Part shown: one piece after another, positions 1 through 64,000 of the stretch
Layout of the letters: each line of letters starts with the position of its first letter
How positions within the stretch are numbered: position 1 is the first letter of the stretch
Source of the DNA: Salidesulfovibrio onnuriiensis
Lineage (GTDB): Bacteria > Desulfobacterota > Desulfovibrionia > Desulfovibrionales > Desulfovibrionaceae
Assembly (NCBI RefSeq): GCF_008001235.1
Contig: NZ_CP040751.1
Location: 2,711,001 to 2,775,000 of the forward strand
Reading direction: 5' to 3'
Length of the DNA: 64,000 nt
The notes under the pieces: generated by a model
The model's input: the letters and a program-made list of their open reading frames with translations, nothing else
Database searches by the model: none
What the model was told of the DNA's origin: nothing
Made by a program: the position numbers and the translations under genes

Positions 1-3000
1 GGTCCCAATCCCAGGAAGCATAGATGACCGGCTTGTGGAACGTGCTGCGGAACTGCTCCAATTCGGCGCGGTAGAACTCTTCCTTGGGCGTTTCGATGTT
101 GTCGCGAAGCTGTTCGCTGAAACGGTCGAGTTCGCCTTCGTACCACTCCATAAAATCCTCGGGGGATTTGTATTTCTTCAGGATGTGGTTGTAGTTCTTC
201 TCCTGGAGCAGCACCTTCAGGTTTTCCATGTGCTGCTGCTTGACCCACGCGCCCAGTTCACTGGTCGGAATGTCCTCGGCCTCGATGGCGGCCATGTCCA
301 GCTTGGTCTGGTGGTAGGTATCGGGCACCACGGATGCGGAGACGATACCGGCGATGGCCACCAGGCCGCGCAGGATCAGGCTGTTGGAAACGCCCTGCCC
401 GCAGAAGCCAACCTTCTTGCCATATTTCTGGCCCGAGAATATGGCGCAGAGAATGGCCCAGACAACTGCCGGATCCTCTTCGTCATAGATATGCTGCAGG
501 CTGGAGTTGTCGCGGTCCGTGGCCAGCACCATCTGGGTCATGTCATTGGAACCGATGGAGAAGCCGTCTACTTCCTTGAGGAATTCCTTGCACAGGATGG
601 CGTTGCTCGGGATCTCGGCCATGAGGATGACCTTGAGGCCGTCCTTGCCGGACTGCAGGTTGTGCACCTGCTTGAGGTAACGCTTCATGCTGCGGGCTTC
701 TTCCAGGGTGCGCACGAACGGGAACATGATGCTCAGATTCTTGCCGCCGTAAATGCCGCGCGCCAGCTTGAAGGCCTCCAGTTCCCAGTCGTGAATGTTA
801 CGCGAAACACCGCGATATCCCATCATGGGGTTGTCTTCGTGGGCCTCGAAAAGCAGGCCGCCCAGCAGGTTGCGGTACTCGTTGGACTTGAAGTCCGTGG
901 TTCTGTAAATGATGTCGCTGCCATAGAAGGCCATGGCAAAGAGCGCCAGGCCCTGAGACAGGGTCTGGATATAGTTTTCCTTGCCCGTGCGGTAGCCGCG
1001 GGATTCCAGCAGCTTGCGAATGCGTTCGGGCAGGGAACTGATTTCGTCGATTTCGGACTTGAGCCCCATCTTGAGACCCACTTCCTCGCGCAACTCACGG
1101 ACCTTGTTGATGTAACCCACGATCTGCGGGTTGTCCTTAATCTTGCGCACAATGGCGGCCACATCGTCCTTGTGGTCGCGCCAGACCTTCCACTCCTCGG
1201 AACGCTGTGTCGGCTCGGGCTGCAGCTGATCGTGGAAACCATAGATGACAGCCACATGATCCTTGAGCTTGATGGAGGTCTTGAGCACGTCCAGCCGCTC
1301 GGTGGACATGGTGATGTGGTCGTCGAGCTTCTTGTCCATCTCGCGCAGCTTGCGGTGGATAGCCAAAACCTCGTCGGTGCCCCGGGTGCCTTCCTGCTCG
1401 GCCAGGGTGTCCATCTCACGGGTCAGGCCGGTGATCTGGCCCACATACTGGCGCAGCTTCAAGGGCAGGGTCACCAGCCCGGAGGCCAGCTGGTCCTTCA
1501 TGACCTTGGTGAGCTGGTTGTCCAGCTCATGCAGCTTGTTATCGACAATGCCGTCCAGCGTATCGTTGTCGTACGCTTCCAGGGCCATGGGATGGACGCC
1601 GATATTGCCAAGCATGAACTCGGCGCGAAGCAGCCCGACCTCGAAGTCGGGGACATTGCGCAGCCTGGACAGGAACAGGGACTGGCCCACGTCCGCCAGG
1701 ATCAGGCCGACCTTGGTCTTGGTTTCGGGCAATTCGCTGACGTCGATCTCGCCGCCGACTTCCTGCAGGGGCAGCATGCCGCGGTAGACCTTGCCACGGG
1801 AACCGTCGACAGTGATTTCCTGACCGTCCAGGGCGCGCAGCACTTCCAGGCGCTGAATGCCGATGATGGCCGGAATGCCCAGCTCACGCGAAGTGATGGC
1901 CGCGTGGCTGGTATCGCCGCCCACGTCGGCCAGAATGGCCGAGGCAATACGCATGCCCGGCACCATGTCCGGGTCGGTGCGCTCGGCGGCCAGGATATCG
2001 CCCTTGTTGACCTTGTTCAGCTCCAGGGCGGAACGCAGGAACTTGACCGTGCCCTGCCCGGCGCCGCGGGAAGCGCCGTTGCCCTCAAGAATGACCTCGG
2101 CCTGGCCAAGGGCCTTCTTGTCCACTTCGAGACGCCGCATGAAGATCTTGTGCGGATGAAGCTCGAATTCCTCGTTCCAGCGAGTTTCCGGACGGGCCTG
2201 CACAAACCAGAGGCGAGCCGACTTGTCTATACAGAACTCGGTGTCCATGATCATGCCGCCATAAGCCTGGGAAATGGCGCGAACTCCCCGGGCCACGTCC
2301 TCGGACTGGGCAATGGACAGGGCCCAGCGGTAGACTTCGTTTTCGGGAACCCGAACGCTGTGGGTGCCGGAGCCGTCGTCCTTGTAGACGATCTTCTTGT
2401 CCTTGCAACCCATGTAGCGGATGACGACTTCCTTGCCGCCGTCGCGCTGGAACACGTAATACTTGTCAGGAGTGACCATGCCGCCCACCACGGCCTCGCC
2501 CAGCCCGTAGCTGGCATCGATGGAAACGAGGTCGTTGCGGACCGTGCCCCTGCAACCCGTGGCGGTATCCGCGCTGAACGCGGTGCCGGAAATGACCGGA
2601 TTGATCATGCGCATGATACACACGGACAGGGAGGTGTGCTCGATGGCCCACTCTTTCTTGGCCTGTTCGGCAATGGCGTCGTCGCCGGTATGCTCGGCCT
2701 TCATGATGGCGTCGAGAATGGCCTCGCGGCGGTAGGTCATGGAGCGCAGGTTGTAAGCCGAGGAACAATCCCAATGGTAGGCTTCCAGACAGGTGTCCTC
2801 GCCCACGATATTGAGATAGGTGTCCTGAAGGCCCGCAAATGCCTTCTTGCGGCTATCCTCGCCTGCGGCCGAAGAACGCACGGCCACGGGTTCGTCCTCA
2901 AGCCCGGCTTCCTTGCAGATCTCCCGGTAAGCGCCCTTGACGGCCTGAGCGACATCTTCCGGGATATCCACGGAAAGAATGGCGGTCTGCACCAGCACGG

Positions 3001-3502
3001 AACGCTTGCGCAACTGGTCGATCCCCTCCGGAGAGGTGGCAAAGCCGTCGACCACGTTGTTGATGAAGGTGCGCAGCTTGATGGGGGTGCCGGACTGGTC
3101 CTTGGAATTTTCCCGAACCTTGCGGCCAAGACGGCGCACGAACTTCTGCAGGAACTCGGAATCCTGGTTTATCTCCTCGGAACTCCAGTCAATGGAATTG
3201 TACTCCTTGTCCACGGTAGACCGGACAAGGGAGGCATGAACCTTTGTTTCATCCAGGATGGTATGGAAAGCTATGGAAGAGATCGCCCGAAATTCAGGCG
3301 CACGAATGTTGGAAACTTGGCTGATAATAGCCGTGTTGTAGTTCTTGCCGCCTACGAGCAGCTCTGCTTCTTCGCCGATTGCGACGATATCAGCGCCGTT
3401 GAGGACCAGTTTCTGTTTGAGACTCTCAGTATTAGCACCTGCGCCAGCCTTTTTTTTGGGGACGGCTTTCTTTTTGGGCGCGGGCTTCTGGGTCGTGGCC
3501 AT
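1..3502 (-). CDS. ppsA: Phosphoenolpyruvate synthase (pyruvate, water dikinase), large variant, 3' end cut by window edge
   Basis: This enzyme converts pyruvate, ATP and water to PEP, AMP and phosphate for gluconeogenesis in the cytoplasm. The frame is open from an ATG at 3502, preceded by GGGAGG, to the left edge (1167 codons seen). In order I see a Lys/Ala-rich basic tail (residues 1-25), the ATP-binding domain (AVRSSAAGEDS near 215; FVQARPETRW near 425), the swivelling phosphohistidine domain (GGDTSHAAITSRELGIPA near 540) and the PEP-binding barrel (GVHPMALEAY near 637, SNEYRNLLGG, GSNDMTQMVLATDRD). The barrel is split by a charged helical insert of about 190 residues (about 645-835), and a tail follows it. 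E. coli PpsA is 792 residues, so this is a much longer form. It converges on the birA-pyc pair, which supports a shared role at the pyruvate/PEP node. Confidence 0.93.
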   Translation of the reverse strand, partial: MATTQKPAPKKKAVPKKKAGAGANTESLKQKLVLNGADIVAIGEEAELLVGGKNYNTAIISQVSNIRAPEFRAISSIAFHTILDETKVHASLVRSTVDKEYNSIDWSSEEINQDSEFLQKFVRRLGRKVRENSKDQSGTPIKLRTFINNVVDGFATSPEGIDQLRKRSVLVQTAILSVDIPEDVAQAVKGAYREICKEAGLEDEPVAVRSSAAGEDSRKKAFAGLQDTYLNIVGEDTCLEAYHWDCSSAYNLRSMTYRREAILDAIMKAEHTGDDAIAEQAKKEWAIEHTSLSVCIMRMINPVISGTAFSADTATGCRGTVRNDLVSIDASYGLGEAVVGGMVTPDKYYVFQRDGGKEVVIRYMGCKDKKIVYKDDGSGTHSVRVPENEVYRWALSIAQSEDVARGVRAISQAYGGMIMDTEFCIDKSARLWFVQARPETRWNEEFELHPHKIFMRRLEVDKKALGQAEVILEGNGASRGAGQGTVKFLRSALELNKVNKGDILAAERTDPDMVPGMRIASAILADVGGDTSHAAITSRELGIPAIIGIQRLEVLRALDGQEITVDGSRGKVYRGMLPLQEVGGEIDVSELPETKTKVGLILADVGQSLFLSRLRNVPDFEVGLLRAEFMLGNIGVHPMALEAYDNDTLDGIVDNKLHELDNQLTKVMKDQLASGLVTLPLKLRQYVGQITGLTREMDTLAEQEGTRGTDEVLAIHRKLREMDKKLDDHITMSTERLDVLKTSIKLKDHVAVIYGFHDQLQPEPTQRSEEWKVWRDHKDDVAAIVRKIKDNPQIVGYINKVRELREEVGLKMGLKSEIDEISSLPERIRKLLESRGYRTGKENYIQTLSQGLALFAMAFYGSDIIYRTTDFKSNEYRNLLGGLLFEAHEDNPMMGYRGVSRNIHDWELEAFKLARGIYGGKNLSIMFPFVRTLEEARSMKRYLKQVHNLQSGKDGLKVILMAEIPSNAILCKEFLKEVDGFSIGSNDMTQMVLATDRDNSSLQHIYDEEDPAVVWAILCAIFSGQKYGKKVGFCGQGVSNSLILRGLVAIAGIVSASVVPDTYHQTKLDMAAIEAEDIPTSELGAWVKQQHMENLKVLLQEKNYNHILKKYKSPEDFMEWYEGELDRFSEQLRDNIETPKEEFYRAELEQFRSTFHKPVIYASWDWD

Positions 3503-3721
3503 GCTTTCCTCCCGATCAGGTATGCCTGTTGCCTCGGGTTGTCTCTCCCGCAACAGGACGCTTTAACCCTCTGTTATAACTTGTAATAGGTCAATGAGCA
3601 CTTGTTGAAAACAACAATACATTTTCCTCTTACAGCCTGACGGCAGGATTCGTCAATTCTTGACAATGATAAATTATTATTCGTTACACTTACGAATGAA
3701 TCCCGCCGCCAGACCCTCCAC
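3503..3721. other. Intergenic region between pyc 3' end and ppsA start
   Basis: This AT-rich 219-bp stretch holds the promoter region for ppsA on the minus strand. A possible -35 TTGACG (complement of 3651-3656) lies 16 nt from TGTAAG, but the match is only moderate. No clear terminator hairpin for pyc is visible. Confidence 0.35.
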
Positions 3722-6700
3722 TTATACTTTCTGGCCGCAGCTGGGGCAGAAGCGGCAGTCCTGGGCCGGGAACGTGGACTTGCAGGTGGGGCAGGATTCG
3801 GCAGGGGGGCCGAGCTCCACGAGCAGTTCGTTTTCCAGCACCGGAACCATCTTCTTGTCCTCCTGGAAATTTGCGGCCTTGAGAACGCGCTTCACCATGC
3901 CGTCCACCGGGGCGTAGACGGCCTTTTCCTGTTTCATGACCGAAACGTTGAAGATCTCCTCGCCCGCCTTGACCATGTCGCCAGGGCGTACGTGCATGAC
4001 CCAGAGGTCGCCGTTGCACGGGGAGCCCACATGGCACTCGTTGGCGGGATCGGCCATTTCAATGGCCTCCTTGGAAGAGGCAAACGAGTCCGCCACCTTG
4101 ACCTGGTGGCTGACAATTTCCGAGTCCACGATGTAACGAACAATGGACATGCCGTTCTCGTCCGGATCGGAAATATCCAGCACGCGCATGACGTGCGGCT
4201 TCTTGCAGTCGCCCTGGAAATGAAGCACCTCGCCCTTTTCCAGGCCTTCGAACCAGACATCAAGCGGCACGTTGTTGCAGTTGCCGTACTTGTCGCAAAA
4301 CTCGATGGTCTTGATGGCGTCGCCCGGGTGGTTAAGGTACATGACCAGCTCCTCCTGGGAGGGATGACGACCAAGGCACTCCTGCAGGGCGCGCTCCTCG
4401 GCGGCCACATCCACATCCTCCAGCGTGGCCAGCGGGGATTCCTCGGTACGCTTGGCAATGGCCTTTTCCCAGTTCTTGCCAAACGCGGACTGATAGACCC
4501 AGTCCTCGGGGAAGCCCAGGGGCAGCCTGCCGTACTTGCCCAGCAGGAGCTGGCGGAAGGCGTCGTTCGCATCCCTGTAAAGATCCAGACGCGCCTCGCG
4601 CTCGAGGGAAGTCAGATCGTCTTCCTTGCACAGGTTGACGATGTCCAGAATGTTCAGCAAACGCCGGACCTCCACTTCCCCTCCCCGCTTGTACGCACCG
4701 GTCACGGCCAGGAAGGCGGTATTCCAGGTGATCTGGGAACCGGGGGTCACGTCGTGGTAGCGCACGATCTTGCGGGTCCCTTCCAGGAACTTGAGCATGT
4801 AGGGCAGAAGCTTGATATAGCCCTGTTTCATGGCGCCTTCCTGGGAAGAGGACGTTGCGCCGCCCGGCATGCCGTGCTTGACCACATCATGGTCGATGCC
4901 CTGGAAATAGGGAGCGGTGTACCGGTCGTAGTACGGCATGACCTGCTTGAGTACGAAGTTGGTGGCCCGGACCATTTCCTTGTCCAGGTTGGTCTCGAGA
5001 CCGATTTCGTCCTCAATGTAGGCGGCGGTGGAAAGCACCTCGCCCTGCCCGTACCAGCGAACCGCAGCGCCGATGGCCACGTCCACGATATGCGCACCGG
5101 CCTCGGCGGCCGCACCCATGGTGGGCACGAACAGGCCGTCGGTGTAGTGTCGATGGGAATGGATGACCAGTTCCGGATACTTCTCCCGGATGGAGCCTAT
5201 AAGCTCGCGCATGAAACGCGGCGGGCAGACGCCGGCCATGTCCTTGAGGCCCAGAATGATCTTCTTCTGGGCCTGCTTGGCGCTCACCCCGGCCACATCC
5301 GCACACATGGCAACGATCTCGTCGGTGACGTCCATGTAGCGCTGCACGTCAAAACCCTTGGCCCAGGACAGGGAAATGGCCGGCTCGAAGATGTTGGCCT
5401 CGGAATTAAGGGCAACCTCTGCGAAGGGACGCATATTTTCGATATGGTTGAGGAAGTCGAAGCAACGGATCACATCGTAGTGTTCGTTGATCATCTCCCC
5501 GGTCATGCGCATGACGTTCTTGGGCTGCGGTTTGTAGCCCAGCACGTTGGTGGAACGGATCAGGATCTGCTTCAGCGTCTTGGGCGCGAACTGGTTCCAC
5601 TTCCTGGCCTCGGTGAACGGGTAGGTCATGTTGGCCAGCATGGCCACGTGAAAATGCGCGCCGCCGCCATTCTCCAGGGAGAAGAATCCGCACTTGTCCA
5701 GATACGGCCCCACCAGCTTGTCCTCGGCCAGGCGGAACCTGTTGCCGCTGTTGGACTGGGTGATGTCGCGGGTGGTGGTGTCCGTCATGTGCACGATGCC
5801 CTTTTCACGGTCCTCGCGCAGGGCGTCGAGGATGGAATCGCGCTTCATCCCCCGGGTGAAACGGGGCTCGAAGCACGTGGCCGGGAAATCAGGAAGCACC
5901 GGCTCGAAACGGCCCACACGCTTGTCCTCGCGGCCCCGGTACTCGCCGAGCTGCACATATTCGTTGTGACCCTTGGCGGAAATCTCGGCGATGAGCCGGG
6001 AAAGCCGCAGGGAATCGGGCTCGCGGTCCGAATAGTCCATGAGCTCGTTGCGATGCAGACGGATGAAATTGGTATCGTAGTCGGCCTCGATGAACTTCGC
6101 ATGCCGGATGATCTGGCGGTGGAACGGAATCGTGGTCTTGACCCCGCTGATCATGTACTCGCGCAGGGCGCGCTGGGTCAGGGAGACGATCTTCGGCCAG
6201 GTGCTGCCGTAGGTGATAAGCAGGGCCGCGGCGGAATCGTAGTTGGAGGGGAACATGTACCCGTCGCTGACGCAGGAGTCGATGCGCACGCCCTGCCCGC
6301 CCGGGGAAACATACCGGGTGATGCGGCCCGCGTTGGGAGAGAAGTCCTTCTGAGGATCCTCGCAGTTGATGCGGCACTGCATGGCCCACTGGTACGGCTT
6401 GGTGTTCTGGTCGTTGAACCGAAGCTCGGAACCGAAGGCCGTGGCGATCTGCTCCTCCACTAGGTCGATGCCGTAACGGCATTCGGTGATGCCGTGTTCC
6501 ACCTGCAAACGGGTGTTGACCTCGATGAGATACGGGGTTCCTTCCTGGTCCACCAGAAATTCGACGGTCGCCAGGCTGTGGTAGCCCACGGCCTTGACCA
6601 GACGGCTGGAGTATTCCTTGAGCTGGGCGCGCAGTTCCTCGGTGTACCTGGGCCACGGCGAGGGAGTGATCTCCACCAGCTTCTGGTGGTTGCGCTGCAC

Positions 6701-7423
6701 CGAACAGTCGCGCTCGTCAAAGCAAAAGACATTGCCGTACTTGTCGGCAATGACCTGGATTTCGATATGGCGAATGGAGGTCAGCAGTTTTTCCACATAC
6801 AGGCGGGGGTTGCCGAAGGAAGCCTGCGCCAGGGCCGAGGCCTTGGAAAAGGCGGATTCCAGTTCGGATTCCTCGTAGACCTCGTAAATGCCGCGCCCAC
6901 CGCCGCCGCCCTCGGCCTTGAGCATGATGGGAAAGCCGATTTCCTTTGCCAGCTCGCGCGCCTCGGGAATGGAAACCGCGCCTTCGGAGCCAGGCACCAC
7001 GGGCACCCCCTGCTCCTTGGCCAGGGCGCGGACCGCAACCTTGTTGCCCAGAATGCGCATGGGTTCCTGGCGCGGGCCGATGAAGATGATGCCGGCCTCC
7101 TCGCACCGTTTGGGGAAGGTGTCGTCTTCGGCGCCGAATCCCCAGCCCGGATGAATGGCGACCACATCGCGGGCCTTGGCTTCCTGAATGACCCTGTCCA
7201 GGTCCAGGTAGGCGCGCGGGTCGGGGCCCAGCATCAAAAGTTCATTGGCGCCGGAGGTTGCGGGAGAGGTCTTGTCGACATCGGTTGCGGTCATGACCGC
7301 AATGCCTTCAAACATCTCCGTGATGGAGCGGCATATACGACGGGCCGGGATTCCCCTGTTGGCAACGAGAATCCGCTTCCCTCTGATCTCTTCCAGAACC
7401 TGATCAAAAGACTTGGGCTTCAT
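3722..7423 (-). CDS. pyc: Pyruvate carboxylase-type biotin enzyme with C-terminal zinc ribbon
   Basis: Family role: ATP- and biotin-dependent carboxylation of pyruvate to oxaloacetate. The 1233-residue protein starts MKPKSFDQ; AAGGAG lies upstream of the ATG at 7423. Residues 1-450 form biotin carboxylase (glycine-rich ATP loop EGGGGGRGIYE near 172). A carboxyltransferase barrel follows (about 540-1020), and a biotinyl domain carries the target lysine near 1163. Several hallmarks are altered: DTTTRDITQSN replaces the usual DTTFRDAHQS, HSHRHYTDG replaces HTHDTSG, and the biotin site reads VMKQE rather than AMKM. The last 23 residues contain CPTC and CRFCPSCG, a zinc-ribbon-like tail that is not part of a standard pyruvate carboxylase. 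It lies just downstream of the biotin ligase gene. Pyruvate is the likeliest substrate, but the changed barrel leaves room for another. Confidence 0.88.
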   Translation of the reverse strand: MKPKSFDQVLEEIRGKRILVANRGIPARRICRSITEMFEGIAVMTATDVDKTSPATSGANELLMLGPDPRAYLDLDRVIQEAKARDVVAIHPGWGFGAEDDTFPKRCEEAGIIFIGPRQEPMRILGNKVAVRALAKEQGVPVVPGSEGAVSIPEARELAKEIGFPIMLKAEGGGGGRGIYEVYEESELESAFSKASALAQASFGNPRLYVEKLLTSIRHIEIQVIADKYGNVFCFDERDCSVQRNHQKLVEITPSPWPRYTEELRAQLKEYSSRLVKAVGYHSLATVEFLVDQEGTPYLIEVNTRLQVEHGITECRYGIDLVEEQIATAFGSELRFNDQNTKPYQWAMQCRINCEDPQKDFSPNAGRITRYVSPGGQGVRIDSCVSDGYMFPSNYDSAAALLITYGSTWPKIVSLTQRALREYMISGVKTTIPFHRQIIRHAKFIEADYDTNFIRLHRNELMDYSDREPDSLRLSRLIAEISAKGHNEYVQLGEYRGREDKRVGRFEPVLPDFPATCFEPRFTRGMKRDSILDALREDREKGIVHMTDTTTRDITQSNSGNRFRLAEDKLVGPYLDKCGFFSLENGGGAHFHVAMLANMTYPFTEARKWNQFAPKTLKQILIRSTNVLGYKPQPKNVMRMTGEMINEHYDVIRCFDFLNHIENMRPFAEVALNSEANIFEPAISLSWAKGFDVQRYMDVTDEIVAMCADVAGVSAKQAQKKIILGLKDMAGVCPPRFMRELIGSIREKYPELVIHSHRHYTDGLFVPTMGAAAEAGAHIVDVAIGAAVRWYGQGEVLSTAAYIEDEIGLETNLDKEMVRATNFVLKQVMPYYDRYTAPYFQGIDHDVVKHGMPGGATSSSQEGAMKQGYIKLLPYMLKFLEGTRKIVRYHDVTPGSQITWNTAFLAVTGAYKRGGEVEVRRLLNILDIVNLCKEDDLTSLEREARLDLYRDANDAFRQLLLGKYGRLPLGFPEDWVYQSAFGKNWEKAIAKRTEESPLATLEDVDVAAEERALQECLGRHPSQEELVMYLNHPGDAIKTIEFCDKYGNCNNVPLDVWFEGLEKGEVLHFQGDCKKPHVMRVLDISDPDENGMSIVRYIVDSEIVSHQVKVADSFASSKEAIEMADPANECHVGSPCNGDLWVMHVRPGDMVKAGEEIFNVSVMKQEKAVYAPVDGMVKRVLKAANFQEDKKMVPVLENELLVELGPPAESCPTCKSTFPAQDCRFCPSCGQKV

Positions 7424-7494
7424 GAAACAACCATTCTCCTTAAAATATTGGTAACCTGCATGGCAGGACATCCGCCCTTGCGAACGGCGGCGGA

Positions 7495-8409
7495 CTAGAC
7501 CGGAAGTATGGAACCGGAATAAAGGGTCACCCTTTTTCCGGCCCGATCGAGAACAAGGCCACCATCTGCGGAAAGGCCCGTAATTCTGGCTTGATAGACT
7601 TGATCGCCCCCCTCGTGGACCTGGACCATGCGGCCGACCCACGCAAGCCGCTCGGCGGCAAGGGATATGAATTCGGATGGCGAAAATGCGTCGATCAATG
7701 CCGTATATATATTTTTACCCCGATTTACAAGGCGCTTCCAGACCTCCAGCGGGGAGACAGGACCGTTCGGCAATTGCAAAATTCCGGCTTTTGCGGCGCA
7801 GTCTTTGCGCATTTCGGAATCATCGGGACAAGCAACGAGGTTTAACCCCATTCCAAGCACCACCATTCCGTTTCTCTCTTCCAGCAACATTCCGCCAACT
7901 TTTCGTTCCCCCTGCAAAAAATCGTTGGGCCACTTGAGTTTGACGGCGCCCCCCATCTGTTCCAGGGCCACCGCGAACACATACCCTGCCAGCAACGGCT
8001 GAAGTGCGCTCATGCAGTCGCCCCACAGGTCATGCCTACGGCACTCGGGAAGAACAACGGAAACATACAGATTCCCGGGAGGGGACACCCAATGTCTCCT
8101 GAGTTGCCCCCTGCCCTGCGTCTGGGATACGGCAATCACGCTTCCCCACTCGGGCAGCAGGCCTTCGCCGGAAAGCTGAAAGACGGGATCCATGGTGCTG
8201 GCGCACTGGCAGCAGACAACGATGGGCGTTTCGGAATCCTCGGAGGACCGGCTTTGAAGAAAGCCCGGAGTCTCGGAACCGATCCACGGTTCCAATACGG
8301 TGATATCCTTGGCCCAGTTGGGATGGAGGGCGGCAAGACCGCCGGGAACGTCTGCGGGGGCGAGACCATCGCACCCCTGTTCCCAGAGGAATATTCCAGG
8401 TGGAAGCAT
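7495..8409 (-). CDS. birA: Biotin--[biotin carboxyl-carrier] protein ligase
   Basis: This enzyme activates biotin to biotinyl-AMP and attaches it to the carrier lysine of biotin enzymes. Visible motifs are the biotinyl-AMP loop GRGQLRRHW (about residue 98), the KWPNDF motif and VGGMLLEERNG; the C-terminal SH3-like domain ends GSILPV. The protein is 304 residues. It lacks an N-terminal winged-helix repressor domain but has about 65 extra residues before the CASTMD start of the catalytic core. The start at 8409 has no good ribosome site, so the true start could be further in. It lies 71 nt upstream of pyc on the same strand, so enzyme and substrate are probably co-transcribed. Confidence 0.9.
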   Translation of the reverse strand: MLPPGIFLWEQGCDGLAPADVPGGLAALHPNWAKDITVLEPWIGSETPGFLQSRSSEDSETPIVVCCQCASTMDPVFQLSGEGLLPEWGSVIAVSQTQGRGQLRRHWVSPPGNLYVSVVLPECRRHDLWGDCMSALQPLLAGYVFAVALEQMGGAVKLKWPNDFLQGERKVGGMLLEERNGMVVLGMGLNLVACPDDSEMRKDCAAKAGILQLPNGPVSPLEVWKRLVNRGKNIYTALIDAFSPSEFISLAAERLAWVGRMVQVHEGGDQVYQARITGLSADGGLVLDRAGKRVTLYSGSILPV

Positions 8410-8435
8410 AATGCGGCTTATGTTACTGTCTGCAC

Positions 8436-9536
8436 ATGCAAATTTATCTGGTTGGAGGTGGTGTACGCGATCTTTTACTCGGACGCGCCGTCCGAGACAA
8501 GGATTATCTTGTCACCAATGCCACAAAAGAACAATTCAAGACAACCTTTCCCGAAGCGCAAGAAGTGGGCAAGGCCTTTCCGGTCTTCCTCATCCAGGGC
8601 AAGGAATACGCCTTTCCCCGGGGCAAAAACCTGGAGGCGGACCTGCTCGCGCGCGACCTGACCATAAACGCCATGGCCCTGGGCCAGCAGGGCGAACTGA
8701 CCTGCCACCCCCAGGCCATGGACGACCTGAGCAACCGGGTGCTGCGCCCCACTTCGGGGACCGCCCTTCTCGAGGATCCGCTCCGCGTATTCCGGGCGGC
8801 CCGCTTCTATGCGCTGCTGCCTGAATTTTCCCCCCACCCGGAATTGCTGGAGGCCATGGAAAAGCTCTCTGATTCGGAAGCCATCCGAGACATAGCTTCC
8901 GACCGCGTGGGCCAGGAAACAAGAAAGGCACTTGGCACCCCGAAACCGGGCAACTTCCTCAGGCTTCTGGACAGGGCGGATTGCCTGCGCCCTTGGTTCC
9001 GGGAGCTGGCCGAAGCCTCCGCCATACCGGCGGGCCCGCCCCCGCACCATCACACCAACGTGCTTGAGCACACTGCGGAAATCATGGACAAGGTGGCGGG
9101 AGATCCGCTCTGCGCCTGGATGGCGCTCTGCCACGACCTGGGCAAATGCGCCACGCCAAAGGAGGAATGGCCACGGCATATCGGCCACGAATCCACCGGG
9201 GCCCGGCTCGCCGAACAACTGGGAACCCGCCTCCGCCTGCCGCTCAAGTACATCAAGGCCGGGCAGAAGGCCGCCCTGCTGCACATGAAGGCGGGCCGCT
9301 ATGCGGAACTCAGGCCCGGCACCAGGGTCGACCTGCTCATGGAGGCGCACCTGGCGAGGATCACGGAGCCCCTGTTCAAGCTGGCCGCTGCCGACCAGGG
9401 CACGGATCATTCCCCGCAGGCCCGCGCAGAACTGGCAACCATCCTGATGGTATCCCTGCCCGAGAAAGATCGGAACCTGGGAGCGGCCTCCGGCGAAAGA
9501 CTGCGCCTGCTCCGCGCCCAATCCATTGCCGGATGA
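8436..9536 (+). CDS. cca: CCA tRNA nucleotidyltransferase with HD domain
   Basis: The protein adds or repairs the 3' CCA of tRNAs. It begins MQIYLVGGGVRDLLLGR, the signature of class II nucleotidyltransferases, with the KDYLVT metal-binding region after it. RDLTINAMA and EDPLRVFRAARF mark the primer-binding and neck regions (residues 70-125). An HD phosphohydrolase domain follows (HHHTNVLEHT near 204, CHDLGK near 230), as in the E. coli type, at 366 residues. The ribosome site is weak. It is divergent from birA with only 26 bp between the start codons, so the two promoters must overlap the opposing genes. Confidence 0.93.
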   Translation: MQIYLVGGGVRDLLLGRAVRDKDYLVTNATKEQFKTTFPEAQEVGKAFPVFLIQGKEYAFPRGKNLEADLLARDLTINAMALGQQGELTCHPQAMDDLSNRVLRPTSGTALLEDPLRVFRAARFYALLPEFSPHPELLEAMEKLSDSEAIRDIASDRVGQETRKALGTPKPGNFLRLLDRADCLRPWFRELAEASAIPAGPPPHHHTNVLEHTAEIMDKVAGDPLCAWMALCHDLGKCATPKEEWPRHIGHESTGARLAEQLGTRLRLPLKYIKAGQKAALLHMKAGRYAELRPGTRVDLLMEAHLARITEPLFKLAAADQGTDHSPQARAELATILMVSLPEKDRNLGAASGERLRLLRAQSIAG

Positions 9537-9553
9537 TTATAAAGCCTCGTGCT

Positions 9554-9582
9554 TTGACATGCCCATTTCAGGGCAGTAGTAT
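9554..9582 (+). promoter_or_regulatory. Sigma70-type promoter for the CheY-like gene
   Basis: TTGACA at 9554-9559 and TAGTAT at 9577-9582 are separated by 17 nt, 66 nt upstream of the receiver gene. The -35 is perfect and the -10 matches 4 of 6 positions. Confidence 0.55.
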
Positions 9583-9648
9583 TCAAGCTAGGCCACCATT
9601 TCCGCAGGCCGGTTCCCGCAACCGAGCGATACGAGACAAGGTGCATCG

Positions 9649-10056
9649 ATGAGCAAAAAGAAATTTCTCATAGTGGACGACGACGAACGCTTCGCCCTGC
9701 TGGCATCCAGCAAACTGGAAAAGTATGCGAAATGTTACATGGCCAGCAACGGGGAAGAGGCCCTGCTCTTCTTCCAGCACCATGCCCAGGAGGGCGCGCC
9801 CTTCAGCGCCGTATTCATGGATATCGAAATGCCGGACATGAGCGGACACGAAGCCGTCCAGCAGATGCGCGCTCTGGAAAAGGAAATGGGCACTGCCCCC
9901 CAGGCCGAATTCAAGCTGGTGATGCTCACGGCCCACTCCGACGTAAAAAATGTCAGCGTCTCCTTCTTCAAGGATCAGGCCGACGCCTTTGTTCCCAAGG
10001 AAAAATTCAAGGATAATCTGATTCCGGAATTGAAAAAGGCAAAAATCATCAACTGA
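9649..10056 (+). CDS. Single-domain response regulator (CheY-like)
   Basis: A stand-alone receiver of 135 residues. It has the acidic pocket VDDDE (residues 9-13), the phosphoacceptor aspartate in FMDIEMPDMSG (near 57), a threonine in MLTAHSD and the conserved lysine in VPKEKF. There is no output domain, so it must act by binding a partner. AAGGTG precedes the ATG at a good distance. No histidine kinase is nearby. Its own promoter lies just upstream and its last 8 bp overlap the convergent gene at 10049. It could be a chemotaxis CheY or a general phosphorelay receiver; the gene cannot be assigned to a pathway from sequence alone. Confidence 0.88.
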   Translation: MSKKKFLIVDDDERFALLASSKLEKYAKCYMASNGEEALLFFQHHAQEGAPFSAVFMDIEMPDMSGHEAVQQMRALEKEMGTAPQAEFKLVMLTAHSDVKNVSVSFFKDQADAFVPKEKFKDNLIPELKKAKIIN

Positions 10057-10837
10057 TTTCCGACAACAGACGCTGGATCTCCTTTCCGCGCCGCTCCCAT
10101 ACGCCCCGGCAGAAGGCCTTTATCTCGTCCCGCACCCTGCCGACCGGCGGCAATTCCTGAATCTCGGGCAGCTCGAACCCCGCCAGCTCCATGGGCTTGT
10201 ATTCCGCCTCCACATTAAGAGCGCAGGACTCCCCGACACAGGCCTCCAGCACACGTTCCTTTTCCGTATATTCAGGATCCATCTGCTTGAGGTAGCGCAG
10301 CGTATCCCCAGTAGCCATCCGGGCGTTGACCTTCTCTATCTGCTTGTTGACGTACTCGAACATCTCCTTGAAGCGGATATAGTGCACCGACAGGCGCTTG
10401 CGTCCCCCTTCGTCCGGCTGCGATGAGTACCGGCCGTTCAGGTATTCGTCCACCAAGCGCTGGAATTCCCAATACGCCTTCAGAACGCACTTGGCGTACC
10501 GTCCTCGCGCGGTGAAGGCGAAGGGAAGTTTGTCGAACAGATTGGCGCGCTCTCCCCCGGCAGGAAAGGGAACGCAGGAAGGAAGCACATCCAGGGCGAC
10601 ATAGAAATCATGCATGGTCCGCTCATCCAGGAGCAGGACATGCAGCTTGTCGGCGGCCCGTTCCAGCCGGGGAATCCAGATGCGCAATTCCCGGGCCCAC
10701 TGTTCAAGCACCTCGGTCATGTCGTCGATGTTCTTGCGGGCGCCGAAATAGGTTTCCGCCATTTCCGAGACCACTTCCGCACGCAGACTGTCGGCAAATT
10801 CATCAAAACGGCTCAAATCGTCCCCCTGGCGCTGCAA
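10049..10837 (-). CDS. Conserved protein of unknown function, helical
   Basis: A 262-residue, charged, mostly helical protein without signal peptide or membrane segment. I do not recognise a domain. Features include a long helical N-terminus rich in Glu/Arg, a central YIRFKEMFEYVNKQIEKV heptad-like stretch and a few cysteines (ACVGESC) near residue 205. Codon use matches the neighbours and the frame is intact, so it is probably real. It is convergent with the CheY-like gene, and the two reading frames overlap by 8 bp (10049-10056). A cytoplasmic role is likely; no function is proposed. Confidence 0.7.
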   Translation of the reverse strand: MQRQGDDLSRFDEFADSLRAEVVSEMAETYFGARKNIDDMTEVLEQWARELRIWIPRLERAADKLHVLLLDERTMHDFYVALDVLPSCVPFPAGGERANLFDKLPFAFTARGRYAKCVLKAYWEFQRLVDEYLNGRYSSQPDEGGRKRLSVHYIRFKEMFEYVNKQIEKVNARMATGDTLRYLKQMDPEYTEKERVLEACVGESCALNVEAEYKPMELAGFELPEIQELPPVGRVRDEIKAFCRGVWERRGKEIQRLLSEIS

Positions 10838-10968
10838 TATTCCCTCATCTTTTCAAGTTTCCCTCCTCTTTGCGGAATGGTCAATATATTTCCGTTGAAA
10901 AAGCATGGCAAACCACCTACTATCCCGCGCATCCATTAACTCCAAAGGTAAGGATGGAAGCCGATCCC

Positions 10969-13047
10969 ATGCTGCTGAATGAACACAAGAGCAAACTCCT
11001 TTTCCAAGAAGCGAATGTCCCTGTTCCCGAAGGCATAGACGTCTTTCCCGAAACCATAGAGACCCAAAAACCGACTTTCCCGCTGCCGTGGTTCCTCAAG
11101 TCCCAGGTGCTCACCGGCGGCCGCGGCAAGGCAGGCGGCATTCTTCGCGTGGACGAGGAAAAGGACTACCTGCCCACCGCGAAAAAACTCTTCGACCTGG
11201 AAATCAAGGGCCACCGGGTGCCGTTCCTGCGCATTGAGCCGGCAGCCGACATCCAGCGCGAATTCTATCTTTCCCTGACCGTTTCCCGTGAACGCCGCCG
11301 CATCCTGCTCACCGTGGGCCGCGAAGGCGGCGTGGAAATCGAGAACCTGGGCGCGGAGAACCTGCTTGTCCAGGAAATCGCCCTGCCCGCGGGGCTCCAG
11401 GGCAACCAGATCCGGGCCGCGTTTTTCCATCTGGGCCTGGGCAAGGAACTGTTCAAGCCCTTCCACGAGCTGCTCACCAACCTGTTCAAGGGCATGCTCG
11501 ACAACGGCCTGCTCATGGCCGAAATCAACCCGCTCATCCTCACCGGTGACGACCGTTTCGTGGCCTTGGACGGCAAGGTCGAGGTGGACGACAACTACGT
11601 CGAGATCAACGAACGCATGGAGCAGTACTACCAGGCCGAACACGTTTCGGCAGAGGAAAACGCCGCTCGCGAGGCGGGCCTTTCCTTTGTCAAACTGCCC
11701 GGCTGGGTGGGCCTCATGGTCAACGGCGCGGGCCTGGCCATGGCCACCATGGACCTCCTGAATTTTTCCAAACTGCCCGCCAGCAACTTCCTGGACCTGG
11801 GTGGCGCGGCCGACCAGGCGCGTATGGAAACCGCACTGGAGCTGCTCTTTGGCGACAAGGCGGTCAAGGCCATCTTCATCAACCTTTTCGGCGGGATCCT
11901 TTCCTGCGAAAAGGTCGCCAAGGCCCTGGAAGGCGCTTTGGGCGGCAAGGCCCCCCAAAAGCCCATCGTGGCCCGCATGTCCGGCAAGGACTCCGAGGCC
12001 GCCCTGGAAATCCTCAAGGGCCTGAACGTGGAAAACCTGCATATCGCCACGGACATGAAGGAAGCCATCGGCATCCTCGAGACCCTCCAGCCCGCCAACG
12101 CCCCGGTCATCGAATTCCCCACGCCCATGGGCTGCGACCAAGCCAGGCCGCAAAAGGACAACGGCTATCAGACCGTGGACATCTTCGACATCGACAAGGA
12201 CACCCCGATCCTGGTGCAGGGCATCACCGGCCGCGAAGGCCAGCTGCACACCATGCTCATGCAGGAGTACGGAGCCAACATCGTCGCGGGCGTGACCCCG
12301 TTCAAGGGCGGCCAGGAAGTGCTCGGCGTTCCCGTGTACAATTCCATTGCCGAAGCCAAGCGCAGCCACGACATCCAGGCCAGCATCATGTTCGTTCCTC
12401 CCCGCCTGGCGGCGGATGCCGTGCTCGAGGCGGCCTTCAACGAAATCCCCTGGGCCGTGTGCATCACCGAGGGCATCGTCCAGCACGATATGCTGGCGGC
12501 CATGGAGCAGATCAAGGACTCGGGCACCCGCGTGGTGGGTCCCAACACACCGGGCCTCATCGTGCCAGGGCAGACCAAGATCGGCATCCTGCCGACCCAG
12601 CCTTTTGTTCCCGGCCCGGTGGCCGTGCTCTCCCGCAGCGGCACCCTGACCTATGAAGTGGCCCAGCGCCTCACGGACGCGGGCATAGGCCAGTCCCTGA
12701 GCGTCGGCATCGGCGGCGACCCGTTCATCGGCACCACCTTTGTGGACATGTTCGAAATGCTGCGCAACCACGATGAGACCGAAGCGGTTGTGGTCCTGGG
12801 CGAGATCGGCGGACAGGCCGAGGAAAACCTGGCCCGCTACGTGGTGGAAACCGGGTTCGACAAGCCGGTCATTTCCTTCATTGCGGGCCAGACGGCCCCT
12901 CCGGGCAAGCGCCTCGGACACGCCGGCGCCATCCTGGAAAAGGGCGGCGGAACCGAATCCAAACTGAAAACCATGGCCGACGCGGGCTTCGCTGTCTGCC
13001 AAAGCCTTGAAGTCATCCCCGGCCTTGTGAAAAAGGCCCTGAAATAA
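10969..13047 (+). CDS. Fused succinyl-CoA synthetase-type ligase (SucC-SucD fusion)
   Basis: An NDP-forming acyl-CoA synthetase of 692 residues in which the beta (SucC-like) part precedes the alpha (SucD-like) part. The N-terminus NEHKSKLLFQEANVPVPEG matches the SucC start, followed by the ATP-grasp region (KSQVLTGGRGKAGGI) and the beta C-terminal domain (FLDLGGAAD, INLFGGIL). The alpha part begins near residue 400 (ILVQGITGREGQLHT) and has the phosphohistidine loop GKRLGHAGAI near 651. I chose the ATG at 10969 because it aligns with SucC; an in-frame ATG at 10954 is also possible. The substrate could be succinate, acetate or another acid. Thiolase or TCA genes that would decide this are absent nearby. 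Confidence 0.87.
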   Translation: MLLNEHKSKLLFQEANVPVPEGIDVFPETIETQKPTFPLPWFLKSQVLTGGRGKAGGILRVDEEKDYLPTAKKLFDLEIKGHRVPFLRIEPAADIQREFYLSLTVSRERRRILLTVGREGGVEIENLGAENLLVQEIALPAGLQGNQIRAAFFHLGLGKELFKPFHELLTNLFKGMLDNGLLMAEINPLILTGDDRFVALDGKVEVDDNYVEINERMEQYYQAEHVSAEENAAREAGLSFVKLPGWVGLMVNGAGLAMATMDLLNFSKLPASNFLDLGGAADQARMETALELLFGDKAVKAIFINLFGGILSCEKVAKALEGALGGKAPQKPIVARMSGKDSEAALEILKGLNVENLHIATDMKEAIGILETLQPANAPVIEFPTPMGCDQARPQKDNGYQTVDIFDIDKDTPILVQGITGREGQLHTMLMQEYGANIVAGVTPFKGGQEVLGVPVYNSIAEAKRSHDIQASIMFVPPRLAADAVLEAAFNEIPWAVCITEGIVQHDMLAAMEQIKDSGTRVVGPNTPGLIVPGQTKIGILPTQPFVPGPVAVLSRSGTLTYEVAQRLTDAGIGQSLSVGIGGDPFIGTTFVDMFEMLRNHDETEAVVVLGEIGGQAEENLARYVVETGFDKPVISFIAGQTAPPGKRLGHAGAILEKGGGTESKLKTMADAGFAVCQSLEVIPGLVKKALK

Positions 13048-13065
13048 CGTAAGGAATTCATACGA

Positions 13066-14127
13066 GTGAAAATTCTTCTACTCGATCTTGGAAAACAACT
13101 TCGTGGCGGGCAACGGCAGGTTCACTACCTTGCCCGCCATCTTTCTCAGGAAGCGGGATTCGAGCCCATCATTGCGGCCCCCAAGGGAGCCCCTCTGCTC
13201 GACCTTGCCGAATCGGCGGGAATCCCCACCCATACGCTCGTTTCCAGCAGCGACCTCAATCCCATCAACGTCATCAGCTTCTTCAAGCTGCTGAAGCAGG
13301 TCAAACCGGATATCGTGCACACCAACGACGCCAAGGGCGCGTCCCTGGCCGCCCTGGCAAAGACCTCGGGCAAGGCCCGGTTCAAGCTGGTGCACACCCG
13401 CCGGGTCTCCTACAAATTCAAGAAGGGCTGGAGCACCAAGAAGTATCTGGCCGGAGACGCCGTGGTGGGCGTAAGCAGGGAGATCCAGAAGAACATGGTC
13501 CAGTGCGGGGTGGAGCAATCCCGCAGCAGGGCCATTCACAGCGGCATCGATCTCTCCCGCTACACCACGGAAAAGCTTCCCAACGATCTGCTGACCATCG
13601 GAACCATTGGCGCACTAACCAAGCAAAAGGGAATCCGGGTGCTTCTGGATGCGCTGAAGGAACTGAAGAAGGATGACACCCTGCCCGCCTGGCAGTGCAT
13701 CATCGCCGGGGACGGGCCGCTCATGAAGGAGCTTCAGGAACGGGCCCACTCCAACGAGATCAACGACCGTATCCTGTTCCTCGGCTACAAGGACAGCCGT
13801 GAAATCCTGCAGCGCATCGACATACTGGCCGTGCCCTCGGTGGACGGGGAAGGCTCCAATGCCGTCATCAAGGAAGGCTGGGCCACGGGAACCCCGCTGG
13901 TGAGCTCCAACCTGGCATCCAACCTGGAACTGGTCACCGGCGGCCAGAACGGGCTCGTTTTCGCCAACAGGGACAGCCTGGCCCTGGCCAGCGCGCTCAA
14001 GTCGCTCATGACTTCCAAAACCACTGCAAACAAAATACGGAAAGGCGGATTTGAATCGGTGCGGGCCTTCACGGACAAGGCCATGGCCGAGCAGTACGTT
14101 TCCCTTTACCGGGAGCTCGTCCGCTAG
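13066..14127 (+). CDS. Family 4 (GT-B) glycosyltransferase
   Basis: A 353-residue cytoplasmic or membrane-associated sugar transferase that uses a nucleotide-sugar donor. The N-terminal Rossmann half starts KILLLDLGKQLRGGQRQ, with the glycine-rich acceptor loop. The C-terminal half has GTIGALTKQKGIRVLLDAL and the EX7E signature in GEGSNAVIKEGWATGTP (near residue 265). The start is GTG at 13066, 18 nt after the CoA ligase stop, with AAGGA upstream, so it may be read through from that gene. It most resembles lipopolysaccharide or polysaccharide glycosyltransferases; the sugar and acceptor cannot be predicted. Confidence 0.85.
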   Translation: MKILLLDLGKQLRGGQRQVHYLARHLSQEAGFEPIIAAPKGAPLLDLAESAGIPTHTLVSSSDLNPINVISFFKLLKQVKPDIVHTNDAKGASLAALAKTSGKARFKLVHTRRVSYKFKKGWSTKKYLAGDAVVGVSREIQKNMVQCGVEQSRSRAIHSGIDLSRYTTEKLPNDLLTIGTIGALTKQKGIRVLLDALKELKKDDTLPAWQCIIAGDGPLMKELQERAHSNEINDRILFLGYKDSREILQRIDILAVPSVDGEGSNAVIKEGWATGTPLVSSNLASNLELVTGGQNGLVFANRDSLALASALKSLMTSKTTANKIRKGGFESVRAFTDKAMAEQYVSLYRELVR

Positions 14128-14133
14128 CCAAGA

Positions 14134-14589
14134 TCAGTACAGCTCCCCATCCAGCAACAGATGGGAAAAGTATCCCAGCACAAAGGCGAGATAAAAGCGG
14201 AAGAACGGCTCTATGGAGCGGTCTCCGATGAGCACGGCCGGGATAAGCACGATGGGGAGCGGCACCAGCAGCATGGCCCACCAGGTGTGGGTCCAGCCCC
14301 TATGGTGCCCCAGGGCCGGAAGCATGGCGCACAGCCCGAGCCAGGAAGCCCAGACATACATCTTCATGAAAATCAGCCCGGCGTCGATGACTATGAGCAG
14401 GCCATAGTAGAGATTCTGCCCCTTGGAGTCGGTATCCGTATCCGGGAACATGGCGCCCAGCAGGCAGAACCCCAGAAGCCCTGCCAGATGCAGCGGGTCC
14501 AGGGCCAGATAGCCGAGCATCACGCCTCCCACGACTCCCATGACGCCGAAAAGCGCGCCTCCTGCGATATGTCCTTTGTATCCGGGCAT
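14134..14589 (-). CDS. Inner-membrane metal-dependent hydrolase-like protein (DUF457/YdjM type)
   Basis: A 151-residue protein with about four hydrophobic segments. Conserved polar motifs lie between them: HIAGGA near residue 7, FPDTDTDSKG near 50, HHRGWTHTWW near 95 and GYFSHLLLDG at the C-terminus. This His/Asp pattern is typical of the YdjM/DUF457 family of putative membrane-bound metal-dependent hydrolases, whose substrate is unknown. It is convergent with the glycosyltransferase gene, with 6 bp between the stops, and lies downstream of sufB with a hairpin between them. Confidence 0.8.
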   Translation of the reverse strand: MPGYKGHIAGGALFGVMGVVGGVMLGYLALDPLHLAGLLGFCLLGAMFPDTDTDSKGQNLYYGLLIVIDAGLIFMKMYVWASWLGLCAMLPALGHHRGWTHTWWAMLLVPLPIVLIPAVLIGDRSIEPFFRFYLAFVLGYFSHLLLDGELY

Positions 14590-14657
14590 GTCTTCTTATT
14601 CTGTTCTGTTTTTATTCCATCCCGCTGCGGCAACAGGAGCGCCCGCAGGGAAAGAAG

Positions 14658-14690
14658 AAACGGCCGCTCCTGTCCAGAAGCAGCCGTTTT
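14658..14690 (-). terminator. Intrinsic terminator downstream of sufB
   Basis: On the minus strand an AAACGGC...GCCGTTT stem is followed by CTTCTTT. It sits 20 bp after the sufB stop and separates the suf pair from the DUF457 gene. Confidence 0.6.
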
Positions 14691-14710
14691 GTTGCAATCT
14701 CGGGCAAGAG

Positions 14711-15871
14711 CTACATGGCTCCGCTGGCATTGAGTTCGTCGATCTGCCTGTCCACTTCCTTCTGAAGCTTCTCGGGCAGGCCCATGATGTCAGTATTCAG
14801 GAAGCCGCGCACAATGGTGGAGGTTGCTTCGTCCTCGTCCAGCCCGCGGGCCATGAGGTACTCGATCTCCTCCTGGGCTATCTTGCCCACCGAGGCCTCG
14901 TGGGAAAGCTCCACGCCCTCCAGGGTGCCGTCCAGCTCGGGGATCGCCCAGATCCGGCCATTGCCGAGGATCAGGCCCTGGCATTCCAGATGGCCGCGCG
15001 AAGGCACGTGATGCGCCCCGATATGGCCCCGGTTGATGATGGTGCCGCCGGTGGAGATGGTCCGGGCAATGATCTCGCAGCGGGTGTCCGGCGCGTCCAT
15101 GATCACCTTGTTGCCCATATCCAGATAGGAGCCTTCCGGAGCCACCACCACGGAATTGAAACGGGCGCGGGCGCCGCGCCCCTTCAGGGTGATGGTCGGA
15201 TACATCTGCAGGTCCTTGACCGGCTTCATGAGAATGTAGTTGTTCTGAAGGATGCCGCCCTCTTCCACCACGCCCGCGGAACGCGGACGAACCGAAACAT
15301 GCTCGCCCCAGTTGTGAACCATGGTGAAGGTCAGCTTGCCGCCCTTCTTGACGTAAAATTCGGAGATGCCGAAATGCGCACCCGTCGTGGAGCCGTGCGC
15401 CACGGAACAGCCGGTGATGATGTGCAGTTCGGAATTTTCCTCCACCACCACGATGTTGTGGACGTTCTGGCCCACCTGCTCGGCCTTGAGGAACAGGCAG
15501 GACTGCACCGGCTTCTCGATGCGCGCACCGGGCTTGGTGCGGATGAAGTACCCGCCGTGAGTGTTCTCATACGTATTGCGGGTGTATTCGTCCTTGTCCT
15601 TGTCGATCAGCTTCCAGCGGTACTCGGGAAGACCGTCGTACTTGGCGATGGCGTCCTTGATATCCAGGATTTCCACGCCGGGATCATTGGAATGGCAATG
15701 CACGTTGGAATGGTCCATCTGCAGAAAGGATCCGCTGCGGTTGGCATCGTCCACATCCACGCCGGACATGATCAGGGCTTCCTTGTCCTGCGCGTCAAGG
15801 GTGGAAAGGTCCTCGATCTTGTCTCTGACCAGGCCATCGAACTTGAATTGGGAAAGATCTACGTTGCTCAT
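14711..15871 (-). CDS. sufB: SufB/SufD-type Fe-S cluster scaffold protein
   Basis: The scaffold subunit of the SUF Fe-S cluster assembly machine, 386 residues. It shows the right-handed beta-helix repeats of the SufBD core (for example GCSVAHGSTTGAHFG and GTIINRGHIGAHHV), the conserved cysteine in GHLECQGLI and the helical C-terminal motif ELSHEASVGKIAQEEIEYL. It is shorter than E. coli SufB (about 495) and has no second SufD paralogue beside it. With SufC just upstream (22 bp) this forms a two-gene minimal SUF system, a layout known from anaerobes and archaea. It acts in the cytoplasm and needs sulfur, perhaps from the desulfurase at 34.9 kb or from free sulfide. Confidence 0.9.
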   Translation of the reverse strand: MSNVDLSQFKFDGLVRDKIEDLSTLDAQDKEALIMSGVDVDDANRSGSFLQMDHSNVHCHSNDPGVEILDIKDAIAKYDGLPEYRWKLIDKDKDEYTRNTYENTHGGYFIRTKPGARIEKPVQSCLFLKAEQVGQNVHNIVVVEENSELHIITGCSVAHGSTTGAHFGISEFYVKKGGKLTFTMVHNWGEHVSVRPRSAGVVEEGGILQNNYILMKPVKDLQMYPTITLKGRGARARFNSVVVAPEGSYLDMGNKVIMDAPDTRCEIIARTISTGGTIINRGHIGAHHVPSRGHLECQGLILGNGRIWAIPELDGTLEGVELSHEASVGKIAQEEIEYLMARGLDEDEATSTIVRGFLNTDIMGLPEKLQKEVDRQIDELNASGAM

Positions 15872-15893
15872 TATATTCTCCGTATGGCTGGCG

Positions 15894-16652
15894 CTACTGC
15901 ATGCAGCGGATACATTCCTGGTAACCGTTGGTGCGGATGTGTTCCAGAATGTCGCGGGGACGGCCCTGGCAGCACAGGTGGCCGTTGTAGAGGACCTGGC
16001 CTCGGTCTGCGTTCACGTAGTCGAGAATGTAGCCGGTATGGGTAATGATGAGGCCGGCCATGCTGCTCTGCTCGCGGATTTCCTTGAGAGACTTGTCCGG
16101 CGAGGCGTCGATGCGGCCGTCCAGCAACTGGCGGCAGACCTTGCCGATAAGCTGCATGTTCTCCAGGTCCACACCGGATTCGGGCTCATCGAACAAAACG
16201 AGGCTGGGCTTCTGGGCCATGAGCTGCAACAGCTCGGAACGCTTGATCTCGCCGCCGGAAAAACCCGCATTGATGTCGCGCTCCAGGAAACCGGAAAAGT
16301 TGACGCGCTCCGCAAGGGCTTCGATGTCGATATCCTCGCCCCGGGCGCACATGTTCACCAGATGCCTGGTGCGAAGACCGTGGATGGTCGGCGGACGCTG
16401 AAAAGACATGCCGACGCCGAGGCGGGCCCGCTCATACATGGGAGCATGGGTAATGTCTTCGCCCCTGAAGACGATCTTACCCCGGGTAATGTCGTAACCG
16501 GAAAAACCCATCAGGGCCATGAGCAGGGACGTCTTGCCCGAACCGTTGGGACCGAAGAGGATGAAAGTCTCCCCTTCCTTGATCTCAAGGTTGATCCCCT
16601 TGAGGACTTCCTTGTCGCCGATATTTACATGAAGATCTTCAATCGTAAGCAT
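15894..16652 (-). CDS. sufC: SufC Fe-S assembly ATPase
   Basis: The ABC-type ATPase that drives conformational change of the SufB scaffold, 252 residues from the chosen ATG at 16652 (GAGG 7 nt upstream; a longer frame from 16685 lacks a site). Walker A is GPNGSGKTSLL (near residue 34) and the ABC signature is FSGGEIKRSE. Walker B is LVLFDEPESGVDLEN and the switch histidine is in LIITHTGYILDY. A SufC-typical ESGVD follows Walker B. The C-terminus has a cysteine pair (ECIRCMQ). It is first in the sufC-sufB unit. No IscR/Rrf2 regulator gene accompanies it here. Confidence 0.93.
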   Translation of the reverse strand: MLTIEDLHVNIGDKEVLKGINLEIKEGETFILFGPNGSGKTSLLMALMGFSGYDITRGKIVFRGEDITHAPMYERARLGVGMSFQRPPTIHGLRTRHLVNMCARGEDIDIEALAERVNFSGFLERDINAGFSGGEIKRSELLQLMAQKPSLVLFDEPESGVDLENMQLIGKVCRQLLDGRIDASPDKSLKEIREQSSMAGLIITHTGYILDYVNADRGQVLYNGHLCCQGRPRDILEHIRTNGYQECIRCMQ

Positions 16653-16729
16653 TGTTTTCCTCGTTTTGATCCTGTCGATAAGCAACAGGGTTCCATACTT
16701 GAGGCTGGTCCGGAAGTCCAGCGGGAATA

Positions 16730-16759
16730 ATCATACCAAATAGATATGAATTCGGCGAA
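16730..16759 (-). promoter_or_regulatory. Possible promoter for sufC-sufB
   Basis: On the minus strand TTCGCC and TATGAT (5 of 6 matches) are separated by 18 nt, 78 nt upstream of sufC. The -35 is weak, so the pair might be activator dependent. Confidence 0.3.
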
Positions 16760-16798
16760 AGCCTTGACAGTCTGGAAACATATGGACAATCACCGTGG

Positions 16799-16827
16799 TT
16801 CTCAAACAAGAGCACATTCACTATAGT
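16799..16827 (+). promoter_or_regulatory. Possible promoter for the Smr-domain gene
   Basis: TTCTCA at 16799-16804 and TATAGT at 16822-16827 are separated by 17 nt, 21 nt upstream of the ATG at 16849. A perfect TTGACA at 16764 lies further upstream without a good -10. Confidence 0.4.
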
Positions 16828-16848
16828 GCCCCTAACGGAGATGTACAG

Positions 16849-17577
16849 ATGAGCCCCAAGAAAAAAATGAAATCCCTGGACGAACTGAAAAAGCTGCAGA
16901 TCGGCCCCAAGGACGACTATCTGGAAAAACTCATGGCCAAAGGCAAAAAGGCGGCCCAGCAGAAAAAAGAACCGGTCCCCGAGCCGGAACAGCGGCCCGA
17001 GGAAGATCTTTTCCAGACGGCGATGCTGGGAGTGACCAAGATGGATGGAACCGAATCAGGCCGGCAGGTGTCCCCGCGTCCGGCCCAGGCCTCGCCGGCT
17101 TCCCTGGGCTCCCAGGACCCCAAGTCCATGGCCGAGGCAATGCAGAACGGCATCGACTTCGAGCTGGAGTACACGGACGAATACATGCACGGCTACGTAC
17201 GCGGCCTGGACAGCAAGGTTTTCCAGCAGCTCAAGGCCGGATCCCTGAGCGTGGAGGCCCACCTGGACATGCACGGGCTCAATTCGGACCAGGCCCTGGA
17301 CAACCTGCTCTTCTTCATACGGGAAAGCTATCTTCAAAATAAACGAACACTGCTCATCGTCACCGGACGGGGCCGAAATTCCCCAGGCGGGCGCAGCGTG
17401 CTCAAGCAGGAGATCCAGTCATGGCTGACCAGGGACCCCTTGCGACGCATTGTCCTGGCATTCTGCACGGCACAGCCCAAGGACGGCGGCACGGGCGCAA
17501 TCTACGCCCTGCTGCGAAAACAGAAAAAACAGCAAGGCAAGGTCCAGTGGGACAAGATGATGAACTGGGACGATTAA
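16849..17577 (+). CDS. Smr-domain protein (MutS2-type C-terminal nuclease domain)
   Basis: A 242-residue protein. The first 110 residues are charged and probably flexible (Lys-rich start, Pro/Glu-rich stretch). The C-terminal Smr domain has LDMHGLNSDQA (near 142), LLIVTGRGRNSPGG (near 166) and a helical end with AFCTAQPKDGGTGAIYALL. Smr domains cut nucleic acid; stand-alone forms have been linked to recombination and to mRNA cleavage on stalled ribosomes. I chose the ATG at 16849 because GGAG lies 8 nt upstream. It is a monocistron, bounded by its own promoter and a strong terminator. Confidence 0.85.
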   Translation: MSPKKKMKSLDELKKLQIGPKDDYLEKLMAKGKKAAQQKKEPVPEPEQRPEEDLFQTAMLGVTKMDGTESGRQVSPRPAQASPASLGSQDPKSMAEAMQNGIDFELEYTDEYMHGYVRGLDSKVFQQLKAGSLSVEAHLDMHGLNSDQALDNLLFFIRESYLQNKRTLLIVTGRGRNSPGGRSVLKQEIQSWLTRDPLRRIVLAFCTAQPKDGGTGAIYALLRKQKKQQGKVQWDKMMNWDD

Positions 17578-17581
17578 AAAC

Positions 17582-17617
17582 AAAAAGGCCTCCATCCAAG
17601 CGGATGGAGGCCTTTTT
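17582..17617. terminator. Bidirectional intrinsic terminator between the Smr gene and cheW
   Basis: A perfect 16-bp stem with loop AAGC, flanked by an A-tract and a T-tract, serves both convergent genes. Confidence 0.92.
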
Positions 17618-17646
17618 CATTCCATGATTATTGAAAACCAAATCGG

Positions 17647-18174
17647 CTAGGCAGCGACCTCCTCGGCCACGGCCTCCTGCTGTTGCTCTCCGCCTGCCAT
17701 GCCCTTGACCAGGGCCAGTTCCTCGGCGGAGAAGATCTTGTTGATCTCCAGGATGATAATGAACTTTTCTTCCTGACGCCCCATGCCGCGGATATACTCG
17801 GCATTGACCGCCGCGCCCATCTTCGGAGCGGGCTCGATGGAATCGGGCATCATTTCGAACACTTCCCGGACGGAATCCACCAGAGCGCCCATGACGGTCA
17901 TTTCCCCATCAAATTCGATTTCCACGATGATGATGCAGGTGTCGACCGTATCCTCGCCCTGGGACATGCCCATCTTCATGCGCATATCAACCACGGGCAC
18001 GGCATTGCCGCGCAGGTTGATAACCCCGCGCATGAAATTGGGGGTGCGGGGGATCTTCGTGATCGAGGTCAACTCAAGGACCTCACGCACTGTCCCGATA
18101 TCCAGGGCAAAAATTTCTTTCCCAAGCGTAAAGGTCAAAAACTGATTGATGTCAGTGAGGACTTCTTCGCTCAT
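17647..18174 (-). CDS. cheW: CheW chemotaxis coupling protein
   Basis: The adaptor that links chemoreceptors to the CheA kinase, 175 residues. CheW motifs are QFLTFTLGKEIFALDI, LELTSITKIPRTPNFMRGVINLRG (shown in part by position 32-57), VPVVDMRMKMG and the second SH3-like subdomain with GALVDSVREVFEM. A 25-residue Glu/Ala-rich tail is extra. AAGGGGA precedes the ATG at 18174. No cheA is in the window; a chemoreceptor at 57.6 kb and a CheZ-like protein at 44.5 kb are the other chemotaxis parts here. It is monocistronic. Confidence 0.93.
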   Translation of the reverse strand: MSEEVLTDINQFLTFTLGKEIFALDIGTVREVLELTSITKIPRTPNFMRGVINLRGNAVPVVDMRMKMGMSQGEDTVDTCIIIVEIEFDGEMTVMGALVDSVREVFEMMPDSIEPAPKMGAAVNAEYIRGMGRQEEKFIIILEINKIFSAEELALVKGMAGGEQQQEAVAEEVAA

Positions 18175-18475
18175 AACGATTCCCCTTGGTTACAATATCA
18201 TCACTAGCGTCGTTGTATCATGTATGCCGCTTCAGGCAATGATTTTCCCGTTATAATCTTCACACGGCGTCCCGAAAACGCCTTTCAACCATAATATGAA
18301 TACTACCCCCTCCAAACCGGCAAGGCAACACGAAGCCGGGCATTGCCCATGCCCAAGAGCTTCCGACAGGGGAAAACCCGGCGGCAGCAAGGGATTCCCG
18401 GCGGTTTTCCGCACCGATACACCGCTGACAATTCCAAATGAAAGCAAAATATTACAAACAAATTCAAAAAAAACG
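18175..18475. other. Non-coding stretch between cheW and the tRNA genes
   Basis: No convincing gene is visible. The part nearest cheW should hold its promoter, but I cannot fix one. The part nearest the tRNAs is A-rich (18430-18475), as is common upstream of strong stable-RNA promoters. Confidence 0.4.
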
Positions 18476-18504
18476 TTGACAGCAAAACGAGGTGCAGATA
18501 GATA
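18476..18504 (+). promoter_or_regulatory. Promoter of the tRNA-Pro/tRNA-Thr unit
   Basis: A perfect TTGACA (18476-18481) and TAGATA (18499-18504) are separated by 17 nt. They follow an A-rich tract resembling an UP element and lie 12 nt before the tRNA-Pro 5' end. Confidence 0.55.
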
Positions 18505-18516
18505 CACATTCCTCGT

Positions 18517-18593
18517 CGGGATGTAGCGCAGTTTGGGAGCGCACTTGAATGGGGTTCAAGGGGTCGGAGGTTCAAATCCTCTCATCCCGACCA
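18517..18593 (+). tRNA. tRNA-Pro (anticodon GGG), CCA encoded
   Basis: A full cloverleaf of 77 nt with acceptor stem CGGGATG/CATCCCG, anticodon stem CTTGA/TCAAG and loop ATGGGGT (anticodon GGG). The T loop is GGTTCAAATCC and the 3' end ACCA is encoded. Confidence 0.97.
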
Positions 18594-18611
18594 CGAGACG
18601 AAATACCCCAC

Positions 18612-18635
18612 GGGGGCTGACGCAAGTCAGCCCCC
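18612..18635 (+). ncRNA. Hairpin spacer between the two tRNAs
   Basis: A perfect 10-bp GC-rich stem closed by the GNRA tetraloop GCAA lies between the two tRNA genes. Only TGTTT follows, so it is more likely a processing signal or a weak terminator than a strong stop. Confidence 0.5.
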
Positions 18636-18648
18636 TGTTTCGTAAAAG

Positions 18649-18724
<76 letters not shown>

Positions 18725-18732
18725 GAAAGATC

Positions 18733-18770
18733 AAAACCGTCCTTTGTTAGCAAAGGACGGTTTTTTATTT
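18733..18770 (+). terminator. Intrinsic terminator of the tRNA unit
   Basis: A 14-bp stem starting AAAACCGTCCTTTG with loop TTAG is followed by a T-rich tail. Confidence 0.93.
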
Positions 18771-18786
18771 TACCTCCCCCTTCCAC

Positions 18787-18846
18787 TTGACATACTGCAC
18801 GCCCCCTTATACTCGATTGTTTATTTGGTGAAGTATAACGTTCACC
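18787..18846 (+). promoter_or_regulatory. Promoter and inverted repeat upstream of the secreted-protein gene
   Basis: TTGACA (18787-18792) and TATACT (18808-18813) are spaced 15 nt, which is short. Downstream, GGTGAA (18827-18832) and TTCACC (18841-18846) form an inverted repeat spaced by 8 nt, a plausible operator or leader hairpin. Confidence 0.4.
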
Positions 18847-18876
18847 TATCAAACTCACACTGAAGGAGAATAACGA

Positions 18877-19374
18877 ATGAAAAAGCTTATCACGCCTCTT
18901 CTCACTGTAGTTCTGGTGACGATACTTTGCAGTACAGCTTATGCCGACTCTTGTGGCATGACCATAGTTCCCGGCTTGGGCTACGCATACAGCCCCAATA
19001 ACCAGTGCATGTCCACCAGAATCACCTTGTCCAACATTACCAGCGAAGAAGTTGAAGTGACCATCGAATTTTATGATCAGGACGGCAATATGCTGACCGA
19101 CAAAGGCAGGCTCTACAAAGGCTCCAGCACTAAAGGAAGTGTTGACTGGTTGGGCTATACCAGCACCTTCACAATTCCTGCGAATGCCACACGTACTCTT
19201 AACTATTGGGACACATCAAAAAATCACTACATTGAAGGCTACGCCATCATAAAATGGAACAGCTTGGGCTCTTCCGCCAAAGCCCTTGTGGGCAATGCCC
19301 ACGTAGCGAGATTTCTCGGTAACCAGTACGCAGGCTTCCACACCGCTCCCATCAATGAAGGGAAGCCCTTCTAG
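18877..19374 (+). CDS. Secreted protein of unknown function
   Basis: A 165-residue protein with a clear Sec signal peptide (MKKLITPLL, then a hydrophobic core, cleavage after AYA-D near residue 23). The mature part is rich in Thr, Ser and Tyr with two cysteines close to its N-terminus (DSCG and NQC), suggesting one disulfide. Alternating hydrophobic strands (RITLSNITSEEVEVTIEFYD, TSTFTIPANATRTLNYW) suggest a beta-sandwich. GGAG precedes the ATG. By eye the gene is clearly less GC-rich than its neighbours and sits right after two tRNA genes, so it may have been acquired. It has its own promoter and terminator. I do not recognise the family. Confidence 0.8.
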   Translation: MKKLITPLLTVVLVTILCSTAYADSCGMTIVPGLGYAYSPNNQCMSTRITLSNITSEEVEVTIEFYDQDGNMLTDKGRLYKGSSTKGSVDWLGYTSTFTIPANATRTLNYWDTSKNHYIEGYAIIKWNSLGSSAKALVGNAHVARFLGNQYAGFHTAPINEGKPF

Positions 19375-19400
19375 TCCCGAAATAGAGACAGAACACTCTG

Positions 19401-19430
19401 AGCCCGGTTCTTCGGAACCGGGCTTTTTTG
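19401..19430 (+). terminator. Intrinsic terminator of the secreted-protein gene
   Basis: A perfect 10-bp stem AGCCCGGTTC with loop TTCG is followed by six T. Confidence 0.94.
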
Positions 19431-19662
19431 TGTCCATAGATCCTGAGGATTTTGGCCACCTCACGCCACGGATCTATCTGAAACCCCAATATTATATTGT
19501 CTATGTTCGTTTTTTCCTGAGGGAGTAAACATTCCCCCACCAATGGCAACTCTCATGAAACGCCCTTTTCTCCCGCCCCATCTTCGACAAAAAACGTTAC
19601 AATTCAAAAACATACATCGTCGGCCAAAAGAACTTGACATTCCCCCGAGGGCAAAGACGACA
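19431..19662. other. Non-coding stretch upstream of the alkaline phosphatase gene
   Basis: No gene is visible. TTGACA at 19634-19639 has no good -10 at the usual distance, which would suit activator-dependent transcription together with the repeat at 19663. Confidence 0.35.
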
Positions 19663-19684
19663 TTTGTTACAGCTATGTGACAAA
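19663..19684 (+). promoter_or_regulatory. Pho-box-like repeat upstream of alkaline phosphatase
   Basis: Two TGTnACA units (19665-19671 and 19676-19682) repeat with an 11-bp period, the spacing used by PhoB boxes. The same 22 bp also read as an inverted repeat TTTGTTACA-N4-TGTGACAAA. It lies 142 bp upstream of the phosphatase start. Confidence 0.45.
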
Positions 19685-19826
19685 ACGAACAAAGAGCCTT
19701 GTTTATTCACTTTCGAAAAAAAAACATCAAGGCTGGCGAGAGCTTGCGCGCATGAAAAGCATGCAGAGCAGCAGGAAAACGCAACTAAGGCACTGTGCCA
19801 CATTAATACAACCCAAAGGATATGAC

Positions 19827-21404
19827 ATGAAGTTCTGTCTGAAACGAAAAACCGTCCTTGGCTCCCTGTTGCTCTCGGCATCCCTGATGCTGATATCCTC
19901 CCTCGCCTTTGCCGCCGCACCGAAGTATGTGTTCTACTTCATCGGCGACGGCATGGGACCGGCCCAACGCCAGTCCGCCGAATACTTCTACAAGATCAAG
20001 ACCGACAACCCCGAGGCCAAGCTGGTCATGAACAGCCTGCCCACTTCGGCCCTGGTCACCACCCACTCCGCAAACACCCTGGTCACCGACTCCGCAGCAG
20101 GCGGCACCGCCCTTGCCGCGGGCTTCAAGACCACCAACGGCGTCATCTCCAAGCTGCCCGACGGCAAGGACATCAAGACCATCGCCGAAGCGGCCCGCGA
20201 CGCAGGCTATGCAGTGGGCATCACCACCACCACCCGTGTCACCCACGCCACCCCGGCCGCATTCTCCGCTCATGAAATGAGCCGCGACAGCGAAAATGAA
20301 ATCGCCGCCGACCAGGTTGAATCCGGCTTCGACTACATCGCAGGCGGCGGCTACCGTCACTTCGTGGCCGCGAAAAACGCCGAAGGCCTGAAATCCAAGC
20401 GCAAGGACGAACGCGACCTGGTGGCCGAATTCAAGACCAAGGGCTACACCACCTTCGTGGGCGACAATGCACGCGACGCATTCCGCGCTTACACCCCGAA
20501 AAAGGGCGACAAGGTCTTCGCTCCCCTGGCATACAGCCACATCGGCATGGAAATCGACCGCATCAACGCTCCCAAGGGCGCCAATGCCATGCCGTCCCTG
20601 TCCGAACTGACCACCAAGGGCATTGAAGTTCTCTCCGCCCAGGACAAGCCCTTCTTCCTGATGGTTGAAGGCGGCCGCATCGACCACGCAGCCCACGCCA
20701 ACGACGCAGCAGGCGCCATCTACGACACCATGGCTTTTGACGAAGCCATCGCAAAGGCATACGACTTCTACAAGAAGCACCCGGAAGAAACCCTGATCGT
20801 CATCGCAGCCGACCACGAAACCGGCGGCATGGCCATGGGCATCAGCCTGGACTCCAAGGGCTACTTCCTCAAGCTGAAGGAGCTGCTCAAGGTGAAGGCA
20901 TCCTGTGAAGACGTGCTGTGGGGCGTGTATCCCAAAATGTACAAGGACATCGCCGATGTGAAGAAACGTCACGCCGCCTACGAAAAGTACGTGGCTGAAA
21001 CCTTCGGCCTGACCGCCCTCAACGCACGCGAAAGCAAGATCCTCGAAAACGCCATGAGCGTGGAAGACAAGAACCAGAGCCTGCCGATTGAAAAGCAGAC
21101 CACCTACGGCTACGAATACAGCCCGACCATGATCGCAGTGGCGCACCTGGTTTCCGAACGCGCACGCATCAGCTGGACCTCCTATGTCCACACCGCAGGC
21201 GTGATCGCCCTGTCCGCCGTGGGTTCCGATTCTCAGGAATTCGCCGGCTTCAAGGACAACACCGACCTGCCGCGCATCATGGCCAAGGCCATGGGTGTGG
21301 AACTGTCCTCCTTCAAGCGCGCCGCTTCCAAGGCCCTGGAAGGCGACACCTTCGGTCCCAACCAGAAGGCATCCGAACTCCCTTACGGAGTTTCCGCCAA
21401 CTAG
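19827..21404 (+). CDS. Periplasmic alkaline phosphatase
   Basis: A phosphate monoester hydrolase exported by a Sec signal peptide (KRKTVLG, hydrophobic core, cleavage near AFA-A at residue 31), 525 residues. Metal and active-site motifs are FIGDGMGPAQ (near 39), the nucleophile serine in VTDSAAGGTALA (near 87), GRIDHAAHANDA (near 283) and ADHETGGMAMG (near 328). The start at 19827 has AAAGGA 6 nt upstream; longer in-frame starts would spoil the signal peptide. The Pho-box-like repeat upstream suggests induction under phosphate limitation. It stands alone between two terminators, with no phosphate transport genes nearby. Expected role: release of phosphate from organic phosphates in the periplasm. 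Confidence 0.93.
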   Translation: MKFCLKRKTVLGSLLLSASLMLISSLAFAAAPKYVFYFIGDGMGPAQRQSAEYFYKIKTDNPEAKLVMNSLPTSALVTTHSANTLVTDSAAGGTALAAGFKTTNGVISKLPDGKDIKTIAEAARDAGYAVGITTTTRVTHATPAAFSAHEMSRDSENEIAADQVESGFDYIAGGGYRHFVAAKNAEGLKSKRKDERDLVAEFKTKGYTTFVGDNARDAFRAYTPKKGDKVFAPLAYSHIGMEIDRINAPKGANAMPSLSELTTKGIEVLSAQDKPFFLMVEGGRIDHAAHANDAAGAIYDTMAFDEAIAKAYDFYKKHPEETLIVIAADHETGGMAMGISLDSKGYFLKLKELLKVKASCEDVLWGVYPKMYKDIADVKKRHAAYEKYVAETFGLTALNARESKILENAMSVEDKNQSLPIEKQTTYGYEYSPTMIAVAHLVSERARISWTSYVHTAGVIALSAVGSDSQEFAGFKDNTDLPRIMAKAMGVELSSFKRAASKALEGDTFGPNQKASELPYGVSAN

Positions 21405-21419
21405 TACGCAACGACGACT

Positions 21420-21450
21420 GGGGGAGCGGCCACGCCGCTCCCCCTTTTTT
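21420..21450 (+). terminator. Intrinsic terminator of the alkaline phosphatase gene
   Basis: An 11-bp stem GGGGGAGCGGC with loop CAC is followed by six T. Confidence 0.94.
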
Positions 21451-21464
21451 ACGGGAGAAACGAT

Positions 21465-22637
21465 TTGAGCCCACGGAACATACTGACGACAGCCACCCTG
21501 GTGGCTGCTTTCATTTTCATCCTGTACCTGACCCAGCAGTCATCGACGCACCCCGCCGCAATTGAAAACGTGCATGAGGTGAGCGGCGTGGTGATTTCCG
21601 TGGACAACAGCGAAATCATCCGGTCCGGCGCGGGCTCGGTGGGCTATCAGAAGGCCACCGTGGTCCTCAGCGACAGCCGCTGGAAAGGCGAAAAGGTCGA
21701 TGCGGCCAACCTTCTCAACGGCCAGCTGGAAATGGATGAGGTATACGCGCCGGGAGACAAGATACTGCTCGCCATCCAGATCCAGGACGACAAGATCACT
21801 TCGGCGCGAGCAATCAACACGTATCGCCAGAACTGGGAGCTTGCCCTTTTTGCCGTCTTTGCCGTGGCTCTGGTGCTCTATGCCCGGTTCATCGGCGTCA
21901 AGGCCCTGTGTTCCTTTGTGGCCGCCCTGGCAGCCCTCTGGTATTTCTACATCCCCAACCTGCTCGAGGGCGTCAGCCCCCTGCCCTTGAGCCTTGCGGT
22001 GCTGACCCTGCTCTCCATGGTCATCATCTTCACGGTGGCGGGAGTGACGCGACACGGCATCGCCGCGTTCCTGGGCACGGTGTGCGGGCTGGCCGCAACC
22101 CTGGTGCTGACCCTGTACTTCGGGGACAAGCTCGACCTGGCGGGCATGACCACCCCCTTTTCCACCCTGCTGCTCGTCCAGGGCGCATACCATCTGAATT
22201 TTCAGCACATCTTCTATGCCGCCGTTCTTCTGGGGGCTTCCGGCGCGGCCATGGACATCGCCATGGACGTGAGCGCCTCCATGAACGAGATCAAGAGCAA
22301 GCGGCCCGATATCGGTACGCGCGAACTCATCGAGTCCGGGTTCACCATCGGCAGGCAGGTCATCGGGACCATGGCCACCACCCTGCTCCTGGCCTATTCC
22401 GGCGGCTACCTGACCATGCTCATGGTCTTCGTGTCACAGGGCACCAGCGCCTCGCGCATCGTGAACATGAAACTGGTTGCCGCGGAGATCTTCCGGGTGC
22501 TCATCGGCAGCATCGGCCTGCTCATGGTGGCCCCGGCCACGGCGGTCATTGCCGGTGTCCTGCTGAATACGGAACTCGGCAGGAAACGATCGCCCTCGCT
22601 CCAAAGCGCGGTATCCGAACAGGAAAGCTCTTCCTGA
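21465..22637 (+). CDS. YibE/F-like multi-pass membrane protein
   Basis: A 390-residue inner-membrane protein. An N-terminal membrane segment is followed by a soluble domain of about 100 residues with a beta-barrel-like pattern (VSGVVISVDNSE, ATVVLSDSRWKGEKV). Then come about seven hydrophobic segments with conserved motifs GAYHLNFQHIF, LGASGAAMDIAMDVSASM and SGFTIGRQVIGTMATTLLLAYSGG, the YibE/F family signature. The family's transport function is unproven. The start is TTG at 21465 with GGGAG upstream. It follows the phosphatase terminator by 15 bp, so its promoter is unclear and read-through is possible. Confidence 0.82.
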   Translation: MSPRNILTTATLVAAFIFILYLTQQSSTHPAAIENVHEVSGVVISVDNSEIIRSGAGSVGYQKATVVLSDSRWKGEKVDAANLLNGQLEMDEVYAPGDKILLAIQIQDDKITSARAINTYRQNWELALFAVFAVALVLYARFIGVKALCSFVAALAALWYFYIPNLLEGVSPLPLSLAVLTLLSMVIIFTVAGVTRHGIAAFLGTVCGLAATLVLTLYFGDKLDLAGMTTPFSTLLLVQGAYHLNFQHIFYAAVLLGASGAAMDIAMDVSASMNEIKSKRPDIGTRELIESGFTIGRQVIGTMATTLLLAYSGGYLTMLMVFVSQGTSASRIVNMKLVAAEIFRVLIGSIGLLMVAPATAVIAGVLLNTELGRKRSPSLQSAVSEQESSS

Positions 22638-22647
22638 AACAGCTGAC

Positions 22648-22680
22648 AAAAAAGCCCGGCTCGCATGAGCCGGGCTTTTT
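22648..22680. terminator. Bidirectional intrinsic terminator
   Basis: A perfect stem AAAAAGCCCGGCTC with loop GCAT and flanking A- and T-tracts lies between the convergent yibE/F-like and NapH-like genes. Confidence 0.93.
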
Positions 22681-22698
22681 CATTCCATCCTTTCGGAA

Positions 22699-23472
22699 CT
22701 ATCCGTCCGTCTGTTGCTTCGCACAAGAACCAGCGGCCCCCTTCAACTCAATGGCGTTCACGGGGCACGCCCCCTTGCACTCGCCGCAGTTGGTACAGTT
22801 GTCCAACGCGGGGCGGGTCTCCAGTCCGCAGACCCTGTTGCAGATTCCGCAGTCCGTACAGTTGTCCGCCATCCGGTACCTGAACAGCGAAAACCGCTTG
22901 AGCACCTCGAGAACTCCGCCCGTGGGGCAGACAAAGCGGCAGAAGAAGTACGGCACGAGCAGCCCCATCAGCAACGCGCCCAGGACAATGAAGGTCCGCG
23001 CCAGCCACAGAGGAAAGGCATGCTCGAAGGTCAGCAGCGTCGACTTGATGAATTCGCCTGTCCGAATGGGAACCGCCCACCGGGGATTGTGCATGGCGAA
23101 AAACAGATAGGCGCATACCAATGCCGCCAGATACTTGCCGAAGCCGGCCACCCTGGCGAAGCCGCCCGATATCTTGCCCTTGAAAACGGCAACCTTGCCG
23201 AACAGCTCGTTCAGCATGCCCACGGGACAGGAATATCCGCAAAAGGCCCTGCCGAAAAGCAGGCCCGAAGCCAGGATGCCGAGCAGCACGAGAAGCCAGA
23301 GCTTCTTTCCCGGACACTGGACCACCGGACAGTTGGCGCAACTCACGTAGGGCACGGCAAAGGGACAGCGGAAGATTCCGTAATAGGAGAACTCCGCCAG
23401 ACAAAACAGGGAAACCGCCTGAATGATACGACGCGTCCATTGCAGCCGCATTCCTTTCGCACTTCTAGACAT
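22699..23472 (-). CDS. NapH-like membrane protein with ferredoxin clusters
   Basis: A 257-residue inner-membrane electron carrier of the NapH/MauN/PceC type. About four to five hydrophobic segments carry Cys motifs typical of the family (CANCPVVQCPG near residue 45, FCGYSCPVGMLNE near 78, FFCRFVCPTGGVLEVL near 178). Two [4Fe-4S] motifs follow at the C-terminus (CTDCGICNRVC and CTNCGECKGACP, 205-240). Such proteins pass electrons between quinol and partner redox proteins. It is the last gene of a three-gene unit, and its start overlaps the 3' end of the binding-protein gene by 8 bp. No terminal reductase is encoded beside it, so its electron donor and acceptor are unknown. Confidence 0.85.
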   Translation of the reverse strand: MSRSAKGMRLQWTRRIIQAVSLFCLAEFSYYGIFRCPFAVPYVSCANCPVVQCPGKKLWLLVLLGILASGLLFGRAFCGYSCPVGMLNELFGKVAVFKGKISGGFARVAGFGKYLAALVCAYLFFAMHNPRWAVPIRTGEFIKSTLLTFEHAFPLWLARTFIVLGALLMGLLVPYFFCRFVCPTGGVLEVLKRFSLFRYRMADNCTDCGICNRVCGLETRPALDNCTNCGECKGACPVNAIELKGAAGSCAKQQTDG

Positions 23473-24334
23473 CCTTCACCCCGTACTTTTTCGCCAGGCG
23501 CTCGCCCTCATTGGAAAGGGCCGGAATAAAACCGGCCGCCTCGAAACAGGCCTGTCCTTCCTCGCCGCAAATGAAATCGACAAACGCCCTGGCCATCTCC
23601 TCATTCCTCGCCCATTTCATGACCCCGACGCTGAAGGGGATGGGCGGTGCCGGGAAAAACTTTTCGGGAATTTCTATGATTTCAAAAGCATCCCGATACC
23701 GGGGAAGCCTGGTGATCCGCAGTTCGACCACCGCGACGTCGGCCTTGCCCGTAGCCACATCGGCAACGTCGTGCTGAATGCAGGAGCCCATGTAGATGGC
23801 CTTTTCCGTGGCCTCCTTGATGACGCCGCTCTTCTTGAGCACGCCCATTGCCGCGGCCCCGCCCGGAGGGGAGGACTCCGGAGAGCACAGGGTCTTCACC
23901 CCCGGCTTCCTGATATCCTCGATAGACGTGATGCCCGCAGGATTGCCCTTGGGAGTCACCAGAACGTATTTGGTGAAGCAGAGAGGCTGAAAGGAAAGCA
24001 TCTTGCCCTGCTGCTTGAGCGTTTGCGCAAGCTTGAGCACGCGCGGGGCAAAGACCTCGGTCCGGGCATTGCCGAGCAGCGACTTTCCCAAAGCCGCGGC
24101 AAAGGCTCCCGTATAGCTGATGGAGCCGCCCATTTTTCTTTCGAACTTTTCGTTGGCAGGAATGAAGGCTTCGGCCAGCCCGCCACAGGACCACACCTGC
24201 AGGCTTTCGGCGCCAAACCGCCCTTTGGAGCCTTCCCCGGCCTTGCCCATACCCGGAGCCAGAGCCGTGGCCATGGCCGCGCCCCCGCCGACCAGAAACG
24301 ACCGCCTGCTCAACATGTTTTTTTCATCTGACAT
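23465..24334 (-). CDS. Tat-exported ModA-like periplasmic binding protein
   Basis: A 289-residue extracellular solute-binding protein. The N-terminus has a twin-arginine signal (SRRSFLVGGGAAMATALA, residues 9-26), which suggests export in folded form, perhaps with a bound cofactor. The mature part resembles the molybdate/tungstate binding family (LQVWSCGGLAEAF, YTGAFAAALGKSLL, LVTPKGNPAGI, GKADVAVVEL, CGEEGQACFEAAGF). It contains about five cysteines, unusual for ModA. AAGGAGGG lies just before the ATG at 24334. No permease or ATPase gene is present, so it may not feed an ABC transporter. It overlaps both neighbours and is likely translationally coupled to them. The ligand is unknown; an oxyanion or a metal complex is my guess. 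Confidence 0.8.
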   Translation of the reverse strand: MSDEKNMLSRRSFLVGGGAAMATALAPGMGKAGEGSKGRFGAESLQVWSCGGLAEAFIPANEKFERKMGGSISYTGAFAAALGKSLLGNARTEVFAPRVLKLAQTLKQQGKMLSFQPLCFTKYVLVTPKGNPAGITSIEDIRKPGVKTLCSPESSPPGGAAAMGVLKKSGVIKEATEKAIYMGSCIQHDVADVATGKADVAVVELRITRLPRYRDAFEIIEIPEKFFPAPPIPFSVGVMKWARNEEMARAFVDFICGEEGQACFEAAGFIPALSNEGERLAKKYGVKDV

Positions 24335-25146
24335 CCTGTTCCCTCCTTCCCTGGAATTCCCACCGCATCCGCACGGCATTGCTTACATTTACTGAACACG
24401 GACAACCAGTTTCCGCCCTGTTCCCGGACCTCGGCCATTTCCTGCGAGGTCGGCCTGCGCATGTCCCTGAGCCCATTTCTCGGAATAAGCGGCATGGGGT
24501 TGAACACACGGGCACCCAATCGCGCGGCCATCTCGGCAACGGCCCCGGCCTCACGCATGTTCACCTGGGGCGTTACGACCATATTGACCTTGACCACTAT
24601 GCCTCCGTCGACTGCCCGCCGGATTCCCTCCCGCTGGCGCTCGAGAAGCAATTGCGCACCGTCCTGTCCGGTGCGGCAAACGCCCCGGTCCACGACACGG
24701 GGCTGCATCAGCGCAACCGTCTCCGGCGAGACCCCGTTCACGGTCACGGTCAACGTCCCAATGCCCAGTTCGATGAGCCGGTCGACACTTTCTGGAAGCG
24801 CCAGCCCGTTGGTACACAGGCAGGTGCGTGCATCAGGTTCGATGGATTTCAGCCGGGAAAGACAGGTGAAGGTCGCCTCGTTTGCCAGCGGATCCCCGGG
24901 CCCGGCAATGCCGACAATGGAGCCTTTTCCGTATTCATTGAGAAAGGCGACCGCCCTGGCGACGCCCTCTTCCGGGGAAATGACCCGAGCCGTGGTTCCC
25001 GGCCCGGGATCGCGGGGATCCGAGGAAAGAATTCTTTCGCAATAGGCACAGGCCAGATTGCAACGTGGAGCGACAGGAAGATGTATCCGCGCGACCTTGC
25101 CGTGCGCCTCATCGTCCATGCACGGATGATACGGCAGCGGCAACAT
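24310..25146 (-). CDS. NifB-like radical SAM protein
   Basis: A 278-residue radical S-adenosylmethionine enzyme. It starts with the NifB-type lead HPC...ARIHLPVAPRCN and the cluster motif CNLACAYC (near residue 30). SAM-binding GIAGPGDPLAN follows (near 82), and the C-terminal cysteine motif KCKQCRADAVG (near 254) is the one seen in NifB, which makes the carbide-containing NifB-co. It lacks the NafY-like C-terminal domain and no nitrogenase genes are in the window, so nitrogenase assembly is not implied. The ATG at 25146 has GGGGAG upstream; a start at 25188 is possible. It is the first gene of an overlapping trio with the binding protein and the NapH-like protein. Confidence 0.83.
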   Translation of the reverse strand: MLPLPYHPCMDDEAHGKVARIHLPVAPRCNLACAYCERILSSDPRDPGPGTTARVISPEEGVARAVAFLNEYGKGSIVGIAGPGDPLANEATFTCLSRLKSIEPDARTCLCTNGLALPESVDRLIELGIGTLTVTVNGVSPETVALMQPRVVDRGVCRTGQDGAQLLLERQREGIRRAVDGGIVVKVNMVVTPQVNMREAGAVAEMAARLGARVFNPMPLIPRNGLRDMRRPTSQEMAEVREQGGNWLSVFSKCKQCRADAVGIPGKEGTGCQMKKTC

Positions 25147-25240
25147 GTGGGAACTCCCCTGCCGCATGGGATTGGAGCAGGTATGCATAATGGCACTTCC
25201 AGTGTTTTGGTGAATCGGGCAAATTGATACTTAGGTGCCG

Positions 25241-25270
25241 AATGTAATGAATCCGCACATTTTAAGACAA
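25241..25270 (-). promoter_or_regulatory. Possible promoter of the NifB-like gene trio
   Basis: On the minus strand TTGTCT and TACATT are separated by 18 nt, about 95 nt upstream of the chosen start. Each matches 4 of 6 positions. Confidence 0.35.
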
Positions 25271-25343
25271 TAGTTCGTCTCAATTCCATACCGAAGGACT
25301 CATAGAAAGCGCCGATAGGCTCGGCGCGCCGAAACAAATGAAA

Positions 25344-25366
25344 GGCCCCGCCTGAAAGACGGGGCC
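25344..25366 (-). terminator. Hairpin terminator downstream of the SGNH hydrolase gene
   Basis: On the minus strand a GGCCCCG...CGGGGCC stem is followed by TTTC. The T-tract is short. Confidence 0.6.
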
Positions 25367-25394
25367 CTGTTCACTACAACTCGCCGTTTGGCTG

Positions 25395-26201
25395 TCACTT
25401 CCGGGGACCGGCCTCGACCGCCTGAACCGCGGCCCGGGCAAGCGTGCGATGCGCCTCGGTCATGGGGTGCCAGCTGTCCCACCACATATGGCCATCCGGA
25501 TGAGGATACTTGTAGGTTCCGTACCAGGGCTCCTCCATGTTCTTGAAATGCTTTCCGGCCACCAGTTCGTTGAACACGCCGTAGGCATCGACAAAGTACA
25601 CATGCACCGAGGGGTGGTTTCCGGCAAAACCGCCCTTGCCGAACAGGGCCGTTTCCAGACGCGCGTTGATATCGCGGGTCACCTTTTGGACAGCCTCCTT
25701 CTTGGCCGCGTAATCCTTGATGTAGGCCGGAGCTAGGGTGATGTCCGGCACATTGGAAACAAGGATGTTCACCGCCCCCTTGCCGGCGAGCTTGTTCATG
25801 GCGGAAAGGATGTTGCCCACCACTTCCCCGGCCCTGTCGTCGCCGTCATAGATGTCGTTGATACCGATCAGCACGGTATAAAGGGTATCATCCTGCTCCC
25901 ATTTCGGCTGGAAGTTGTCCACCTGCCAGGCCAGCCCGGACCAGTCGTCGAATCCGGCGGCGTTCCCGCTGCCGCTCCTTGCTCCGCACCAGGCGCGGTC
26001 TTCCAGCTCGGCGTGAAGCATCCTGGCCAGATGTTCCACCCAGACATCGCCATTGCTTTTGCGGGAAAAACCGTAGCCATCGCTGATGCCGTCGTCGGAA
26101 AAGCTGTCGCCAAAGGCGACAATGCGTTTGGTGCCCGCCTGGGCCTGCGTGGCCAGGACAAAAATCAACATCAGGGCGACAGCCAGAATCCGTTTTGCCA
26201 T
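25395..26201 (-). CDS. Secreted SGNH/GDSL-type esterase or lipase
   Basis: A 268-residue exported hydrolase with a signal peptide (MAKRILAVALMLIFVLA, cleavage near AQA-G at residue 22). SGNH blocks are the nucleophile serine in AFGDSFSDDG (near 33), the GINDIYDGDD block (near 112) and the Asp/His pair in DSWHPMTEAHR (near 248). GGGAGG precedes the ATG at 26201; longer in-frame starts lack a signal-peptide-like start. Family members cleave esters of lipids or acetylated sugars outside the cytoplasm. The substrate cannot be told. It is probably separately transcribed from the gene at 26490. Confidence 0.88.
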   Translation of the reverse strand: MAKRILAVALMLIFVLATQAQAGTKRIVAFGDSFSDDGISDGYGFSRKSNGDVWVEHLARMLHAELEDRAWCGARSGSGNAAGFDDWSGLAWQVDNFQPKWEQDDTLYTVLIGINDIYDGDDRAGEVVGNILSAMNKLAGKGAVNILVSNVPDITLAPAYIKDYAAKKEAVQKVTRDINARLETALFGKGGFAGNHPSVHVYFVDAYGVFNELVAGKHFKNMEEPWYGTYKYPHPDGHMWWDSWHPMTEAHRTLARAAVQAVEAGPRK

Positions 26202-26489
26202 TCTTCCTCCCATTTGATTGCAACTGACTTGAAAACATCGGGAAGGGGCCGCCCCCACCCATGCGAAGAGGCATGAGCAAGGTGCGGACCAATGGGACAT
26301 TCTCCCAGAATGGTTTGGAATACCAAAAGATATTTGAAACTTCGAAAATGCGACGCACACCGGACGCGAGTCGCCCGCAACTCGGCGACAGGCCATACGG
26401 CCAATGGCTGCGCAGGATGCACGCCCACGAGTCGAAATGCACTCAAGAGGCGGAAGCGACTCACCGCCTGGGTCCTCTGCCGACCATGA
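26202..26489. other. Intergenic region upstream of the SGNH hydrolase
   Basis: A 288-bp non-coding stretch. On the minus strand it contains a few short inverted repeats (for example GGCCATACGGCC at about 26390-26401), but no convincing terminator, promoter or riboswitch. Confidence 0.3.
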
Positions 26490-27668
26490 TCAGAAATGAC
26501 TGCGCATGGTCCCGCAAAGGGTCAAAAGACGATGCTCATAAGTGTGCTGGGCAAGAATCCGCTTTTGGGCCGCCGCCGCAATCCCGTTGCGTCCAGGGGC
26601 ATCCTCCAGCCAGCGTTGCACCTGGCCCCGGATGTCATCCACTCCGGCATAGGTCGCCACTTCCACGTCCGGCTCGAAGAGCCGCTCCAGCCCGGTCGTG
26701 GCGTCCGTAAGCACGAATCCCCCGCAGGCGGGAATGTCGAAAACCCGCTGGTTCACGGCATTGGAGGACTGCAAGCTGGTGGTATTGAAATTGATCTCCA
26801 CCCGCCGATAGAAATCCGGCAATTCGCGCTCGTAATGCATGCGGCCGAACCATGTGAACGGCAGGCCATGGCGGCCCAGAGCTTCCTTCCAGAACTCATC
26901 GCCCACGATGGCGGGCTCAAAGGGCAGCAACTGCTCGACACAACGCAACCGCCGCAGGCGTGTGGCCTCCAGCTGCACCAGCCGGACATACTGCAACTGC
27001 CTTTCGGGCTCCAGGCGTTCCAATTCCAACAGGGAGGAGGCAGCCCGACGCGCCAGAAGGCCCACGGGACTCACCTGTGGATTCTGTTCATATTGAGCAC
27101 CAACCGCTTGGTATTGTTCCAAAAGAGACGCAGGAAATGCCCCGGCCGAGATGTTCTCCGAAATTTTCCTGTTCCAGGAGGAGCCCACAAAGGCGGTCCG
27201 GTATTCCGACGTCACAGGGCCGGAAGCAGGATTGAAGGTCTCCGGGTCCGCGGCAAGCGGCAGATGCTCCACCACGGCGACGCCCTGCTCCCGGATCGGT
27301 TTCACCCCGTCCGGATCCCAGGTGAAGACGGCCAGCAAAGCATTGGGCGATACCCGCTGGCGCAGGAACATGTCATGCTTGTCCACAAACCAGCTAGCCA
27401 GGGGAACCCCGCACTTGCGCAGCAGCTCCAGCACCTGCCCCTCTCCGTCGAGGCCCGCGTGGTTCACGGTCAGGATAAAATCCGGCCCGAAACGGGCGAC
27501 CGTATCGAACAATTTCTTAAGAAAAGCCGGCTCCTGCCGGAAATCGACCTTTGCACAGGGGATGCCGAGCCGCCCCATGGCCCGCTCCAGTTCTGGCAGG
27601 ATGAAATAGTCCTGCCCCACCAGAAGCACCTTGGGCAACACGCCGTCGTATCTTGGAAGTTCACGCAT
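26490..27668 (-). CDS. CgeB-like glycosyltransferase
   Basis: A 392-residue GT-B-like protein. The N-terminal half has KVLLVGQDYFILPELERAM and a DFILTVNHAG/SWFVDKHDMF region typical of DUF3880. The C-terminal half has FGRMHYERELPDFYRRVEIN, then NAVNQRVFDIPACGGFVLTD, the glycine-rich pattern of CgeB/Glyco_trans_1_2 proteins. Such proteins are found in spore coat and glycan (including flagellin) modification clusters. The chosen start, ATG at 27668, gives the family-like N-terminus but has no strong ribosome site. It lies 11 bp after the small membrane-protein gene at 27680, so translation may be coupled. Acceptor unknown. Confidence 0.75.
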   Translation of the reverse strand: MRELPRYDGVLPKVLLVGQDYFILPELERAMGRLGIPCAKVDFRQEPAFLKKLFDTVARFGPDFILTVNHAGLDGEGQVLELLRKCGVPLASWFVDKHDMFLRQRVSPNALLAVFTWDPDGVKPIREQGVAVVEHLPLAADPETFNPASGPVTSEYRTAFVGSSWNRKISENISAGAFPASLLEQYQAVGAQYEQNPQVSPVGLLARRAASSLLELERLEPERQLQYVRLVQLEATRLRRLRCVEQLLPFEPAIVGDEFWKEALGRHGLPFTWFGRMHYERELPDFYRRVEINFNTTSLQSSNAVNQRVFDIPACGGFVLTDATTGLERLFEPDVEVATYAGVDDIRGQVQRWLEDAPGRNGIAAAAQKRILAQHTYEHRLLTLCGTMRSHF

Positions 27669-27679
27669 GATACGGGCAG

Positions 27680-27847
27680 CTATAAACGATCCACCACCAG
27701 CCAGAGCACGAACGCGCCGACAAACAGGCGGACCACATGGCCGATATGAAAATGATATCCCCAGTCCACGGCGAACATGAGGACCACGCTTATGACAAAG
27801 GCGGCAAGAATGATCTTGCGCCACAGATTGAGCCGGGTCAGATTCAT
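27680..27847 (-). CDS. Small two-segment membrane protein
   Basis: A 55-residue protein starting MNLTRLNLWRK, with two hydrophobic segments (about residues 10-29 and 36-53) separated by a short polar turn containing DWGYHFHIGH. GGAG precedes the ATG. No family is recognised. It is of similar size and start (MNL, then a Trp within 12 residues) to the protein at 31016, which suggests a small paralogous group. It lies between the Lon-type protease terminator and the CgeB-like gene. Confidence 0.6.
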   Translation of the reverse strand: MNLTRLNLWRKIILAAFVISVVLMFAVDWGYHFHIGHVVRLFVGAFVLWLVVDRL

Positions 27848-27860
27848 TTCAGGTCTCCAC

Positions 27861-27889
27861 AAAAAAAGGGGCGTACCATGGCACGCCCC
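27861..27889 (-). terminator. Intrinsic terminator of the hsp20-lon unit
   Basis: On the minus strand a GGGGCGT...ACGCCCC stem is followed by seven T. Confidence 0.9.
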
Positions 27890-27906
27890 GGATGCTGACG
27901 ATCAGA

Positions 27907-30396
27907 CTACTTTGTCTTTTTTCCGGTTGCCCGCTTCTTGGTTTTATCGTTGTTTTCCTCGGGCTTGCCAAAGTCTCTCAATCCTTCTGCCAGACCGAGC
28001 AGCTTCTTGTCCACGAGATCGTTGATCGACCCCCTGGTGTAACCGCCCTTTGCGGTGCGCTCCCCGGCCTTCTTGCCGGTCAGGATCTCGATGCCTTCGT
28101 CTATGGTCTTCACGGCCCAGACATGGAACTTGCCGCTCCGGACCGCATCCACTACATCCTCCCTGAGCATAAGGTCCTTGATGTTGGGGTACGGAATCAT
28201 GACTCCCTGTTTGCCGTTGAGCCCGGCGTGCTTGCAGCACATGAAAAACCCTTCGATCTTCTGGTTCACCCCGCCGATGGGCTGCACCTCGCCCTTCTGG
28301 TTCACAGAGCCCGTCACCGCTATGTACTGCCGGATGGGCACCCCTGACAGGCTGGAAAGCAGGGCGTAAAGCTCGGTGGACGACGCGGAGTCGCCGTCGA
28401 TCCCGCCGTAAGCCTGCTCGAAAGCGATGCTGGCCGCCAGGGTCAGGGGCTTGTCCTGGGCGAACCTGCGGCGCAGGTAGCCCCCCAGGATCTGCATGCC
28501 CTTGTTGTGGATGGGGCCGGAAAGCTCGGCCTCGCGCTCGATGTTGATGATGCCTTCCTTGCCCATGGAGGTTTCCACGGTGATCCTGGAAGGCTTGCCG
28601 AACATGTAATCGCCCATGGAATAGACGGCCAGGCCGTTGATCTGCCCAACCACCTCGCCATCGGTATCCACGAACAGACTGCCGCGGTCGATCATCTCCT
28701 GGATGCGCTCCTCGATCTGGTTGGAGCGGTATTTCTTGGCCTCCAGGGCCTCGCGGACGTGGTCGCCGCTCACTGTGCCGACCTTTGCCATTTCGGCGAA
28801 GTAATCGGCCTCGCTCATGATGTCCGAAAGCTGCGGAAACGCCGTGGACAGCTTTTCCTGACGGCCGGACATACGCACGGATTCCTCCAGGATCGCGGCC
28901 ACGCCCGAGGCGTCAAAGGGCTTTATCTCCTGACGCTCCACCTCGCTCCTGACAAAACGGGCCACCTGGGTCACGGCGTCGTCACTGCGGTCCATGCTGG
29001 ACTCGTAGTCGGCCCGGACCTTGAATATCTTGGGCACGTCCTGGTCGTAATAGCGCAGCAGGCTGTAAAGCCGTGCATCGCCGAGGACAACCACCTTCAC
29101 GTCCATGTCGATGCGCTCGGGCTTGAGGCCCGTGGCGGTGATGAAGTAATAGGGGTCGTAGGTCTCGATCTCGATCTGCTCGGTCTTCAGGGAACGCTTG
29201 AGGGTCGGCCAGACACCCGGCTCCATGATGGAATCCAGCAGGTTGATGACCAGGTACCCGCCATTGGCCTTGACGAACGAACCGGCCTTGATCTTGGTGA
29301 AATCCGTACGCCAGCCGCCCATGCGGTCCATGGTCCGTTCGATACTGCCGAACAGGTTGCGGTACGTGGGGTAGCTCTCGATGATCACCGGCGGGCCGTC
29401 CAGCTCGGAATTATCCACCAGCAGGTTGATCTCGTAGGGAAGCATGACCACTTCCGGCGAGGGGCCTCCCATGATCAATCCCGGGATGGGCCCCTGCTGC
29501 TTCTGGCCAAGCCCCTTGATTTCCTCGAGGTCCTCCACCATGTTGTCCAGTATGGAATCCAGGTACTTCTGGACCTTTTCGTTTTCGTAATGATCCCGCA
29601 GCGGCTTCATGATCTCTTCGGCCATGTTCAGGAACATGAGCCGGTCCACTTCCTCATGCTTCTTGGCCACCTCTTTGTGCAGCTGCTTGATTTCCTGGAC
29701 AATGTGGTCAACCTCTTCCTTGAGCTGGGCACGCTTGTCACGGAGGCGCTCATATTCCTCCCTCGGGAAACGGCCGTTCTCGACCATTTCCTCCACCTGG
29801 ATGAGCCGCTTGGGTTCGCCATCCACCACGGGCACGATGTCCGGCCTCTGGTAGGGCCCCATCTGCATGCGCACCATCACCAGGCCGGTATCCTTCACCT
29901 TTTCTTCAATGGCCTTGTAGAACGCCAGCACCTTTTTCTCATGGGCCTCGGCCATCTCGTTCTTGCGGGCGATGTATTCCTCGCTCTCGAAGAGTTGGGG
30001 GACCTCGGTCTTGATGCCCTCGATGAAGTCATGCATGTCCTTCTTGAACTGGCTTCCTTCGCCAGCCTTGAAGCGAAGCAGGATGGGCTCTTCCCGATGC
30101 TTGAAATTGTTCACATAGCAAAGGTCGCAGGGCACCTCGCCGTCCACGTTCAGTTCCCGGAGCAGGCGCTTGACCGTTGCCATGCGCCCGGTGCCGGGCT
30201 CGCCGGTCACAAATATGTTGTACCCCTTCTTGCTCACTCCCAGGCCGAAACGAAACGCCTCCACGCCGCGTTTCTGGCCGAGGATCTCCTCCAGGGGTTC
30301 CAGGTCGTCGGTTGTCTTGAAAGGAAGCGACTTGGGGTCAAGGCGCCATCGAAGCAGTTCCACAGGGACTTCTTTCGGTTGTGTTTTCCTGGCCAT
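27907..30396 (-). CDS. LonB/LonH-type ATP-dependent protease
   Basis: An 829-residue cytoplasmic protease of the AAA_32-Lon_C family. The start at 30396 (MARKTQPKEV) follows GGGAGAG. The ATP-binding loop GEPGTGRMATVK (near residue 62) has Arg-Met where classical P-loops have Lys-Ser/Thr. A long charged coiled coil follows (about 180-320, EEVDHIVQEIKQLHKEVAKK), then the second half of the ATPase. The S16 proteolytic domain has the catalytic serine in GDSAS (near 671) and lysine in NQKIEGFF (near 714). A basic tail ends the protein. It is 22 bp downstream of the small heat-shock protein gene, so the two form a protein-quality-control operon. Role: degradation of damaged or specific regulatory proteins. 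Confidence 0.9.
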   Translation of the reverse strand: MARKTQPKEVPVELLRWRLDPKSLPFKTTDDLEPLEEILGQKRGVEAFRFGLGVSKKGYNIFVTGEPGTGRMATVKRLLRELNVDGEVPCDLCYVNNFKHREEPILLRFKAGEGSQFKKDMHDFIEGIKTEVPQLFESEEYIARKNEMAEAHEKKVLAFYKAIEEKVKDTGLVMVRMQMGPYQRPDIVPVVDGEPKRLIQVEEMVENGRFPREEYERLRDKRAQLKEEVDHIVQEIKQLHKEVAKKHEEVDRLMFLNMAEEIMKPLRDHYENEKVQKYLDSILDNMVEDLEEIKGLGQKQQGPIPGLIMGGPSPEVVMLPYEINLLVDNSELDGPPVIIESYPTYRNLFGSIERTMDRMGGWRTDFTKIKAGSFVKANGGYLVINLLDSIMEPGVWPTLKRSLKTEQIEIETYDPYYFITATGLKPERIDMDVKVVVLGDARLYSLLRYYDQDVPKIFKVRADYESSMDRSDDAVTQVARFVRSEVERQEIKPFDASGVAAILEESVRMSGRQEKLSTAFPQLSDIMSEADYFAEMAKVGTVSGDHVREALEAKKYRSNQIEERIQEMIDRGSLFVDTDGEVVGQINGLAVYSMGDYMFGKPSRITVETSMGKEGIINIEREAELSGPIHNKGMQILGGYLRRRFAQDKPLTLAASIAFEQAYGGIDGDSASSTELYALLSSLSGVPIRQYIAVTGSVNQKGEVQPIGGVNQKIEGFFMCCKHAGLNGKQGVMIPYPNIKDLMLREDVVDAVRSGKFHVWAVKTIDEGIEILTGKKAGERTAKGGYTRGSINDLVDKKLLGLAEGLRDFGKPEENNDKTKKRATGKKTK

Positions 30397-30418
30397 GAGC
30401 GTCTTCTCTCCCGTTTGC

Positions 30419-30835
30419 TTATTTTCTGACAATTCGAACAATGCGGCCATGCGGATTCTTGCAGCGGGGCAACCGTATTTCGAGAATTCCATCATCGAAA
30501 ACAGCCTTGACGTCCTCGGGATCCACCCTGCACGGCAGGCGGACCTCGCGCCGGAACATGCGCCGTTCGGTGCGTCCCCCCTCCCTTTCCTCGGTTTCAG
30601 CCGCGATGAACAGCCTACGGTCATGCACGGTGATCATCAGGTCGTCCGGGTCCATGTTGGATATTTTCATGGTGGCGACAAGCTCTCCCCCCTGCTCGAA
30701 AAACTTCAGGTCCCCCACCACCCTATGGTGCATGGAGGGCAGGTCGAAGTCCCGGCACAGGTCATCGAAAAGCCTGTCCACGTTACGCTTGAGTTTCTCC
30801 AGTTCCGTCTGACTCCATAGTTTCAAGTCCGGCAT
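30419..30835 (-). CDS. Small heat-shock protein (Hsp20/alpha-crystallin)
   Basis: An ATP-independent holdase chaperone, 138 residues from the ATG at 30835 (GGGAGG upstream). The alpha-crystallin domain runs from VVGDLKFFEQGGELVATMKI to the end. It has the strand DPDDLMITVHDRRLFI and the family signature region FRREVRLPCRVDPEDVKAVFDDGILEIRLPR (residues about 95-125). The usual IxI/V C-terminal tail is RIVRIVRK. A TTG start 21 nt further upstream is possible. It is the first gene before the LonB-type protease, which suggests joint heat- or stress-controlled expression. I find no CIRCE hairpin and no convincing sigma32 promoter. Confidence 0.9.
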   Translation of the reverse strand: MPDLKLWSQTELEKLKRNVDRLFDDLCRDFDLPSMHHRVVGDLKFFEQGGELVATMKISNMDPDDLMITVHDRRLFIAAETEEREGGRTERRMFRREVRLPCRVDPEDVKAVFDDGILEIRLPRCKNPHGRIVRIVRK

Positions 30836-30956
30836 GTTCCGAAACCTCCCGGCCAAATTGCCATATCATACGAGTGCGTTACGACGGCCATAAAATGCCA
30901 GCCCCACTGTTGCACGGTAGCATGAACCCGAAAAAAAGAACAAGACCGATAGATAA
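30836..30956. other. Leader region of hsp20-lon
   Basis: A 121-bp non-coding stretch. On the minus strand TATGAT near 30866-30871 could be a -10, without a matching -35. No CIRCE element is present. Confidence 0.3.
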
Positions 30957-30990
30957 AAAGAACGCCCTGTTCCGACCGTGGAACAGGGCG
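30957..30990 (-). terminator. Intrinsic terminator downstream of the small membrane protein at 31016
   Basis: A perfect 11-bp stem CGCCCTGTTCC with a 6-nt loop is followed on the minus strand by TTCTTTTTAT. Confidence 0.88.
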
Positions 30991-31015
30991 CTGCCAAAGG
31001 CAAAAACCAATACGA

Positions 31016-31198
31016 TTATAAAAATTTAAACAAATTTCCGGCCGCCAGGAGGCCGAACCCGCAGGTCACCAGCCAGAAGGGGCGTACAAGGCGTTCCAGA
31101 ACCGGGACCGACATGACATCCAGTTGGATGCAGACGCCCAGCAGGCCGATAATGACGGCAATCATCCACGTAAACAGTTTGGGGGCATTCAGATTCAT
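31016..31198 (-). CDS. Small two-segment membrane protein
   Basis: A 60-residue protein starting MNLNAPKLFTW with two hydrophobic segments (about residues 10-28 and 40-57). GGAG lies 8 nt before the ATG at 31198. It follows the REC-GGDEF-EAL gene by 32 bp and ends at a strong terminator, so it is probably co-transcribed with it. Resemblance to the 55-residue protein at 27680 is limited to size, start and topology. No function is proposed. Confidence 0.6.
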   Translation of the reverse strand: MNLNAPKLFTWMIAVIIGLLGVCIQLDVMSVPVLERLVRPFWLVTCGFGLLAAGNLFKFL

Positions 31199-31230
31199 GC
31201 ACTCTTCTCCACTACGAATTTCAGGCCGCG

Positions 31231-33381
31231 CTAGAGGGTGACGACCGACTTGTTTCTGATGAATTCCTCTGCCTGCGCCACGGGCAACGGCCGGGACACG
31301 AGATAGCCCTGACCGTAATCGCACTGGAGGGAATAAAGCAAGTTCAACTGCTGCCTGTTTTCGATGCCTTCGGCAACCACGCGCAGGCTCAGGCCATGGG
31401 CAAGGTTGATGATGGCCCGGACTATCTCGATGCTTTCCGGGTCCACGTCCAGGCGTTGCACGAAACTCAAGTCCACCTTGAGCTGGTCAATGGAAAACTT
31501 CTGCAGGTAGCTCATGGAGGAATAGCCGGTCCCGAAATCGTCAATGGAGAGAATCACCCCAAGGTCCTTGAGCATGTCCAGCTTGAGCACCGAGTCCGAG
31601 GCATCCACCATGACCACGGTTTCGGTGATCTCGAGCTTGAGACATTCCGGGGGCAGGCCCGTTTTTTCCAGGATGCTGCGGACGCTGTCCACCAGGCTGG
31701 CCTTGCGGAATTGCTTCGCGGAGATGTTGACCGCAATGGAAAGCCCCTTGGCCTGTGGCAATTCATCCTGCCACCGCCGCATGGTGTTGGTCGCATCCTC
31801 AAGCACCCATCGTCCCAGGTCCACGATGAGCCCGGTCTCCTCGGCAATGTGAATGAACTCGCCGGGCCCGACCATGCCCCGCTCCGGATGGTTCCAGCGC
31901 ACCAGGGACTCGAACCCGAACAGCTTCATGGTGCCCAGGTCGAAAATGGGCTGATAGTACATTTCAAACTGGTTTTCATCCAAGGCCCGCCGCAGCTCGT
32001 TTTCTATGGTCATCTCCTTGACGGCCTTGTCGCGCATCTTGTGGTTGAAGATCGAAACCCTGTCCTTGCCGCCCTCCTTGGCGTTATACATGGCGATATG
32101 CGCATTCTGGATGCGATCATGGGGCTCCTGCTGGTCGTCCCGCGCCACGTCCAGGCCGATGCTGGCCGTGATGCGCACTTCCCGGCCGTCGATATTCAAG
32201 GGCTCCTTGGTGATATCGGAAATGGATTCCACGATGTGCTTGGCCTGATCCACCGAATCCAGTTCCTCCAGCAGCACGACGAACTCATCGCCGCCGAAAC
32301 GGGAGACCGTATCCTGCCGGCGCACGTTTTCCCGCAGCCGGCCGCCGATGGTCACCAGCAGCTTGTCGCCAAAACTGTGGCCCATGCTGTCGTTGATGAC
32401 CTTGAACCGGTCCAGGCCCATAAAAACGATGGCGAAATACTTGTGGAGCCGCTGGGCGCGGGCCATGGCCTGACGGACACGGTCCAAAAGCAGGGTCCTG
32501 TTGGCCAGCCCGGTCAGGGGATCGTGCAGGGCCTGGTGTTCCACCCGGTTTTCAATGAGCTTTCGGCTGGTGATGTCCCGCATACTGGTCCGGACACCGA
32601 GGGGATGCCCCTTTTCATCCGAAACAGGCCGCCGCACCAGGCTCAGCCAACGCATTCTGTTGTTCTTGTTGAATATCCTGAAATCCAGGGACTCATCCGT
32701 TTCCGGGTCGCTTCCTGTATTGAATTTGCGCCATAACTCCAGATCATCCCGGTGAATGGTCTGCTCGAGGAAATCGGGATCGTTCATGAACTTTTCGGGG
32801 GGATAACCGCTGATGCGCTCGCAGGAAGGACTGATGTACAGCGGATTGCCGTCACTGGAATACCAGCTTTCCCAGTCGTAGTTGTAGTCGGCCACGGTCC
32901 TGTAGCGCCGTTCCGATTCCTCCAGCGCCCGCTTGGATATCTGCAGTTCCTCGACCATGGTCTCCAGCCGTTTCGTGGCCTCCTCCAGGCCGCGTCGTTT
33001 CCGATGCAGCTCCACAAAGGTGTTCACCTTGCTTTTGAGGATATTCGGCTCGACCGGCTTGAACAGGTAGTCCACGGCGCCCAGCTCATAGCCGCGGAAC
33101 ACATGGCGCTGTTCCTTGCTGATGGCGGTGACGAATATGATGGGAATATTCCTGGTGTTATCGTTTTCCCGGATCCGCTCGGCAACGGTGAAGCCGTCCA
33201 TCTCGGGCATCATGACGTCGAGAAGCACCAGGGCGAAGTCATGGCTGCTCATGAGAGACAGCGCCTCCCTCCCCGATGACACGGTGACGATGTTGAGATC
33301 GAAGACCCTGAGCACGCCTTCCAGCAGCTTGAGATTGATCCGCTCGTCGTCGACTATAAGAACGTCCACACGTTCATCCAT
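31231..33381 (-). CDS. Cyclic-di-GMP signalling protein with REC, PAS, GGDEF and EAL domains
   Basis: A 716-residue cytoplasmic response regulator. In order: receiver (VLIVDDERIN, phosphoacceptor in LLDVMMPEMDG near residue 55, lysine in FKPVE), a coiled-coil linker (125-160), a PAS domain (about 160-285, ending in RDITSRK), GGDEF (FGGDEF near 375) and EAL. The cyclase has an intact active site and an RxxD inhibitory site (RRQD) five residues before it. The EAL domain reads ESL at the signature but keeps the catalytic glutamate, the DDFGTGYSS loop and KVDLSFV. Either activity, or both, may be functional. GGGAG precedes the ATG at 33381. The partner kinase is not in the window. Confidence 0.92.
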   Translation of the reverse strand: MDERVDVLIVDDERINLKLLEGVLRVFDLNIVTVSSGREALSLMSSHDFALVLLDVMMPEMDGFTVAERIRENDNTRNIPIIFVTAISKEQRHVFRGYELGAVDYLFKPVEPNILKSKVNTFVELHRKRRGLEEATKRLETMVEELQISKRALEESERRYRTVADYNYDWESWYSSDGNPLYISPSCERISGYPPEKFMNDPDFLEQTIHRDDLELWRKFNTGSDPETDESLDFRIFNKNNRMRWLSLVRRPVSDEKGHPLGVRTSMRDITSRKLIENRVEHQALHDPLTGLANRTLLLDRVRQAMARAQRLHKYFAIVFMGLDRFKVINDSMGHSFGDKLLVTIGGRLRENVRRQDTVSRFGGDEFVVLLEELDSVDQAKHIVESISDITKEPLNIDGREVRITASIGLDVARDDQQEPHDRIQNAHIAMYNAKEGGKDRVSIFNHKMRDKAVKEMTIENELRRALDENQFEMYYQPIFDLGTMKLFGFESLVRWNHPERGMVGPGEFIHIAEETGLIVDLGRWVLEDATNTMRRWQDELPQAKGLSIAVNISAKQFRKASLVDSVRSILEKTGLPPECLKLEITETVVMVDASDSVLKLDMLKDLGVILSIDDFGTGYSSMSYLQKFSIDQLKVDLSFVQRLDVDPESIEIVRAIINLAHGLSLRVVAEGIENRQQLNLLYSLQCDYGQGYLVSRPLPVAQAEEFIRNKSVVTL

Positions 33382-33512
33382 TGCTGCTCCCAAGTTCATT
33401 TCGCAATCGCACCTCAACCCTATACTGCCACTCCGGCCGACAAGAGGAATTATAATTAAAACTATAGTCAATGCGCAGGTGCCCATTCGTCCAAAAAACA
33501 CGGGGAATGCGT

Positions 33513-33540
33513 TTGACAAGCTCCCTGTGGGACTTATTAT
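33513..33540 (+). promoter_or_regulatory. Promoter for the DUF493 gene
   Basis: A perfect TTGACA (33513-33518) and TATTAT (33535-33540, 5 of 6) are separated by 16 nt, 57 nt upstream of the ATG. Confidence 0.65.
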
Positions 33541-33597
33541 TGCCGTCATCGCGTTCAACGCCAAAATCGATAATTCCCATCATGAGGAGCAACCATA

Positions 33598-33858
33598 ATG
33601 ACCGACAACCACGAACAATTCGCCCAGCGCCTTGATGAGCATCACCAATGGCCCTGTCCCTATACCTTCAAGTTCATTGTTCCCACGGGGAATCTGGAAA
33701 AGCTGACCGAACTCTTCCCGGACCAGAAGCTTTCCTTCCGCGAATCCAAAAACGGCAAGTTCACCAGCGTGACCATGGAGTCCACCATGTGTTCCAGCAA
33801 GGATGTCATGGCGGTCTACCAGAAGGCGGCCCAGGTTCCCGGCGTCATGTCCCTGTAA
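33598..33858 (+). CDS. DUF493 (YbeD-like) family protein
   Basis: An 86-residue cytoplasmic protein. WPCPYTFKFIVP opens the compact alpha-beta fold and the region FTSVTMESTMCSSKDVMAVYQKAAQVPGV is typical of the family (E. coli YbeD, 87 residues). The fold resembles an ACT regulatory domain and the function is not established; in enterobacteria the gene is near lipoate genes, which is not the case here. GAGGAGC lies 5-10 nt before the ATG. It has its own promoter and is followed by a small palindrome. Confidence 0.8.
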   Translation: MTDNHEQFAQRLDEHHQWPCPYTFKFIVPTGNLEKLTELFPDQKLSFRESKNGKFTSVTMESTMCSSKDVMAVYQKAAQVPGVMSL

Positions 33859-33877
33859 TATGACTTGCGTCATATTA
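33856..33877. promoter_or_regulatory. Palindrome between the DUF493 gene and nifU
   Basis: TAATATGAC (33856-33864) and GTCATATTA (33869-33877) form a perfect 9-bp inverted repeat around TTGC. It overlaps the DUF493 stop codon. It could be a weak terminator or an operator 136 bp upstream of the nifU operon. Confidence 0.5.
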
Positions 33878-34012
33878 TTTCAGACCGTATTGGTATATTT
33901 TTCAATTCACCGTATGGACACAAGGACGATTCGTTCTTACTTATTGGATCGATTGAAATTTATAAAAACCGCTGATTAGGATACCACAGCTCAAACATAC
34001 GAGGAGTTTCCC

Positions 34013-34867
34013 ATGTGGGAATACACGGACTTAGTAAAGGACCATTTCCTGAATCCGCGCAACGCCGGGACCATGGATGACGCCGACGGCATCGGCGAAG
34101 TGGGCTCCCTGGCCTGCGGTGACGCCCTGAAGCTGTACCTGAAAATCGACGACAACGGCATCATTCAGGATGCCAAGTTCCAGACCTTCGGTTGCGCCAG
34201 CGCCATTGCGTCGAGCTCCGCCCTGACCGAGCTGCTCAAGGGCAAGAGCGTGGAAGAGGCGCAAAAGCTTACCAACAAGGACATCGCCGACTATCTCGGC
34301 GGCCTGCCGCGCGAAAAGATGCACTGTTCCGTCATGGGCCAAGAGGCCCTGGAGCAGGCCCTCAAGAACTACCGTGGCGAGGCCGGAACCGTTGCCGAAC
34401 ATCAGCATGAGGGAGAACTCATCTGCGAATGTTTCGGGCTCATGGATGAGGAAATCCTCCGCGCCATCAAGGAAAACGACCTCAAGACCGTCGAGGACGT
34501 GACCAACTTCACCAAGGCGGGCGGCGGCTGCGGCAAGTGCATCCCGGACCTGGAGAACCTGCTGGCCCAGGCCCACGGCGAAAAAGCGGCCTGTTCGGTG
34601 CCGGAAGCCTCGGCTCCCCCGGCCGCGGGGCTGACCAACATGCAGCGCATGCACCTTATCGAACAGGTCATTGACGAGGAGATCCGCCCCATGCTGCAAA
34701 AGGACGGCGGCAACATCGAGCTGGTGGACGTGGACCGCACCGACGTCTATGTCCGCCTGCTGGGCATGTGCGCGGGCTGTCCCTCCAGCCAGGCCACCCT
34801 CACCGGCCTAGTGGAAGCGCAGCTCAGGGAAAAGGTCGATCCGGAAATCAGCATCAAGGAAGGTTAG
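34013..34867 (+). CDS. nifU: NifU-type three-domain Fe-S scaffold protein
   Basis: A scaffold on which Fe-S clusters are built and passed to apoproteins, 284 residues. The N-terminal IscU-like domain has the three ligand cysteines (SLACGDALK near 35, TFGCASAIASSS near 60, HCSVM near 104). The middle [2Fe-2S] domain has CECFGL and GGGCGKC (138-174). The C-terminal Nfu domain has GMCAGCPSS near 257. GAGGAG lies just before the ATG. It heads the operon nifU-nifS-cysK-epsC. Without nitrogenase genes here, it most likely serves general Fe-S protein maturation, which is heavy in sulfate reducers. Confidence 0.94.
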   Translation: MWEYTDLVKDHFLNPRNAGTMDDADGIGEVGSLACGDALKLYLKIDDNGIIQDAKFQTFGCASAIASSSALTELLKGKSVEEAQKLTNKDIADYLGGLPREKMHCSVMGQEALEQALKNYRGEAGTVAEHQHEGELICECFGLMDEEILRAIKENDLKTVEDVTNFTKAGGGCGKCIPDLENLLAQAHGEKAACSVPEASAPPAAGLTNMQRMHLIEQVIDEEIRPMLQKDGGNIELVDVDRTDVYVRLLGMCAGCPSSQATLTGLVEAQLREKVDPEISIKEG

Positions 34868-34869
34868 CC

Positions 34870-36072
34870 GTGCAAACCATATATATGGACAACAACGCCA
34901 CGACCAAGGTCGATCCGGAAGTCCTCGGCGAGATGATGCCGTACTTCACGGACCTTTACGGCAACCCCTCCTCCATGCACCGCTTCGGCGGCCAGATCGG
35001 CGCCAAGATGGTGGAGGCCAGGAAGCGCGTCGCCGACCTGCTGGGCTGCGAGCCGGACGAAATCATTTTCACGGCCTGCGGCACCGAATCCGACAACACG
35101 GCCATCCGCTCGGCCCTGAGCGCCCGGCCCGACAAAAAGCACATTGTGACCTCCCGCGTGGAGCACCCGGCCATCCTGAGCCTGTGCAAGCACCTGGAAA
35201 AACGCGAGGGCTACGCCGTCACCTACCTTTCCGTGGATGAATCCGGCAATGTCGACCTGGAGGAATTCAGAAAATCCCTGCGCGACGACACGGCCATTGT
35301 CTCGGTCATGTGGGCCAACAACGAAACCGGCGTCATCTTCCCGGTGGAGGAAATGGCAACCATCTGCCGGGAGCGCGACATCATATTCCACACGGACGCG
35401 GTCCAGGCCGTGGGCAAGGTCGCCATCGACCTCAGGAAGACGCCCATAGACATGCTTTCGCTCTCCGGACACAAGCTGCACGCCCCCAAGGGCATCGGCG
35501 CGCTGTTCGTGCGCAAGCGGCTGCCCTACCGCCCGTTCCTCATCGGCGGGCACCAGGAGCGCGGCCGCCGCGCGGGCACGGAAAACACCGCCGGCGTCAT
35601 TGGCCTGGGCAAGGCCTGCGAACTGGCCGGCCAGCACATCGAGGACGAGAACACCCGAGTCAAGGCCCTGCGCGACAGGCTGGAAAACGGCCTGCTGGAC
35701 ATCATCCCCCACGCACGCCTCAACGGCGACAGGCAGAACCGCCTGCCCAACACGACCAACATCTCCTTCGGCTACATAGAGGGCGAAGCCATCCTGCTCA
35801 TGCTCGACCAGCTCGGCATCTGCGCCAGCTCCGGTTCGGCCTGCACCTCGGGCAGCCTGGAGCCCTCCCACGTGCTGCGCGCCATGGGTGTGCCCTACAA
35901 CTTCGCCCACGGCTCGATCCGTTTCAGCCTGAGCCGCTACAACACCGAAGAGGAAGTGGATTTCATCATCGAAAACCTGCCCAAGGTCATCGAGACCCTG
36001 CGCAAGCTTTCGCCCTTTTCCGCCGAAGGCGACGACGGTTCGTCCTGCACCACCCCGAGAAGCACGGAGTAG
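34870..36072 (+). CDS. nifS: NifS/IscS-type cysteine desulfurase
   Basis: A PLP enzyme that takes sulfur from cysteine and hands it to the NifU scaffold, 400 residues. It has the start [14 protein letters not shown], the PLP lysine in [12 protein letters not shown] (near 200) and the catalytic cysteine loop in [17 protein letters not shown] (near 324). The start is GTG at 34870, 3 nt after the nifU stop, with AAGG within the nifU end. The next gene starts 3 nt after its stop. The C-terminus is a short Ser/Thr-rich tail. Confidence 0.94.
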
Positions 36073-36074
36073 CC

Positions 36075-36998
36075 ATGAACATAGCCGACAGCATGCTCGA
36101 CCTCATCGGCAGGACGCCGCTGGTCAAGCTCAACAAACTCAGCCAAAACCTGAACGCCACGGTGGTGGCCAAGCTCGAGAACTTCAACCCCTGCGGCTCG
36201 GTCAAGGACCGTGTGGGCTGCAACATGATCGAAGCGGCCCTGGCAAAAGGGATCATCGACGAGTCCACCACCATCATCGAGCCCACCAGCGGCAATACGG
36301 GCATCGGCCTGGCCTTTACCTGCGCGGTGAAAGGCATGCGCCTCATGCTGACCATGCCCGAGTCCATGAGCATTGAGCGGCGCAAGCTGCTTAGGGGATT
36401 CGGGGCGGAGCTGGTGCTCACCCCCACGGCCCAGGGCATGCGCGGGGCCATTGAAAAGGCGCATGAGCTGGTCCGGTCCACGGACAACGCCTTCATGCCC
36501 ATGCAGTTCGAAAGCGAGTTCAACCCGGACATCCACCGCCGCACCACGGCCGAGGAAATCTGGAAAGACACGGACGGCGAGATCGACATCTTCGTGGCGG
36601 GAGTGGGCACAGGCGGCACCATCACCGGCGTGGGCGAGGTGCTCAAGGAGCGCAAGCCCGGCGTCAAGATCGTGGCCGTGGAGCCAGCGCTCTCCCCGGT
36701 GCTTTCCGGCGGCGAGCCCGGTCCGCATCCCATCCAGGGCATCGGGGCGGGATTCGTCCCCGAGGTGCTCAACCGCGACATCGTGGACGAAGTCATGACC
36801 ATGGACAGCGACGAGGCCTTTGATGCGGCCAAGCGCCTGATCATGGAGGAAGGGATCCTCTGCGGCATTTCCTCGGGGGCCAACTGCGCGGCCGCCCTGA
36901 AACTGGCCGCCCGCGAGGAAAACGCGGGCAAGATGATCGTGTTCGTGGTCTGCGATACCGGCGAACGCTACCTGAGCACCCCCCTGTTCGAAGACTAA
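36075..36998 (+). CDS. cysK: Cysteine synthase (O-acetylserine sulfhydrylase)
   Basis: A PLP enzyme that makes cysteine from O-acetylserine and sulfide, 307 residues. Landmarks are [10 protein letters not shown], the PLP lysine in NPCGSVKDR (near 44), the substrate loop [11 protein letters not shown] (near 73), [11 protein letters not shown] (near 179) and [15 protein letters not shown] (near 220). It sits between the desulfurase and the serine acetyltransferase, so the operon makes cysteine and at once provides sulfur for clusters. Translation is probably coupled (2-nt gap). Confidence 0.95.
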
Positions 36999-37012
36999 AT
37001 CAGGAGATTGCC

Positions 37013-37927
37013 ATGTCCGGGGAATACAACCTCGACGCCATAGTCAAGAAACTCACCAGCAACGGCCACGAGGCGCTTTCCCGCAAAAAGGCGGACGAGC
37101 AGCCCATGCCGTCCGTGGAGATCCTTTCCGGAATCGTGGAAAGCCTCCGCTCGGTCATGTTCCCGGGATATTACGGACCGTCCGAGATAACGCCCGACAC
37201 CATGCCCTACTACATCGGCTCCACCCTGGACAGCGTGGAACGCCAGTTGGGCGACCAGATCAACAGGGGCTACTGTTTTGTCTGCGAACGCGAGGACCGG
37301 GACCAATGTGCGGACTGTGCAAAGCGTTCCCGGGAAACGGCCAGACGGTTTATCGCCAAGCTGCCGGAGATACGGGAACTGCTCCTCTCGGACGTGGAGG
37401 CGGCCTATGACGGCGACCCCGCGGCCAAGACCCACGGGGAAACCATCTTCTGCTACCCGTCCATCCGGGCCCTGACCAACCACCGCATTGCCCATGAGCT
37501 CTACACCTTGGGCGTGGACATCATCCCGCGCATCATCAGCGAGATGGCCCACTCGGACACGGGCATCGACATCCACCCCGGCGCAAGCCTCGGCAAACGA
37601 TTCTTCATCGACCACGGCACGGGCACGGTTATCGGCGAAACCTGCATCATCGGTGACAACGTGCGCATCTACCAGGGCGTGACCCTCGGCGCGAAGAGCT
37701 TCCCCAAGGGAGAAGGCGACCAGCTCATCAAGGGACTGCCCCGCCATCCCATCGTGGAGGACGACGTCATCGTCTATGCAGGGGCCACCATCCTGGGTCG
37801 CGTAACCATCGGCAAGGGCGCTGTCGTGGGCGGCAATGTCTGGATCACCGGCGACGTCCATGCCGGAGCTCGCCTGGTCCAGTCCCGGGCCATGCAGATG
37901 GCCTTCGAACACGGCGGCGGCATCTGA
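37013..37927 (+). CDS. epsC: Serine O-acetyltransferase
   Basis: Makes O-acetylserine from serine and acetyl-CoA, the substrate for CysK. It has 304 residues with an N-terminal helical domain that includes a cysteine cluster (YCFVCEREDRDQCADC, residues 86-101). The left-handed parallel beta-helix has hexapeptide repeats (GIDIHPGASLG, GTGTVIGETCIIGDN, GATILGRVTIGKGAVVGG) and the catalytic histidines in IDHGTGT and TNHRIAHELY. The four-cysteine cluster could bind a metal and is not part of E. coli CysE. AGGAG precedes the ATG. Last gene of the operon, closed by a terminator. Confidence 0.93.
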   Translation: MSGEYNLDAIVKKLTSNGHEALSRKKADEQPMPSVEILSGIVESLRSVMFPGYYGPSEITPDTMPYYIGSTLDSVERQLGDQINRGYCFVCEREDRDQCADCAKRSRETARRFIAKLPEIRELLLSDVEAAYDGDPAAKTHGETIFCYPSIRALTNHRIAHELYTLGVDIIPRIISEMAHSDTGIDIHPGASLGKRFFIDHGTGTVIGETCIIGDNVRIYQGVTLGAKSFPKGEGDQLIKGLPRHPIVEDDVIVYAGATILGRVTIGKGAVVGGNVWITGDVHAGARLVQSRAMQMAFEHGGGI

Positions 37928-37963
37928 GCCGACTGCCCATAACGCGAATCCAGATTTCGCAAG

Positions 37964-38017
37964 AAAAGTCAGGTCCCATGTGTCATAAACAAACATGCCG
38001 GACCTGACTTTTTCTTT
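37964..38017 (+). terminator. Terminator of the nifU-nifS-cysK-epsC operon
   Basis: A 13-bp stem AAAAGTCAGGTCC pairs with its complement at 38000-38012 across a 23-nt loop that itself contains CATG...CATG. A T-rich tail follows. Confidence 0.85.
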
Positions 38018-38076
38018 GCTCCGCATATCTGTATCCTTTCGACAGCCTGGAGCCGGGTTCAAACGAAATCACGGCT

Positions 38077-38198
38077 GGCTGTTCAAAAGGGTGCGGATAC
38101 CAGGAACAAATGAAAAACGAGGCTGACGCGTACTCCTGCGGTACGCGAAGGCTCGCTTTTCTTGAAGCGACGCCGCAGACGTCCGCTTTTCAACAGCC
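38077..38198. repeat. Structured intergenic repeat with GGCTGTT / AACAGCC ends
   Basis: A 122-bp element with near-perfect 13-bp terminal inverted repeats (GGCTGTTCAAAAG at 38077-38089, CTTTTCAACAGCC at 38186-38198, one mismatch). An inner hairpin GCGTAC...GTACGC lies around 38128-38146. It encodes no protein and looks like a REP/MITE-type intergenic repeat. Only one copy is in this window. Confidence 0.6.
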
Positions 38199-38302
38199 AG
38201 AAACTTGACTTCCGTACAGCCTTGCACCAATGTATCCAGTTGCTTTTTACGCACGCATATAAGTTATAAAGAAATATACGTCCCCGGAGGAAATCGAAAA
38301 TC
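38199..38302. other. Leader region of the ileS operon
   Basis: An AT-rich 104-bp stretch with several possible promoter parts (TTGACT at 38205, TTGCTT at 38240, TATAAG at 38258, TATAAA at 38265), none at ideal spacing. GGAGG lies before the ileS ATG. No T-box structure is present. Confidence 0.4.
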
Positions 38303-41119
38303 ATGAGCGACTACAAAAACACTCTTCTTCTGCCCAAGACCAGCTTTCCCATGAAAGCCAATCTCAAACAACGCGAGCCGGAGATGCTCAAGTTCTGGGA
38401 AGAAATTGACGCATACAGCCTCATGATTAGCTCCGGCGGCGAAAAGGGCGGCTACTGCCTACACGACGGCCCCCCGTACGCCAACGGCCACATCCACATG
38501 GGTACGGCCATGAACAAGACCCTCAAGGATATCGTGGTCAAATCCCGCAACATGCAGGGCTACAAGTCCCAGTACGTTCCGGGCTGGGACTGTCATGGCC
38601 TGCCCATCGAGCACAAGGTCGAGCAGGAGCTCAAGGCCAAGAACAAGGAACTGGACACCCTGACCATCCGCAAGATCTGCCGCCAGTACGCCACCAAGTG
38701 GCTGGACGTGCAGCGCAAGGAATTCAAGCGCCTCGGCGTGCTCGGTGTCTGGGATGACCCGTACATGACCATGAAGCCCGAATACGAGGCCGCCACGGCC
38801 CGCGAGCTGGGCAAATTCATGGAGCGTGACGGCGTTGTGCGCGGCAAGAAACCCATCTACTGGTGCTGCGACTGCCGCACCGCCCTGGCCGAAGCCGAGG
38901 TGGAATACGAGGATCACACCTCCCCGTCCATTTACGTGCGCTTCCCCATGGCCGACGAAAAGGCCCGGGAACTGGCCGACGTGGATGTGAACAGGCTTTA
39001 CGTGGTCATCTGGACCACCACCCCGTGGACCATCCCCGACAACATGGCCATCGCCGTGCACCCGGACTTCGATTACGTGTTCGTGGAAGTGGCCGGCGAC
39101 GTTTACGTGGTGGCCGAAGGCATGCTGGAAGCCGTCACCAAGGCAGTGAACTGGGAAAACCCCAAGGTCGTCGCCACGGTCAAGGGCTCCAAGCTGGAAG
39201 GCCTCAACCCCAAGCACCCCATCTACGACCGCGAATCCCCCATGGTGCTGGCGGACTACGTCACCCTGGAAGCCGGTACCGGCTGCGTGCACACCGCCCC
39301 CGGCCACGGCCCGGACGACTTTGTCACCGGCCTGCGCAACGGTCTGGAAATTTACTCGCCCATGAACGACCGGGGCGAATTCCTGCCCGAAGTGGAATTC
39401 TTCGCGGGCATGAACGTCTACGACGCCAACCCCAAGGTCATCGAAAAGCTTGAGGAGTTGGGCAACCTGCTGGGTTCCGGCAAGATCGAGCACTCCTACC
39501 CGCACTGCTGGCGCTGCAAGAAGCCGGTCATCTTCCGGGCCACCACCCAGTGGTTCATCGGCATGGAGGAAAACGACCTGCGCCAGCGCTCCCTCAAGGC
39601 CATCCGCGACGACGTGCAGTGGATTCCGGGCTGGGGCGAGGACCGCATTTACAACATGGTGGAAAACAGGCCCGACTGGTGCATTTCCCGCCAGCGCAAC
39701 TGGGGAGTGCCCATCTCGGCGCTCATCTGCGAGGACTGCGACGAGTCCTGGTTCGACGCCCAGTGGGTCTATGATATCTGCGACAAGTACGCCAAGCACC
39801 CCACGGGCTGCGACTACTGGTTCGAGGCCCCCATCGAGGAACTGGTTCCCGAGGGCCTGACCTGCCCCAAATGCGGCGGCAACCACTGGAAGCGGGAAAC
39901 CGACATCCTGGACGTCTGGTTCGACTCCGGCACCAGTTACGCGGCCGTGGTCGAGCAGCGCGAGGAAACCACCTACCCGGCCGACCTGTACCTGGAAGGT
40001 TCCGACCAGCACCGAGGCTGGTTCCACAGTTCCCTGCTGGCCTCCATGGGCACCCGCGACGTGCCGCCTTACAAGGCCGTGCTGACCCACGGCTACGTGG
40101 TGGACGGCGACGGCCGCAAGATGTCCAAGTCCATCGGCAACGTCATCGCCCCGCAGGAGATCATCGACAAGTATGGAGCTGAAATCCTGCGCATGTGGGT
40201 TTCGGCCTCCAACTACCAGGAAGACGTGCGCATCTCCGACGAGACCCTGGAACGACTCGTGGACGCCTATCGCCGCATCCGCAACACCTGCCGCTACCTG
40301 CTCTCGAACCTGAACGATTTCGACCCCAGGCACCGGGTTGCGAACGCGGACCTGCTGCCCATGGACCGCTACGCCCTGGAGCTGGTGACCAGGCGTCACG
40401 AAACCATCCAGAAGGCATACAACACCTTTGAATTCCACAAGGTCTACCACACCCTGCACAACCTGTGCGTGGTGGATCTTTCCGCATTCTACCTGGATAT
40501 CATCAAGGACCGCCTCTACGTGGAGGAGCAGGACGGCCTCAAGCGCCGCTCGGCCCAAACCGTGCTCTGGCAGATCCTGATGATGCTGCTGGTGGACATG
40601 GCTCCGGTGCTTTCCTTCACTGCGGAGGAAGCCTTCCAGCAGCTGCCCGAAGCCATCAGGGCCGCACTGCCCGAACTCAAGTCCGTGTTCAGCCTGCGCT
40701 TTGCTCCGGATTCCGCCAGCATGAGCGCCGACGAATTCGCCCGCTGGGACAGGCTGGCCGACATCCGCGCCGAAGTGAACAAGGCCATCGAGCCCAAGCG
40801 CAAGGACCGCGTCATCGGCAAGCCGCTGGACGCCATGGTCACCCTGTACGCCGATGAAAAGGTCAAGGAGCTGATTAACTCCGAGGACTTCGACATCTGC
40901 GAGTTCCTCATCGTCTCCAAGGTGGTCGTCAAGGATCTGGGCGACGCCACAGCCGAGGCCGTCGAAGCCGAGGAAGTGAAAGGACTCAAGATCGACGTGG
41001 CCCCGGCCCCCGGCGAAAAATGCGAACGCTGCTGGCGCATCAGCGAAGAGCTGGGCACCGACAGCGAGCATCCCACCGCCTGCCCGCGCTGCACCGCAGT
41101 GCTGAAAACCCTGGGCTAG
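38303..41119 (+). CDS. ileS: Isoleucyl-tRNA synthetase
   Basis: Charges tRNA-Ile, 938 residues. The class I HIGH motif is [12 protein letters not shown] (near 55), the KMSKS motif is [10 protein letters not shown] (near 608), and the editing domain has [10 protein letters not shown] (near 238). A C-terminal zinc site is CERCWRI...CPRC (near 907-930). This is the bacterial short-type enzyme. GGAGG precedes the ATG. It begins an operon with lspA and lgt, a pairing of ileS and lspA that is widespread in bacteria. Confidence 0.97.
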
Positions 41120-41128
41120 GGAAGCGAC

Positions 41129-41620
41129 ATGGATAAATACAAACTGGCCGCCGCCTGGGCGGCGGCCATGACCATACTGGACCAGGTCACCAAGCTGATC
41201 GTGGCCGCCTATCTGCCCCTGAACGGCTGGGAAAGGACCGTCCCGGGATTCTTCAACCTGGTGCACGTGCGCAACCGGGGCACTGCCTGGGGCTTCCTGG
41301 ACCGCAATGACATCTCCTGGCAGATTCCCCTGTTCATCATCATCACCGTCGCGGCCCTGGGCTTCATCGGCTACCTGCTGAAAAAGACCGAGGAAAGCGA
41401 CAAGTGGATGATCACGGGCCTGGGGCTCATCGGCGGAGGAGCAGTCGGCAACCTCATCGACCGCGTCCGGCTCGGCGAAGTCATCGACTTTCTCGACTTC
41501 TATGTGGGGGTCCACCACTGGCCCGCCTTCAACATCGCCGACGTGTCCCTGACCATCGGCGCGGGCGCGGTGCTGATCTCCCTGTACCTGAACAGGAACA
41601 ATGCAACCGATTCTGCTTGA
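41129..41620 (+). CDS. lspA: Lipoprotein signal peptidase (signal peptidase II)
   Basis: An inner-membrane aspartyl protease that cleaves the signal peptide of diacylglyceryl-modified prolipoproteins, 163 residues with four membrane segments. Family motifs are DQVTKLIV (near 18), VRNRGTAWGF (near 48) and the catalytic aspartates in GNLIDRVRLGEVIDF (near 108) and PAFNIADVSL (near 132). It is 9 bp after ileS, and its last 20 bp overlap the start of lgt. Confidence 0.95.
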   Translation: MDKYKLAAAWAAAMTILDQVTKLIVAAYLPLNGWERTVPGFFNLVHVRNRGTAWGFLDRNDISWQIPLFIIITVAALGFIGYLLKKTEESDKWMITGLGLIGGGAVGNLIDRVRLGEVIDFLDFYVGVHHWPAFNIADVSLTIGAGAVLISLYLNRNNATDSA

Positions 41621-42350
41621 GCTCGGCCCCATCACCATCCACGCCTACGGCGTGTTCATCACCGCCGCGTTCCTGGCCGGTGTGGGATGGGCCATGCACG
41701 AGGCCCGGCAGCGGGACCTGCCCCATGAAAAGATTCCCGGCGTCTGCCTGCTGATCCTTGCCGGGTCGATCCTGGGGGCGCGGTTGCTCTACGTGCTCAT
41801 CGACCTTCAATACTTTGCAGCCAATCCGCTGGAGATCTTCGCCTTCTGGCACGGCGGGCTCGTTTTTTCGGGGGGATTCCTTGTGGGGTCCCTCTTCGGA
41901 TATTGGGGGCTGCGCAAAGAGACAAAGAAACTTCTGTGGCTGGACTGCTTTGTTCCGGGCGTGGCCCTGGGCCAGGCCATAGGCAGGATCGGCTGCTTCA
42001 TGGCCGGGTGCTGCTATGGCTCCAAGAGCTTCGCGCCCTGGGCCGTCACCTTTACGGATCCCAACAGCCTGGCCCCCCTGTTCCGTCCCCTGCATCCCAC
42101 ACAGTTGTATCACAGCTTGGCAGGACTGCTAACTTTTGGCATGCTCCTGCTGGCAAAACGGAAGCTCGAAACTCCGGGTAAACTCACGGGACTCTTTTTG
42201 GTCCTTTTTGCAAGCTTCCGCATTTCCATAGAATTTTTCCGGGCCGATTACCGGGGCGATCTCGGTGTCCTCAGCGTCACCCAGCTTATAGCCATCGCCC
42301 TTCTTCTGCCCGGCCTTTTCCTGCTTTTCCGTAAACGTGCAAGGAGTTGA
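41601..42350 (+). CDS. lgt: Prolipoprotein diacylglyceryl transferase
   Basis: The first enzyme of lipoprotein maturation, 249 residues with about seven membrane segments. The Lgt signature is GQAIGRIGCFMAGCCYG (near 125). HPTQLYHSL (near 168), FASFRISIEFFR (near 208) and the early HAYG motif (near 14) agree. It overlaps lspA, so the two successive lipoprotein-processing enzymes are translationally coupled. Confidence 0.96.
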   Translation: MQPILLELGPITIHAYGVFITAAFLAGVGWAMHEARQRDLPHEKIPGVCLLILAGSILGARLLYVLIDLQYFAANPLEIFAFWHGGLVFSGGFLVGSLFGYWGLRKETKKLLWLDCFVPGVALGQAIGRIGCFMAGCCYGSKSFAPWAVTFTDPNSLAPLFRPLHPTQLYHSLAGLLTFGMLLLAKRKLETPGKLTGLFLVLFASFRISIEFFRADYRGDLGVLSVTQLIAIALLLPGLFLLFRKRARS

Positions 42351-42355
42351 ACCGC

Positions 42356-42583
42356 ATGTTCGAAAAACTGGCTGCCGTCTCCCCCGCGCAATGGGGGGTT
42401 GTCGCCCTTCTGGGCCTCGTCTACCTCGCCATGAACGCGTGGTGCATTCTCGACGCCTGGAAACGCGACTTCGGTTCCTCCGGCGAGAAAGTGGCCTGGA
42501 TTCAGCTCATGGTCTTCGTCCCCCTGCTGGGAGCGCTGGCCTACTTCATGATCGGAAAAAACAGAGGAGAAATCACCCAATGA
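42356..42583 (+). CDS. Small membrane protein, PLDc_N-like
   Basis: A 75-residue protein with two hydrophobic segments (about 12-31 and 50-68). The N-terminal motif region is AMNAWCILDAWKRDF and the C-terminal WIQLMVFVPLLGALAYFMIG, the pattern of the phospholipase-D nuclease N-terminal (PLDc_N) domain family. It has no catalytic domain. AAGGAG lies 9 nt before the ATG. Its stop overlaps the next start (ATGA). The function is not known, but its position ties it to lipoprotein or envelope processing. Confidence 0.7.
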   Translation: MFEKLAAVSPAQWGVVALLGLVYLAMNAWCILDAWKRDFGSSGEKVAWIQLMVFVPLLGALAYFMIGKNRGEITQ

Positions 42584-43467
42584 AAATGAAACGCATCATT
42601 CCCATATTCTGCGCCGGAGCCATCGCCCTGAGCGGGTTCGGCTGCGTGACCAGGACCGACGTGGAAACCATGGAAGCCCAAAACCGACGCCAGAACGCGG
42701 AACAGCGCAAGCTCATCCTGCAGCTCGAAGAGGAACTGGACAAGACGCGCGCGGCCCTCAGAAACGAAATCGACAAATCCAGCAACCCGGTGCGCGAAAA
42801 AACCGCCACCATCTGGATCGAGCTCAACAGCCTGCGCCAGGAATTCGCCCAGCTCAAGGGCGATATGGAGATCATGGAACTGCGCATGGACCGCCAGCTT
42901 GGCGACGCCAACGCCACCATGGACATGGCGCCCATGAAGGACCGGGTCAAGGACATCGAATTCGCCCTGGAAAACCAGCTCAACGTGGACCTTTCCTCCG
43001 CCGCAAAGCCCAAGACCGAGGCCCAGGCGGAAGCCAAGCCCGCCGACAAGGTGACCGTGGGCAAACCCGAGGCAAAGCCCGAGGCCCAGGCCGACCCGGC
43101 CAAGGCGCTCTACGACCGCGCCTACGATCTCTACAAGGAAGGCAAATACGAGGATGCAAGGTCCTACTGGGCCGAATTCGTCAAGAGCTTTCCCAAGCAC
43201 CCCTATGTGGCCAGCGCCCTCTTCTGGCAGGGTCAGTCCTACTACAAGATGAAGAACTACTCCAACGCGGCCGTGCTCTACGACGACGTCATCCAGAAGT
43301 ACCCCAAGAGCTCCAAGTACCGCGCGGCCATGCTCAAGCAGGCCTACAGCCTCCATTACCTGGGCAAGACCAAGATCGCCAAGTTCCTGCTGCAGGAACT
43401 CATAGACAAGCATCCGAAATCAGTGGAAGCGACCCAGGCGAAAAGCTTCCTCGAAAAACTGAAATAA
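42580..43467 (+). CDS. CpoB/YbgF-like lipoprotein with coiled coil and TPR repeats
   Basis: A 295-residue envelope protein. A lipoprotein-like signal peptide ends LSGFGC (residue 22). A coiled coil follows (about 30-125, RQNAEQRKLILQLEEELDK), then an Ala/Lys/Pro linker (about 135-170) and tetratricopeptide repeats (YDRAYDLYKEGKYEDARSYW near 178, then two more). This layout matches the Tol-Pal accessory protein CpoB. The lipobox is imperfect at position -3. tol and pal are not in the window. It lies directly behind the lipoprotein maturation genes and would need them. Confidence 0.82.
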   Translation: MKMKRIIPIFCAGAIALSGFGCVTRTDVETMEAQNRRQNAEQRKLILQLEEELDKTRAALRNEIDKSSNPVREKTATIWIELNSLRQEFAQLKGDMEIMELRMDRQLGDANATMDMAPMKDRVKDIEFALENQLNVDLSSAAKPKTEAQAEAKPADKVTVGKPEAKPEAQADPAKALYDRAYDLYKEGKYEDARSYWAEFVKSFPKHPYVASALFWQGQSYYKMKNYSNAAVLYDDVIQKYPKSSKYRAAMLKQAYSLHYLGKTKIAKFLLQELIDKHPKSVEATQAKSFLEKLK

Positions 43468-43528
43468 TCACAGGGTTGCGGACGCCATGCAGGCATGTCA
43501 TAAAACTGAGACTAATGGCAGGAACACC

Positions 43529-43969
43529 ATGAAAGAAATCGTCAAGGGTTTTCGCAAGATAGTTTATCTCACCTTCCCGCCGGAGGTTTCCGGCCGCCCG
43601 GTTGTCTGCAACCTGGGCAAGCTGTACGACCTGAGTTTCAACATACTCAAGGCGGACATCGGCCCGAGGCAGGAAGGCACCATGACCCTGGAGATATCCG
43701 GGCTCGAAGGGGACTTCCACAAGGGAGTCAGCTATCTCAAGGAAAACGGCGTACGGATCACCCCGGTGGCCCACAAAATCTTCCGGGACGAAGACAGCTG
43801 CATGCACTGCGGCCTGTGCACGGCAATGTGCCCAACAAAGGCCCTGACCGTGGATCCGGGCACCCGGACCGTGATTTTCGACGTGGATAAATGTTCCGCC
43901 TGCGGCATGTGCACCCGCGTCTGCCCTGTCCGGGCCATGACGCTGGACCTTGACGAGAACGGGAGCTAG
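43529..43969 (+). CDS. NIL-domain ferredoxin
   Basis: A 146-residue cytoplasmic protein. The N-terminal NIL domain (residues 1-75, KIVYLTFPPEVSGRPVVCNL, then a beta-alpha-beta pattern) is joined to two [4Fe-4S] motifs (CMHCGLCTAMCP near 90 and CSACGMCTRVCP near 120). From the published work I know, NIL-ferredoxins act with a DUF39 protein in reductive sulfur insertion to form homocysteine in methanogens and in Desulfovibrio. The DUF39 partner is not in this window, so the link is by family only. The ATG at 43529 follows CAGGAA. It is 18 bp upstream of the PilZ gene. Confidence 0.85.
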   Translation: MKEIVKGFRKIVYLTFPPEVSGRPVVCNLGKLYDLSFNILKADIGPRQEGTMTLEISGLEGDFHKGVSYLKENGVRITPVAHKIFRDEDSCMHCGLCTAMCPTKALTVDPGTRTVIFDVDKCSACGMCTRVCPVRAMTLDLDENGS

Positions 43970-43987
43970 CAACCCGCGAGGTATTCG

Positions 43988-44509
43988 ATGAAGGATGAGA
44001 AACGGTCGTTTTCCCGTGTAGAGGCACGGTTGAATGCCTATGTCAGGCACGTTGAATCCCTGGAGACCCCTCCCATATTCAGCTCCGCTCCCGCATTGGA
44101 GGCCTGCAGCCGCGAGGTCCTGAGCCGGGGCGGCCATCTGCCTGAACCGCTCATCAGCTTCCTCTGCGAAATGGACAAGAAGCTGGACCAGGTCCTGAGC
44201 TTTCTGAGCCAGGATCAGATCCGCAACGACTTCCCCATGAGCATCGAAATCTTCGAACTTTCCGGGGCCGGGGCCAAATTCCGGACCACCGACCCGCTGT
44301 CCGAGGGCGACAAGATCGAGCTGGTGCTGGTGCTCAACCAGTTCCCGCTCAGGCTTGCCGGCACCAAGGGCCGCATCGTCGGAAAGGAAGAGGATATCGG
44401 AATGTTCCGGCTGGAATTCGTGAATATCAGGGAGGCTGACCTGGAAAACATCATCCAGTATGTTTTCCAGAAGCAGCGGGAGATAATCAGAAATGCCAAG
44501 CGCGACTAA
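43988..44509 (+). CDS. PilZ-like domain protein
   Basis: A 173-residue cytoplasmic protein. The first part has an RxxxR-like motif (KRSFSRVEARLNAY, residues 5-18). A helical segment follows (50-80). Then comes a beta-rich domain with IFELSGAGAKF (near 88), resembling the (D/N)xSxxG motif of PilZ c-di-GMP receptors, and RIVGKEEDIGMFRLEFV. The separation of the two motifs by about 70 residues is unusual, so c-di-GMP binding is uncertain. GAGG precedes the ATG. It is followed after 22 bp by the CheZ-like gene, suggesting a link to motility control. Confidence 0.7.
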   Translation: MKDEKRSFSRVEARLNAYVRHVESLETPPIFSSAPALEACSREVLSRGGHLPEPLISFLCEMDKKLDQVLSFLSQDQIRNDFPMSIEIFELSGAGAKFRTTDPLSEGDKIELVLVLNQFPLRLAGTKGRIVGKEEDIGMFRLEFVNIREADLENIIQYVFQKQREIIRNAKRD

Positions 44510-44531
44510 CGCGCCCACACAGGAGCAGCCC

Positions 44532-45269
44532 ATGACTACCAATGAAGAAATAGTCAAAGAGATGATGGAGCAGGTCTCGGACAAGCTTGTCAACAACCTG
44601 CGGGATTCCATCACGGCCGCGGTGGAGCGCGAGATCGCCTCCCACCTTTCCAACGCCCTGCTCGAAGGCGAATTCTACCGCAGGGTCAACAAGGACCTGC
44701 AGGAAGGCCTCAAGCAGATCTACCAGGAAGTCAAGGCGGCCAAGGGCGGCACCAAGGCGGTTCCCCAGATAGAAACGGAAATAGATCCGGACGAGCTCTT
44801 TAACGAGGCTTCGGACCAGCTGGACGCGGTGCTGCGCACCACGGAAAAGGCCGCAGTGGACATCATCGACATCGTGGAAAAGCTCCAGGACATGTCCGTG
44901 ACCGTTTCCGACATCGTCAAGGGCTTCGAATCCGGCGGCGTGACCAAGGAAAACAGGCAGCGCCTCAAGGAGATCAACGACGTTCTCATGAACGACCTGT
45001 CCCAAATCATGGTCACCCTGAGCTTCCAGGACCTCACTGGACAGCGCATCAAGATCATCATCAACTCCATCCGCAAGGTGGAACAGATCGTGCGCGAAGT
45101 CATGGTTTCCACGGGCCTCATGATCCGCCAGAGAACGGAAAAGCCGGAGCAGGATTTCGACTCCCTTTCCGCGGAGGCGAAGCACAAGGCCTCGGATCTG
45201 GTGGGCCCCACCGAGGGCACGGACCAGGGCGACGTGGACGACCTGCTCTCCTCCCTGGGCCTGGACTGA
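44532..45269 (+). CDS. cheZ: CheZ-like CheY-P phosphatase
   Basis: A 245-residue helical protein. The key motif is SFQDLTGQRIKIIINSI (near 165-182), in which the Asp and Gln match the catalytic pair of E. coli CheZ. The extreme C-terminus DVDDLLSSLGLD resembles the CheY-binding peptide of CheZ. The N-terminal half is a long helix pair. AGGAG lies 6 nt before the ATG at 44532; a start at 44493 would overlap the PilZ gene. It would return CheY-like regulators to the unphosphorylated state; the receiver at 9649 is one candidate substrate. Confidence 0.82.
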   Translation: MTTNEEIVKEMMEQVSDKLVNNLRDSITAAVEREIASHLSNALLEGEFYRRVNKDLQEGLKQIYQEVKAAKGGTKAVPQIETEIDPDELFNEASDQLDAVLRTTEKAAVDIIDIVEKLQDMSVTVSDIVKGFESGGVTKENRQRLKEINDVLMNDLSQIMVTLSFQDLTGQRIKIIINSIRKVEQIVREVMVSTGLMIRQRTEKPEQDFDSLSAEAKHKASDLVGPTEGTDQGDVDDLLSSLGLD

Positions 45270-45286
45270 TTCACAGGATACAAAAC

Positions 45287-45323
45287 AAAAGCCCCCGCAT
45301 CCCATGGTGCGGGGGCTTTTTTT
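45287..45323. terminator. Bidirectional terminator between cheZ and mgtE
   Basis: AAAAGCCCCCGCA pairs with TGCGGGGGCTTTT around an 8-nt loop, with a T-tract to the right and an A-tract to the left. Confidence 0.93.
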
Positions 45324-45342
45324 CGTTCGATTGGCGACCGGA

Positions 45343-46677
45343 TCAGCCGAGCAGCATCCAGCCAGCCAGGGCCAGGAAGCTCCAGAAGCCGAAAGCGTCG
45401 GTGATGGTGGTCAGGAATATGCTCGAGGCCTGGGCCGGATCGCGGCCGATTTCCTTGAGAATCAACGGGATGGACGCGCCGGAAAACGCCCCGATCAACA
45501 TGTCGAAAATAAGGGCTATGCCCATGCAGCCCGCCAGCCTCAAATCCTGGGTGGCCACCAGCAGCAACAGCAGCACGCCGCCCGCAATCAGGAAGCCGTT
45601 GATGAAGCCGATCTTGAGTTCGCGGAGCACGGCCATCCAGGCCTTCTTGCGGTCGAATTTCTCCACGGCCAGCTGACGGATCATGACCGCCAGGGCCTGC
45701 TGCCCCGTGTTGCCCGCCTGGTTGGAAACAATGTGCATGAGGGCGGCCAGGATGGCCATCTGGGAAATGGTGGGCTCGAACAGGTGCACCACATAGGCGG
45801 CGATGGCCGAGTTGATCACGTTGATGATCAGCCAGGGAAGCCGCTTGCGCACGGAAAAATTGACCGGCGAATCCGTGGTTTCGTCCGCGCCCGCACCGAC
45901 CATGGTCTGCATGTCCTCGGTGGCCTCGTCATGAATGATGTCGATGACGTCGTCGACCGTGACCACGCCGAGCAGGCGGTTGCCGAAATCCACCACGGGC
46001 AGGGCAAGAAAATTGTAGTGGGCGATCTTCTTGGCCACCTCTTCCTTGTCTATGTTGTAACTGACGGTGATGAGGTTCTGGGCCTTGACCAAATCCTTGA
46101 GCATCGCCCCCCTGCGCGCCAGGAGAAGATCGCGAAGCGAAACAACCCCGGTGAGGCTGTCGCGTTCGTCCACAAGATAGGCGTAATAGGGAATTTCCTT
46201 GTCTTCGACTTCCTGACGCAGGGTGTTGATGGCTTCATCCGCGGTCAGATCCTGATCCAGAATCACGATCTCGGTGTTCATCACCCCGCCGGCGGTGTCG
46301 GGATCGAAGGTCAGCAGGGTCTTGAGCTCGGCACGGTCTTCCGCATCCACCCTGCTGAGCAGGTTCTTGCGGTGCTTCTCGTCCAGCTGCTCCAGCAGGT
46401 CGGTGGCGTCGTCCGGAGCCATCTGCTGGACAATGCGCGCTGCAAGCCCCGGATTCAGGTGCTTGACCAGTTCGCTCTGGTCATGCTGGTCCATTTCGGC
46501 AATGGATTCGGCGGCATCCTTGATGGGGAGCTGCTTGATGAATTTCACCTGGTCGGTGAGATCCAGCGTTTCTATGTGTTCTGCCGCATCCGCAGGGTGC
46601 TGATCAAGGTCGTTGGGATCGATTTCGACCTCGTCCGCATGATACAGTTTCGGCATGACCGGTTCTTTTCCACTCAT
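45343..46677 (-). CDS. mgtE: MgtE magnesium transporter
   Basis: A homodimeric Mg2+ channel of 444 residues. The N-terminal superhelical domain (HPADAAEHIETL to about 130) is followed by paired CBS domains (FDPDTAGGVMNTEIV near 125; VVSLRDLL near 178; LPVVDFGNRLLGVVTVDDVID near 225). The five-helix pore domain (270-444) has SNQAGNTGQQALAVMIR near 315 and LIGAFSGASIPLILK near 395. Acidic residues in the N and CBS domains act as the Mg2+ gate in this family. GGGAG precedes the ATG. It is monocistronic. Confidence 0.95.
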   Translation of the reverse strand: MSGKEPVMPKLYHADEVEIDPNDLDQHPADAAEHIETLDLTDQVKFIKQLPIKDAAESIAEMDQHDQSELVKHLNPGLAARIVQQMAPDDATDLLEQLDEKHRKNLLSRVDAEDRAELKTLLTFDPDTAGGVMNTEIVILDQDLTADEAINTLRQEVEDKEIPYYAYLVDERDSLTGVVSLRDLLLARRGAMLKDLVKAQNLITVSYNIDKEEVAKKIAHYNFLALPVVDFGNRLLGVVTVDDVIDIIHDEATEDMQTMVGAGADETTDSPVNFSVRKRLPWLIINVINSAIAAYVVHLFEPTISQMAILAALMHIVSNQAGNTGQQALAVMIRQLAVEKFDRKKAWMAVLRELKIGFINGFLIAGGVLLLLLVATQDLRLAGCMGIALIFDMLIGAFSGASIPLILKEIGRDPAQASSIFLTTITDAFGFWSFLALAGWMLLG

Positions 46678-46832
46678 GGAGACACTCCCTAGCCCATTAG
46701 CGGGTTGAGGTCAAAGTCTAAGAAATAAATATCACGTCAACTTTGTGAAATATTTCATCAACAAGGCGTCCACTTGACGAACGTTACGGTCTGCTTTACT
46801 TGCCGTAGACACATAAAAAAAGAAGTATACAC
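46678..46832. promoter_or_regulatory. Divergent control region of mgtE and nadC with a perfect palindrome
   Basis: Contains TGAAATATTTCA (46746-46757), a perfect 12-bp palindrome. On the plus strand TTGACG (46774-46779) has only a weak -10 (TACTTG) 17 nt on. The palindrome could be an operator for either gene. Confidence 0.4.
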
Positions 46833-47705
46833 ATGACGACCGAACTCTTTGACAATCATTTCCAGGCAGAAACCCGCATGTTCCTGCTGGCCCTCATCCG
46901 CATCGCCCTGGCGGAAGACGGCCCGGACCTGACCGCCCAGGGACTTTTCTCCGAAACGGACTCGGCCCAGGCCCAGATCGTGGCCAAGCAATCCACCGTC
47001 GTGGCCGGCCTTCCCCTCATCCCGCTGGTGCTGGAATTCGGCGGCGCCGAATGCCAGGTGCACCTCAACGTGGACGATGGAGACCGCGTCTCCGAAGGCA
47101 CCATGGTGGCCGCCCTTCAAGGTCCCGCAGTGCATCTGCTCAAGGCGGAACGAGTGATCATGAATTTCCTGTGCCACCTTTCCGGCGTTGCCGAGCTCAC
47201 ATCCAAATATGTGGCCGAGCTGAAAGGCACCGACACCACCCTGCTGGATACGCGCAAGACCACTCCGGGCATGCGCTACCTTGAAAAATACGCAGTCCGC
47301 GTGGGCGGGGGCCAGAACCACCGCATGAACCTCACCGACATGCTCATGCTCAAGGACAATCACATAGACAGGGCCGGAAGCATCACCCAGGCTGTCAAAA
47401 GCCTGCACGACGCCTATGAGCAATGCCCGCCCATCGAGGTGGAATGCCGCACCCTGGAAGAAGTGGAAGAGGCTTCCAAATGCGACATCCGGCGCATCAT
47501 GCTGGATAACATGTCGCACGAATCCATCACCGAAGCCCTGAAACGGATTCCCGCACACATCGAGACCGAGGTCAGCGGCAACATTTCCCTTGAAAACATC
47601 AAAAGCTACGCCCAGTTGGGGCCGAACTACATCTCGGTGGGCAAACTGACCCACTCTGCACCGTCTTCCGACTTCAGCATGCAGTTCCTTTCGCTGGGCG
47701 CGTAG
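46833..47705 (+). CDS. nadC: Quinolinate phosphoribosyltransferase (decarboxylating)
   Basis: Makes nicotinate mononucleotide from quinolinate and PRPP, 290 residues. Key motifs are EDGPDLTAQGLF, KAERVIMNFLCHLSGVA (near 108), LDTRKTTPGMR (near 136), KYAVRVGGGQNHRMNL (near 152) and IEVECRTLEE (near 197). It opens the operon nadC-nadA-nadB, the full de novo route from aspartate to NaMN. The next gene begins 11 bp after its stop. Confidence 0.96.
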   Translation: MTTELFDNHFQAETRMFLLALIRIALAEDGPDLTAQGLFSETDSAQAQIVAKQSTVVAGLPLIPLVLEFGGAECQVHLNVDDGDRVSEGTMVAALQGPAVHLLKAERVIMNFLCHLSGVAELTSKYVAELKGTDTTLLDTRKTTPGMRYLEKYAVRVGGGQNHRMNLTDMLMLKDNHIDRAGSITQAVKSLHDAYEQCPPIEVECRTLEEVEEASKCDIRRIMLDNMSHESITEALKRIPAHIETEVSGNISLENIKSYAQLGPNYISVGKLTHSAPSSDFSMQFLSLGA

Positions 47706-47716
47706 GAGATACGGAT

Positions 47717-48757
47717 ATGAGCACCCCTTCCCAGGTCATCGAACGCATCCGCAAGGAAATGGGATCCAGACTGGCCATCGTGGGGCACCACTACCAGGCC
47801 GACGAAATTATCCAGCACGCCGACATCACCGGGGATTCCCTGGAACTTTCCCGCAAGGTGGCGGAGCTCGAGGCCGAATACATCGTCTTCTGCGGCGTCT
47901 ATTTCATGGCCGAATCCGCAGCCATCCTGCGCAGGGAAAACCAGAAGGTATTCCTGCCGGACACCACGGCCACCTGCGCCATGGCGGAAATGGCCACCGC
48001 GGACAACGTGGACAAGACCCTGGAAATGCTCTCTGCGGGAGGGCGCAGGATCATCCCCCTCACCTATGTCAATTCCACGGCCGCGGTGAAAACCGTGGTG
48101 GGCCGCTGGGGCGGCACGGTCTGCACCTCCGCCAATGCCCAGACCATGATGCGCTGGGCCATGGACCAGGGCGACGCGATCCTGTTCCTGCCGGACCGCC
48201 ACCTGGGCTGGAACACCGGCGACGTACTGGGCATTCCCGAATCCGAAAGATTCATCCTGGACAGAGGCCTCATTGACGGCGATCCGAAACTTTTCGTGGA
48301 TGCGCAGGCCGCTTCCAAGGCAAAGCTGATCCTCTGGCCCGGCTTCTGTCCCATCCACGAGGAGTTCGTGCTCCGGGAGGTAGAACGGATCCGCAAGGAG
48401 GAACCCGAGGCCAAGATCATCGTCCATCCCGAGTGTCCGCCCGAAGTCACCTCCGCGGCGGACGCCAACGGCTCCACCTCGTTCATCATCAAGTATGTGG
48501 AGGAAGCCGCACCGGGTACAAAGATTTACGTGGCAACCGAGACCAACCTGGTCCACAGGCTTGCCAAGCGTTACCGGAATGTTAAGGTGATCGAGCCGCT
48601 CCAGATCAGCTACTGCGAGGACATGGGCAAGATCACCGAGGCAAACCTGGCCGCACTGCTGGAGCACATCGAGGAAGCCGAACCCGTCGACGTGACCGAG
48701 GAAGTGCGTGAGCATTCCAAGGTCGCCCTAGAAACCATGCTCAACGTATGCGCCTAG
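47717..48757 (+). CDS. nadA: Quinolinate synthase
   Basis: A [4Fe-4S] enzyme that condenses iminoaspartate with dihydroxyacetone phosphate to quinolinate, 346 residues. HHYQADEI (near 25) starts the first of three pseudo-repeats. The three cluster cysteines are in VFCGVYFMAES (near 57), GGTVCTSANAQ (near 136) and VHPECPPEV (near 237). The substrate arm is LPDRHLGWNTG. The gene lies between nadC and nadB, with a 26-bp gap to nadB. Confidence 0.96.
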   Translation: MSTPSQVIERIRKEMGSRLAIVGHHYQADEIIQHADITGDSLELSRKVAELEAEYIVFCGVYFMAESAAILRRENQKVFLPDTTATCAMAEMATADNVDKTLEMLSAGGRRIIPLTYVNSTAAVKTVVGRWGGTVCTSANAQTMMRWAMDQGDAILFLPDRHLGWNTGDVLGIPESERFILDRGLIDGDPKLFVDAQAASKAKLILWPGFCPIHEEFVLREVERIRKEEPEAKIIVHPECPPEVTSAADANGSTSFIIKYVEEAAPGTKIYVATETNLVHRLAKRYRNVKVIEPLQISYCEDMGKITEANLAALLEHIEEAEPVDVTEEVREHSKVALETMLNVCA

Positions 48758-48783
48758 CCTGAGGCCAGCCGCAAGGAGCCACC

Positions 48784-50385
48784 ATGAACGAATATCGTCT
48801 GACAACCGACGCATTGGTCATCGGCTCGGGAATCGCGGGGGCCATCGCCGCCCTGACCCTGGCCGACATGGGGGTGGAAACCACCATTCTTTCGGCCGGC
48901 AACGAACTGGCCGACGGCAACACCAAACTGGCCCAGGGTGGAATCGTCTTCCACTCGGACGAGGACAACCCGAAGATCCTGGAAAAGGACATCCTCACGG
49001 CTGGCTGGAACCACAACTATGTCCGCGCGGTGCGCCACCTGGCCAAACAGGGCCCCAAGGTGCTCCAGGAAGTGCTCATAGACAAGTACCACATCCCCTT
49101 CGAGCACCGGCAGGCCGGAGACTGGTACCTGACCCGCGAGGGCGGCCACACCCTTGCCCGCATCCTCTACTGCGCCGACCATACCGGCCAGAACATCATG
49201 GAGGTGCTGGCAAAGGCCGTCGAGGAATCCCCCAACATCCGGGTGCTGACCAACCGCACGGCCATCGACCTGCTGACCACCAAGCACCACGCCTCACACC
49301 TGGACTACAAGTACAGCCTCAGCAACCAGTGCGTGGGAGCCTATGTCTTCAACGACACCCTGAAACAGGTGGAAACCATTCTTTCCCGCTTCACGGTGCT
49401 GGCCACCGGCGGCATCGGCCAGGTCTTCCTGCACACCACCAACACCAGCGGCTCCATCGGTTCTGGCCTGGCCATGGCCCAGCGCGCCGGGGCAATGCTC
49501 ATGAACTGCGAATACGTGCAGTTCCACCCCACCGCGCTCTACGGCGGAACCAAGCGCGGAGGCAGGCGCTTCCTGGTCTCCGAGGCCGTACGCGGCGAAG
49601 GGGCCAAGCTCATCAATTCCAAGGGTGAGCAATTCATGACCCGCTATGACCAGCGGGCCGACCTTGCACCGCGCGACATCGTCACCCGGGCCATCATGAA
49701 CGAACTGCTCGAATCCGGGGACGACTGCGTCTACCTGGACGTGGCCAACTTCGTCGACTGCGACATCCACGGACGCTTTCCCACCATTTCCGACCACTGC
49801 CTGGAGCTGGGCATCGACATCAACAGCGAGCCCGTGCCCGTAGTCCCTGCCGCGCACTACTTCTGCGGCGGCGTGCTTACGGACAACGCCGGGCGCACCT
49901 CCCTGGAGCGGCTCTATGCCGCGGGGGAAACGAGCTGCACCGGCGTGCACGGGGCAAACCGCCTGGCAAGCACCTCCCTGCTGGAGGGCATGCTCTGGGG
50001 CTACGAGACGGCCCAGGACATCGCCAAGAGGCTCAACAGCAACAACACCAAGCTGACCAAGAAACTCTGCGACAGCATTCCGGACTGGACCAGCCCGGGG
50101 GACATCGAGAACGAGGACCCGGCCCTCATTTCCCAGGACTGGGCGACCATCCGCAACACCATGTGGAACTACGTGGGCATCGCCCGCAACAAGTACCGGC
50201 TGAACAGGGCCTTCACGGACATGCGCAAGCTGTTCAAGGACCTTCAGGACTTCTACAGGAAAACGCCTGTCTCCAAGCCGCTCATCGACCTGTTCCACGG
50301 TTGCCAGGCTGCCTACATCATCACCCTGGCCGCCCTGCGCAACAAGACCACCAAGGGCTGCCACTACCGGGTGGATTCAAAATAA
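48784..50385 (+). CDS. nadB: L-aspartate oxidase
   Basis: A flavoenzyme that oxidises aspartate to iminoaspartate, 533 residues. The FAD-binding start is DALVIGSGIAGAIAALTLAD, and the second FAD contact is AAGETSCTGVHGANRLAS (near 379). Active-site motifs typical of the fumarate reductase/aspartate oxidase family are FHPTALYGG (near 243) and FLVSEAVRGEGAKLIN (near 260). In a strict anaerobe fumarate or a quinone must replace oxygen as electron acceptor. Last gene of the operon. Confidence 0.96.
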   Translation: MNEYRLTTDALVIGSGIAGAIAALTLADMGVETTILSAGNELADGNTKLAQGGIVFHSDEDNPKILEKDILTAGWNHNYVRAVRHLAKQGPKVLQEVLIDKYHIPFEHRQAGDWYLTREGGHTLARILYCADHTGQNIMEVLAKAVEESPNIRVLTNRTAIDLLTTKHHASHLDYKYSLSNQCVGAYVFNDTLKQVETILSRFTVLATGGIGQVFLHTTNTSGSIGSGLAMAQRAGAMLMNCEYVQFHPTALYGGTKRGGRRFLVSEAVRGEGAKLINSKGEQFMTRYDQRADLAPRDIVTRAIMNELLESGDDCVYLDVANFVDCDIHGRFPTISDHCLELGIDINSEPVPVVPAAHYFCGGVLTDNAGRTSLERLYAAGETSCTGVHGANRLASTSLLEGMLWGYETAQDIAKRLNSNNTKLTKKLCDSIPDWTSPGDIENEDPALISQDWATIRNTMWNYVGIARNKYRLNRAFTDMRKLFKDLQDFYRKTPVSKPLIDLFHGCQAAYIITLAALRNKTTKGCHYRVDSK

Positions 50386-50396
50386 TAGTCACACGT

Positions 50397-50429
50397 AAAA
50401 GGCCCGCAGTTCTCTGCGGGCCTTTTTTT
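50397..50429. terminator. Bidirectional terminator between nadB and the MBL gene
   Basis: A 9-bp stem GGCCCGCAG with loop TTCT has an A-tract before and seven T after it. It just touches the stop codon of the convergent MBL gene. Confidence 0.92.
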
Positions 50430-51273
50430 ACGCCATCCTCCGCGCCAGAAGCGGTCGCGGATAATGAAAACCGAGTATCCTTTCGAATCGCCCCTTCACT
50501 TCCCGAAGAATGGCTTCCCGGGATCGGGTCGCACTCGCATGATCATAGTCGATTCCAGTACGACACTGCGGACGGCGCTCATGGGCCGGTGTCAGAAAGG
50601 CATCCCCGGCGTAAACGAACACCCCGTCATCCCTGCGCAAAGCCACGGCCATGTGCCCGGGCGTGTGCCCCGGTGCCGGAAAAACTTCCACGCCAGGCGC
50701 AACCTCCACCCGTCCCCGCACCAGTTCCAGAGCATCTCCCAAGGGCGGGACATTTTCACGAAACATGCGACGCATGAATTCACGGACATGCTCGGAAGCG
50801 GGAACACATGCCAGATCGGGCTCGCCACTCCAGTATTCCCACTCCCGCGCGGCAAGAACATGGCGGGCATAAGGGAAGGCGGGCCGCCCTTTTCCATCCA
50901 AACAGCCGCACACATGGTCCGGATGCCCGTGCGTGAGCACCACGCAATCCACCCGGGCCGGATCAACATCGAGGGGCGCGAGGGACTCCATCAGCCAACC
51001 GGTCGTCGGCGCTATCCCACCGCCGCCGGTATCCACCAAAACGGTTTTTCCAGCGCTTTGCACCAGCAGGCAGGAATAATGACTGACCCAGCACGAAGCG
51101 GTCAGTTTGCCGCAGTCATGCCCGGCAAACCAGGTTGCCGCGTCCTCCGCCCCCAGGTCGGGACACAGCAAGGCGTAGGGATGCTCATATGCATACTCTC
51201 CGTCCGCAATCAGCGCCCACCGCATCCCGCCGGAGCAGGAAACAAGGCCGACACCACTATTCCTGGTTCGCAT
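50428..51273 (-). CDS. Metallo-beta-lactamase fold hydrolase
   Basis: A 281-residue protein with the zinc motifs of the fold: VLVDTGGGG (near 79), THGHPDH (114-120), PGHTPGHMAVAL (near 203), YAGDAF (near 222) and GFHYPRP near the C-terminus. The HxHxDH pattern is that of hydrolases (glyoxalase II or lactonase type), not the diiron HxExD pattern of flavodiiron proteins. The ATG at 51273 has GAGGAAG upstream and overlaps the end of the flavodoxin gene by 17 bp, so the two are coupled. There is no signal peptide. The substrate is unknown. Confidence 0.85.
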   Translation of the reverse strand: MRTRNSGVGLVSCSGGMRWALIADGEYAYEHPYALLCPDLGAEDAATWFAGHDCGKLTASCWVSHYSCLLVQSAGKTVLVDTGGGGIAPTTGWLMESLAPLDVDPARVDCVVLTHGHPDHVCGCLDGKGRPAFPYARHVLAAREWEYWSGEPDLACVPASEHVREFMRRMFRENVPPLGDALELVRGRVEVAPGVEVFPAPGHTPGHMAVALRRDDGVFVYAGDAFLTPAHERRPQCRTGIDYDHASATRSREAILREVKGRFERILGFHYPRPLLARRMA

Positions 51274-51853
51274 CGGCCACTTCCTCATGAACGATACGCA
51301 GAAAACTGCGGATTATGGCGCACGCCTTCTGGTAGACATCCTGCAGATCCGCCTCGTTGGGACGGTCCCGAATATCTCCCAGACGCCCCTGCGTATTGTG
51401 GTGCTGCAGCTTTTCCGTCCGATACGCGCCCACCACATACCATTCCGCCGCGACCTCGTATCCCAGATGATCGAAAAGCTGGCCCATGTACTTCACGGCC
51501 GGAACAGCCTCGTTCACGCCGGTATGGCTACCACCGAACGTGCAATAGACCACGGCGTGACGGCCCGGACGCCTGGGCGCTCCGGGAACGATCTCGCTTT
51601 GGCCGCCGAATTCGCTCATGCACCCCTTTGCCAGGGATCCCAGCGTATCGATGAGCTTCTTGCCCGGCAGCCAGCCGTAAACACCGGAACCGACAAAGAC
51701 CAAATCATAATCCGCTATTCCGTGGGCAGGATCATCCTTGCCCGCGCAGGCCGTTTCCACCTCGAACCCGCAATCCCTGACCGCCATGCCGATCCGTTCC
51801 GCGACCTTGTCCGTATTGCCTGTGGTTGAATGATACAGGTTTAAAATCTTCAT
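51257..51853 (-). CDS. Flavodoxin-like FMN protein
   Basis: A 198-residue protein with a flavodoxin fold. The phosphate-binding loop is YHSTTGNTDKVA (residues 7-18), followed by DYDLVFVGSGVYGWLPGK (near 48) and the third loop VYCTFGGSHTGVNEA (near 102). It is longer than short-chain flavodoxins (about 140) and has an extra C-terminal helical part. AAGGAGGG precedes the ATG. The 17-bp MarR-type operator lies 16 bp upstream, so the flavodoxin-MBL pair is likely repressed by the adjacent MarR protein. It may act as a reductase or an electron carrier. Confidence 0.83.
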   Translation of the reverse strand: MKILNLYHSTTGNTDKVAERIGMAVRDCGFEVETACAGKDDPAHGIADYDLVFVGSGVYGWLPGKKLIDTLGSLAKGCMSEFGGQSEIVPGAPRRPGRHAVVYCTFGGSHTGVNEAVPAVKYMGQLFDHLGYEVAAEWYVVGAYRTEKLQHHNTQGRLGDIRDRPNEADLQDVYQKACAIIRSFLRIVHEEVADANQE

Positions 51854-51868
51854 CTGATCCCTCCTTTT

Positions 51869-51885
51869 AGTTAGGTAGCCTAACT
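51869..51885. promoter_or_regulatory. MarR-type operator upstream of the flavodoxin gene
   Basis: A perfect AGTTAGG-TAG-CCTAACT palindrome between marR and the flavodoxin gene. On the minus strand TATATT (a possible -10, 51888-51893) sits just upstream, so the operator would cover the transcription start. Confidence 0.85.
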
Positions 51886-51895
51886 TTAATATAAA

Positions 51896-52387
51896 TTATT
51901 TAGGACCATGCTGCGCTTCGCGTTCCGCATTGCGACAAACAGCCCGGGAAGCCTTGTAATACTGCTTGAAAACCCTGATCATTTCCTCCATGGCGGCGTT
52001 GAAATCGGGTCCAAATTGCGCGGCAAATGCCTTGAACATGGAGGCATGGTGCGTCCGGTGTCCCTCAAAGGCCATCCGCCCCTTCGGGGTAAGGGTTATG
52101 ACCTGATCCCTGGTCCCGGCAACCTTGGTCTTGCTGAGCAGGCCTCGCTTTTCCAGCTTCTTGATCCGTTCGGAAATGGTCGGCTTGGACACATCGAAAT
52201 GTTCGGCCAAGGCGGTCACGGTCGTTCCCCTGCCCTCTTCCACGGCTTCAATGGTATGGATCTCGGCGGGAAACAGCAGATCGCCCGTGCCGAAATCCAC
52301 GCCCTGCTCATGGCTGGCGTTGAACATGTCCACGATCCTGACGATCCAGTCAGACATCTCGTTGAATTTTCTTTCCTGCTCGTCCAT
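51896..52387 (-). CDS. MarR-family transcriptional repressor
   Basis: A 163-residue winged-helix dimer. The DNA-binding part is TTVTALAEHFDVSKPTISERIKKLEKRGLLSK (recognition region near residues 58-85), followed by the wing with GTRDQVITLTPKGR. N- and C-terminal helices make the dimer. It controls the flavodoxin-MBL pair and itself, judged from two identical operators. TTGACA at 52417-52422 and the 17-nt spacing put the start site at the ATG, so the mRNA may be leaderless. One cysteine (AVCRNAE, near 150) is present. The signal is unknown. Confidence 0.88.
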   Translation of the reverse strand: MDEQERKFNEMSDWIVRIVDMFNASHEQGVDFGTGDLLFPAEIHTIEAVEEGRGTTVTALAEHFDVSKPTISERIKKLEKRGLLSKTKVAGTRDQVITLTPKGRMAFEGHRTHHASMFKAFAAQFGPDFNAAMEEMIRVFKQYYKASRAVCRNAEREAQHGPK

Positions 52388-52394
52388 GCCCTTA

Positions 52395-52411
52395 AGTTAG
52401 GCCGCCTAACT
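52395..52411. promoter_or_regulatory. MarR-type operator upstream of marR
   Basis: The same palindrome, AGTTAGG-CCG-CCTAACT, only 7 bp from the marR start. It overlaps the spacer and -10 of a promoter whose -35 is TTGACA (minus strand, 52417-52422). This is the layout of autorepression. Confidence 0.88.
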
Positions 52412-52451
52412 CAAGATGTCAAGCCCTGGAAACGGGCATGAGATAAAGCGC

Positions 52452-53909
52452 CTACTTGCGCCAGAATTCGGGAACGAACAGAATGACGACCGTATAGATT
52501 TCCAGGCGTCCCAGCACCATACAGAAGGTCAAGGCCCACTTGGCCAGGTCGCTGAAGTGCGCGTAGTTCTCGGTGGGCCCCACGGTGCCGATGCCCGGGC
52601 CGATATTACCGATGCAGGCCAAGGCCGCAGCAAAGGACGAAACAACGTCCGCCCCGGTGCCCGCCACCACAAAGGCGCAAAGCACGAACAGGGCCAGCCA
52701 GAGCACGAAAAAGCCCCACACCCCGCTGATGACGTCCTCGGGCACCGGCTGCCTGCCCAGCTTGACCCGCGAAACGGACCGGGGATGAATGAGCCGGAAA
52801 AGCTCCTGGTAGGACTGCTTCATGATCAGCACGATACGCATGACCTTCATGCCCCCGCCCGTTGACCCCGCGCAACCGCCCACGAACATGCAGAACAGCA
52901 GCATGCCCTGGCAAATTCCGGGCCACAGCTCGTAGTCGGCCGTGGCGTATCCCGTGGTCGTCAGAATGGACGCCACCTGAAACGAGGTGTAACGCACCGC
53001 GTCCGAAACATTGTCGTAGTTGCCGTTGAGCAGCACATACACGGTCAGGACAATGACGAACACCACGAACAGGGCCGCAAAGACCCGAAACTCCGGGTCC
53101 TTGAGCATGACCTTGGGTTTCCCCTTGATGAACAGATAGTGCAGGGAAAAGTTCACGCCCGCGATGAGCATGAAAATGGTGATGACATAGTCGATGTAGG
53201 CGCTGTCGAAATGGGCCACCGAGGTGTTCTTGGTGGAAAAACCGCCCGTGGCCATGGTGCCGAAGGTGTGGCACAGGGAATCGAAAAGATCCATGCCCCC
53301 GAACATGAGCAGCACTGTCTCGATGACGGAAAACAGCAGATAGACCTTCCAGAGCACCATCGCCGTATCCTTGATGCGCGGCTTGAGCTTGTCCGGCACC
53401 GGGCCCGGCACCTCGGCCTTGTAGAGCTGCATGCCCCCGACGCCCAGAAACGGCAGGATGGCCAGGGAAAGCACGATGATCCCCATGCCACCCAGCCAGT
53501 GGGTCAGACTGCGCCAGAACAGAATGCTGCGGGGAACGGATTCGATATCCGAAAGCACGGAGGCCCCGGTGGTGGAAAAACCGGAAAGGGACTCGAACAC
53601 GCAGTCCACCACCCCGGGGAAGGTGCCGTTGAACAGGAACGGGAGCCCGCCGAACAGGCCGGCGACGAACCAGCCCAAGGCCACGATGGCCATGCCCTCG
53701 CGGTGGCTGATGACCGCCTTCTTGCTGTCGGCGCGGCGGAAACCGAAGAACATTCCTCCCCCCGTTCCCACCGTCACCAGGGTGGCCCAGAGCATGGGCA
53801 GGGTCCCGGCGTCGCCGTAATAGACGCCCCAGGCCAGCGGCCAGATCATGGTCAGCCCGATACAGCCGACCAGAGCGCCGATGATATGCAGCACGAATTG
53901 CCAGCGCAT
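52452..53909 (-). CDS. trkH: Trk potassium uptake protein TrkH
   Basis: The membrane subunit of the Trk K+ transporter, 485 residues with four pore repeats. The selectivity loops are visible as SGFSTTGASV (near 109), GTMATGGFSTKN (near 217), LTTTGYATAD (near 315) and IGNIGPGIGTVGPTENY (near 440). The signature VGGCAGSTGGGMKVMR (near 340) contains the membrane hinge. It follows trkA directly with no gap between the reading frames. Driven by the proton gradient and ATP binding of TrkA. Confidence 0.95.
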   Translation of the reverse strand: MRWQFVLHIIGALVGCIGLTMIWPLAWGVYYGDAGTLPMLWATLVTVGTGGGMFFGFRRADSKKAVISHREGMAIVALGWFVAGLFGGLPFLFNGTFPGVVDCVFESLSGFSTTGASVLSDIESVPRSILFWRSLTHWLGGMGIIVLSLAILPFLGVGGMQLYKAEVPGPVPDKLKPRIKDTAMVLWKVYLLFSVIETVLLMFGGMDLFDSLCHTFGTMATGGFSTKNTSVAHFDSAYIDYVITIFMLIAGVNFSLHYLFIKGKPKVMLKDPEFRVFAALFVVFVIVLTVYVLLNGNYDNVSDAVRYTSFQVASILTTTGYATADYELWPGICQGMLLFCMFVGGCAGSTGGGMKVMRIVLIMKQSYQELFRLIHPRSVSRVKLGRQPVPEDVISGVWGFFVLWLALFVLCAFVVAGTGADVVSSFAAALACIGNIGPGIGTVGPTENYAHFSDLAKWALTFCMVLGRLEIYTVVILFVPEFWRK

Positions 53910-55274
53910 CTAGAAGAACTCCACCTTGACGTCCAGGGCCTTTTCCACCTTGGGGATGTTATGGCGCGTGGACAGGATGATCAACCTGTCCTGGGGCTCG
54001 ATAACCGTATCGCCCCTGGGGATGATGACTTCGTCGCCGCGCTGGAAGCAGAGCACCAGGCAGCCGCGTGGGAATCCGAGATCCATGATGGGCTTGCCCA
54101 CGATTTCGGAATGTTCCTGGGCAATGGCCTCCAGCACCTCGGCCTCTTCCCCCTTGATGCTGGCCGTGGAAATGACCTTGCCGCGACGGATGAAATGCAG
54201 CAGCGAGTTGATGGCCGACATGCGCGGACAGACAAGGTGGTCGATGCCGATGGGCTCGATGAGCGGCATGTACGCGAAATTATTGATCCGGGTGATGGTG
54301 CTCTTGGCCCCGAGGCTCTTGGCCAGCAGGCAGGAAAGGATATTGGTTTCCTCGTCGCCCGTGACCGATATGACCAGGTCGAGATCTCCCACGTTTTCCT
54401 GGCGCAGGATTTCCTGGTCCGTGCCGTTGCCCACCAGAACGATGGGCCGGTCCAGCTTTTCGGAAAGCTGGCGGCAGCGGTTCTCGTCCTGGTCCATGAT
54501 CCGGGTGTGATACTGTTTGCTATCCAGAGCCTTGGCAAGCTTGTAGCCGATATTGCCGCCGCCGACGATCAGCACCTTGCGCACGGGCTCCTGAACGACG
54601 CCCAGCTTGCTCAGGATTTCTTCCTGGTCCTTGATGTCGCAGGCGAAATAGACCACATCCCCGGGCCGGATATCGTCCACGCCGCTGGGAATGATCAGGC
54701 TGTCGTCGCGCACCAGTGCGGCGATGACCAGGGGAACGTCCCCGATGCACTCGCGCAGGTTGAGCAGCTTGGTGCCGATGATGGGGCTTTCCGGCGGCAG
54801 GTTGATGCCGATGAGCCGGATGTTGCCCTGGGCGAAGTCGTTGATTTCCACGGCCCCCGTGACGCTCATGAGGCGCAGGATGGAGTCCACCACCTCCTGG
54901 TCCGGGTTGATGATCTTGGCGATGTTCAGTCCTTCGCCCCGCAGCATGTCGCTGTAGTTGGTGTAGTCCGCGTTGCGGATGCGGGCCAGCTTGGTGGTCT
55001 GCGGCGAAAGCTTCTCGGCAAAGAAGCAGGACAGGAGGTTGACCTCGTCGCTGTCCGTGACCGCGAGAAGAATGTCCGCTCCCTCGATGCCCGCATCCAG
55101 CAGCACTTCCGGGCTGCACCCGGAACCTTCGAGAATCTGGACGTCGGTTGCATCCACGACACGCTTGAGGGCATCCGCCGAGCGGTCGATGACCACCACG
55201 TCCTTGTTTTCCACCGCCAGCCGACGGGAAATATGGAACCCGACCTCGCCGGCCCCCACAATGATAATGCGCAA
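53910..55274 (-). CDS. trkA: Trk system potassium regulatory subunit TrkA
   Basis: The cytoplasmic NAD(H)/ATP-binding gating ring of the Trk transporter, 454 residues, built of two RCK halves. Each has a Rossmann start (IIIVGAGEVGFHISRRLA at 3 and VLIVGGGNIGYKLAKAL near 232) and a TrkA_C domain (LRECIGDVPLVIAAL and EVIIPRGDTVIEPQDRLIIL). The start is TTG at 55274 with AGAGGTGG upstream. The trkH start codon follows its stop immediately. Confidence 0.95.
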   Translation of the reverse strand: MRIIIVGAGEVGFHISRRLAVENKDVVVIDRSADALKRVVDATDVQILEGSGCSPEVLLDAGIEGADILLAVTDSDEVNLLSCFFAEKLSPQTTKLARIRNADYTNYSDMLRGEGLNIAKIINPDQEVVDSILRLMSVTGAVEINDFAQGNIRLIGINLPPESPIIGTKLLNLRECIGDVPLVIAALVRDDSLIIPSGVDDIRPGDVVYFACDIKDQEEILSKLGVVQEPVRKVLIVGGGNIGYKLAKALDSKQYHTRIMDQDENRCRQLSEKLDRPIVLVGNGTDQEILRQENVGDLDLVISVTGDEETNILSCLLAKSLGAKSTITRINNFAYMPLIEPIGIDHLVCPRMSAINSLLHFIRRGKVISTASIKGEEAEVLEAIAQEHSEIVGKPIMDLGFPRGCLVLCFQRGDEVIIPRGDTVIEPQDRLIILSTRHNIPKVEKALDVKVEFF

Positions 55275-55499
55275 ACTGCCACCTCTCTGGCTTTTGAAGT
55301 CAATGCGTCAACCAACGCTATTTACGCATGTTTTATCATCAGTGCAACTTTCCAGTCCACCGTGGCCAGCGCCCCGTTTCTCTCGAAGTTTCCCGGCGAC
55401 AACGCACGATCCGATAATAATATCCGAAAATGTTTCAAACAGGCATATGGGTAGGAATTGTTTTTTCCTGGCATCAACCTTTTGCCGCCCGGAGCGCCT
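55275..55499. other. Divergent intergenic region trkA / cytochrome operon
   Basis: A 225-bp non-coding stretch. On the plus strand GATAAT near 55411-55416 could be a -10 for the cytochrome genes, but I find no matching -35. No FNR- or HcpR-type box is evident. Confidence 0.35.
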
Positions 55500-56033
55500 A
55501 TGAGGAAAGGAATCAAACCCGTCCTGTTATGGATCGTGGTCGGGATTGTCCTGGGATTCCCGGTCTTCAGCATGACCTATTACACCATGGTGCGAACATC
55601 CACGCCGCAATTCTGCGCCTCGTGCCATGAGATCCAGGCAGCCTACGACGGCTGGAAGACCTCGACCCACGTCAACAATCCGCAGGGGTTCGTGGCCGAC
55701 TGCATGGACTGCCATCTCCCCGCCCCCCATGACACCTACGACTTTTTCTACGCCAAGACCATGCACGGGATCAAAGACGTCGTCGCCCACTTTGCGGGGA
55801 GGCCCTACGTCCGCGAGGAACAGGCGGGCAAGGCCAGGCTGAGCATCAAGAACGACCAGTGCCTGAAATGCCACCGCAACATAGAGCATATGCCCTACAA
55901 GCGCGGGGCCATGCTTGCCCACAAGCAGGTGCTCTACCCCAGACCCGGATATGAAAAACGATGTGTCGAATGCCACCAGGACTTGGTGCACATAGACAGG
56001 GCCTACTACAACTACAAGGCGCAAGGCCTGTAA
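55500..56033 (+). CDS. NapC/NrfH-family tetraheme quinol dehydrogenase
   Basis: A membrane-anchored periplasmic cytochrome of 177 residues. One N-terminal membrane helix (VLLWIVVGIVLGFPVF) is not cleaved. Four heme c sites are present: CASCH (39), CMDCH (68), CLKCH (121) and CVECH (155). It would take electrons from menaquinol and pass them to the octaheme cytochrome encoded 19 bp downstream. In NrfH and NapC the first heme site is usually CxxCHxM; here it reads CASCHEI, so the methionine ligand is missing. The ATG at 55500 has GGAG upstream. Confidence 0.92.
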   Translation: MRKGIKPVLLWIVVGIVLGFPVFSMTYYTMVRTSTPQFCASCHEIQAAYDGWKTSTHVNNPQGFVADCMDCHLPAPHDTYDFFYAKTMHGIKDVVAHFAGRPYVREEQAGKARLSIKNDQCLKCHRNIEHMPYKRGAMLAHKQVLYPRPGYEKRCVECHQDLVHIDRAYYNYKAQGL

Positions 56034-56052
56034 CCCAAGGGAGAATGCCGAA

Positions 56053-57429
56053 ATGAAGACAACCAAACTGTTACTGGCGGCACTGTGCAGCCTGCTGCTG
56101 GCGATTCCCGCACTCGCGCAGAACATGCCCAAGGCAAAGGAATTCCGCATTGAACGGGGCATGTCGCCGCAGGCCAGAGCCTGCATCGAATGTCACAAAA
56201 CCGAATCGCCGGGGCTTTTTTCGGACTGGGCCGCCAGCCGCCACGCCTCCGCAAACATCACCTGCATCGACTGTCACCAGGCCGAAGAGCACGACAAAGA
56301 CGTGAGCAAGGCCCACTACAAGCAGTACGAGCGCTCCGACACCCAATGGGGCGTCGGTGAATTCAAGACGCCCGTGGCCGCCGTGGTGACGCCCAAGGAC
56401 TGTTCGCGCTGCCACCCCGACGAGGTCAAGCAGTACTCGGTGAGCAAGCACGCAAACACCAACGTCATCGTCTGGAAGATCGACCCCTGGATGAAGCTGG
56501 GCATGAACAACCAGATTGAACGGGCCACTGGCTGCTACACCTGCCACGGCACCATCCTCAAGGCGGACGCCGACGGCAACCTGGACCCGACAACCTGGCC
56601 CAACGTGGGGGTCGGCCGCGTCAACCTGGACGGCAGCCTCGGCTCCTGCACCAGCTGTCACACGCGCCACCGCTTCTCGGTCATGGAGGCCCGCAAGCCC
56701 GAGGCCTGCGGCCAGTGCCATCTCGGCCCGGACCACCCGCAGATCGAGATCTACATGGAATCCAAGCACGGCGACATCTACACCGCCTTCGGCGACCAGT
56801 ACAACTGGACCGCCGCCCCCGGCACCTGGACGCCGGGCGTGGATTACCGGGGCCCCACCTGCGCAAGCTGCCACATGTCCGGCGCGGGCTCTGTCATGAC
56901 CACCCACGACGTCACGGAACGCCTGTCCTGGGAACTCCAGGCGCCGCTCACGGTCCGGCCGCAGGACTTTGCCGCGCTTCCCGCCAAAACCGACTGGAAG
57001 GTGGAACGCGAAAAGATGCAGGAAATCTGCAAGCAGTGCCACAGCAAGGCCTGGACCGACGGCCATTACGCAAAAATGGACGGCGCAGTGGAAAACTACA
57101 ACGAAGTCTACTTCAAGCCTGCCAAGAAGATGCTCGACGAACTGTACGCCAAGGGCCTGCTGGATAAGACCAGATTCTTCGACGAAAGACTCGAAGTGGA
57201 ATACTACGAATTGTGGCACCACGAAGGACGCCGGGCGCGCATGGGCACGGCCATGATGGCCCCGGACTATGCATGGTGGCATGGTTTCTACGAATGCAAG
57301 CACCGTTACAACGGATTCATGGAAGAGGCGGAAAAGCTGCTTTCCACCGGCCAGAAGGCGCACCGGGCAGACCCGTTCCCGGGCAGCGGCGGGGACACCA
57401 CTCGCCCGCCGGAACTTCCCGACATGTAG
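56053..57429 (+). CDS. Octaheme cytochrome c of the hydroxylamine oxidoreductase (HAO) family
   Basis: A secreted 458-residue cytochrome with a Sec signal peptide (KLLLAALCSLLLAIPALA, cleavage near residue 22). Eight CxxCH sites are visible: CIECH, CIDCH, CSRCH, CYTCH, CTSCH, CGQCH, CASCH and CKQCH, spread over residues 44-330. The C-terminal helical part has APDYAWWHGFYE. With a NapC-type partner upstream, this is the arrangement of the reductive HAO-like enzymes, proposed to reduce nitrite or hydroxylamine to ammonium. The crosslinking tyrosine of Nitrosomonas HAO cannot be assigned by eye. A strong terminator follows. Confidence 0.9.
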   Translation: MKTTKLLLAALCSLLLAIPALAQNMPKAKEFRIERGMSPQARACIECHKTESPGLFSDWAASRHASANITCIDCHQAEEHDKDVSKAHYKQYERSDTQWGVGEFKTPVAAVVTPKDCSRCHPDEVKQYSVSKHANTNVIVWKIDPWMKLGMNNQIERATGCYTCHGTILKADADGNLDPTTWPNVGVGRVNLDGSLGSCTSCHTRHRFSVMEARKPEACGQCHLGPDHPQIEIYMESKHGDIYTAFGDQYNWTAAPGTWTPGVDYRGPTCASCHMSGAGSVMTTHDVTERLSWELQAPLTVRPQDFAALPAKTDWKVEREKMQEICKQCHSKAWTDGHYAKMDGAVENYNEVYFKPAKKMLDELYAKGLLDKTRFFDERLEVEYYELWHHEGRRARMGTAMMAPDYAWWHGFYECKHRYNGFMEEAEKLLSTGQKAHRADPFPGSGGDTTRPPELPDM

Positions 57430-57445
57430 TAGGACAGACATAAAC

Positions 57446-57481
57446 AACGGAAAGCCCCGCTTCGGCGGGGCTTTCCGTTTT
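57446..57481 (+). terminator. Terminator of the cytochrome pair
   Basis: A perfect 15-bp stem AACGGAAAGCCCCGC with loop TTCG is followed by T residues. Confidence 0.93.
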
Positions 57482-57623
57482 GCGAAACAAAGTGATATCA
57501 AAACAACACACTTGAATATTTAAATTTTATATCAAATTAAAATTATATAATTGCATGATGATAATGTTTACTACATTTTTTCGTAAAGGGAAGATAAATG
57601 TGTCCAACAAAAGGGGAGCAACC
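57482..57623. other. AT-rich leader of the chemoreceptor gene
   Basis: A strongly AT-rich stretch with a perfect TATAAT at 57546-57551 but no matching -35, and TTGAAT at 57512. It is the promoter region of the chemoreceptor gene. Confidence 0.4.
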
Positions 57624-59216
57624 ATGAAAGTAGGGACTCGATTGTACCTGTTGACAGGGTTTCTGGTCCTGGCGCTGATTCTTGTCAGCTATCTGGGCCT
57701 GAGCAATGCAAATCATGCCGTGGGGGCATTGGAGACCGTTTACAAGGACCGGGTTGTTCCGCTCGAACAACTCAAGACGATCTCCGACATGTACGCCATC
57801 AACATCGTAGATATTTCCCACAAGGTCAGAAACGGAAACCTGACCTGGAGCGATGGCGCAAAGGCGGTCAGTGAAGCCAAAGGAGTTATCCGGGACAGGC
57901 TCGACGCCTATCTCTCCACAACGCTTACCCCCGAAGAACAGCAAATCATCGACAAGACCAAACATCTCATCCAACCGGCCGACGACCTGGTGAAAAAGCT
58001 TGAAGAAATCCTGGCCCGCCAGGACATGGCTGCGCTGACGCAACTGACCATCGACGAGCTCTACCCGACCATTGATCCGCTGACCGAGGAATACGGCAAC
58101 CTCGTCAACCTGCAGCTCAGGGTGGCCAGGGAGCTGTTCAGCAAGGAAGAAGGCGCGTACAGGACCAGCAGGATGATATCCATCGTCATCATTCTGGCGA
58201 CCCTGGTCATCTCGTTCCTGCTGGCCACATACATCATCAACAAACTCCTGGTGCAGCTGGGCGGGGAACCGAACAACATCGCCGAATACACCGAAAAGAT
58301 AGCCCATGGAGACCTGGCTTTCGATCTCAAAAGCGACAGGAAGACGGAGTCCGGCATCTTCCTTTCCACCAAGAACATGCTCGGCCAGCTGACCGACGTC
58401 ATACAAAACGTCACCTCGGCGGCGGAAAACGTCTCTGCGGGCAGTGAGGAAATCGCCTCCTCGAGCCAGGCCCTGTCGCAGGCGTCCTCGCACCAGGCCG
58501 CCAGCGTCGAAGAAGTCTCCTCCAGCATGGAGGAAATGGCGTCCAACATATCGGCCAACTCGGACAACGCGCGAAAGACCTATGACATTGCCACCAAGGC
58601 CGCCAGCCAGGCAAGGCAGGGCGGAGAGGCAGTGCATGAAACCGTCTCGGCCATGAAGGAAATCGCAGAGAAGATTTCCATCATCGAAGAGATCGCACGG
58701 CAGACCAACCTGCTGGCGCTCAACGCGGCAATCGAGGCTGCACGCGCAGGCGAACACGGCAAGGGATTCGCCGTTGTGGCCGCGGAGGTCCGCAAGCTCG
58801 CGGAAAGAAGCGGTGCGGCCGCCAACGAAATCAGTGAACTTTCCACGCACAGCGTCCATGTGGCGGAACAGGCGGGAGCCATGATCGAGGAAATTGTTCC
58901 CGCCATTCGGGATACCTCCCAGCTGGTGCAGGAAATCGTCGCCGCAAATTCTGAAATGGACGCGGGGGCGCAGCAGGTCAACAGCGCCCTGCAACAGCTC
59001 GACTCCCTGATCCAGCAGAACGCATCCGCCTCCGAAGAACTGGCCTCCACAAGCGAGGAGCTGGCTGGACAGGCGCAGCAGCTCATAGAAATCATGTCCT
59101 ACTTCTCCACCAACGGGAACAGCGCCCATCGGAACCGCCAAGCAAGATCGGGACGCCACCAGCCCCGCTCTCTGCCTCCCGCACAGCCGGACCACACCGA
59201 ATTTCAACGCTATTAA
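57624..59216 (+). CDS. Methyl-accepting chemotaxis protein
   Basis: A 530-residue inner-membrane chemoreceptor. The membrane segments are at about 8-28 and 190-210, flanking a periplasmic four-helix-bundle sensor of about 160 residues ([20 protein letters not shown] onwards). A HAMP-like linker follows ([19 protein letters not shown]), then the signalling coiled coil with the conserved tip [20 protein letters not shown] (near 375-395) and [22 protein letters not shown] precedes the ATG at 57624. The last 30 residues are an Arg/Pro-rich tail without a CheR pentapeptide. The ligand is unknown; its place beside the HAO-type cytochrome genes suggests a nitrogen oxyanion or redox cue. Confidence 0.95.
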
Positions 59217-59220
59217 CCAA

Positions 59221-59247
59221 GAAGCCCCGCTTTGGCGGGGCTTCCTT
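59221..59247. terminator. Terminator between the chemoreceptor and siroheme reductase genes
   Basis: A 10-bp stem GAAGCCCCGC with loop TTTG; the T-tract is short. It serves the two convergent genes. Confidence 0.75.
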
Positions 59248-59906
59248 CATTTCGCAGGGAGTGTGTCTATCACGGCTCCGACCGCATCAATACCAACCCG
59301 TTCCACAAACCGGGCCGTACGCTCACGCGCCTTGGCGTTGGCGGCGTAATATTCAAGGACGGCCCGAATCACGGCCAGGGCTTCCGCCTCCGGGGCATCG
59401 GCAATCAGCTCGTCCCCCGCCCTCACATTGCGCCCGGCGTTGCCGCCGAAAAGCACGGCCCATCCCCTTGCGGAGCCCATGAGGCCGACATCCCGCACAA
59501 AGGACTCCCCGCAGCAGCGGGGACAGCCGGAAAGGCCGCATTTGATCATGGCGGGCATGGGGCCCAACGCATTCAGCAGAGTCTCCAGCTTGCGGGCCAT
59601 GTCCCGGGTGGATTGCAGGCCGCGCTTGCAGCTCCCCCCGCCCGGACACAGAGTGACCATGGACGGACACTCCTCACCGACTCCGTTCACATGCCCGACA
59701 ACGGCATCCACATGCTCGGCGGGAACGCCTTCGAGGACAAGACGCTGGGCGGCGGTGGCGCGAACACCGGGCAGGCCGTACAGGCGCACCACGTCGTTCA
59801 CCTTGTCCAGGGTCTGGGCGTCAAGCCTTCCCTGCGGCATGCGGGGCTTGATCTCGTAACTGCCGTCAGCGCGTTCCACAACGCAACCGGATGGATATTC
59901 CTTCAC
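59247..59906 (-). CDS. Small assimilatory-type siroheme sulfite/nitrite reductase
   Basis: A single-domain siroheme-[4Fe-4S] enzyme of 219 residues, about the size of the low-molecular-weight assimilatory-type sulfite reductase known from Desulfovibrio vulgaris. Cluster and siroheme ligands are in CPGGGSCKRG (near 87) and CGLSGCPRCCGE (near 123). The N-terminal substrate region has RLYGLPGVRATAAQRLVLEG. It reduces sulfite (or nitrite) by six electrons in the cytoplasm. Last gene of a four-gene minus-strand unit with cupin, ferredoxin and NapH-like genes. Its physiological substrate is not settled by sequence. Confidence 0.88.
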   Translation of the reverse strand: MKEYPSGCVVERADGSYEIKPRMPQGRLDAQTLDKVNDVVRLYGLPGVRATAAQRLVLEGVPAEHVDAVVGHVNGVGEECPSMVTLCPGGGSCKRGLQSTRDMARKLETLLNALGPMPAMIKCGLSGCPRCCGESFVRDVGLMGSARGWAVLFGGNAGRNVRAGDELIADAPEAEALAVIRAVLEYYAANAKARERTARFVERVGIDAVGAVIDTLPAK

Positions 59907-59915
59907 ATCTGTCTC

Positions 59916-60239
59916 CTAAATGGGCGGCGCAATGGTCACCAGCACGCGAAGGTCATTGTCCTCCGCTGCCCTGACGCCGTGCGGCTCGGCAATCCCGGTC
60001 ACCAGCACATCCCCGGCCCTGGCCGGAATGACTGCGCCTTCGGCGCCCAGAAACTCGCCCTCGCCTTCCAGCACGGTAATGGTCAGCTCGCCTTCCAGGT
60101 CGTGCGAATGCAGGGGCAGACTCTGGCCCGCCTTGAAATTGAAACTCAGGACCTTCATGTACGGCGACTCATGCACCAGCTTGCTGGAAAAGACCAGGCC
60201 CTTGAAGTCATGCAAGTCAAATATATTGATATTCTTCAT
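59916..60239 (-). CDS. Cupin-domain protein
   Basis: A 107-residue small beta-barrel protein. The metal-binding cupin motif 1 is LPLHSHDLEGELTITVLEGEG (His, His, Glu near residues 43-52), and motif 2 ends GIAEPHGVRA (near 83). It carries no signal peptide. It lies 9 bp before the siroheme reductase gene and 15 bp after the ferredoxin gene, so it is co-transcribed. It may bind a metal and act as a sensor or a small oxidoreductase-related protein; no substrate is evident. Confidence 0.85.
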   Translation of the reverse strand: MKNINIFDLHDFKGLVFSSKLVHESPYMKVLSFNFKAGQSLPLHSHDLEGELTITVLEGEGEFLGAEGAVIPARAGDVLVTGIAEPHGVRAAEDNDLRVLVTIAPPI

Positions 60240-60254
60240 AACAATCTCCTTGAT

Positions 60255-61043
60255 TCAACCGGCAATCCGTTCCCTGGAAAGCACCTGTCCCTTGAGCGAA
60301 ATGGTGATACGCTCGGTCTTCACTTCCCGCCCGGCCTGCTGCATGGCCTGATTCAGAATGACGCTCATGGACGAGCAGCATGGCACCTCCATCTCCATGA
60401 CGGTGATGGAATTGATATTGTTTTCGCGAATGATTTCCGTAATCTTCCGCACATATTCCATGGCATTGTCGAACTTGGGGCAACCCATGAGCACCACCTT
60501 GCCCGCCACGTAATCCGCATGATAGCCGGGCAGGGCCACAGGCACGCAGTCCGCGGTAAGCAGTATGTCGGCTCCCTTGAAAAACGGGGCGCTCGGCGGC
60601 ACCAGGCGAAGCTGCACGGGCCAATGCCCCAGGTTGGATCCCTGGGCGGAGGACATCTGGGGGATGTTGGCCTGTTCGCACGGGCTCAGGGTCTTGAGGG
60701 CCGCACCCGGGCAACCGCCCCTGGGCGGAGCGGAAGGTTTCGCGTCTTCAAGGCGCAGGCTTTCCGGATCCGGCATATGGTCCGGTATATCCCTCCCCTG
60801 CCTGACGAGGAGTTCCTTGACGGCCTCGGGATCGAAATCCTCCACCATCCGTTCCTCCACGGTAAGCGCGCCCTCGGGACATTCTCCCAGGCAGGCCCCC
60901 AGACCGTCGCAGTAGACCTCGCTCACCAGCCGGGCCTTGCCGCCCACGATCTGCAGCGCACCCTCCGCGCAGGCAGGGACACACAGGCCGCAACCCGTAC
61001 ACTTTTCCTCGTCTATGTGAATCATCATTCGCTTTGTCTTCAT
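60255..61043 (-). CDS. Ferredoxin-domain protein with conserved C-terminal region
   Basis: A 262-residue cytoplasmic protein. The N-terminus has two [4Fe-4S]-like motifs, CTGCGLCVPACAEGAL (15-30) and the variant CDGLGACLGECPEGAL (near 45-60), in which the first Cys pair is spread out. The C-terminal half has further cysteines in RGGCPGAA, LTADCVPVALPGYH, VLMGCPKFDNA and MEVPCCSSM. It probably feeds electrons to the siroheme reductase. AAGGAG precedes the ATG at 61043. It lies 20 bp after the NapH-like gene. Confidence 0.85.
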   Translation of the reverse strand: MKTKRMMIHIDEEKCTGCGLCVPACAEGALQIVGGKARLVSEVYCDGLGACLGECPEGALTVEERMVEDFDPEAVKELLVRQGRDIPDHMPDPESLRLEDAKPSAPPRGGCPGAALKTLSPCEQANIPQMSSAQGSNLGHWPVQLRLVPPSAPFFKGADILLTADCVPVALPGYHADYVAGKVVLMGCPKFDNAMEYVRKITEIIRENNINSITVMEMEVPCCSSMSVILNQAMQQAGREVKTERITISLKGQVLSRERIAG

Positions 61044-61063
61044 ACTATGTCTCCTTGAAATAA

Positions 61064-62380
61064 CTACATCCTGGCCACACCGAGAAACACGGCGTGCAGA
61101 CTGGCAACCAAAGTCAAAAACAATGCCCGCGAACGGGCCGGACCCAACCCCGGAAAACCGTAGCCGATCTGTTGCCTGGTGCAGGCGGAAACGCAGTCGC
61201 CGCACAGGGTGCAGGACAGCCCGGCCTGCCCGGTGCTGATCGTCGTTTCGGAAAGCGCATTGTAGCGGCAGCGGGCAAAGCATGCGCCACAGACGTCACA
61301 CTCCGCACCAACACGCATCCGCCACGGGGAAAGCCTTCCCAGCACGTTGCCCACAAGGCCAAGGGGGCAAAAGGCGCTGCAATGAACCATCATGCCGCCG
61401 CGACGAGAGAACAAGACCATGACACCCACTCCCGCCAAGCCAAACACCGCCGCCAAAATAACTGCGACCAAGGCTTCGGCCCCGGCCATGCGCAATCCCG
61501 CGGCAACGGCCAGCACCATGATCAGCGTGATCACGCGCCCCAAAACAGACCAGCGGCCAAGCGTTTTGCTCGGAGCGGGCCGGGGCCCCCTGCGACTCAG
61601 CAAATCATCCCATGCGCCGATGTAGCACAGGTGGCTGCACCAGGCCGGACCGACCAGCAGAATCGTCGCCAGAAACAGCATGAGCATGAAATAGCCGCCG
61701 CCCCGAAACACTGGTCCGGCAACAATGAGCGCGGGCACGGGCAGATGCAGGTCGCCGGTCATGAGCATTTTCTCCATGCCCAGGAGCCCGAGGCACAGCT
61801 GCGCAAAGAAGACAAGGGAGAACAGGGCCCACAGGCGCGGCCGAAAACGCAAGGCATGCCTGGGAACGGCCATCTTTCCGCTCAGCCAGGCCGCGTAAAC
61901 CGCAAGGCACAGAATCTCCAGCGGCCCCCACCCCGACAAATAACGATCAACCAGCAGCATGGGAACCGGAGCCAGTTCGCGGATGGTCCCCAGCCCGAAC
62001 AGGGACAGGCAAAAGGCGGTCGCCTGCCAGGGGGCATTCGTTGCATTCCGTTCGAAGCGCTCCCCCGCGACCTTGCCGAGCATGACGGCCATGGCCCCGA
62101 GATTGAAGAGAAAGACGCACCCCATGATCATTGCAAGCCGCGTCCAGGGCGCACCCAGCGCCTCACGGAATCGTATGAAGTCCACGGCGACACCGGCCCA
62201 TTCGTAGGCCCCAAAACCCAGAACAGCGACAAGTGCGAAGCGCACCCAGCCCTGCCGGGTCAGCAGCAGCCCCATCATGAGCAGGTACGCCGCGGCCATG
62301 CCCATGTCCCCCTGCCGGAAGTGGTGGGCGGCCAGCAAGAGGAGCGCTAGGGCCGGTATGGCAAGCAACATGTTCTTCAT
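61064..62380 (-). CDS. Polytopic membrane ferredoxin, NapH-like
   Basis: A 438-residue inner-membrane protein with about nine hydrophobic segments. Cysteine motifs lie near the third quarter (CSHLCYIGAWDDLLSR near 255, HCSAFCPLGLVGNVLG near 335). Two ferredoxin motifs are at the C-terminus (CDVCGACFARC near 363 and CTLCGDCVSACTRQQIGY near 392). It is longer than typical NapH (about 290). It should connect the quinone pool to the cytoplasmic ferredoxin encoded next. First gene of the minus-strand unit; the FNR-like box lies 48 bp upstream of the ATG at 62380. Confidence 0.85.
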   Translation of the reverse strand: MKNMLLAIPALALLLLAAHHFRQGDMGMAAAYLLMMGLLLTRQGWVRFALVAVLGFGAYEWAGVAVDFIRFREALGAPWTRLAMIMGCVFLFNLGAMAVMLGKVAGERFERNATNAPWQATAFCLSLFGLGTIRELAPVPMLLVDRYLSGWGPLEILCLAVYAAWLSGKMAVPRHALRFRPRLWALFSLVFFAQLCLGLLGMEKMLMTGDLHLPVPALIVAGPVFRGGGYFMLMLFLATILLVGPAWCSHLCYIGAWDDLLSRRGPRPAPSKTLGRWSVLGRVITLIMVLAVAAGLRMAGAEALVAVILAAVFGLAGVGVMVLFSRRGGMMVHCSAFCPLGLVGNVLGRLSPWRMRVGAECDVCGACFARCRYNALSETTISTGQAGLSCTLCGDCVSACTRQQIGYGFPGLGPARSRALFLTLVASLHAVFLGVARM

Positions 62381-62428
62381 TCTTCCGTCTCCATGGCTCC
62401 ACAGTGGACAATTACCGAGTCTGCTGAC

Positions 62429-62442
62429 ATGATTTAAGTCAA
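62429..62442. promoter_or_regulatory. FNR/Crp-like box between the divergent genes
   Basis: TTGA-N6-TCAT on the minus strand (ATGA-TTTAAG-TCAA on the plus strand) matches 7 of 8 half-site bases of the FNR-type consensus. It is positioned 37 bp from the regulator gene and 48 bp from the membrane ferredoxin gene. Confidence 0.55.
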
Positions 62443-62479
62443 AGAAGCACAATTTATATGAATTTTTTTGGAGATCCCA

Positions 62480-63154
62480 ATGACTCTCGCAGAAGCAGTG
62501 CGCTCCATCTCCCTCTTCGAAGGGCTTGCCGACGAACAACTGGAAAGGCTCGGCAATATCGCCGTGACCAAGACCTATGAAAAAGGGACCGTGATCTTTG
62601 AAGCGGATACCCCGGCCAACGGCTTTTACGCCGTGCTTTCAGGCCGGGTGAAGATCTTCCGCACCTCCCCTTCCGGCAAAGAGCAGATCCTGCATATCTT
62701 CGGTGCGGGCGAGTCGTTCGCCGAGGTCCCGGTGTTCGAGGGCACCACCTTCCCGGTCCACGCCCAGACCCTGGAAAAAGGCGAACTGCTTTTCGTGCCG
62801 CGCCAGGAATTTGCGCGCATGATCTCCCAGGACCCGGACCTGGCCATGGAAATGATGGCCCAGCTCTCGTCCCGGCTGCGCATCCTGGTAAACAAGATCG
62901 AGGAACTCAGCCTCAAGGAGGCCCCGTCCAGGGTGGCGTCCTACCTCCTGCTGCTGGCTGCCAGCCAGGAAAAAGACACCATCAGGCTCGATCTGCCCAA
63001 GGGACAGATCGCCTTTTATCTCGGCACAATACAGGAAACGCTGTCGCGGATCCTCAAGCGGTTTGTGGAAGACGGAATCATTGAGATGCAGGGCAAGGAG
63101 ATCACCCTTGTGGACAAGAACGCCCTGCAGGAGATCGCCGACGAGGGGCGGTAG
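62480..63154 (+). CDS. Crp/Fnr-family transcriptional regulator
   Basis: A 224-residue regulator. The N-terminal cyclic-nucleotide-binding-type barrel (FEGLADEQLERLGNIA, YEKGTVIFEADTPANGFY, SGRVKIFRTSPSGKEQIL) has no cysteine cluster, so it is not a classical Fe-S Fnr. A long dimer helix follows (about 110-135). The winged helix-turn-helix has KGQIAFYLGTIQETLSRILKRF (near 175-197). The ATG at 62480 follows GGAG. It is divergent from the four-gene redox unit and most likely controls it. The effector might be heme, a small ligand or NO, as in HcpR relatives; this is inference. Confidence 0.88.
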   Translation: MTLAEAVRSISLFEGLADEQLERLGNIAVTKTYEKGTVIFEADTPANGFYAVLSGRVKIFRTSPSGKEQILHIFGAGESFAEVPVFEGTTFPVHAQTLEKGELLFVPRQEFARMISQDPDLAMEMMAQLSSRLRILVNKIEELSLKEAPSRVASYLLLLAASQEKDTIRLDLPKGQIAFYLGTIQETLSRILKRFVEDGIIEMQGKEITLVDKNALQEIADEGR

Positions 63155-63204
63155 CCTCCGAAATCTTCATCCGAAGGCTCCCCAGGTCGACCCTCAAACT
63201 GGAA

Positions 63205-63234
63205 TAGCCCGCCGCACAAACGTGCAGCGGGCTA
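63205..63234. terminator. Hairpin between the regulator gene and rpsT
   Basis: TAGCCCGC and GCGGGCTA with an inner GCAC/GTGC stem and loop AAAC. There is no T-tract on either side, so termination strength is uncertain. Confidence 0.45.
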
Positions 63235-63260
63235 GAAAATGCCGTTGTGGCAGGATAAAG

Positions 63261-63527
63261 CTAGGCGCTCATCTTGTTCACGGCAACCTGCAGGCGGGCG
63301 ATGCGGCGAGCAGCGTTGCGGGAGTGAACAATGTTCTTGCGACCGGCCTTGTCCAGCATGGAGGAGGCGGTCTTCAAAGCTTCCTGAGCCTGTGCGGTGT
63401 CACCGGCTTCGATGGCCTGGCGAACAGCCTTGACGGTGTTCTTGATGCGGGTCTTCGCAATGCGGTTACGCAGGTTGCGCTTCAAGCTCTGACGGTGCCT
63501 TTTCAGTGCAGACTTGTGGTTAGCCAA
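63261..63527 (-). CDS. rpsT: 30S ribosomal protein S20
   Basis: A small basic ribosomal protein of 88 residues that binds 16S rRNA. The start MANHKSALKRHRQSLKRNLR and the late HSRNAARRIARLQVAVNK are typical for S20, as is the three-helix composition. AGGAGAA precedes the ATG. It has its own promoter between it and glyS. Confidence 0.97.
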   Translation of the reverse strand: MANHKSALKRHRQSLKRNLRNRIAKTRIKNTVKAVRQAIEAGDTAQAQEALKTASSMLDKAGRKNIVHSRNAARRIARLQVAVNKMSA

Positions 63528-63596
63528 AACAATTCTCCTAAAATCTTTTATTTAAATTCGTGTCGAACGATTTATTCGCTTCCAAAGACAGGGATG

Positions 63597-63624
63597 TGTA
63601 TATGCCCTGCCCCTTCTTTGTCAA
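63597..63624 (-). promoter_or_regulatory. Promoter of rpsT
   Basis: On the minus strand a perfect TTGACA (complement of 63619-63624) and TATACA (complement of 63597-63602) are separated by 16 nt, about 70 nt upstream of the ATG. Confidence 0.65.
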
Positions 63625-63631
63625 GATATTT

Positions 63632-64000
63632 TTAAACCTGCAACGCATTGAAGTCGGCCAGGCGGCTCAGACGATCCACCAGGGACTTGAGCAGGTTCAG
63701 ACGGTTCAGGCGCACGGCCTGATCGTCGCACATGACCATAACATTGTCGAAGAACCCGTCCACGCCGGGACGCAGCTCACGCAACAGCCCGAAAAGACCG
63801 GCGAAATCATCATTCTCCCACAGCTCCTCGAACATGGGCGCGGTCTCGTCCAGCTTGGCGGCCAGCGCCTTTTCCTCGGCGTCCTCGAACAAGTCGTCCT
63901 CGTAGCTGCCGGTCAGATCCTGTCCGGCCTCGTCACCCTGCTTGCGAATGATGTTGGCCGCACGCTTGAAGGTCAGCACAGCCTGCTCGAAGTCGTTTTC
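63632..64000 (-). CDS. glyS: Glycyl-tRNA synthetase beta subunit, 3' end only
   Basis: The last 122 residues of a frame that runs off the right edge. The segment TFKRAANIIRK, then LFEDAEEKALAAKL, RPGVDGFFDNVMVMCDD and NRLNLLKSLVDRLSRLADF is the conserved anticodon-binding C-terminus of GlyS. The beta subunit works with GlyQ to charge tRNA-Gly. The frame is open up to the edge without a start codon of its own. Confidence 0.93.
   Translation of the reverse strand, partial: ENDFEQAVLTFKRAANIIRKQGDEAGQDLTGSYEDDLFEDAEEKALAAKLDETAPMFEELWENDDFAGLFGLLRELRPGVDGFFDNVMVMCDDQAVRLNRLNLLKSLVDRLSRLADFNALQV

Follow-up and report, generated by a model that had tools for sequence, protein, structure and literature searches.

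NifB, which builds the iron-sulfur-carbon cluster of nitrogenase, has mostly been tied to nitrogenase in the literature. MCR activation in methanogens that lack nitrogenase, in which NifB is essential, is a recent addition to its roles, according to the accessible part of PMC12176620. The same part describes L-clusters outside nitrogenase in these non-diazotrophs, with Cys and His as ligands; one such cluster is held by two Cys and possibly by a third. NifE binds NifB-co through two Cys (excerpt of PMC13128457), and the ligands of the K1 and K2 clusters of MaNifB are assigned in the available section of PMC6053413. For ModA, the portion of PMC8895017 at hand lists Ser12, Ser39, and Tyr170 as the molybdate ligands and describes an engineered disulfide between A11 and R153 of the E. 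coli protein (3axf). Herein, we describe a three-gene locus that combines relatives of NifB, ModA, and NapH.

The locus lies on the minus strand of a 64-kb stretch of DNA (hereafter the window), and all three ORFs were found at the coordinates given in the preliminary description. NifBL (24310..25146, 278 aa) is a NifB-related radical-SAM enzyme in which the NifX domain is absent. SBP (23465..24334, 289 aa) is a ModA-fold protein with a Tat export signal, and NapHL (22699..23472, 257 aa) is a membrane protein with four predicted helices. The genes overlap by exactly 25 and 8 bp and end at one terminator hairpin (stem 22654..22675, minus strand, followed by a T run), as had been claimed. The hairpin is located between the trio and a convergent YibE/F gene and is common to both; the 61-nt region folds 5.2 sd better than shuffled sequences. 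Upstream, the trio is flanked by a GDSL gene, which is followed by a second, separate hairpin (25342-25368). A further in-frame ATG is available to NifBL at 25188. For SBP, the start at 24334 is preferred, with a Shine-Dalgarno sequence (AAGGAGG) directly upstream. NifBL and SBP form a single open frame in three other loci (L087, L088, and L152).

NifBL matched the PDB NifB 7jmb with an E value of 1.3e-61 and scored 237.5 bits against TIGR01290, below the curated cut-off of 343.65, partly because the NifX domain is absent. The CX3CX2C radical-SAM motif of NifB is present as CNLACAYC (25039..25062, minus strand, as for all motifs below). By alignment, the window NifBL retains the SAM-cluster cysteines, the K2 pair (C274/C277 positions, in CKQCRADAVG at 24358..24387), and C30, C129, and His43 of K1 (MaNifB numbering). 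The third proposed K2 cysteine, C264, is missing, as it is in the nif NifB of the same genome. The K1 ligand set is incomplete, as the loop CERILSSDPRDPGP (25000..25041) has no Cys at the C63 position. This Cys is missing in all 15 sequences of the window's NifBL clade, whereas the remaining 41 trio NifBLs in the tree have it, as do the six nif NifBs compared. All 15 clade members carry an additional Cys two residues past the C129 position (TCLCTNG, 24805..24825, in the window). This cysteine swap may represent one single event. It may also be partly a matter of alignment, given that 7 of the 15, the window NifBL not among them, carry a Cys elsewhere in the C63 loop.

SBP matched SBP_bac_11 at 7e-42, and its AlphaFold model (pLDDT 94.4) aligned with 4kd5 over 224 residues (Z 25.4, rmsd 2.4), as evidence of a type II binding-protein fold. 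Its score against TIGR01256 was 51.7, below the cut-off of 62.5. The Tat motif RRSFL (24293..24307) conforms to RRx[FWLVMI]; every one of the 83 distinct SBP ORFs that extend 30 or more residues ahead of the W-x-CGGL motif has this pattern. This conservation suggests that SBP is exported after folding. Three cysteines are conserved in the SBP family. The Cys in WSCGG (24179..24193) occurs in 103 of 105 SBPs, with a gap in the remaining two, and lies in lobe 1 where beta1 meets alpha1, close to the ModA Ser12 position. The Cys in PLCFT (23972..23986), in a strand probably placed at the inter-lobe hinge, and the Cys in GSCIQ (23774..23788), at a helix N-terminus of lobe 2 adjoining the ModA Val152 position, both occur in 105 of 105. 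The invariance of the first Cys is partly due to selection in the 70-locus search, in which loci were picked by peptide patterns containing it; it is also invariant in 19 SBPs chosen via NifBL or the window. An earlier alignment had omitted 8 of 66 usable SBPs and L121, all of which are restored in the count of 105. The NifB-type tail, the twin arginines, and the SBP cysteines of the preliminary description are all present. By alignment to ModA, the first and third cysteines sit beside the ligand site on opposite lobes, adjoining A11 and R153. The oxyanion ligands are replaced at the aligned positions: Ser12 by Gly, Ser39 by Ala, and Tyr170 by a Glu (VVELR, 23717..23731) that is found in 105 of 105 SBPs.

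NapHL showed Fer4_5 and Fer4 matches and has the features of NapH: two CX3CP motifs, two C-terminal ferredoxin-type cluster motifs, and four predicted helices. Its score against TIGR02163 was 44.3, below the cut-off of 213.05. Its structure model (pLDDT 85.4) had no PDB match at E<=0.001, which does not count against NapHL. An invariant four-Cys loop, RCPFAVPYVSCANCPVVQCPG (23308..23370), joins helices 1 and 2; topology prediction places it in the periplasm.

The trio is real and recurrent in scattered anaerobic bacteria. It is not unique to the window genome, which would have refuted the preliminary interpretation. SBP (E<=1e-45) and NapHL (E<=1e-30) were found in an identical set of 16 of the 395 genomes of the phylum. 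The SBP profile search of contigs gave 70 loci, three of them fragments, and a contig search with the window NifBL alone as the query gave no match. In an 80-locus count, from which 6 known duplicates, the short loci L072-L086, and the fragments L155 and L156 were left out, SBP and NapHL were adjacent on the same strand in 75 loci, and contigs ended in the other five. The 8-bp overlap of the window was shared by 50 of these 75. All three genes stood together in 54 of the 80 loci, and a further 21 had the SBP-NapHL pair. This arrangement is far beyond chance. Among 14 Negativicutes loci, judged by neighbourhood only, L225 had no adjacent NifBL and L224 had only an 82-aa piece. We found no description of the trio in the titles and abstract openings listed by searches of the open-access PMC literature.

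A NifB-type match (E<=1e-40) was present in 45 of 45 SBP genomes of the order vs. 111 of 252 others. The Fisher value was 2.3e-8 with the 23 SBP genomes for which no match was listed beside SBP, and 4.7e-8 without G114; both values are optimistic, since the genomes are related. By listed coordinates, the match lay beside SBP in the other 22 genomes. Among the 23, a match was listed away from SBP in 21, just 6-8 kb away in 6 of them; the remaining two, G114 and G230, had a match with no listed position. Inspection of six of these 23 neighbourhoods showed no adjacent NifBL in five, including that of G230; in G155, the adjacent copy was missing about 100 central residues. A second set comprised 16 distinct genomes in which the flanks are intact but NifBL is not adjacent; at least 6 of them also belong to the order set. 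All 16 had NifB elsewhere, 15 above the cut-off. Three loci cut by a contig end belong to genomes with only weak NifB matches (G690 and G694) or none (G696).

The preliminary description had placed the trio outside any nitrogenase context. This holds locally, and it holds for 14 of 46 genomes with an adjacent NifBL, mostly bins without a completeness figure, in which no match to PF00148, the nitrogenase family, was found at E<=1e-15. Eight more had distant matches only, and the genomes with no or only distant matches include G166, a single contig that is 99% complete. It does not hold for the window genome, where nifDKEN-type genes occur along with a full NifB at C1:1.81 Mb. Since another NifB is nearly always present where NifBL is missing, and 14 of 46 genomes lack a nitrogenase match, the SBP-NapHL pair appears to need a NifB-type product rather than nitrogenase. 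We rejected a pure nitrogenase accessory on the grounds of these 14 genomes. DCCP (double-cubane reductase), used as a lifestyle control, was enriched yet dispensable (35 of 45 SBP genomes vs. 116 of 252 others; Fisher 6e-5). It is adjacent in a few loci but absent from 10 of 45, and was rejected as an obligate partner. The two modBC-type pairs examined elsewhere in the window genome form modABC-type operons, each with its own ModA-type binding protein. Given this and the loss of the oxyanion ligands, an ordinary molybdate importer was rejected as well.

YedE selenium-transporter genes flank about one-fifth of the loci (20 of 106 fetched, some from the same genome), against a rough expectation of about 0.6 loci when 2 copies per 3,500 genes are assumed. 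The enrichment leans on Negativicutes, which contribute 15 of the 20 loci. YedF, SelD, a SclA-like lyase, and an SsuA-type ABC transporter are also found near some loci. Selenium genes were found neither in the window nor near its closest relatives (L051-L055), save a weak 30% SelB-type match in L051. On the basis of the YedE flanks, a selenium or sulfur compound is the best guess for a substrate. The SsuA-type transporter is near the trio in 4 loci, a periplasmic rhodanese in 6, and an alginate-export porin in 8 locus entries, some of the same genome. No paper combining NifB and YedE was found in the open-access PMC literature.

The reading that we favor, and to which we give about an even chance, is that the trio assembles a periplasmic metallocluster protein, exports it, and services it, with a NifB-type cluster in SBP. 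NifBL, or nitrogenase NifB where NifBL is absent, would build the cluster, most likely NifB-co, the [8Fe-9S-C] L-cluster. While in the cytoplasm, SBP would receive it in its cleft, where the conserved cysteines of both lobes and the hinge would hold it, and the folded holo-SBP would exit via the Tat pathway. Through its predicted periplasmic four-Cys loop, NapHL may then exchange electrons between the exported SBP and ferredoxin-type clusters on the cytoplasmic side (or quinol). SBP would serve as an extracytoplasmic reductase or electron carrier. The preliminary description had likewise proposed an exported binding-protein fold carrying a radical-SAM-made metal cofactor, with a redox membrane partner. 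Conservation, the co-occurrence of SBP with NapHL and with NifB, in some genomes without a nitrogenase match, the Tat motif, and the aligned positions of the SBP cysteines make this the best-supported reading, as do the cluster ligands retained in NifBL, the single NifBL-SBP frames, and the L-cluster and NifE precedents; the cofactor itself is a conjecture. The quinone link assigned to NapHL is likewise conjectural, and the metal-sensing role gained no support. A more specific version is tentative, and we consider it rather doubtful: a ModA-type Venus flytrap that clamps [8Fe-9S-C] between its lobes, is Tat-exported, is driven through NapHL, and reduces a periplasmic Se or S compound to a product that YedE-type carriers import. 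It would be, to our knowledge, the first iron-sulfur-carbide (NifB-cofactor) protein with a function outside the cytoplasm.

The incomplete K1 set of the window clade and the TIGR01290 score below the NifB cut-off would fit a NifBL product other than the 8Fe carbide cluster, such as a simpler or methylated Fe-S cluster, with SBP an ordinary Fe-S electron carrier matured by NifBL. A three-Cys site, moreover, is typical of [4Fe-4S]. We regard this as unlikely: the remaining 41 trio NifBLs have the C63 Cys, and the apparent ability of another NifB to stand in for NifBL argues for the same product. The three SBP cysteines could equally ligate a [4Fe-4S] cluster or form a disulfide. The closeness of two of them to the engineered-disulfide pair of E. 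coli ModA would suit a redox-active disulfide across the cleft, reduced by NapHL in a thiol relay with no cluster in SBP. Such a relay is very improbable, since the NifB requirement would be unexplained, a third conserved Cys exists, and folded export would be needless.

The ModA fold raises a further reading, in which SBP, tied to NifB only indirectly, binds an oxyanion or chalcogen as a receptor or as part of an uptake system for Se, S, or Mo species. The YedE, YedF, SelD, lyase, and SsuA-type transporter genes near some loci agree with it. However, the three ModA hydroxyl ligands are replaced, most loci have no linked permease, and the Tat signal and NifB co-occurrence are left unexplained, making this reading quite unlikely. 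Returning to the metallocluster reading, the results suggest a role for a NifB-type cofactor beyond nitrogen fixation, and even beyond the cell interior. Bacteria, some without detectable nitrogenase, appear to retain a NifB relative dedicated to an exported protein. If true, this would be a second bacterial use of NifB chemistry, a standalone NifB would be a poor marker of nitrogen fixation, and SBP, small and soluble, would offer a scaffold for biology's most difficult Fe-S cofactor. The trio is also a candidate for a step that has yet to be explained in how anaerobes acquire selenium or sulfur.

Compared with nitrogenase NifB (TIGR01290), NifBL has the same radical-SAM core, K2 Cys pair, K1 His43, and C-terminal CxxCRADA. 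It differs in lacking the NifX domain, in the C63 position and extra Cys of the window clade, and in being encoded alongside SBP-NapHL, in some cases in genomes where no nitrogenase was detected. SBP shares the two-lobed type II fold of ModA (4kd5 and E. coli ModA) but has a Tat motif and three conserved cysteines and has lost the molybdate hydroxyl ligands, and in the window no dedicated permease or ATPase lies beside it. NapHL shares the cluster motifs and predicted helices of NapH but has the additional four-Cys loop, which is absent from E. coli NapH, and no nap genes flank it in the window. The trio lies in or beside selenium loci (YedE, YedF, Sec lyase, and DUF3343; PMC5322559, in part) in Negativicutes, one Bacteroidales, and some Desulfobacterota; in the accessible text of that survey, the terms NifB, ModA, and radical SAM are absent. 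The MCR activation complex, with its McrC/Mmp7 L-clusters (PMC12176620, in part), likewise appears to employ a NifB product for electron transfer outside nitrogenase, with a few Cys and His as its ligands. Compared by description, that complex is archaeal and built of other proteins, whereas in the trio a ModA-fold protein that is exported and paired with a membrane Fe-S protein would be the carrier.

All three genes are encoded on the window's minus strand, where they overlap and form one unit. The NifB-related radical-SAM enzyme (NifBL, 24310-25146) comes first, the Tat-motif ModA-fold protein (SBP, 23465-24334) second and the NapH-like Fe-S membrane protein (NapHL, 22699-23472) last. The starts at 25146 and 24334 are backed by Shine-Dalgarno-like sequence, and a strong hairpin followed by a T run closes the unit. 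The preliminary description set the trio in a context without nitrogenase. This holds locally but fails genome-wide, since the single 3.89-Mb contig of this genome carries, at 1.81 Mb, a nif region that encodes a full-length NifB, NifX domain included, alongside nifDKEN-type genes. Elsewhere in the genome, the stronger permease matches belong to two modABC-type operons, each with its own binding protein. The nif cluster also encodes a third NifB-like protein (L070:6826-8028; G000:C1 about 1813826-1815028) with a NifX-like tail; it has RANSRIRYGAS in place of the CX3CX2C cysteines and thus should not bind the SAM cluster. A cysteine-desulfurase homologue, matching SclA-like proteins at about 27%, is encoded some 10 kb away from the trio (34852-36003, plus strand).

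Near relatives of the window NifBL were few among the 297 genomes of the order (G198, G143, G160, G238 and G203; 52-67% identity). We fetched 20 regions with NifB matches. SBP and NapHL adjoined the NifB-like gene in 18 and were absent beside it in two, L069 and the genome's own nif region (L070). A profile built from 19 SBPs matched in 45/297 genomes of the order, 16/395 of the phylum and 21/235 of Sporomusa's class. Over GTDB genomes, it yielded 70 loci in Desulfobacterota, Phycisphaerae, Bacteroidales, Chitinivibrionales, an Acidobacteriota bin and Bacillota. The NapHL profile matched exactly the same 16 phylum genomes, with no match scoring between E 1e-30 and 1e-99. Gene order was compared in 80 loci (L051-L068 and L087-L154, minus six known duplicates). 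In 75, NapHL came after SBP in the same orientation, with an 8-bp overlap of the ORFs in 50 of these; in the remaining five, the contig ended at SBP or no more than 200 bp from it. NifBL was also present in 54 of the 80 loci, in the order SBP>NapHL>NifBL (40), NifBL>SBP>NapHL (11) or in one open frame with SBP (3). In the single frames (L087:5053-6837, L088:5116-6840 and L152:5152-6855) the Tat motif lies mid-frame; a true fusion and an SBP with an in-frame internal start are both possible. The gene system is real and widespread, and no description of it was found in the open-access literature searched.

Other genes were seen near these loci. A second SBP-like ORF accompanies SBP-NapHL in Solidesulfovibrio-type loci (L106, L118, L135 and L137). 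Genes for an SsuA-type binding protein, ABC permease and ATPase lie near the trio in Sporomusa ovata (L123) and in three Desulfovibrio-type genomes (L056, L057 and L059). An alginate-export-type porin gene immediately precedes the trio or the SBP-NapHL pair in L092, L097 (Pfam-confirmed), L129 and L131.

The association with NifB without nitrogenase is the strongest result of our analysis. In the order, a NifB-type match (E<=1e-40) was found in 45/45 SBP genomes versus 111/252 others. By coordinates, NifBL adjoins SBP in 22 of the 45. The NifB match was placed elsewhere in 21 of the other 23, just 6-8 kb from SBP in six (G089, G102, G116, G173, G212 and G296); G114 and G230 came without a position. 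For the 23 genomes, Fisher's test gave 2.3e-8, or 4.7e-8 with G114 excluded, both uncorrected for kinship. Inspection of six of these neighbourhoods (G093, G109, G155, G184, G230 and G116) showed no adjacent NifBL in five. In G155, an adjacent NifBL (L231:8488-9033) misses about 100 central residues and the genome has another NifB, a pattern resembling gene decay where a different NifB can take over. As a lifestyle control, the double-cubane reductase (DCCP) family was enriched (35/45 SBP genomes versus 116/252 others) but absent from ten. DCCP genes also occur near the trio or SBP in L110, L128, L136, L154 and L223 (NCBIfam-confirmed in L136 and L154).

In a second set of 28 entries, representing 25 distinct genomes, no NifBL was clearly adjacent. 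The contig end was too near to judge in nine of these genomes (L089, L095, L100, L107, L108, L109, L110, L134 and L139); among these, G690 and G694 had weak NifB matches and G696 had none, and G690 carries nifDKEN-grade genes. The other 16 all had NifB elsewhere in the genome, 15 above the cut-off and the last, G678, scoring 298.6 bits. No fewer than six of the 16 also belong to the set from the order (G016, G059 and, equated by identical contig coordinates, G680=G296, G682=G102, G683=G183 and G684=G135), which leaves ten as new evidence. Regarding nitrogenase, PF00148 (E<=1e-15) had no match in 14 of 46 genomes with adjacent NifBL and only distant ones (1.4e-59 to 3.6e-23) in eight more. Among the 14, G166, a single contig, and G182 are both 99% complete; the other 12 carry no completeness figure. 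Judged by genome co-occurrence, the SBP-NapHL pair requires a NifB product and does not require nitrogenase.

NifBL has NifB as its best NCBIfam family, with a score under the curated cut-off; against experimentally determined structures of archaeal NifB it matched at E 1e-61. With ligands as assigned in excerpts of PMC6053413 and PMC7145814 (MaNifB numbering), it retains the SAM-cluster cysteines, C30, His43, C129 and the K2 pair C274/C277. In the window clade (15 sequences, ultrafast bootstrap 100), C63 is absent in all and an additional Cys stands two residues past C129 (CLCTNG) in 15/15. Another position of the C63 loop carries a Cys in seven of them, and the loop is free of Cys in the remaining eight, the window's among them. 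C63 is retained, and the extra Cys missing, in the 41 further trio NifBLs of the tree. From sequence, one ligand of the K1 site seems to have been exchanged for another, perhaps in a single event. When a single archaeal NifB serves as root, the 19 nif NifBs of a thin sampling nest inside the second trio group. According to an excerpt of PMC5715403, radical-SAM NifB proteins that stand alone, lacking NifX, are active.

SBP was assigned to SBP_bac_11/ModA, and its confident model (pLDDT 94.4) folds like ModA (Z 25.4 to 4kd5, rmsd 2.4 across 224 residues). A Tat-type RR motif was present in 83/83 SBPs tested, and the window SBP scored slightly below the cut-off of the Pfam TAT model. Two cysteines and a Glu at the ModA Tyr170 position are conserved in 105/105 SBPs. 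The first Cys is found in 103 (L112 and L121 show a gap there), in a set whose GTDB loci were selected partly by a pattern including it. All 83 distinct mature SBPs have at least three cysteines, and 30 have exactly three. Against E. coli ModA, with ligands from part of PMC8895017, the first Cys aligns with A10, close to Ser12, another with D151, next to Val152, and the Glu with Tyr170; the alignment is weak in the second lobe, where the genome's own ModA supports it. The molybdate hydroxyls are lost. The disulfide of A11C/R153C ModA (PDB entry 3axf) suggests that positions neighbouring A11 and R153 meet across the cleft.

We propose that NifBL or the nif NifB would synthesize the cluster, that SBP would take it up in the cytoplasm, fold around it and exit by Tat, and that NapHL would swap electrons with the exported SBP. 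As for substrate, YedE-type putative selenium transporter genes lie in the fetched flanks of 20/106 loci (two confirmed by TIGR04112, the others by tblastn). Genes for SclA-like lyase, YedF, SelD, SelB and small proteins that we label DUF3343-like, a name with no model match, occur in part of the loci from Bacillota, in one from Bacteroidales and in some from Desulfobacterota. None of the selenium-type genes was seen in the window or its nearest relatives, save a weak SelB-type match in L051. Given this linkage in some loci and none near the window, a selenium or sulfur compound is a guess with moderate support.

Known systems offer points of comparison. In McrC/Mmp7 and NifE, according to portions of PMC12176620 and PMC13128457, L-clusters ([8Fe-9S-C]) have two cysteine ligands, with a possible third in one of them; for the exported SBP, we infer a carbide cluster. 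NapHL has Fer4_5 and Fer4 domains and four main helices, with both ends inside by hydropathy, positive-inside counts and model. Helices 1 and 2 are joined by an invariant Cys-X8-Cys-X2-Cys-X4-Cys loop, predicted to be periplasmic, which E. coli NapH lacks. Together with the CX3CP motifs and two ferredoxin motifs, the loop plausibly forms an electron path across the membrane. Calling the system categorically new rests not on proven chemistry but on the combination of a NifB relative, an exported binding-protein fold and a membrane Fe-S partner.
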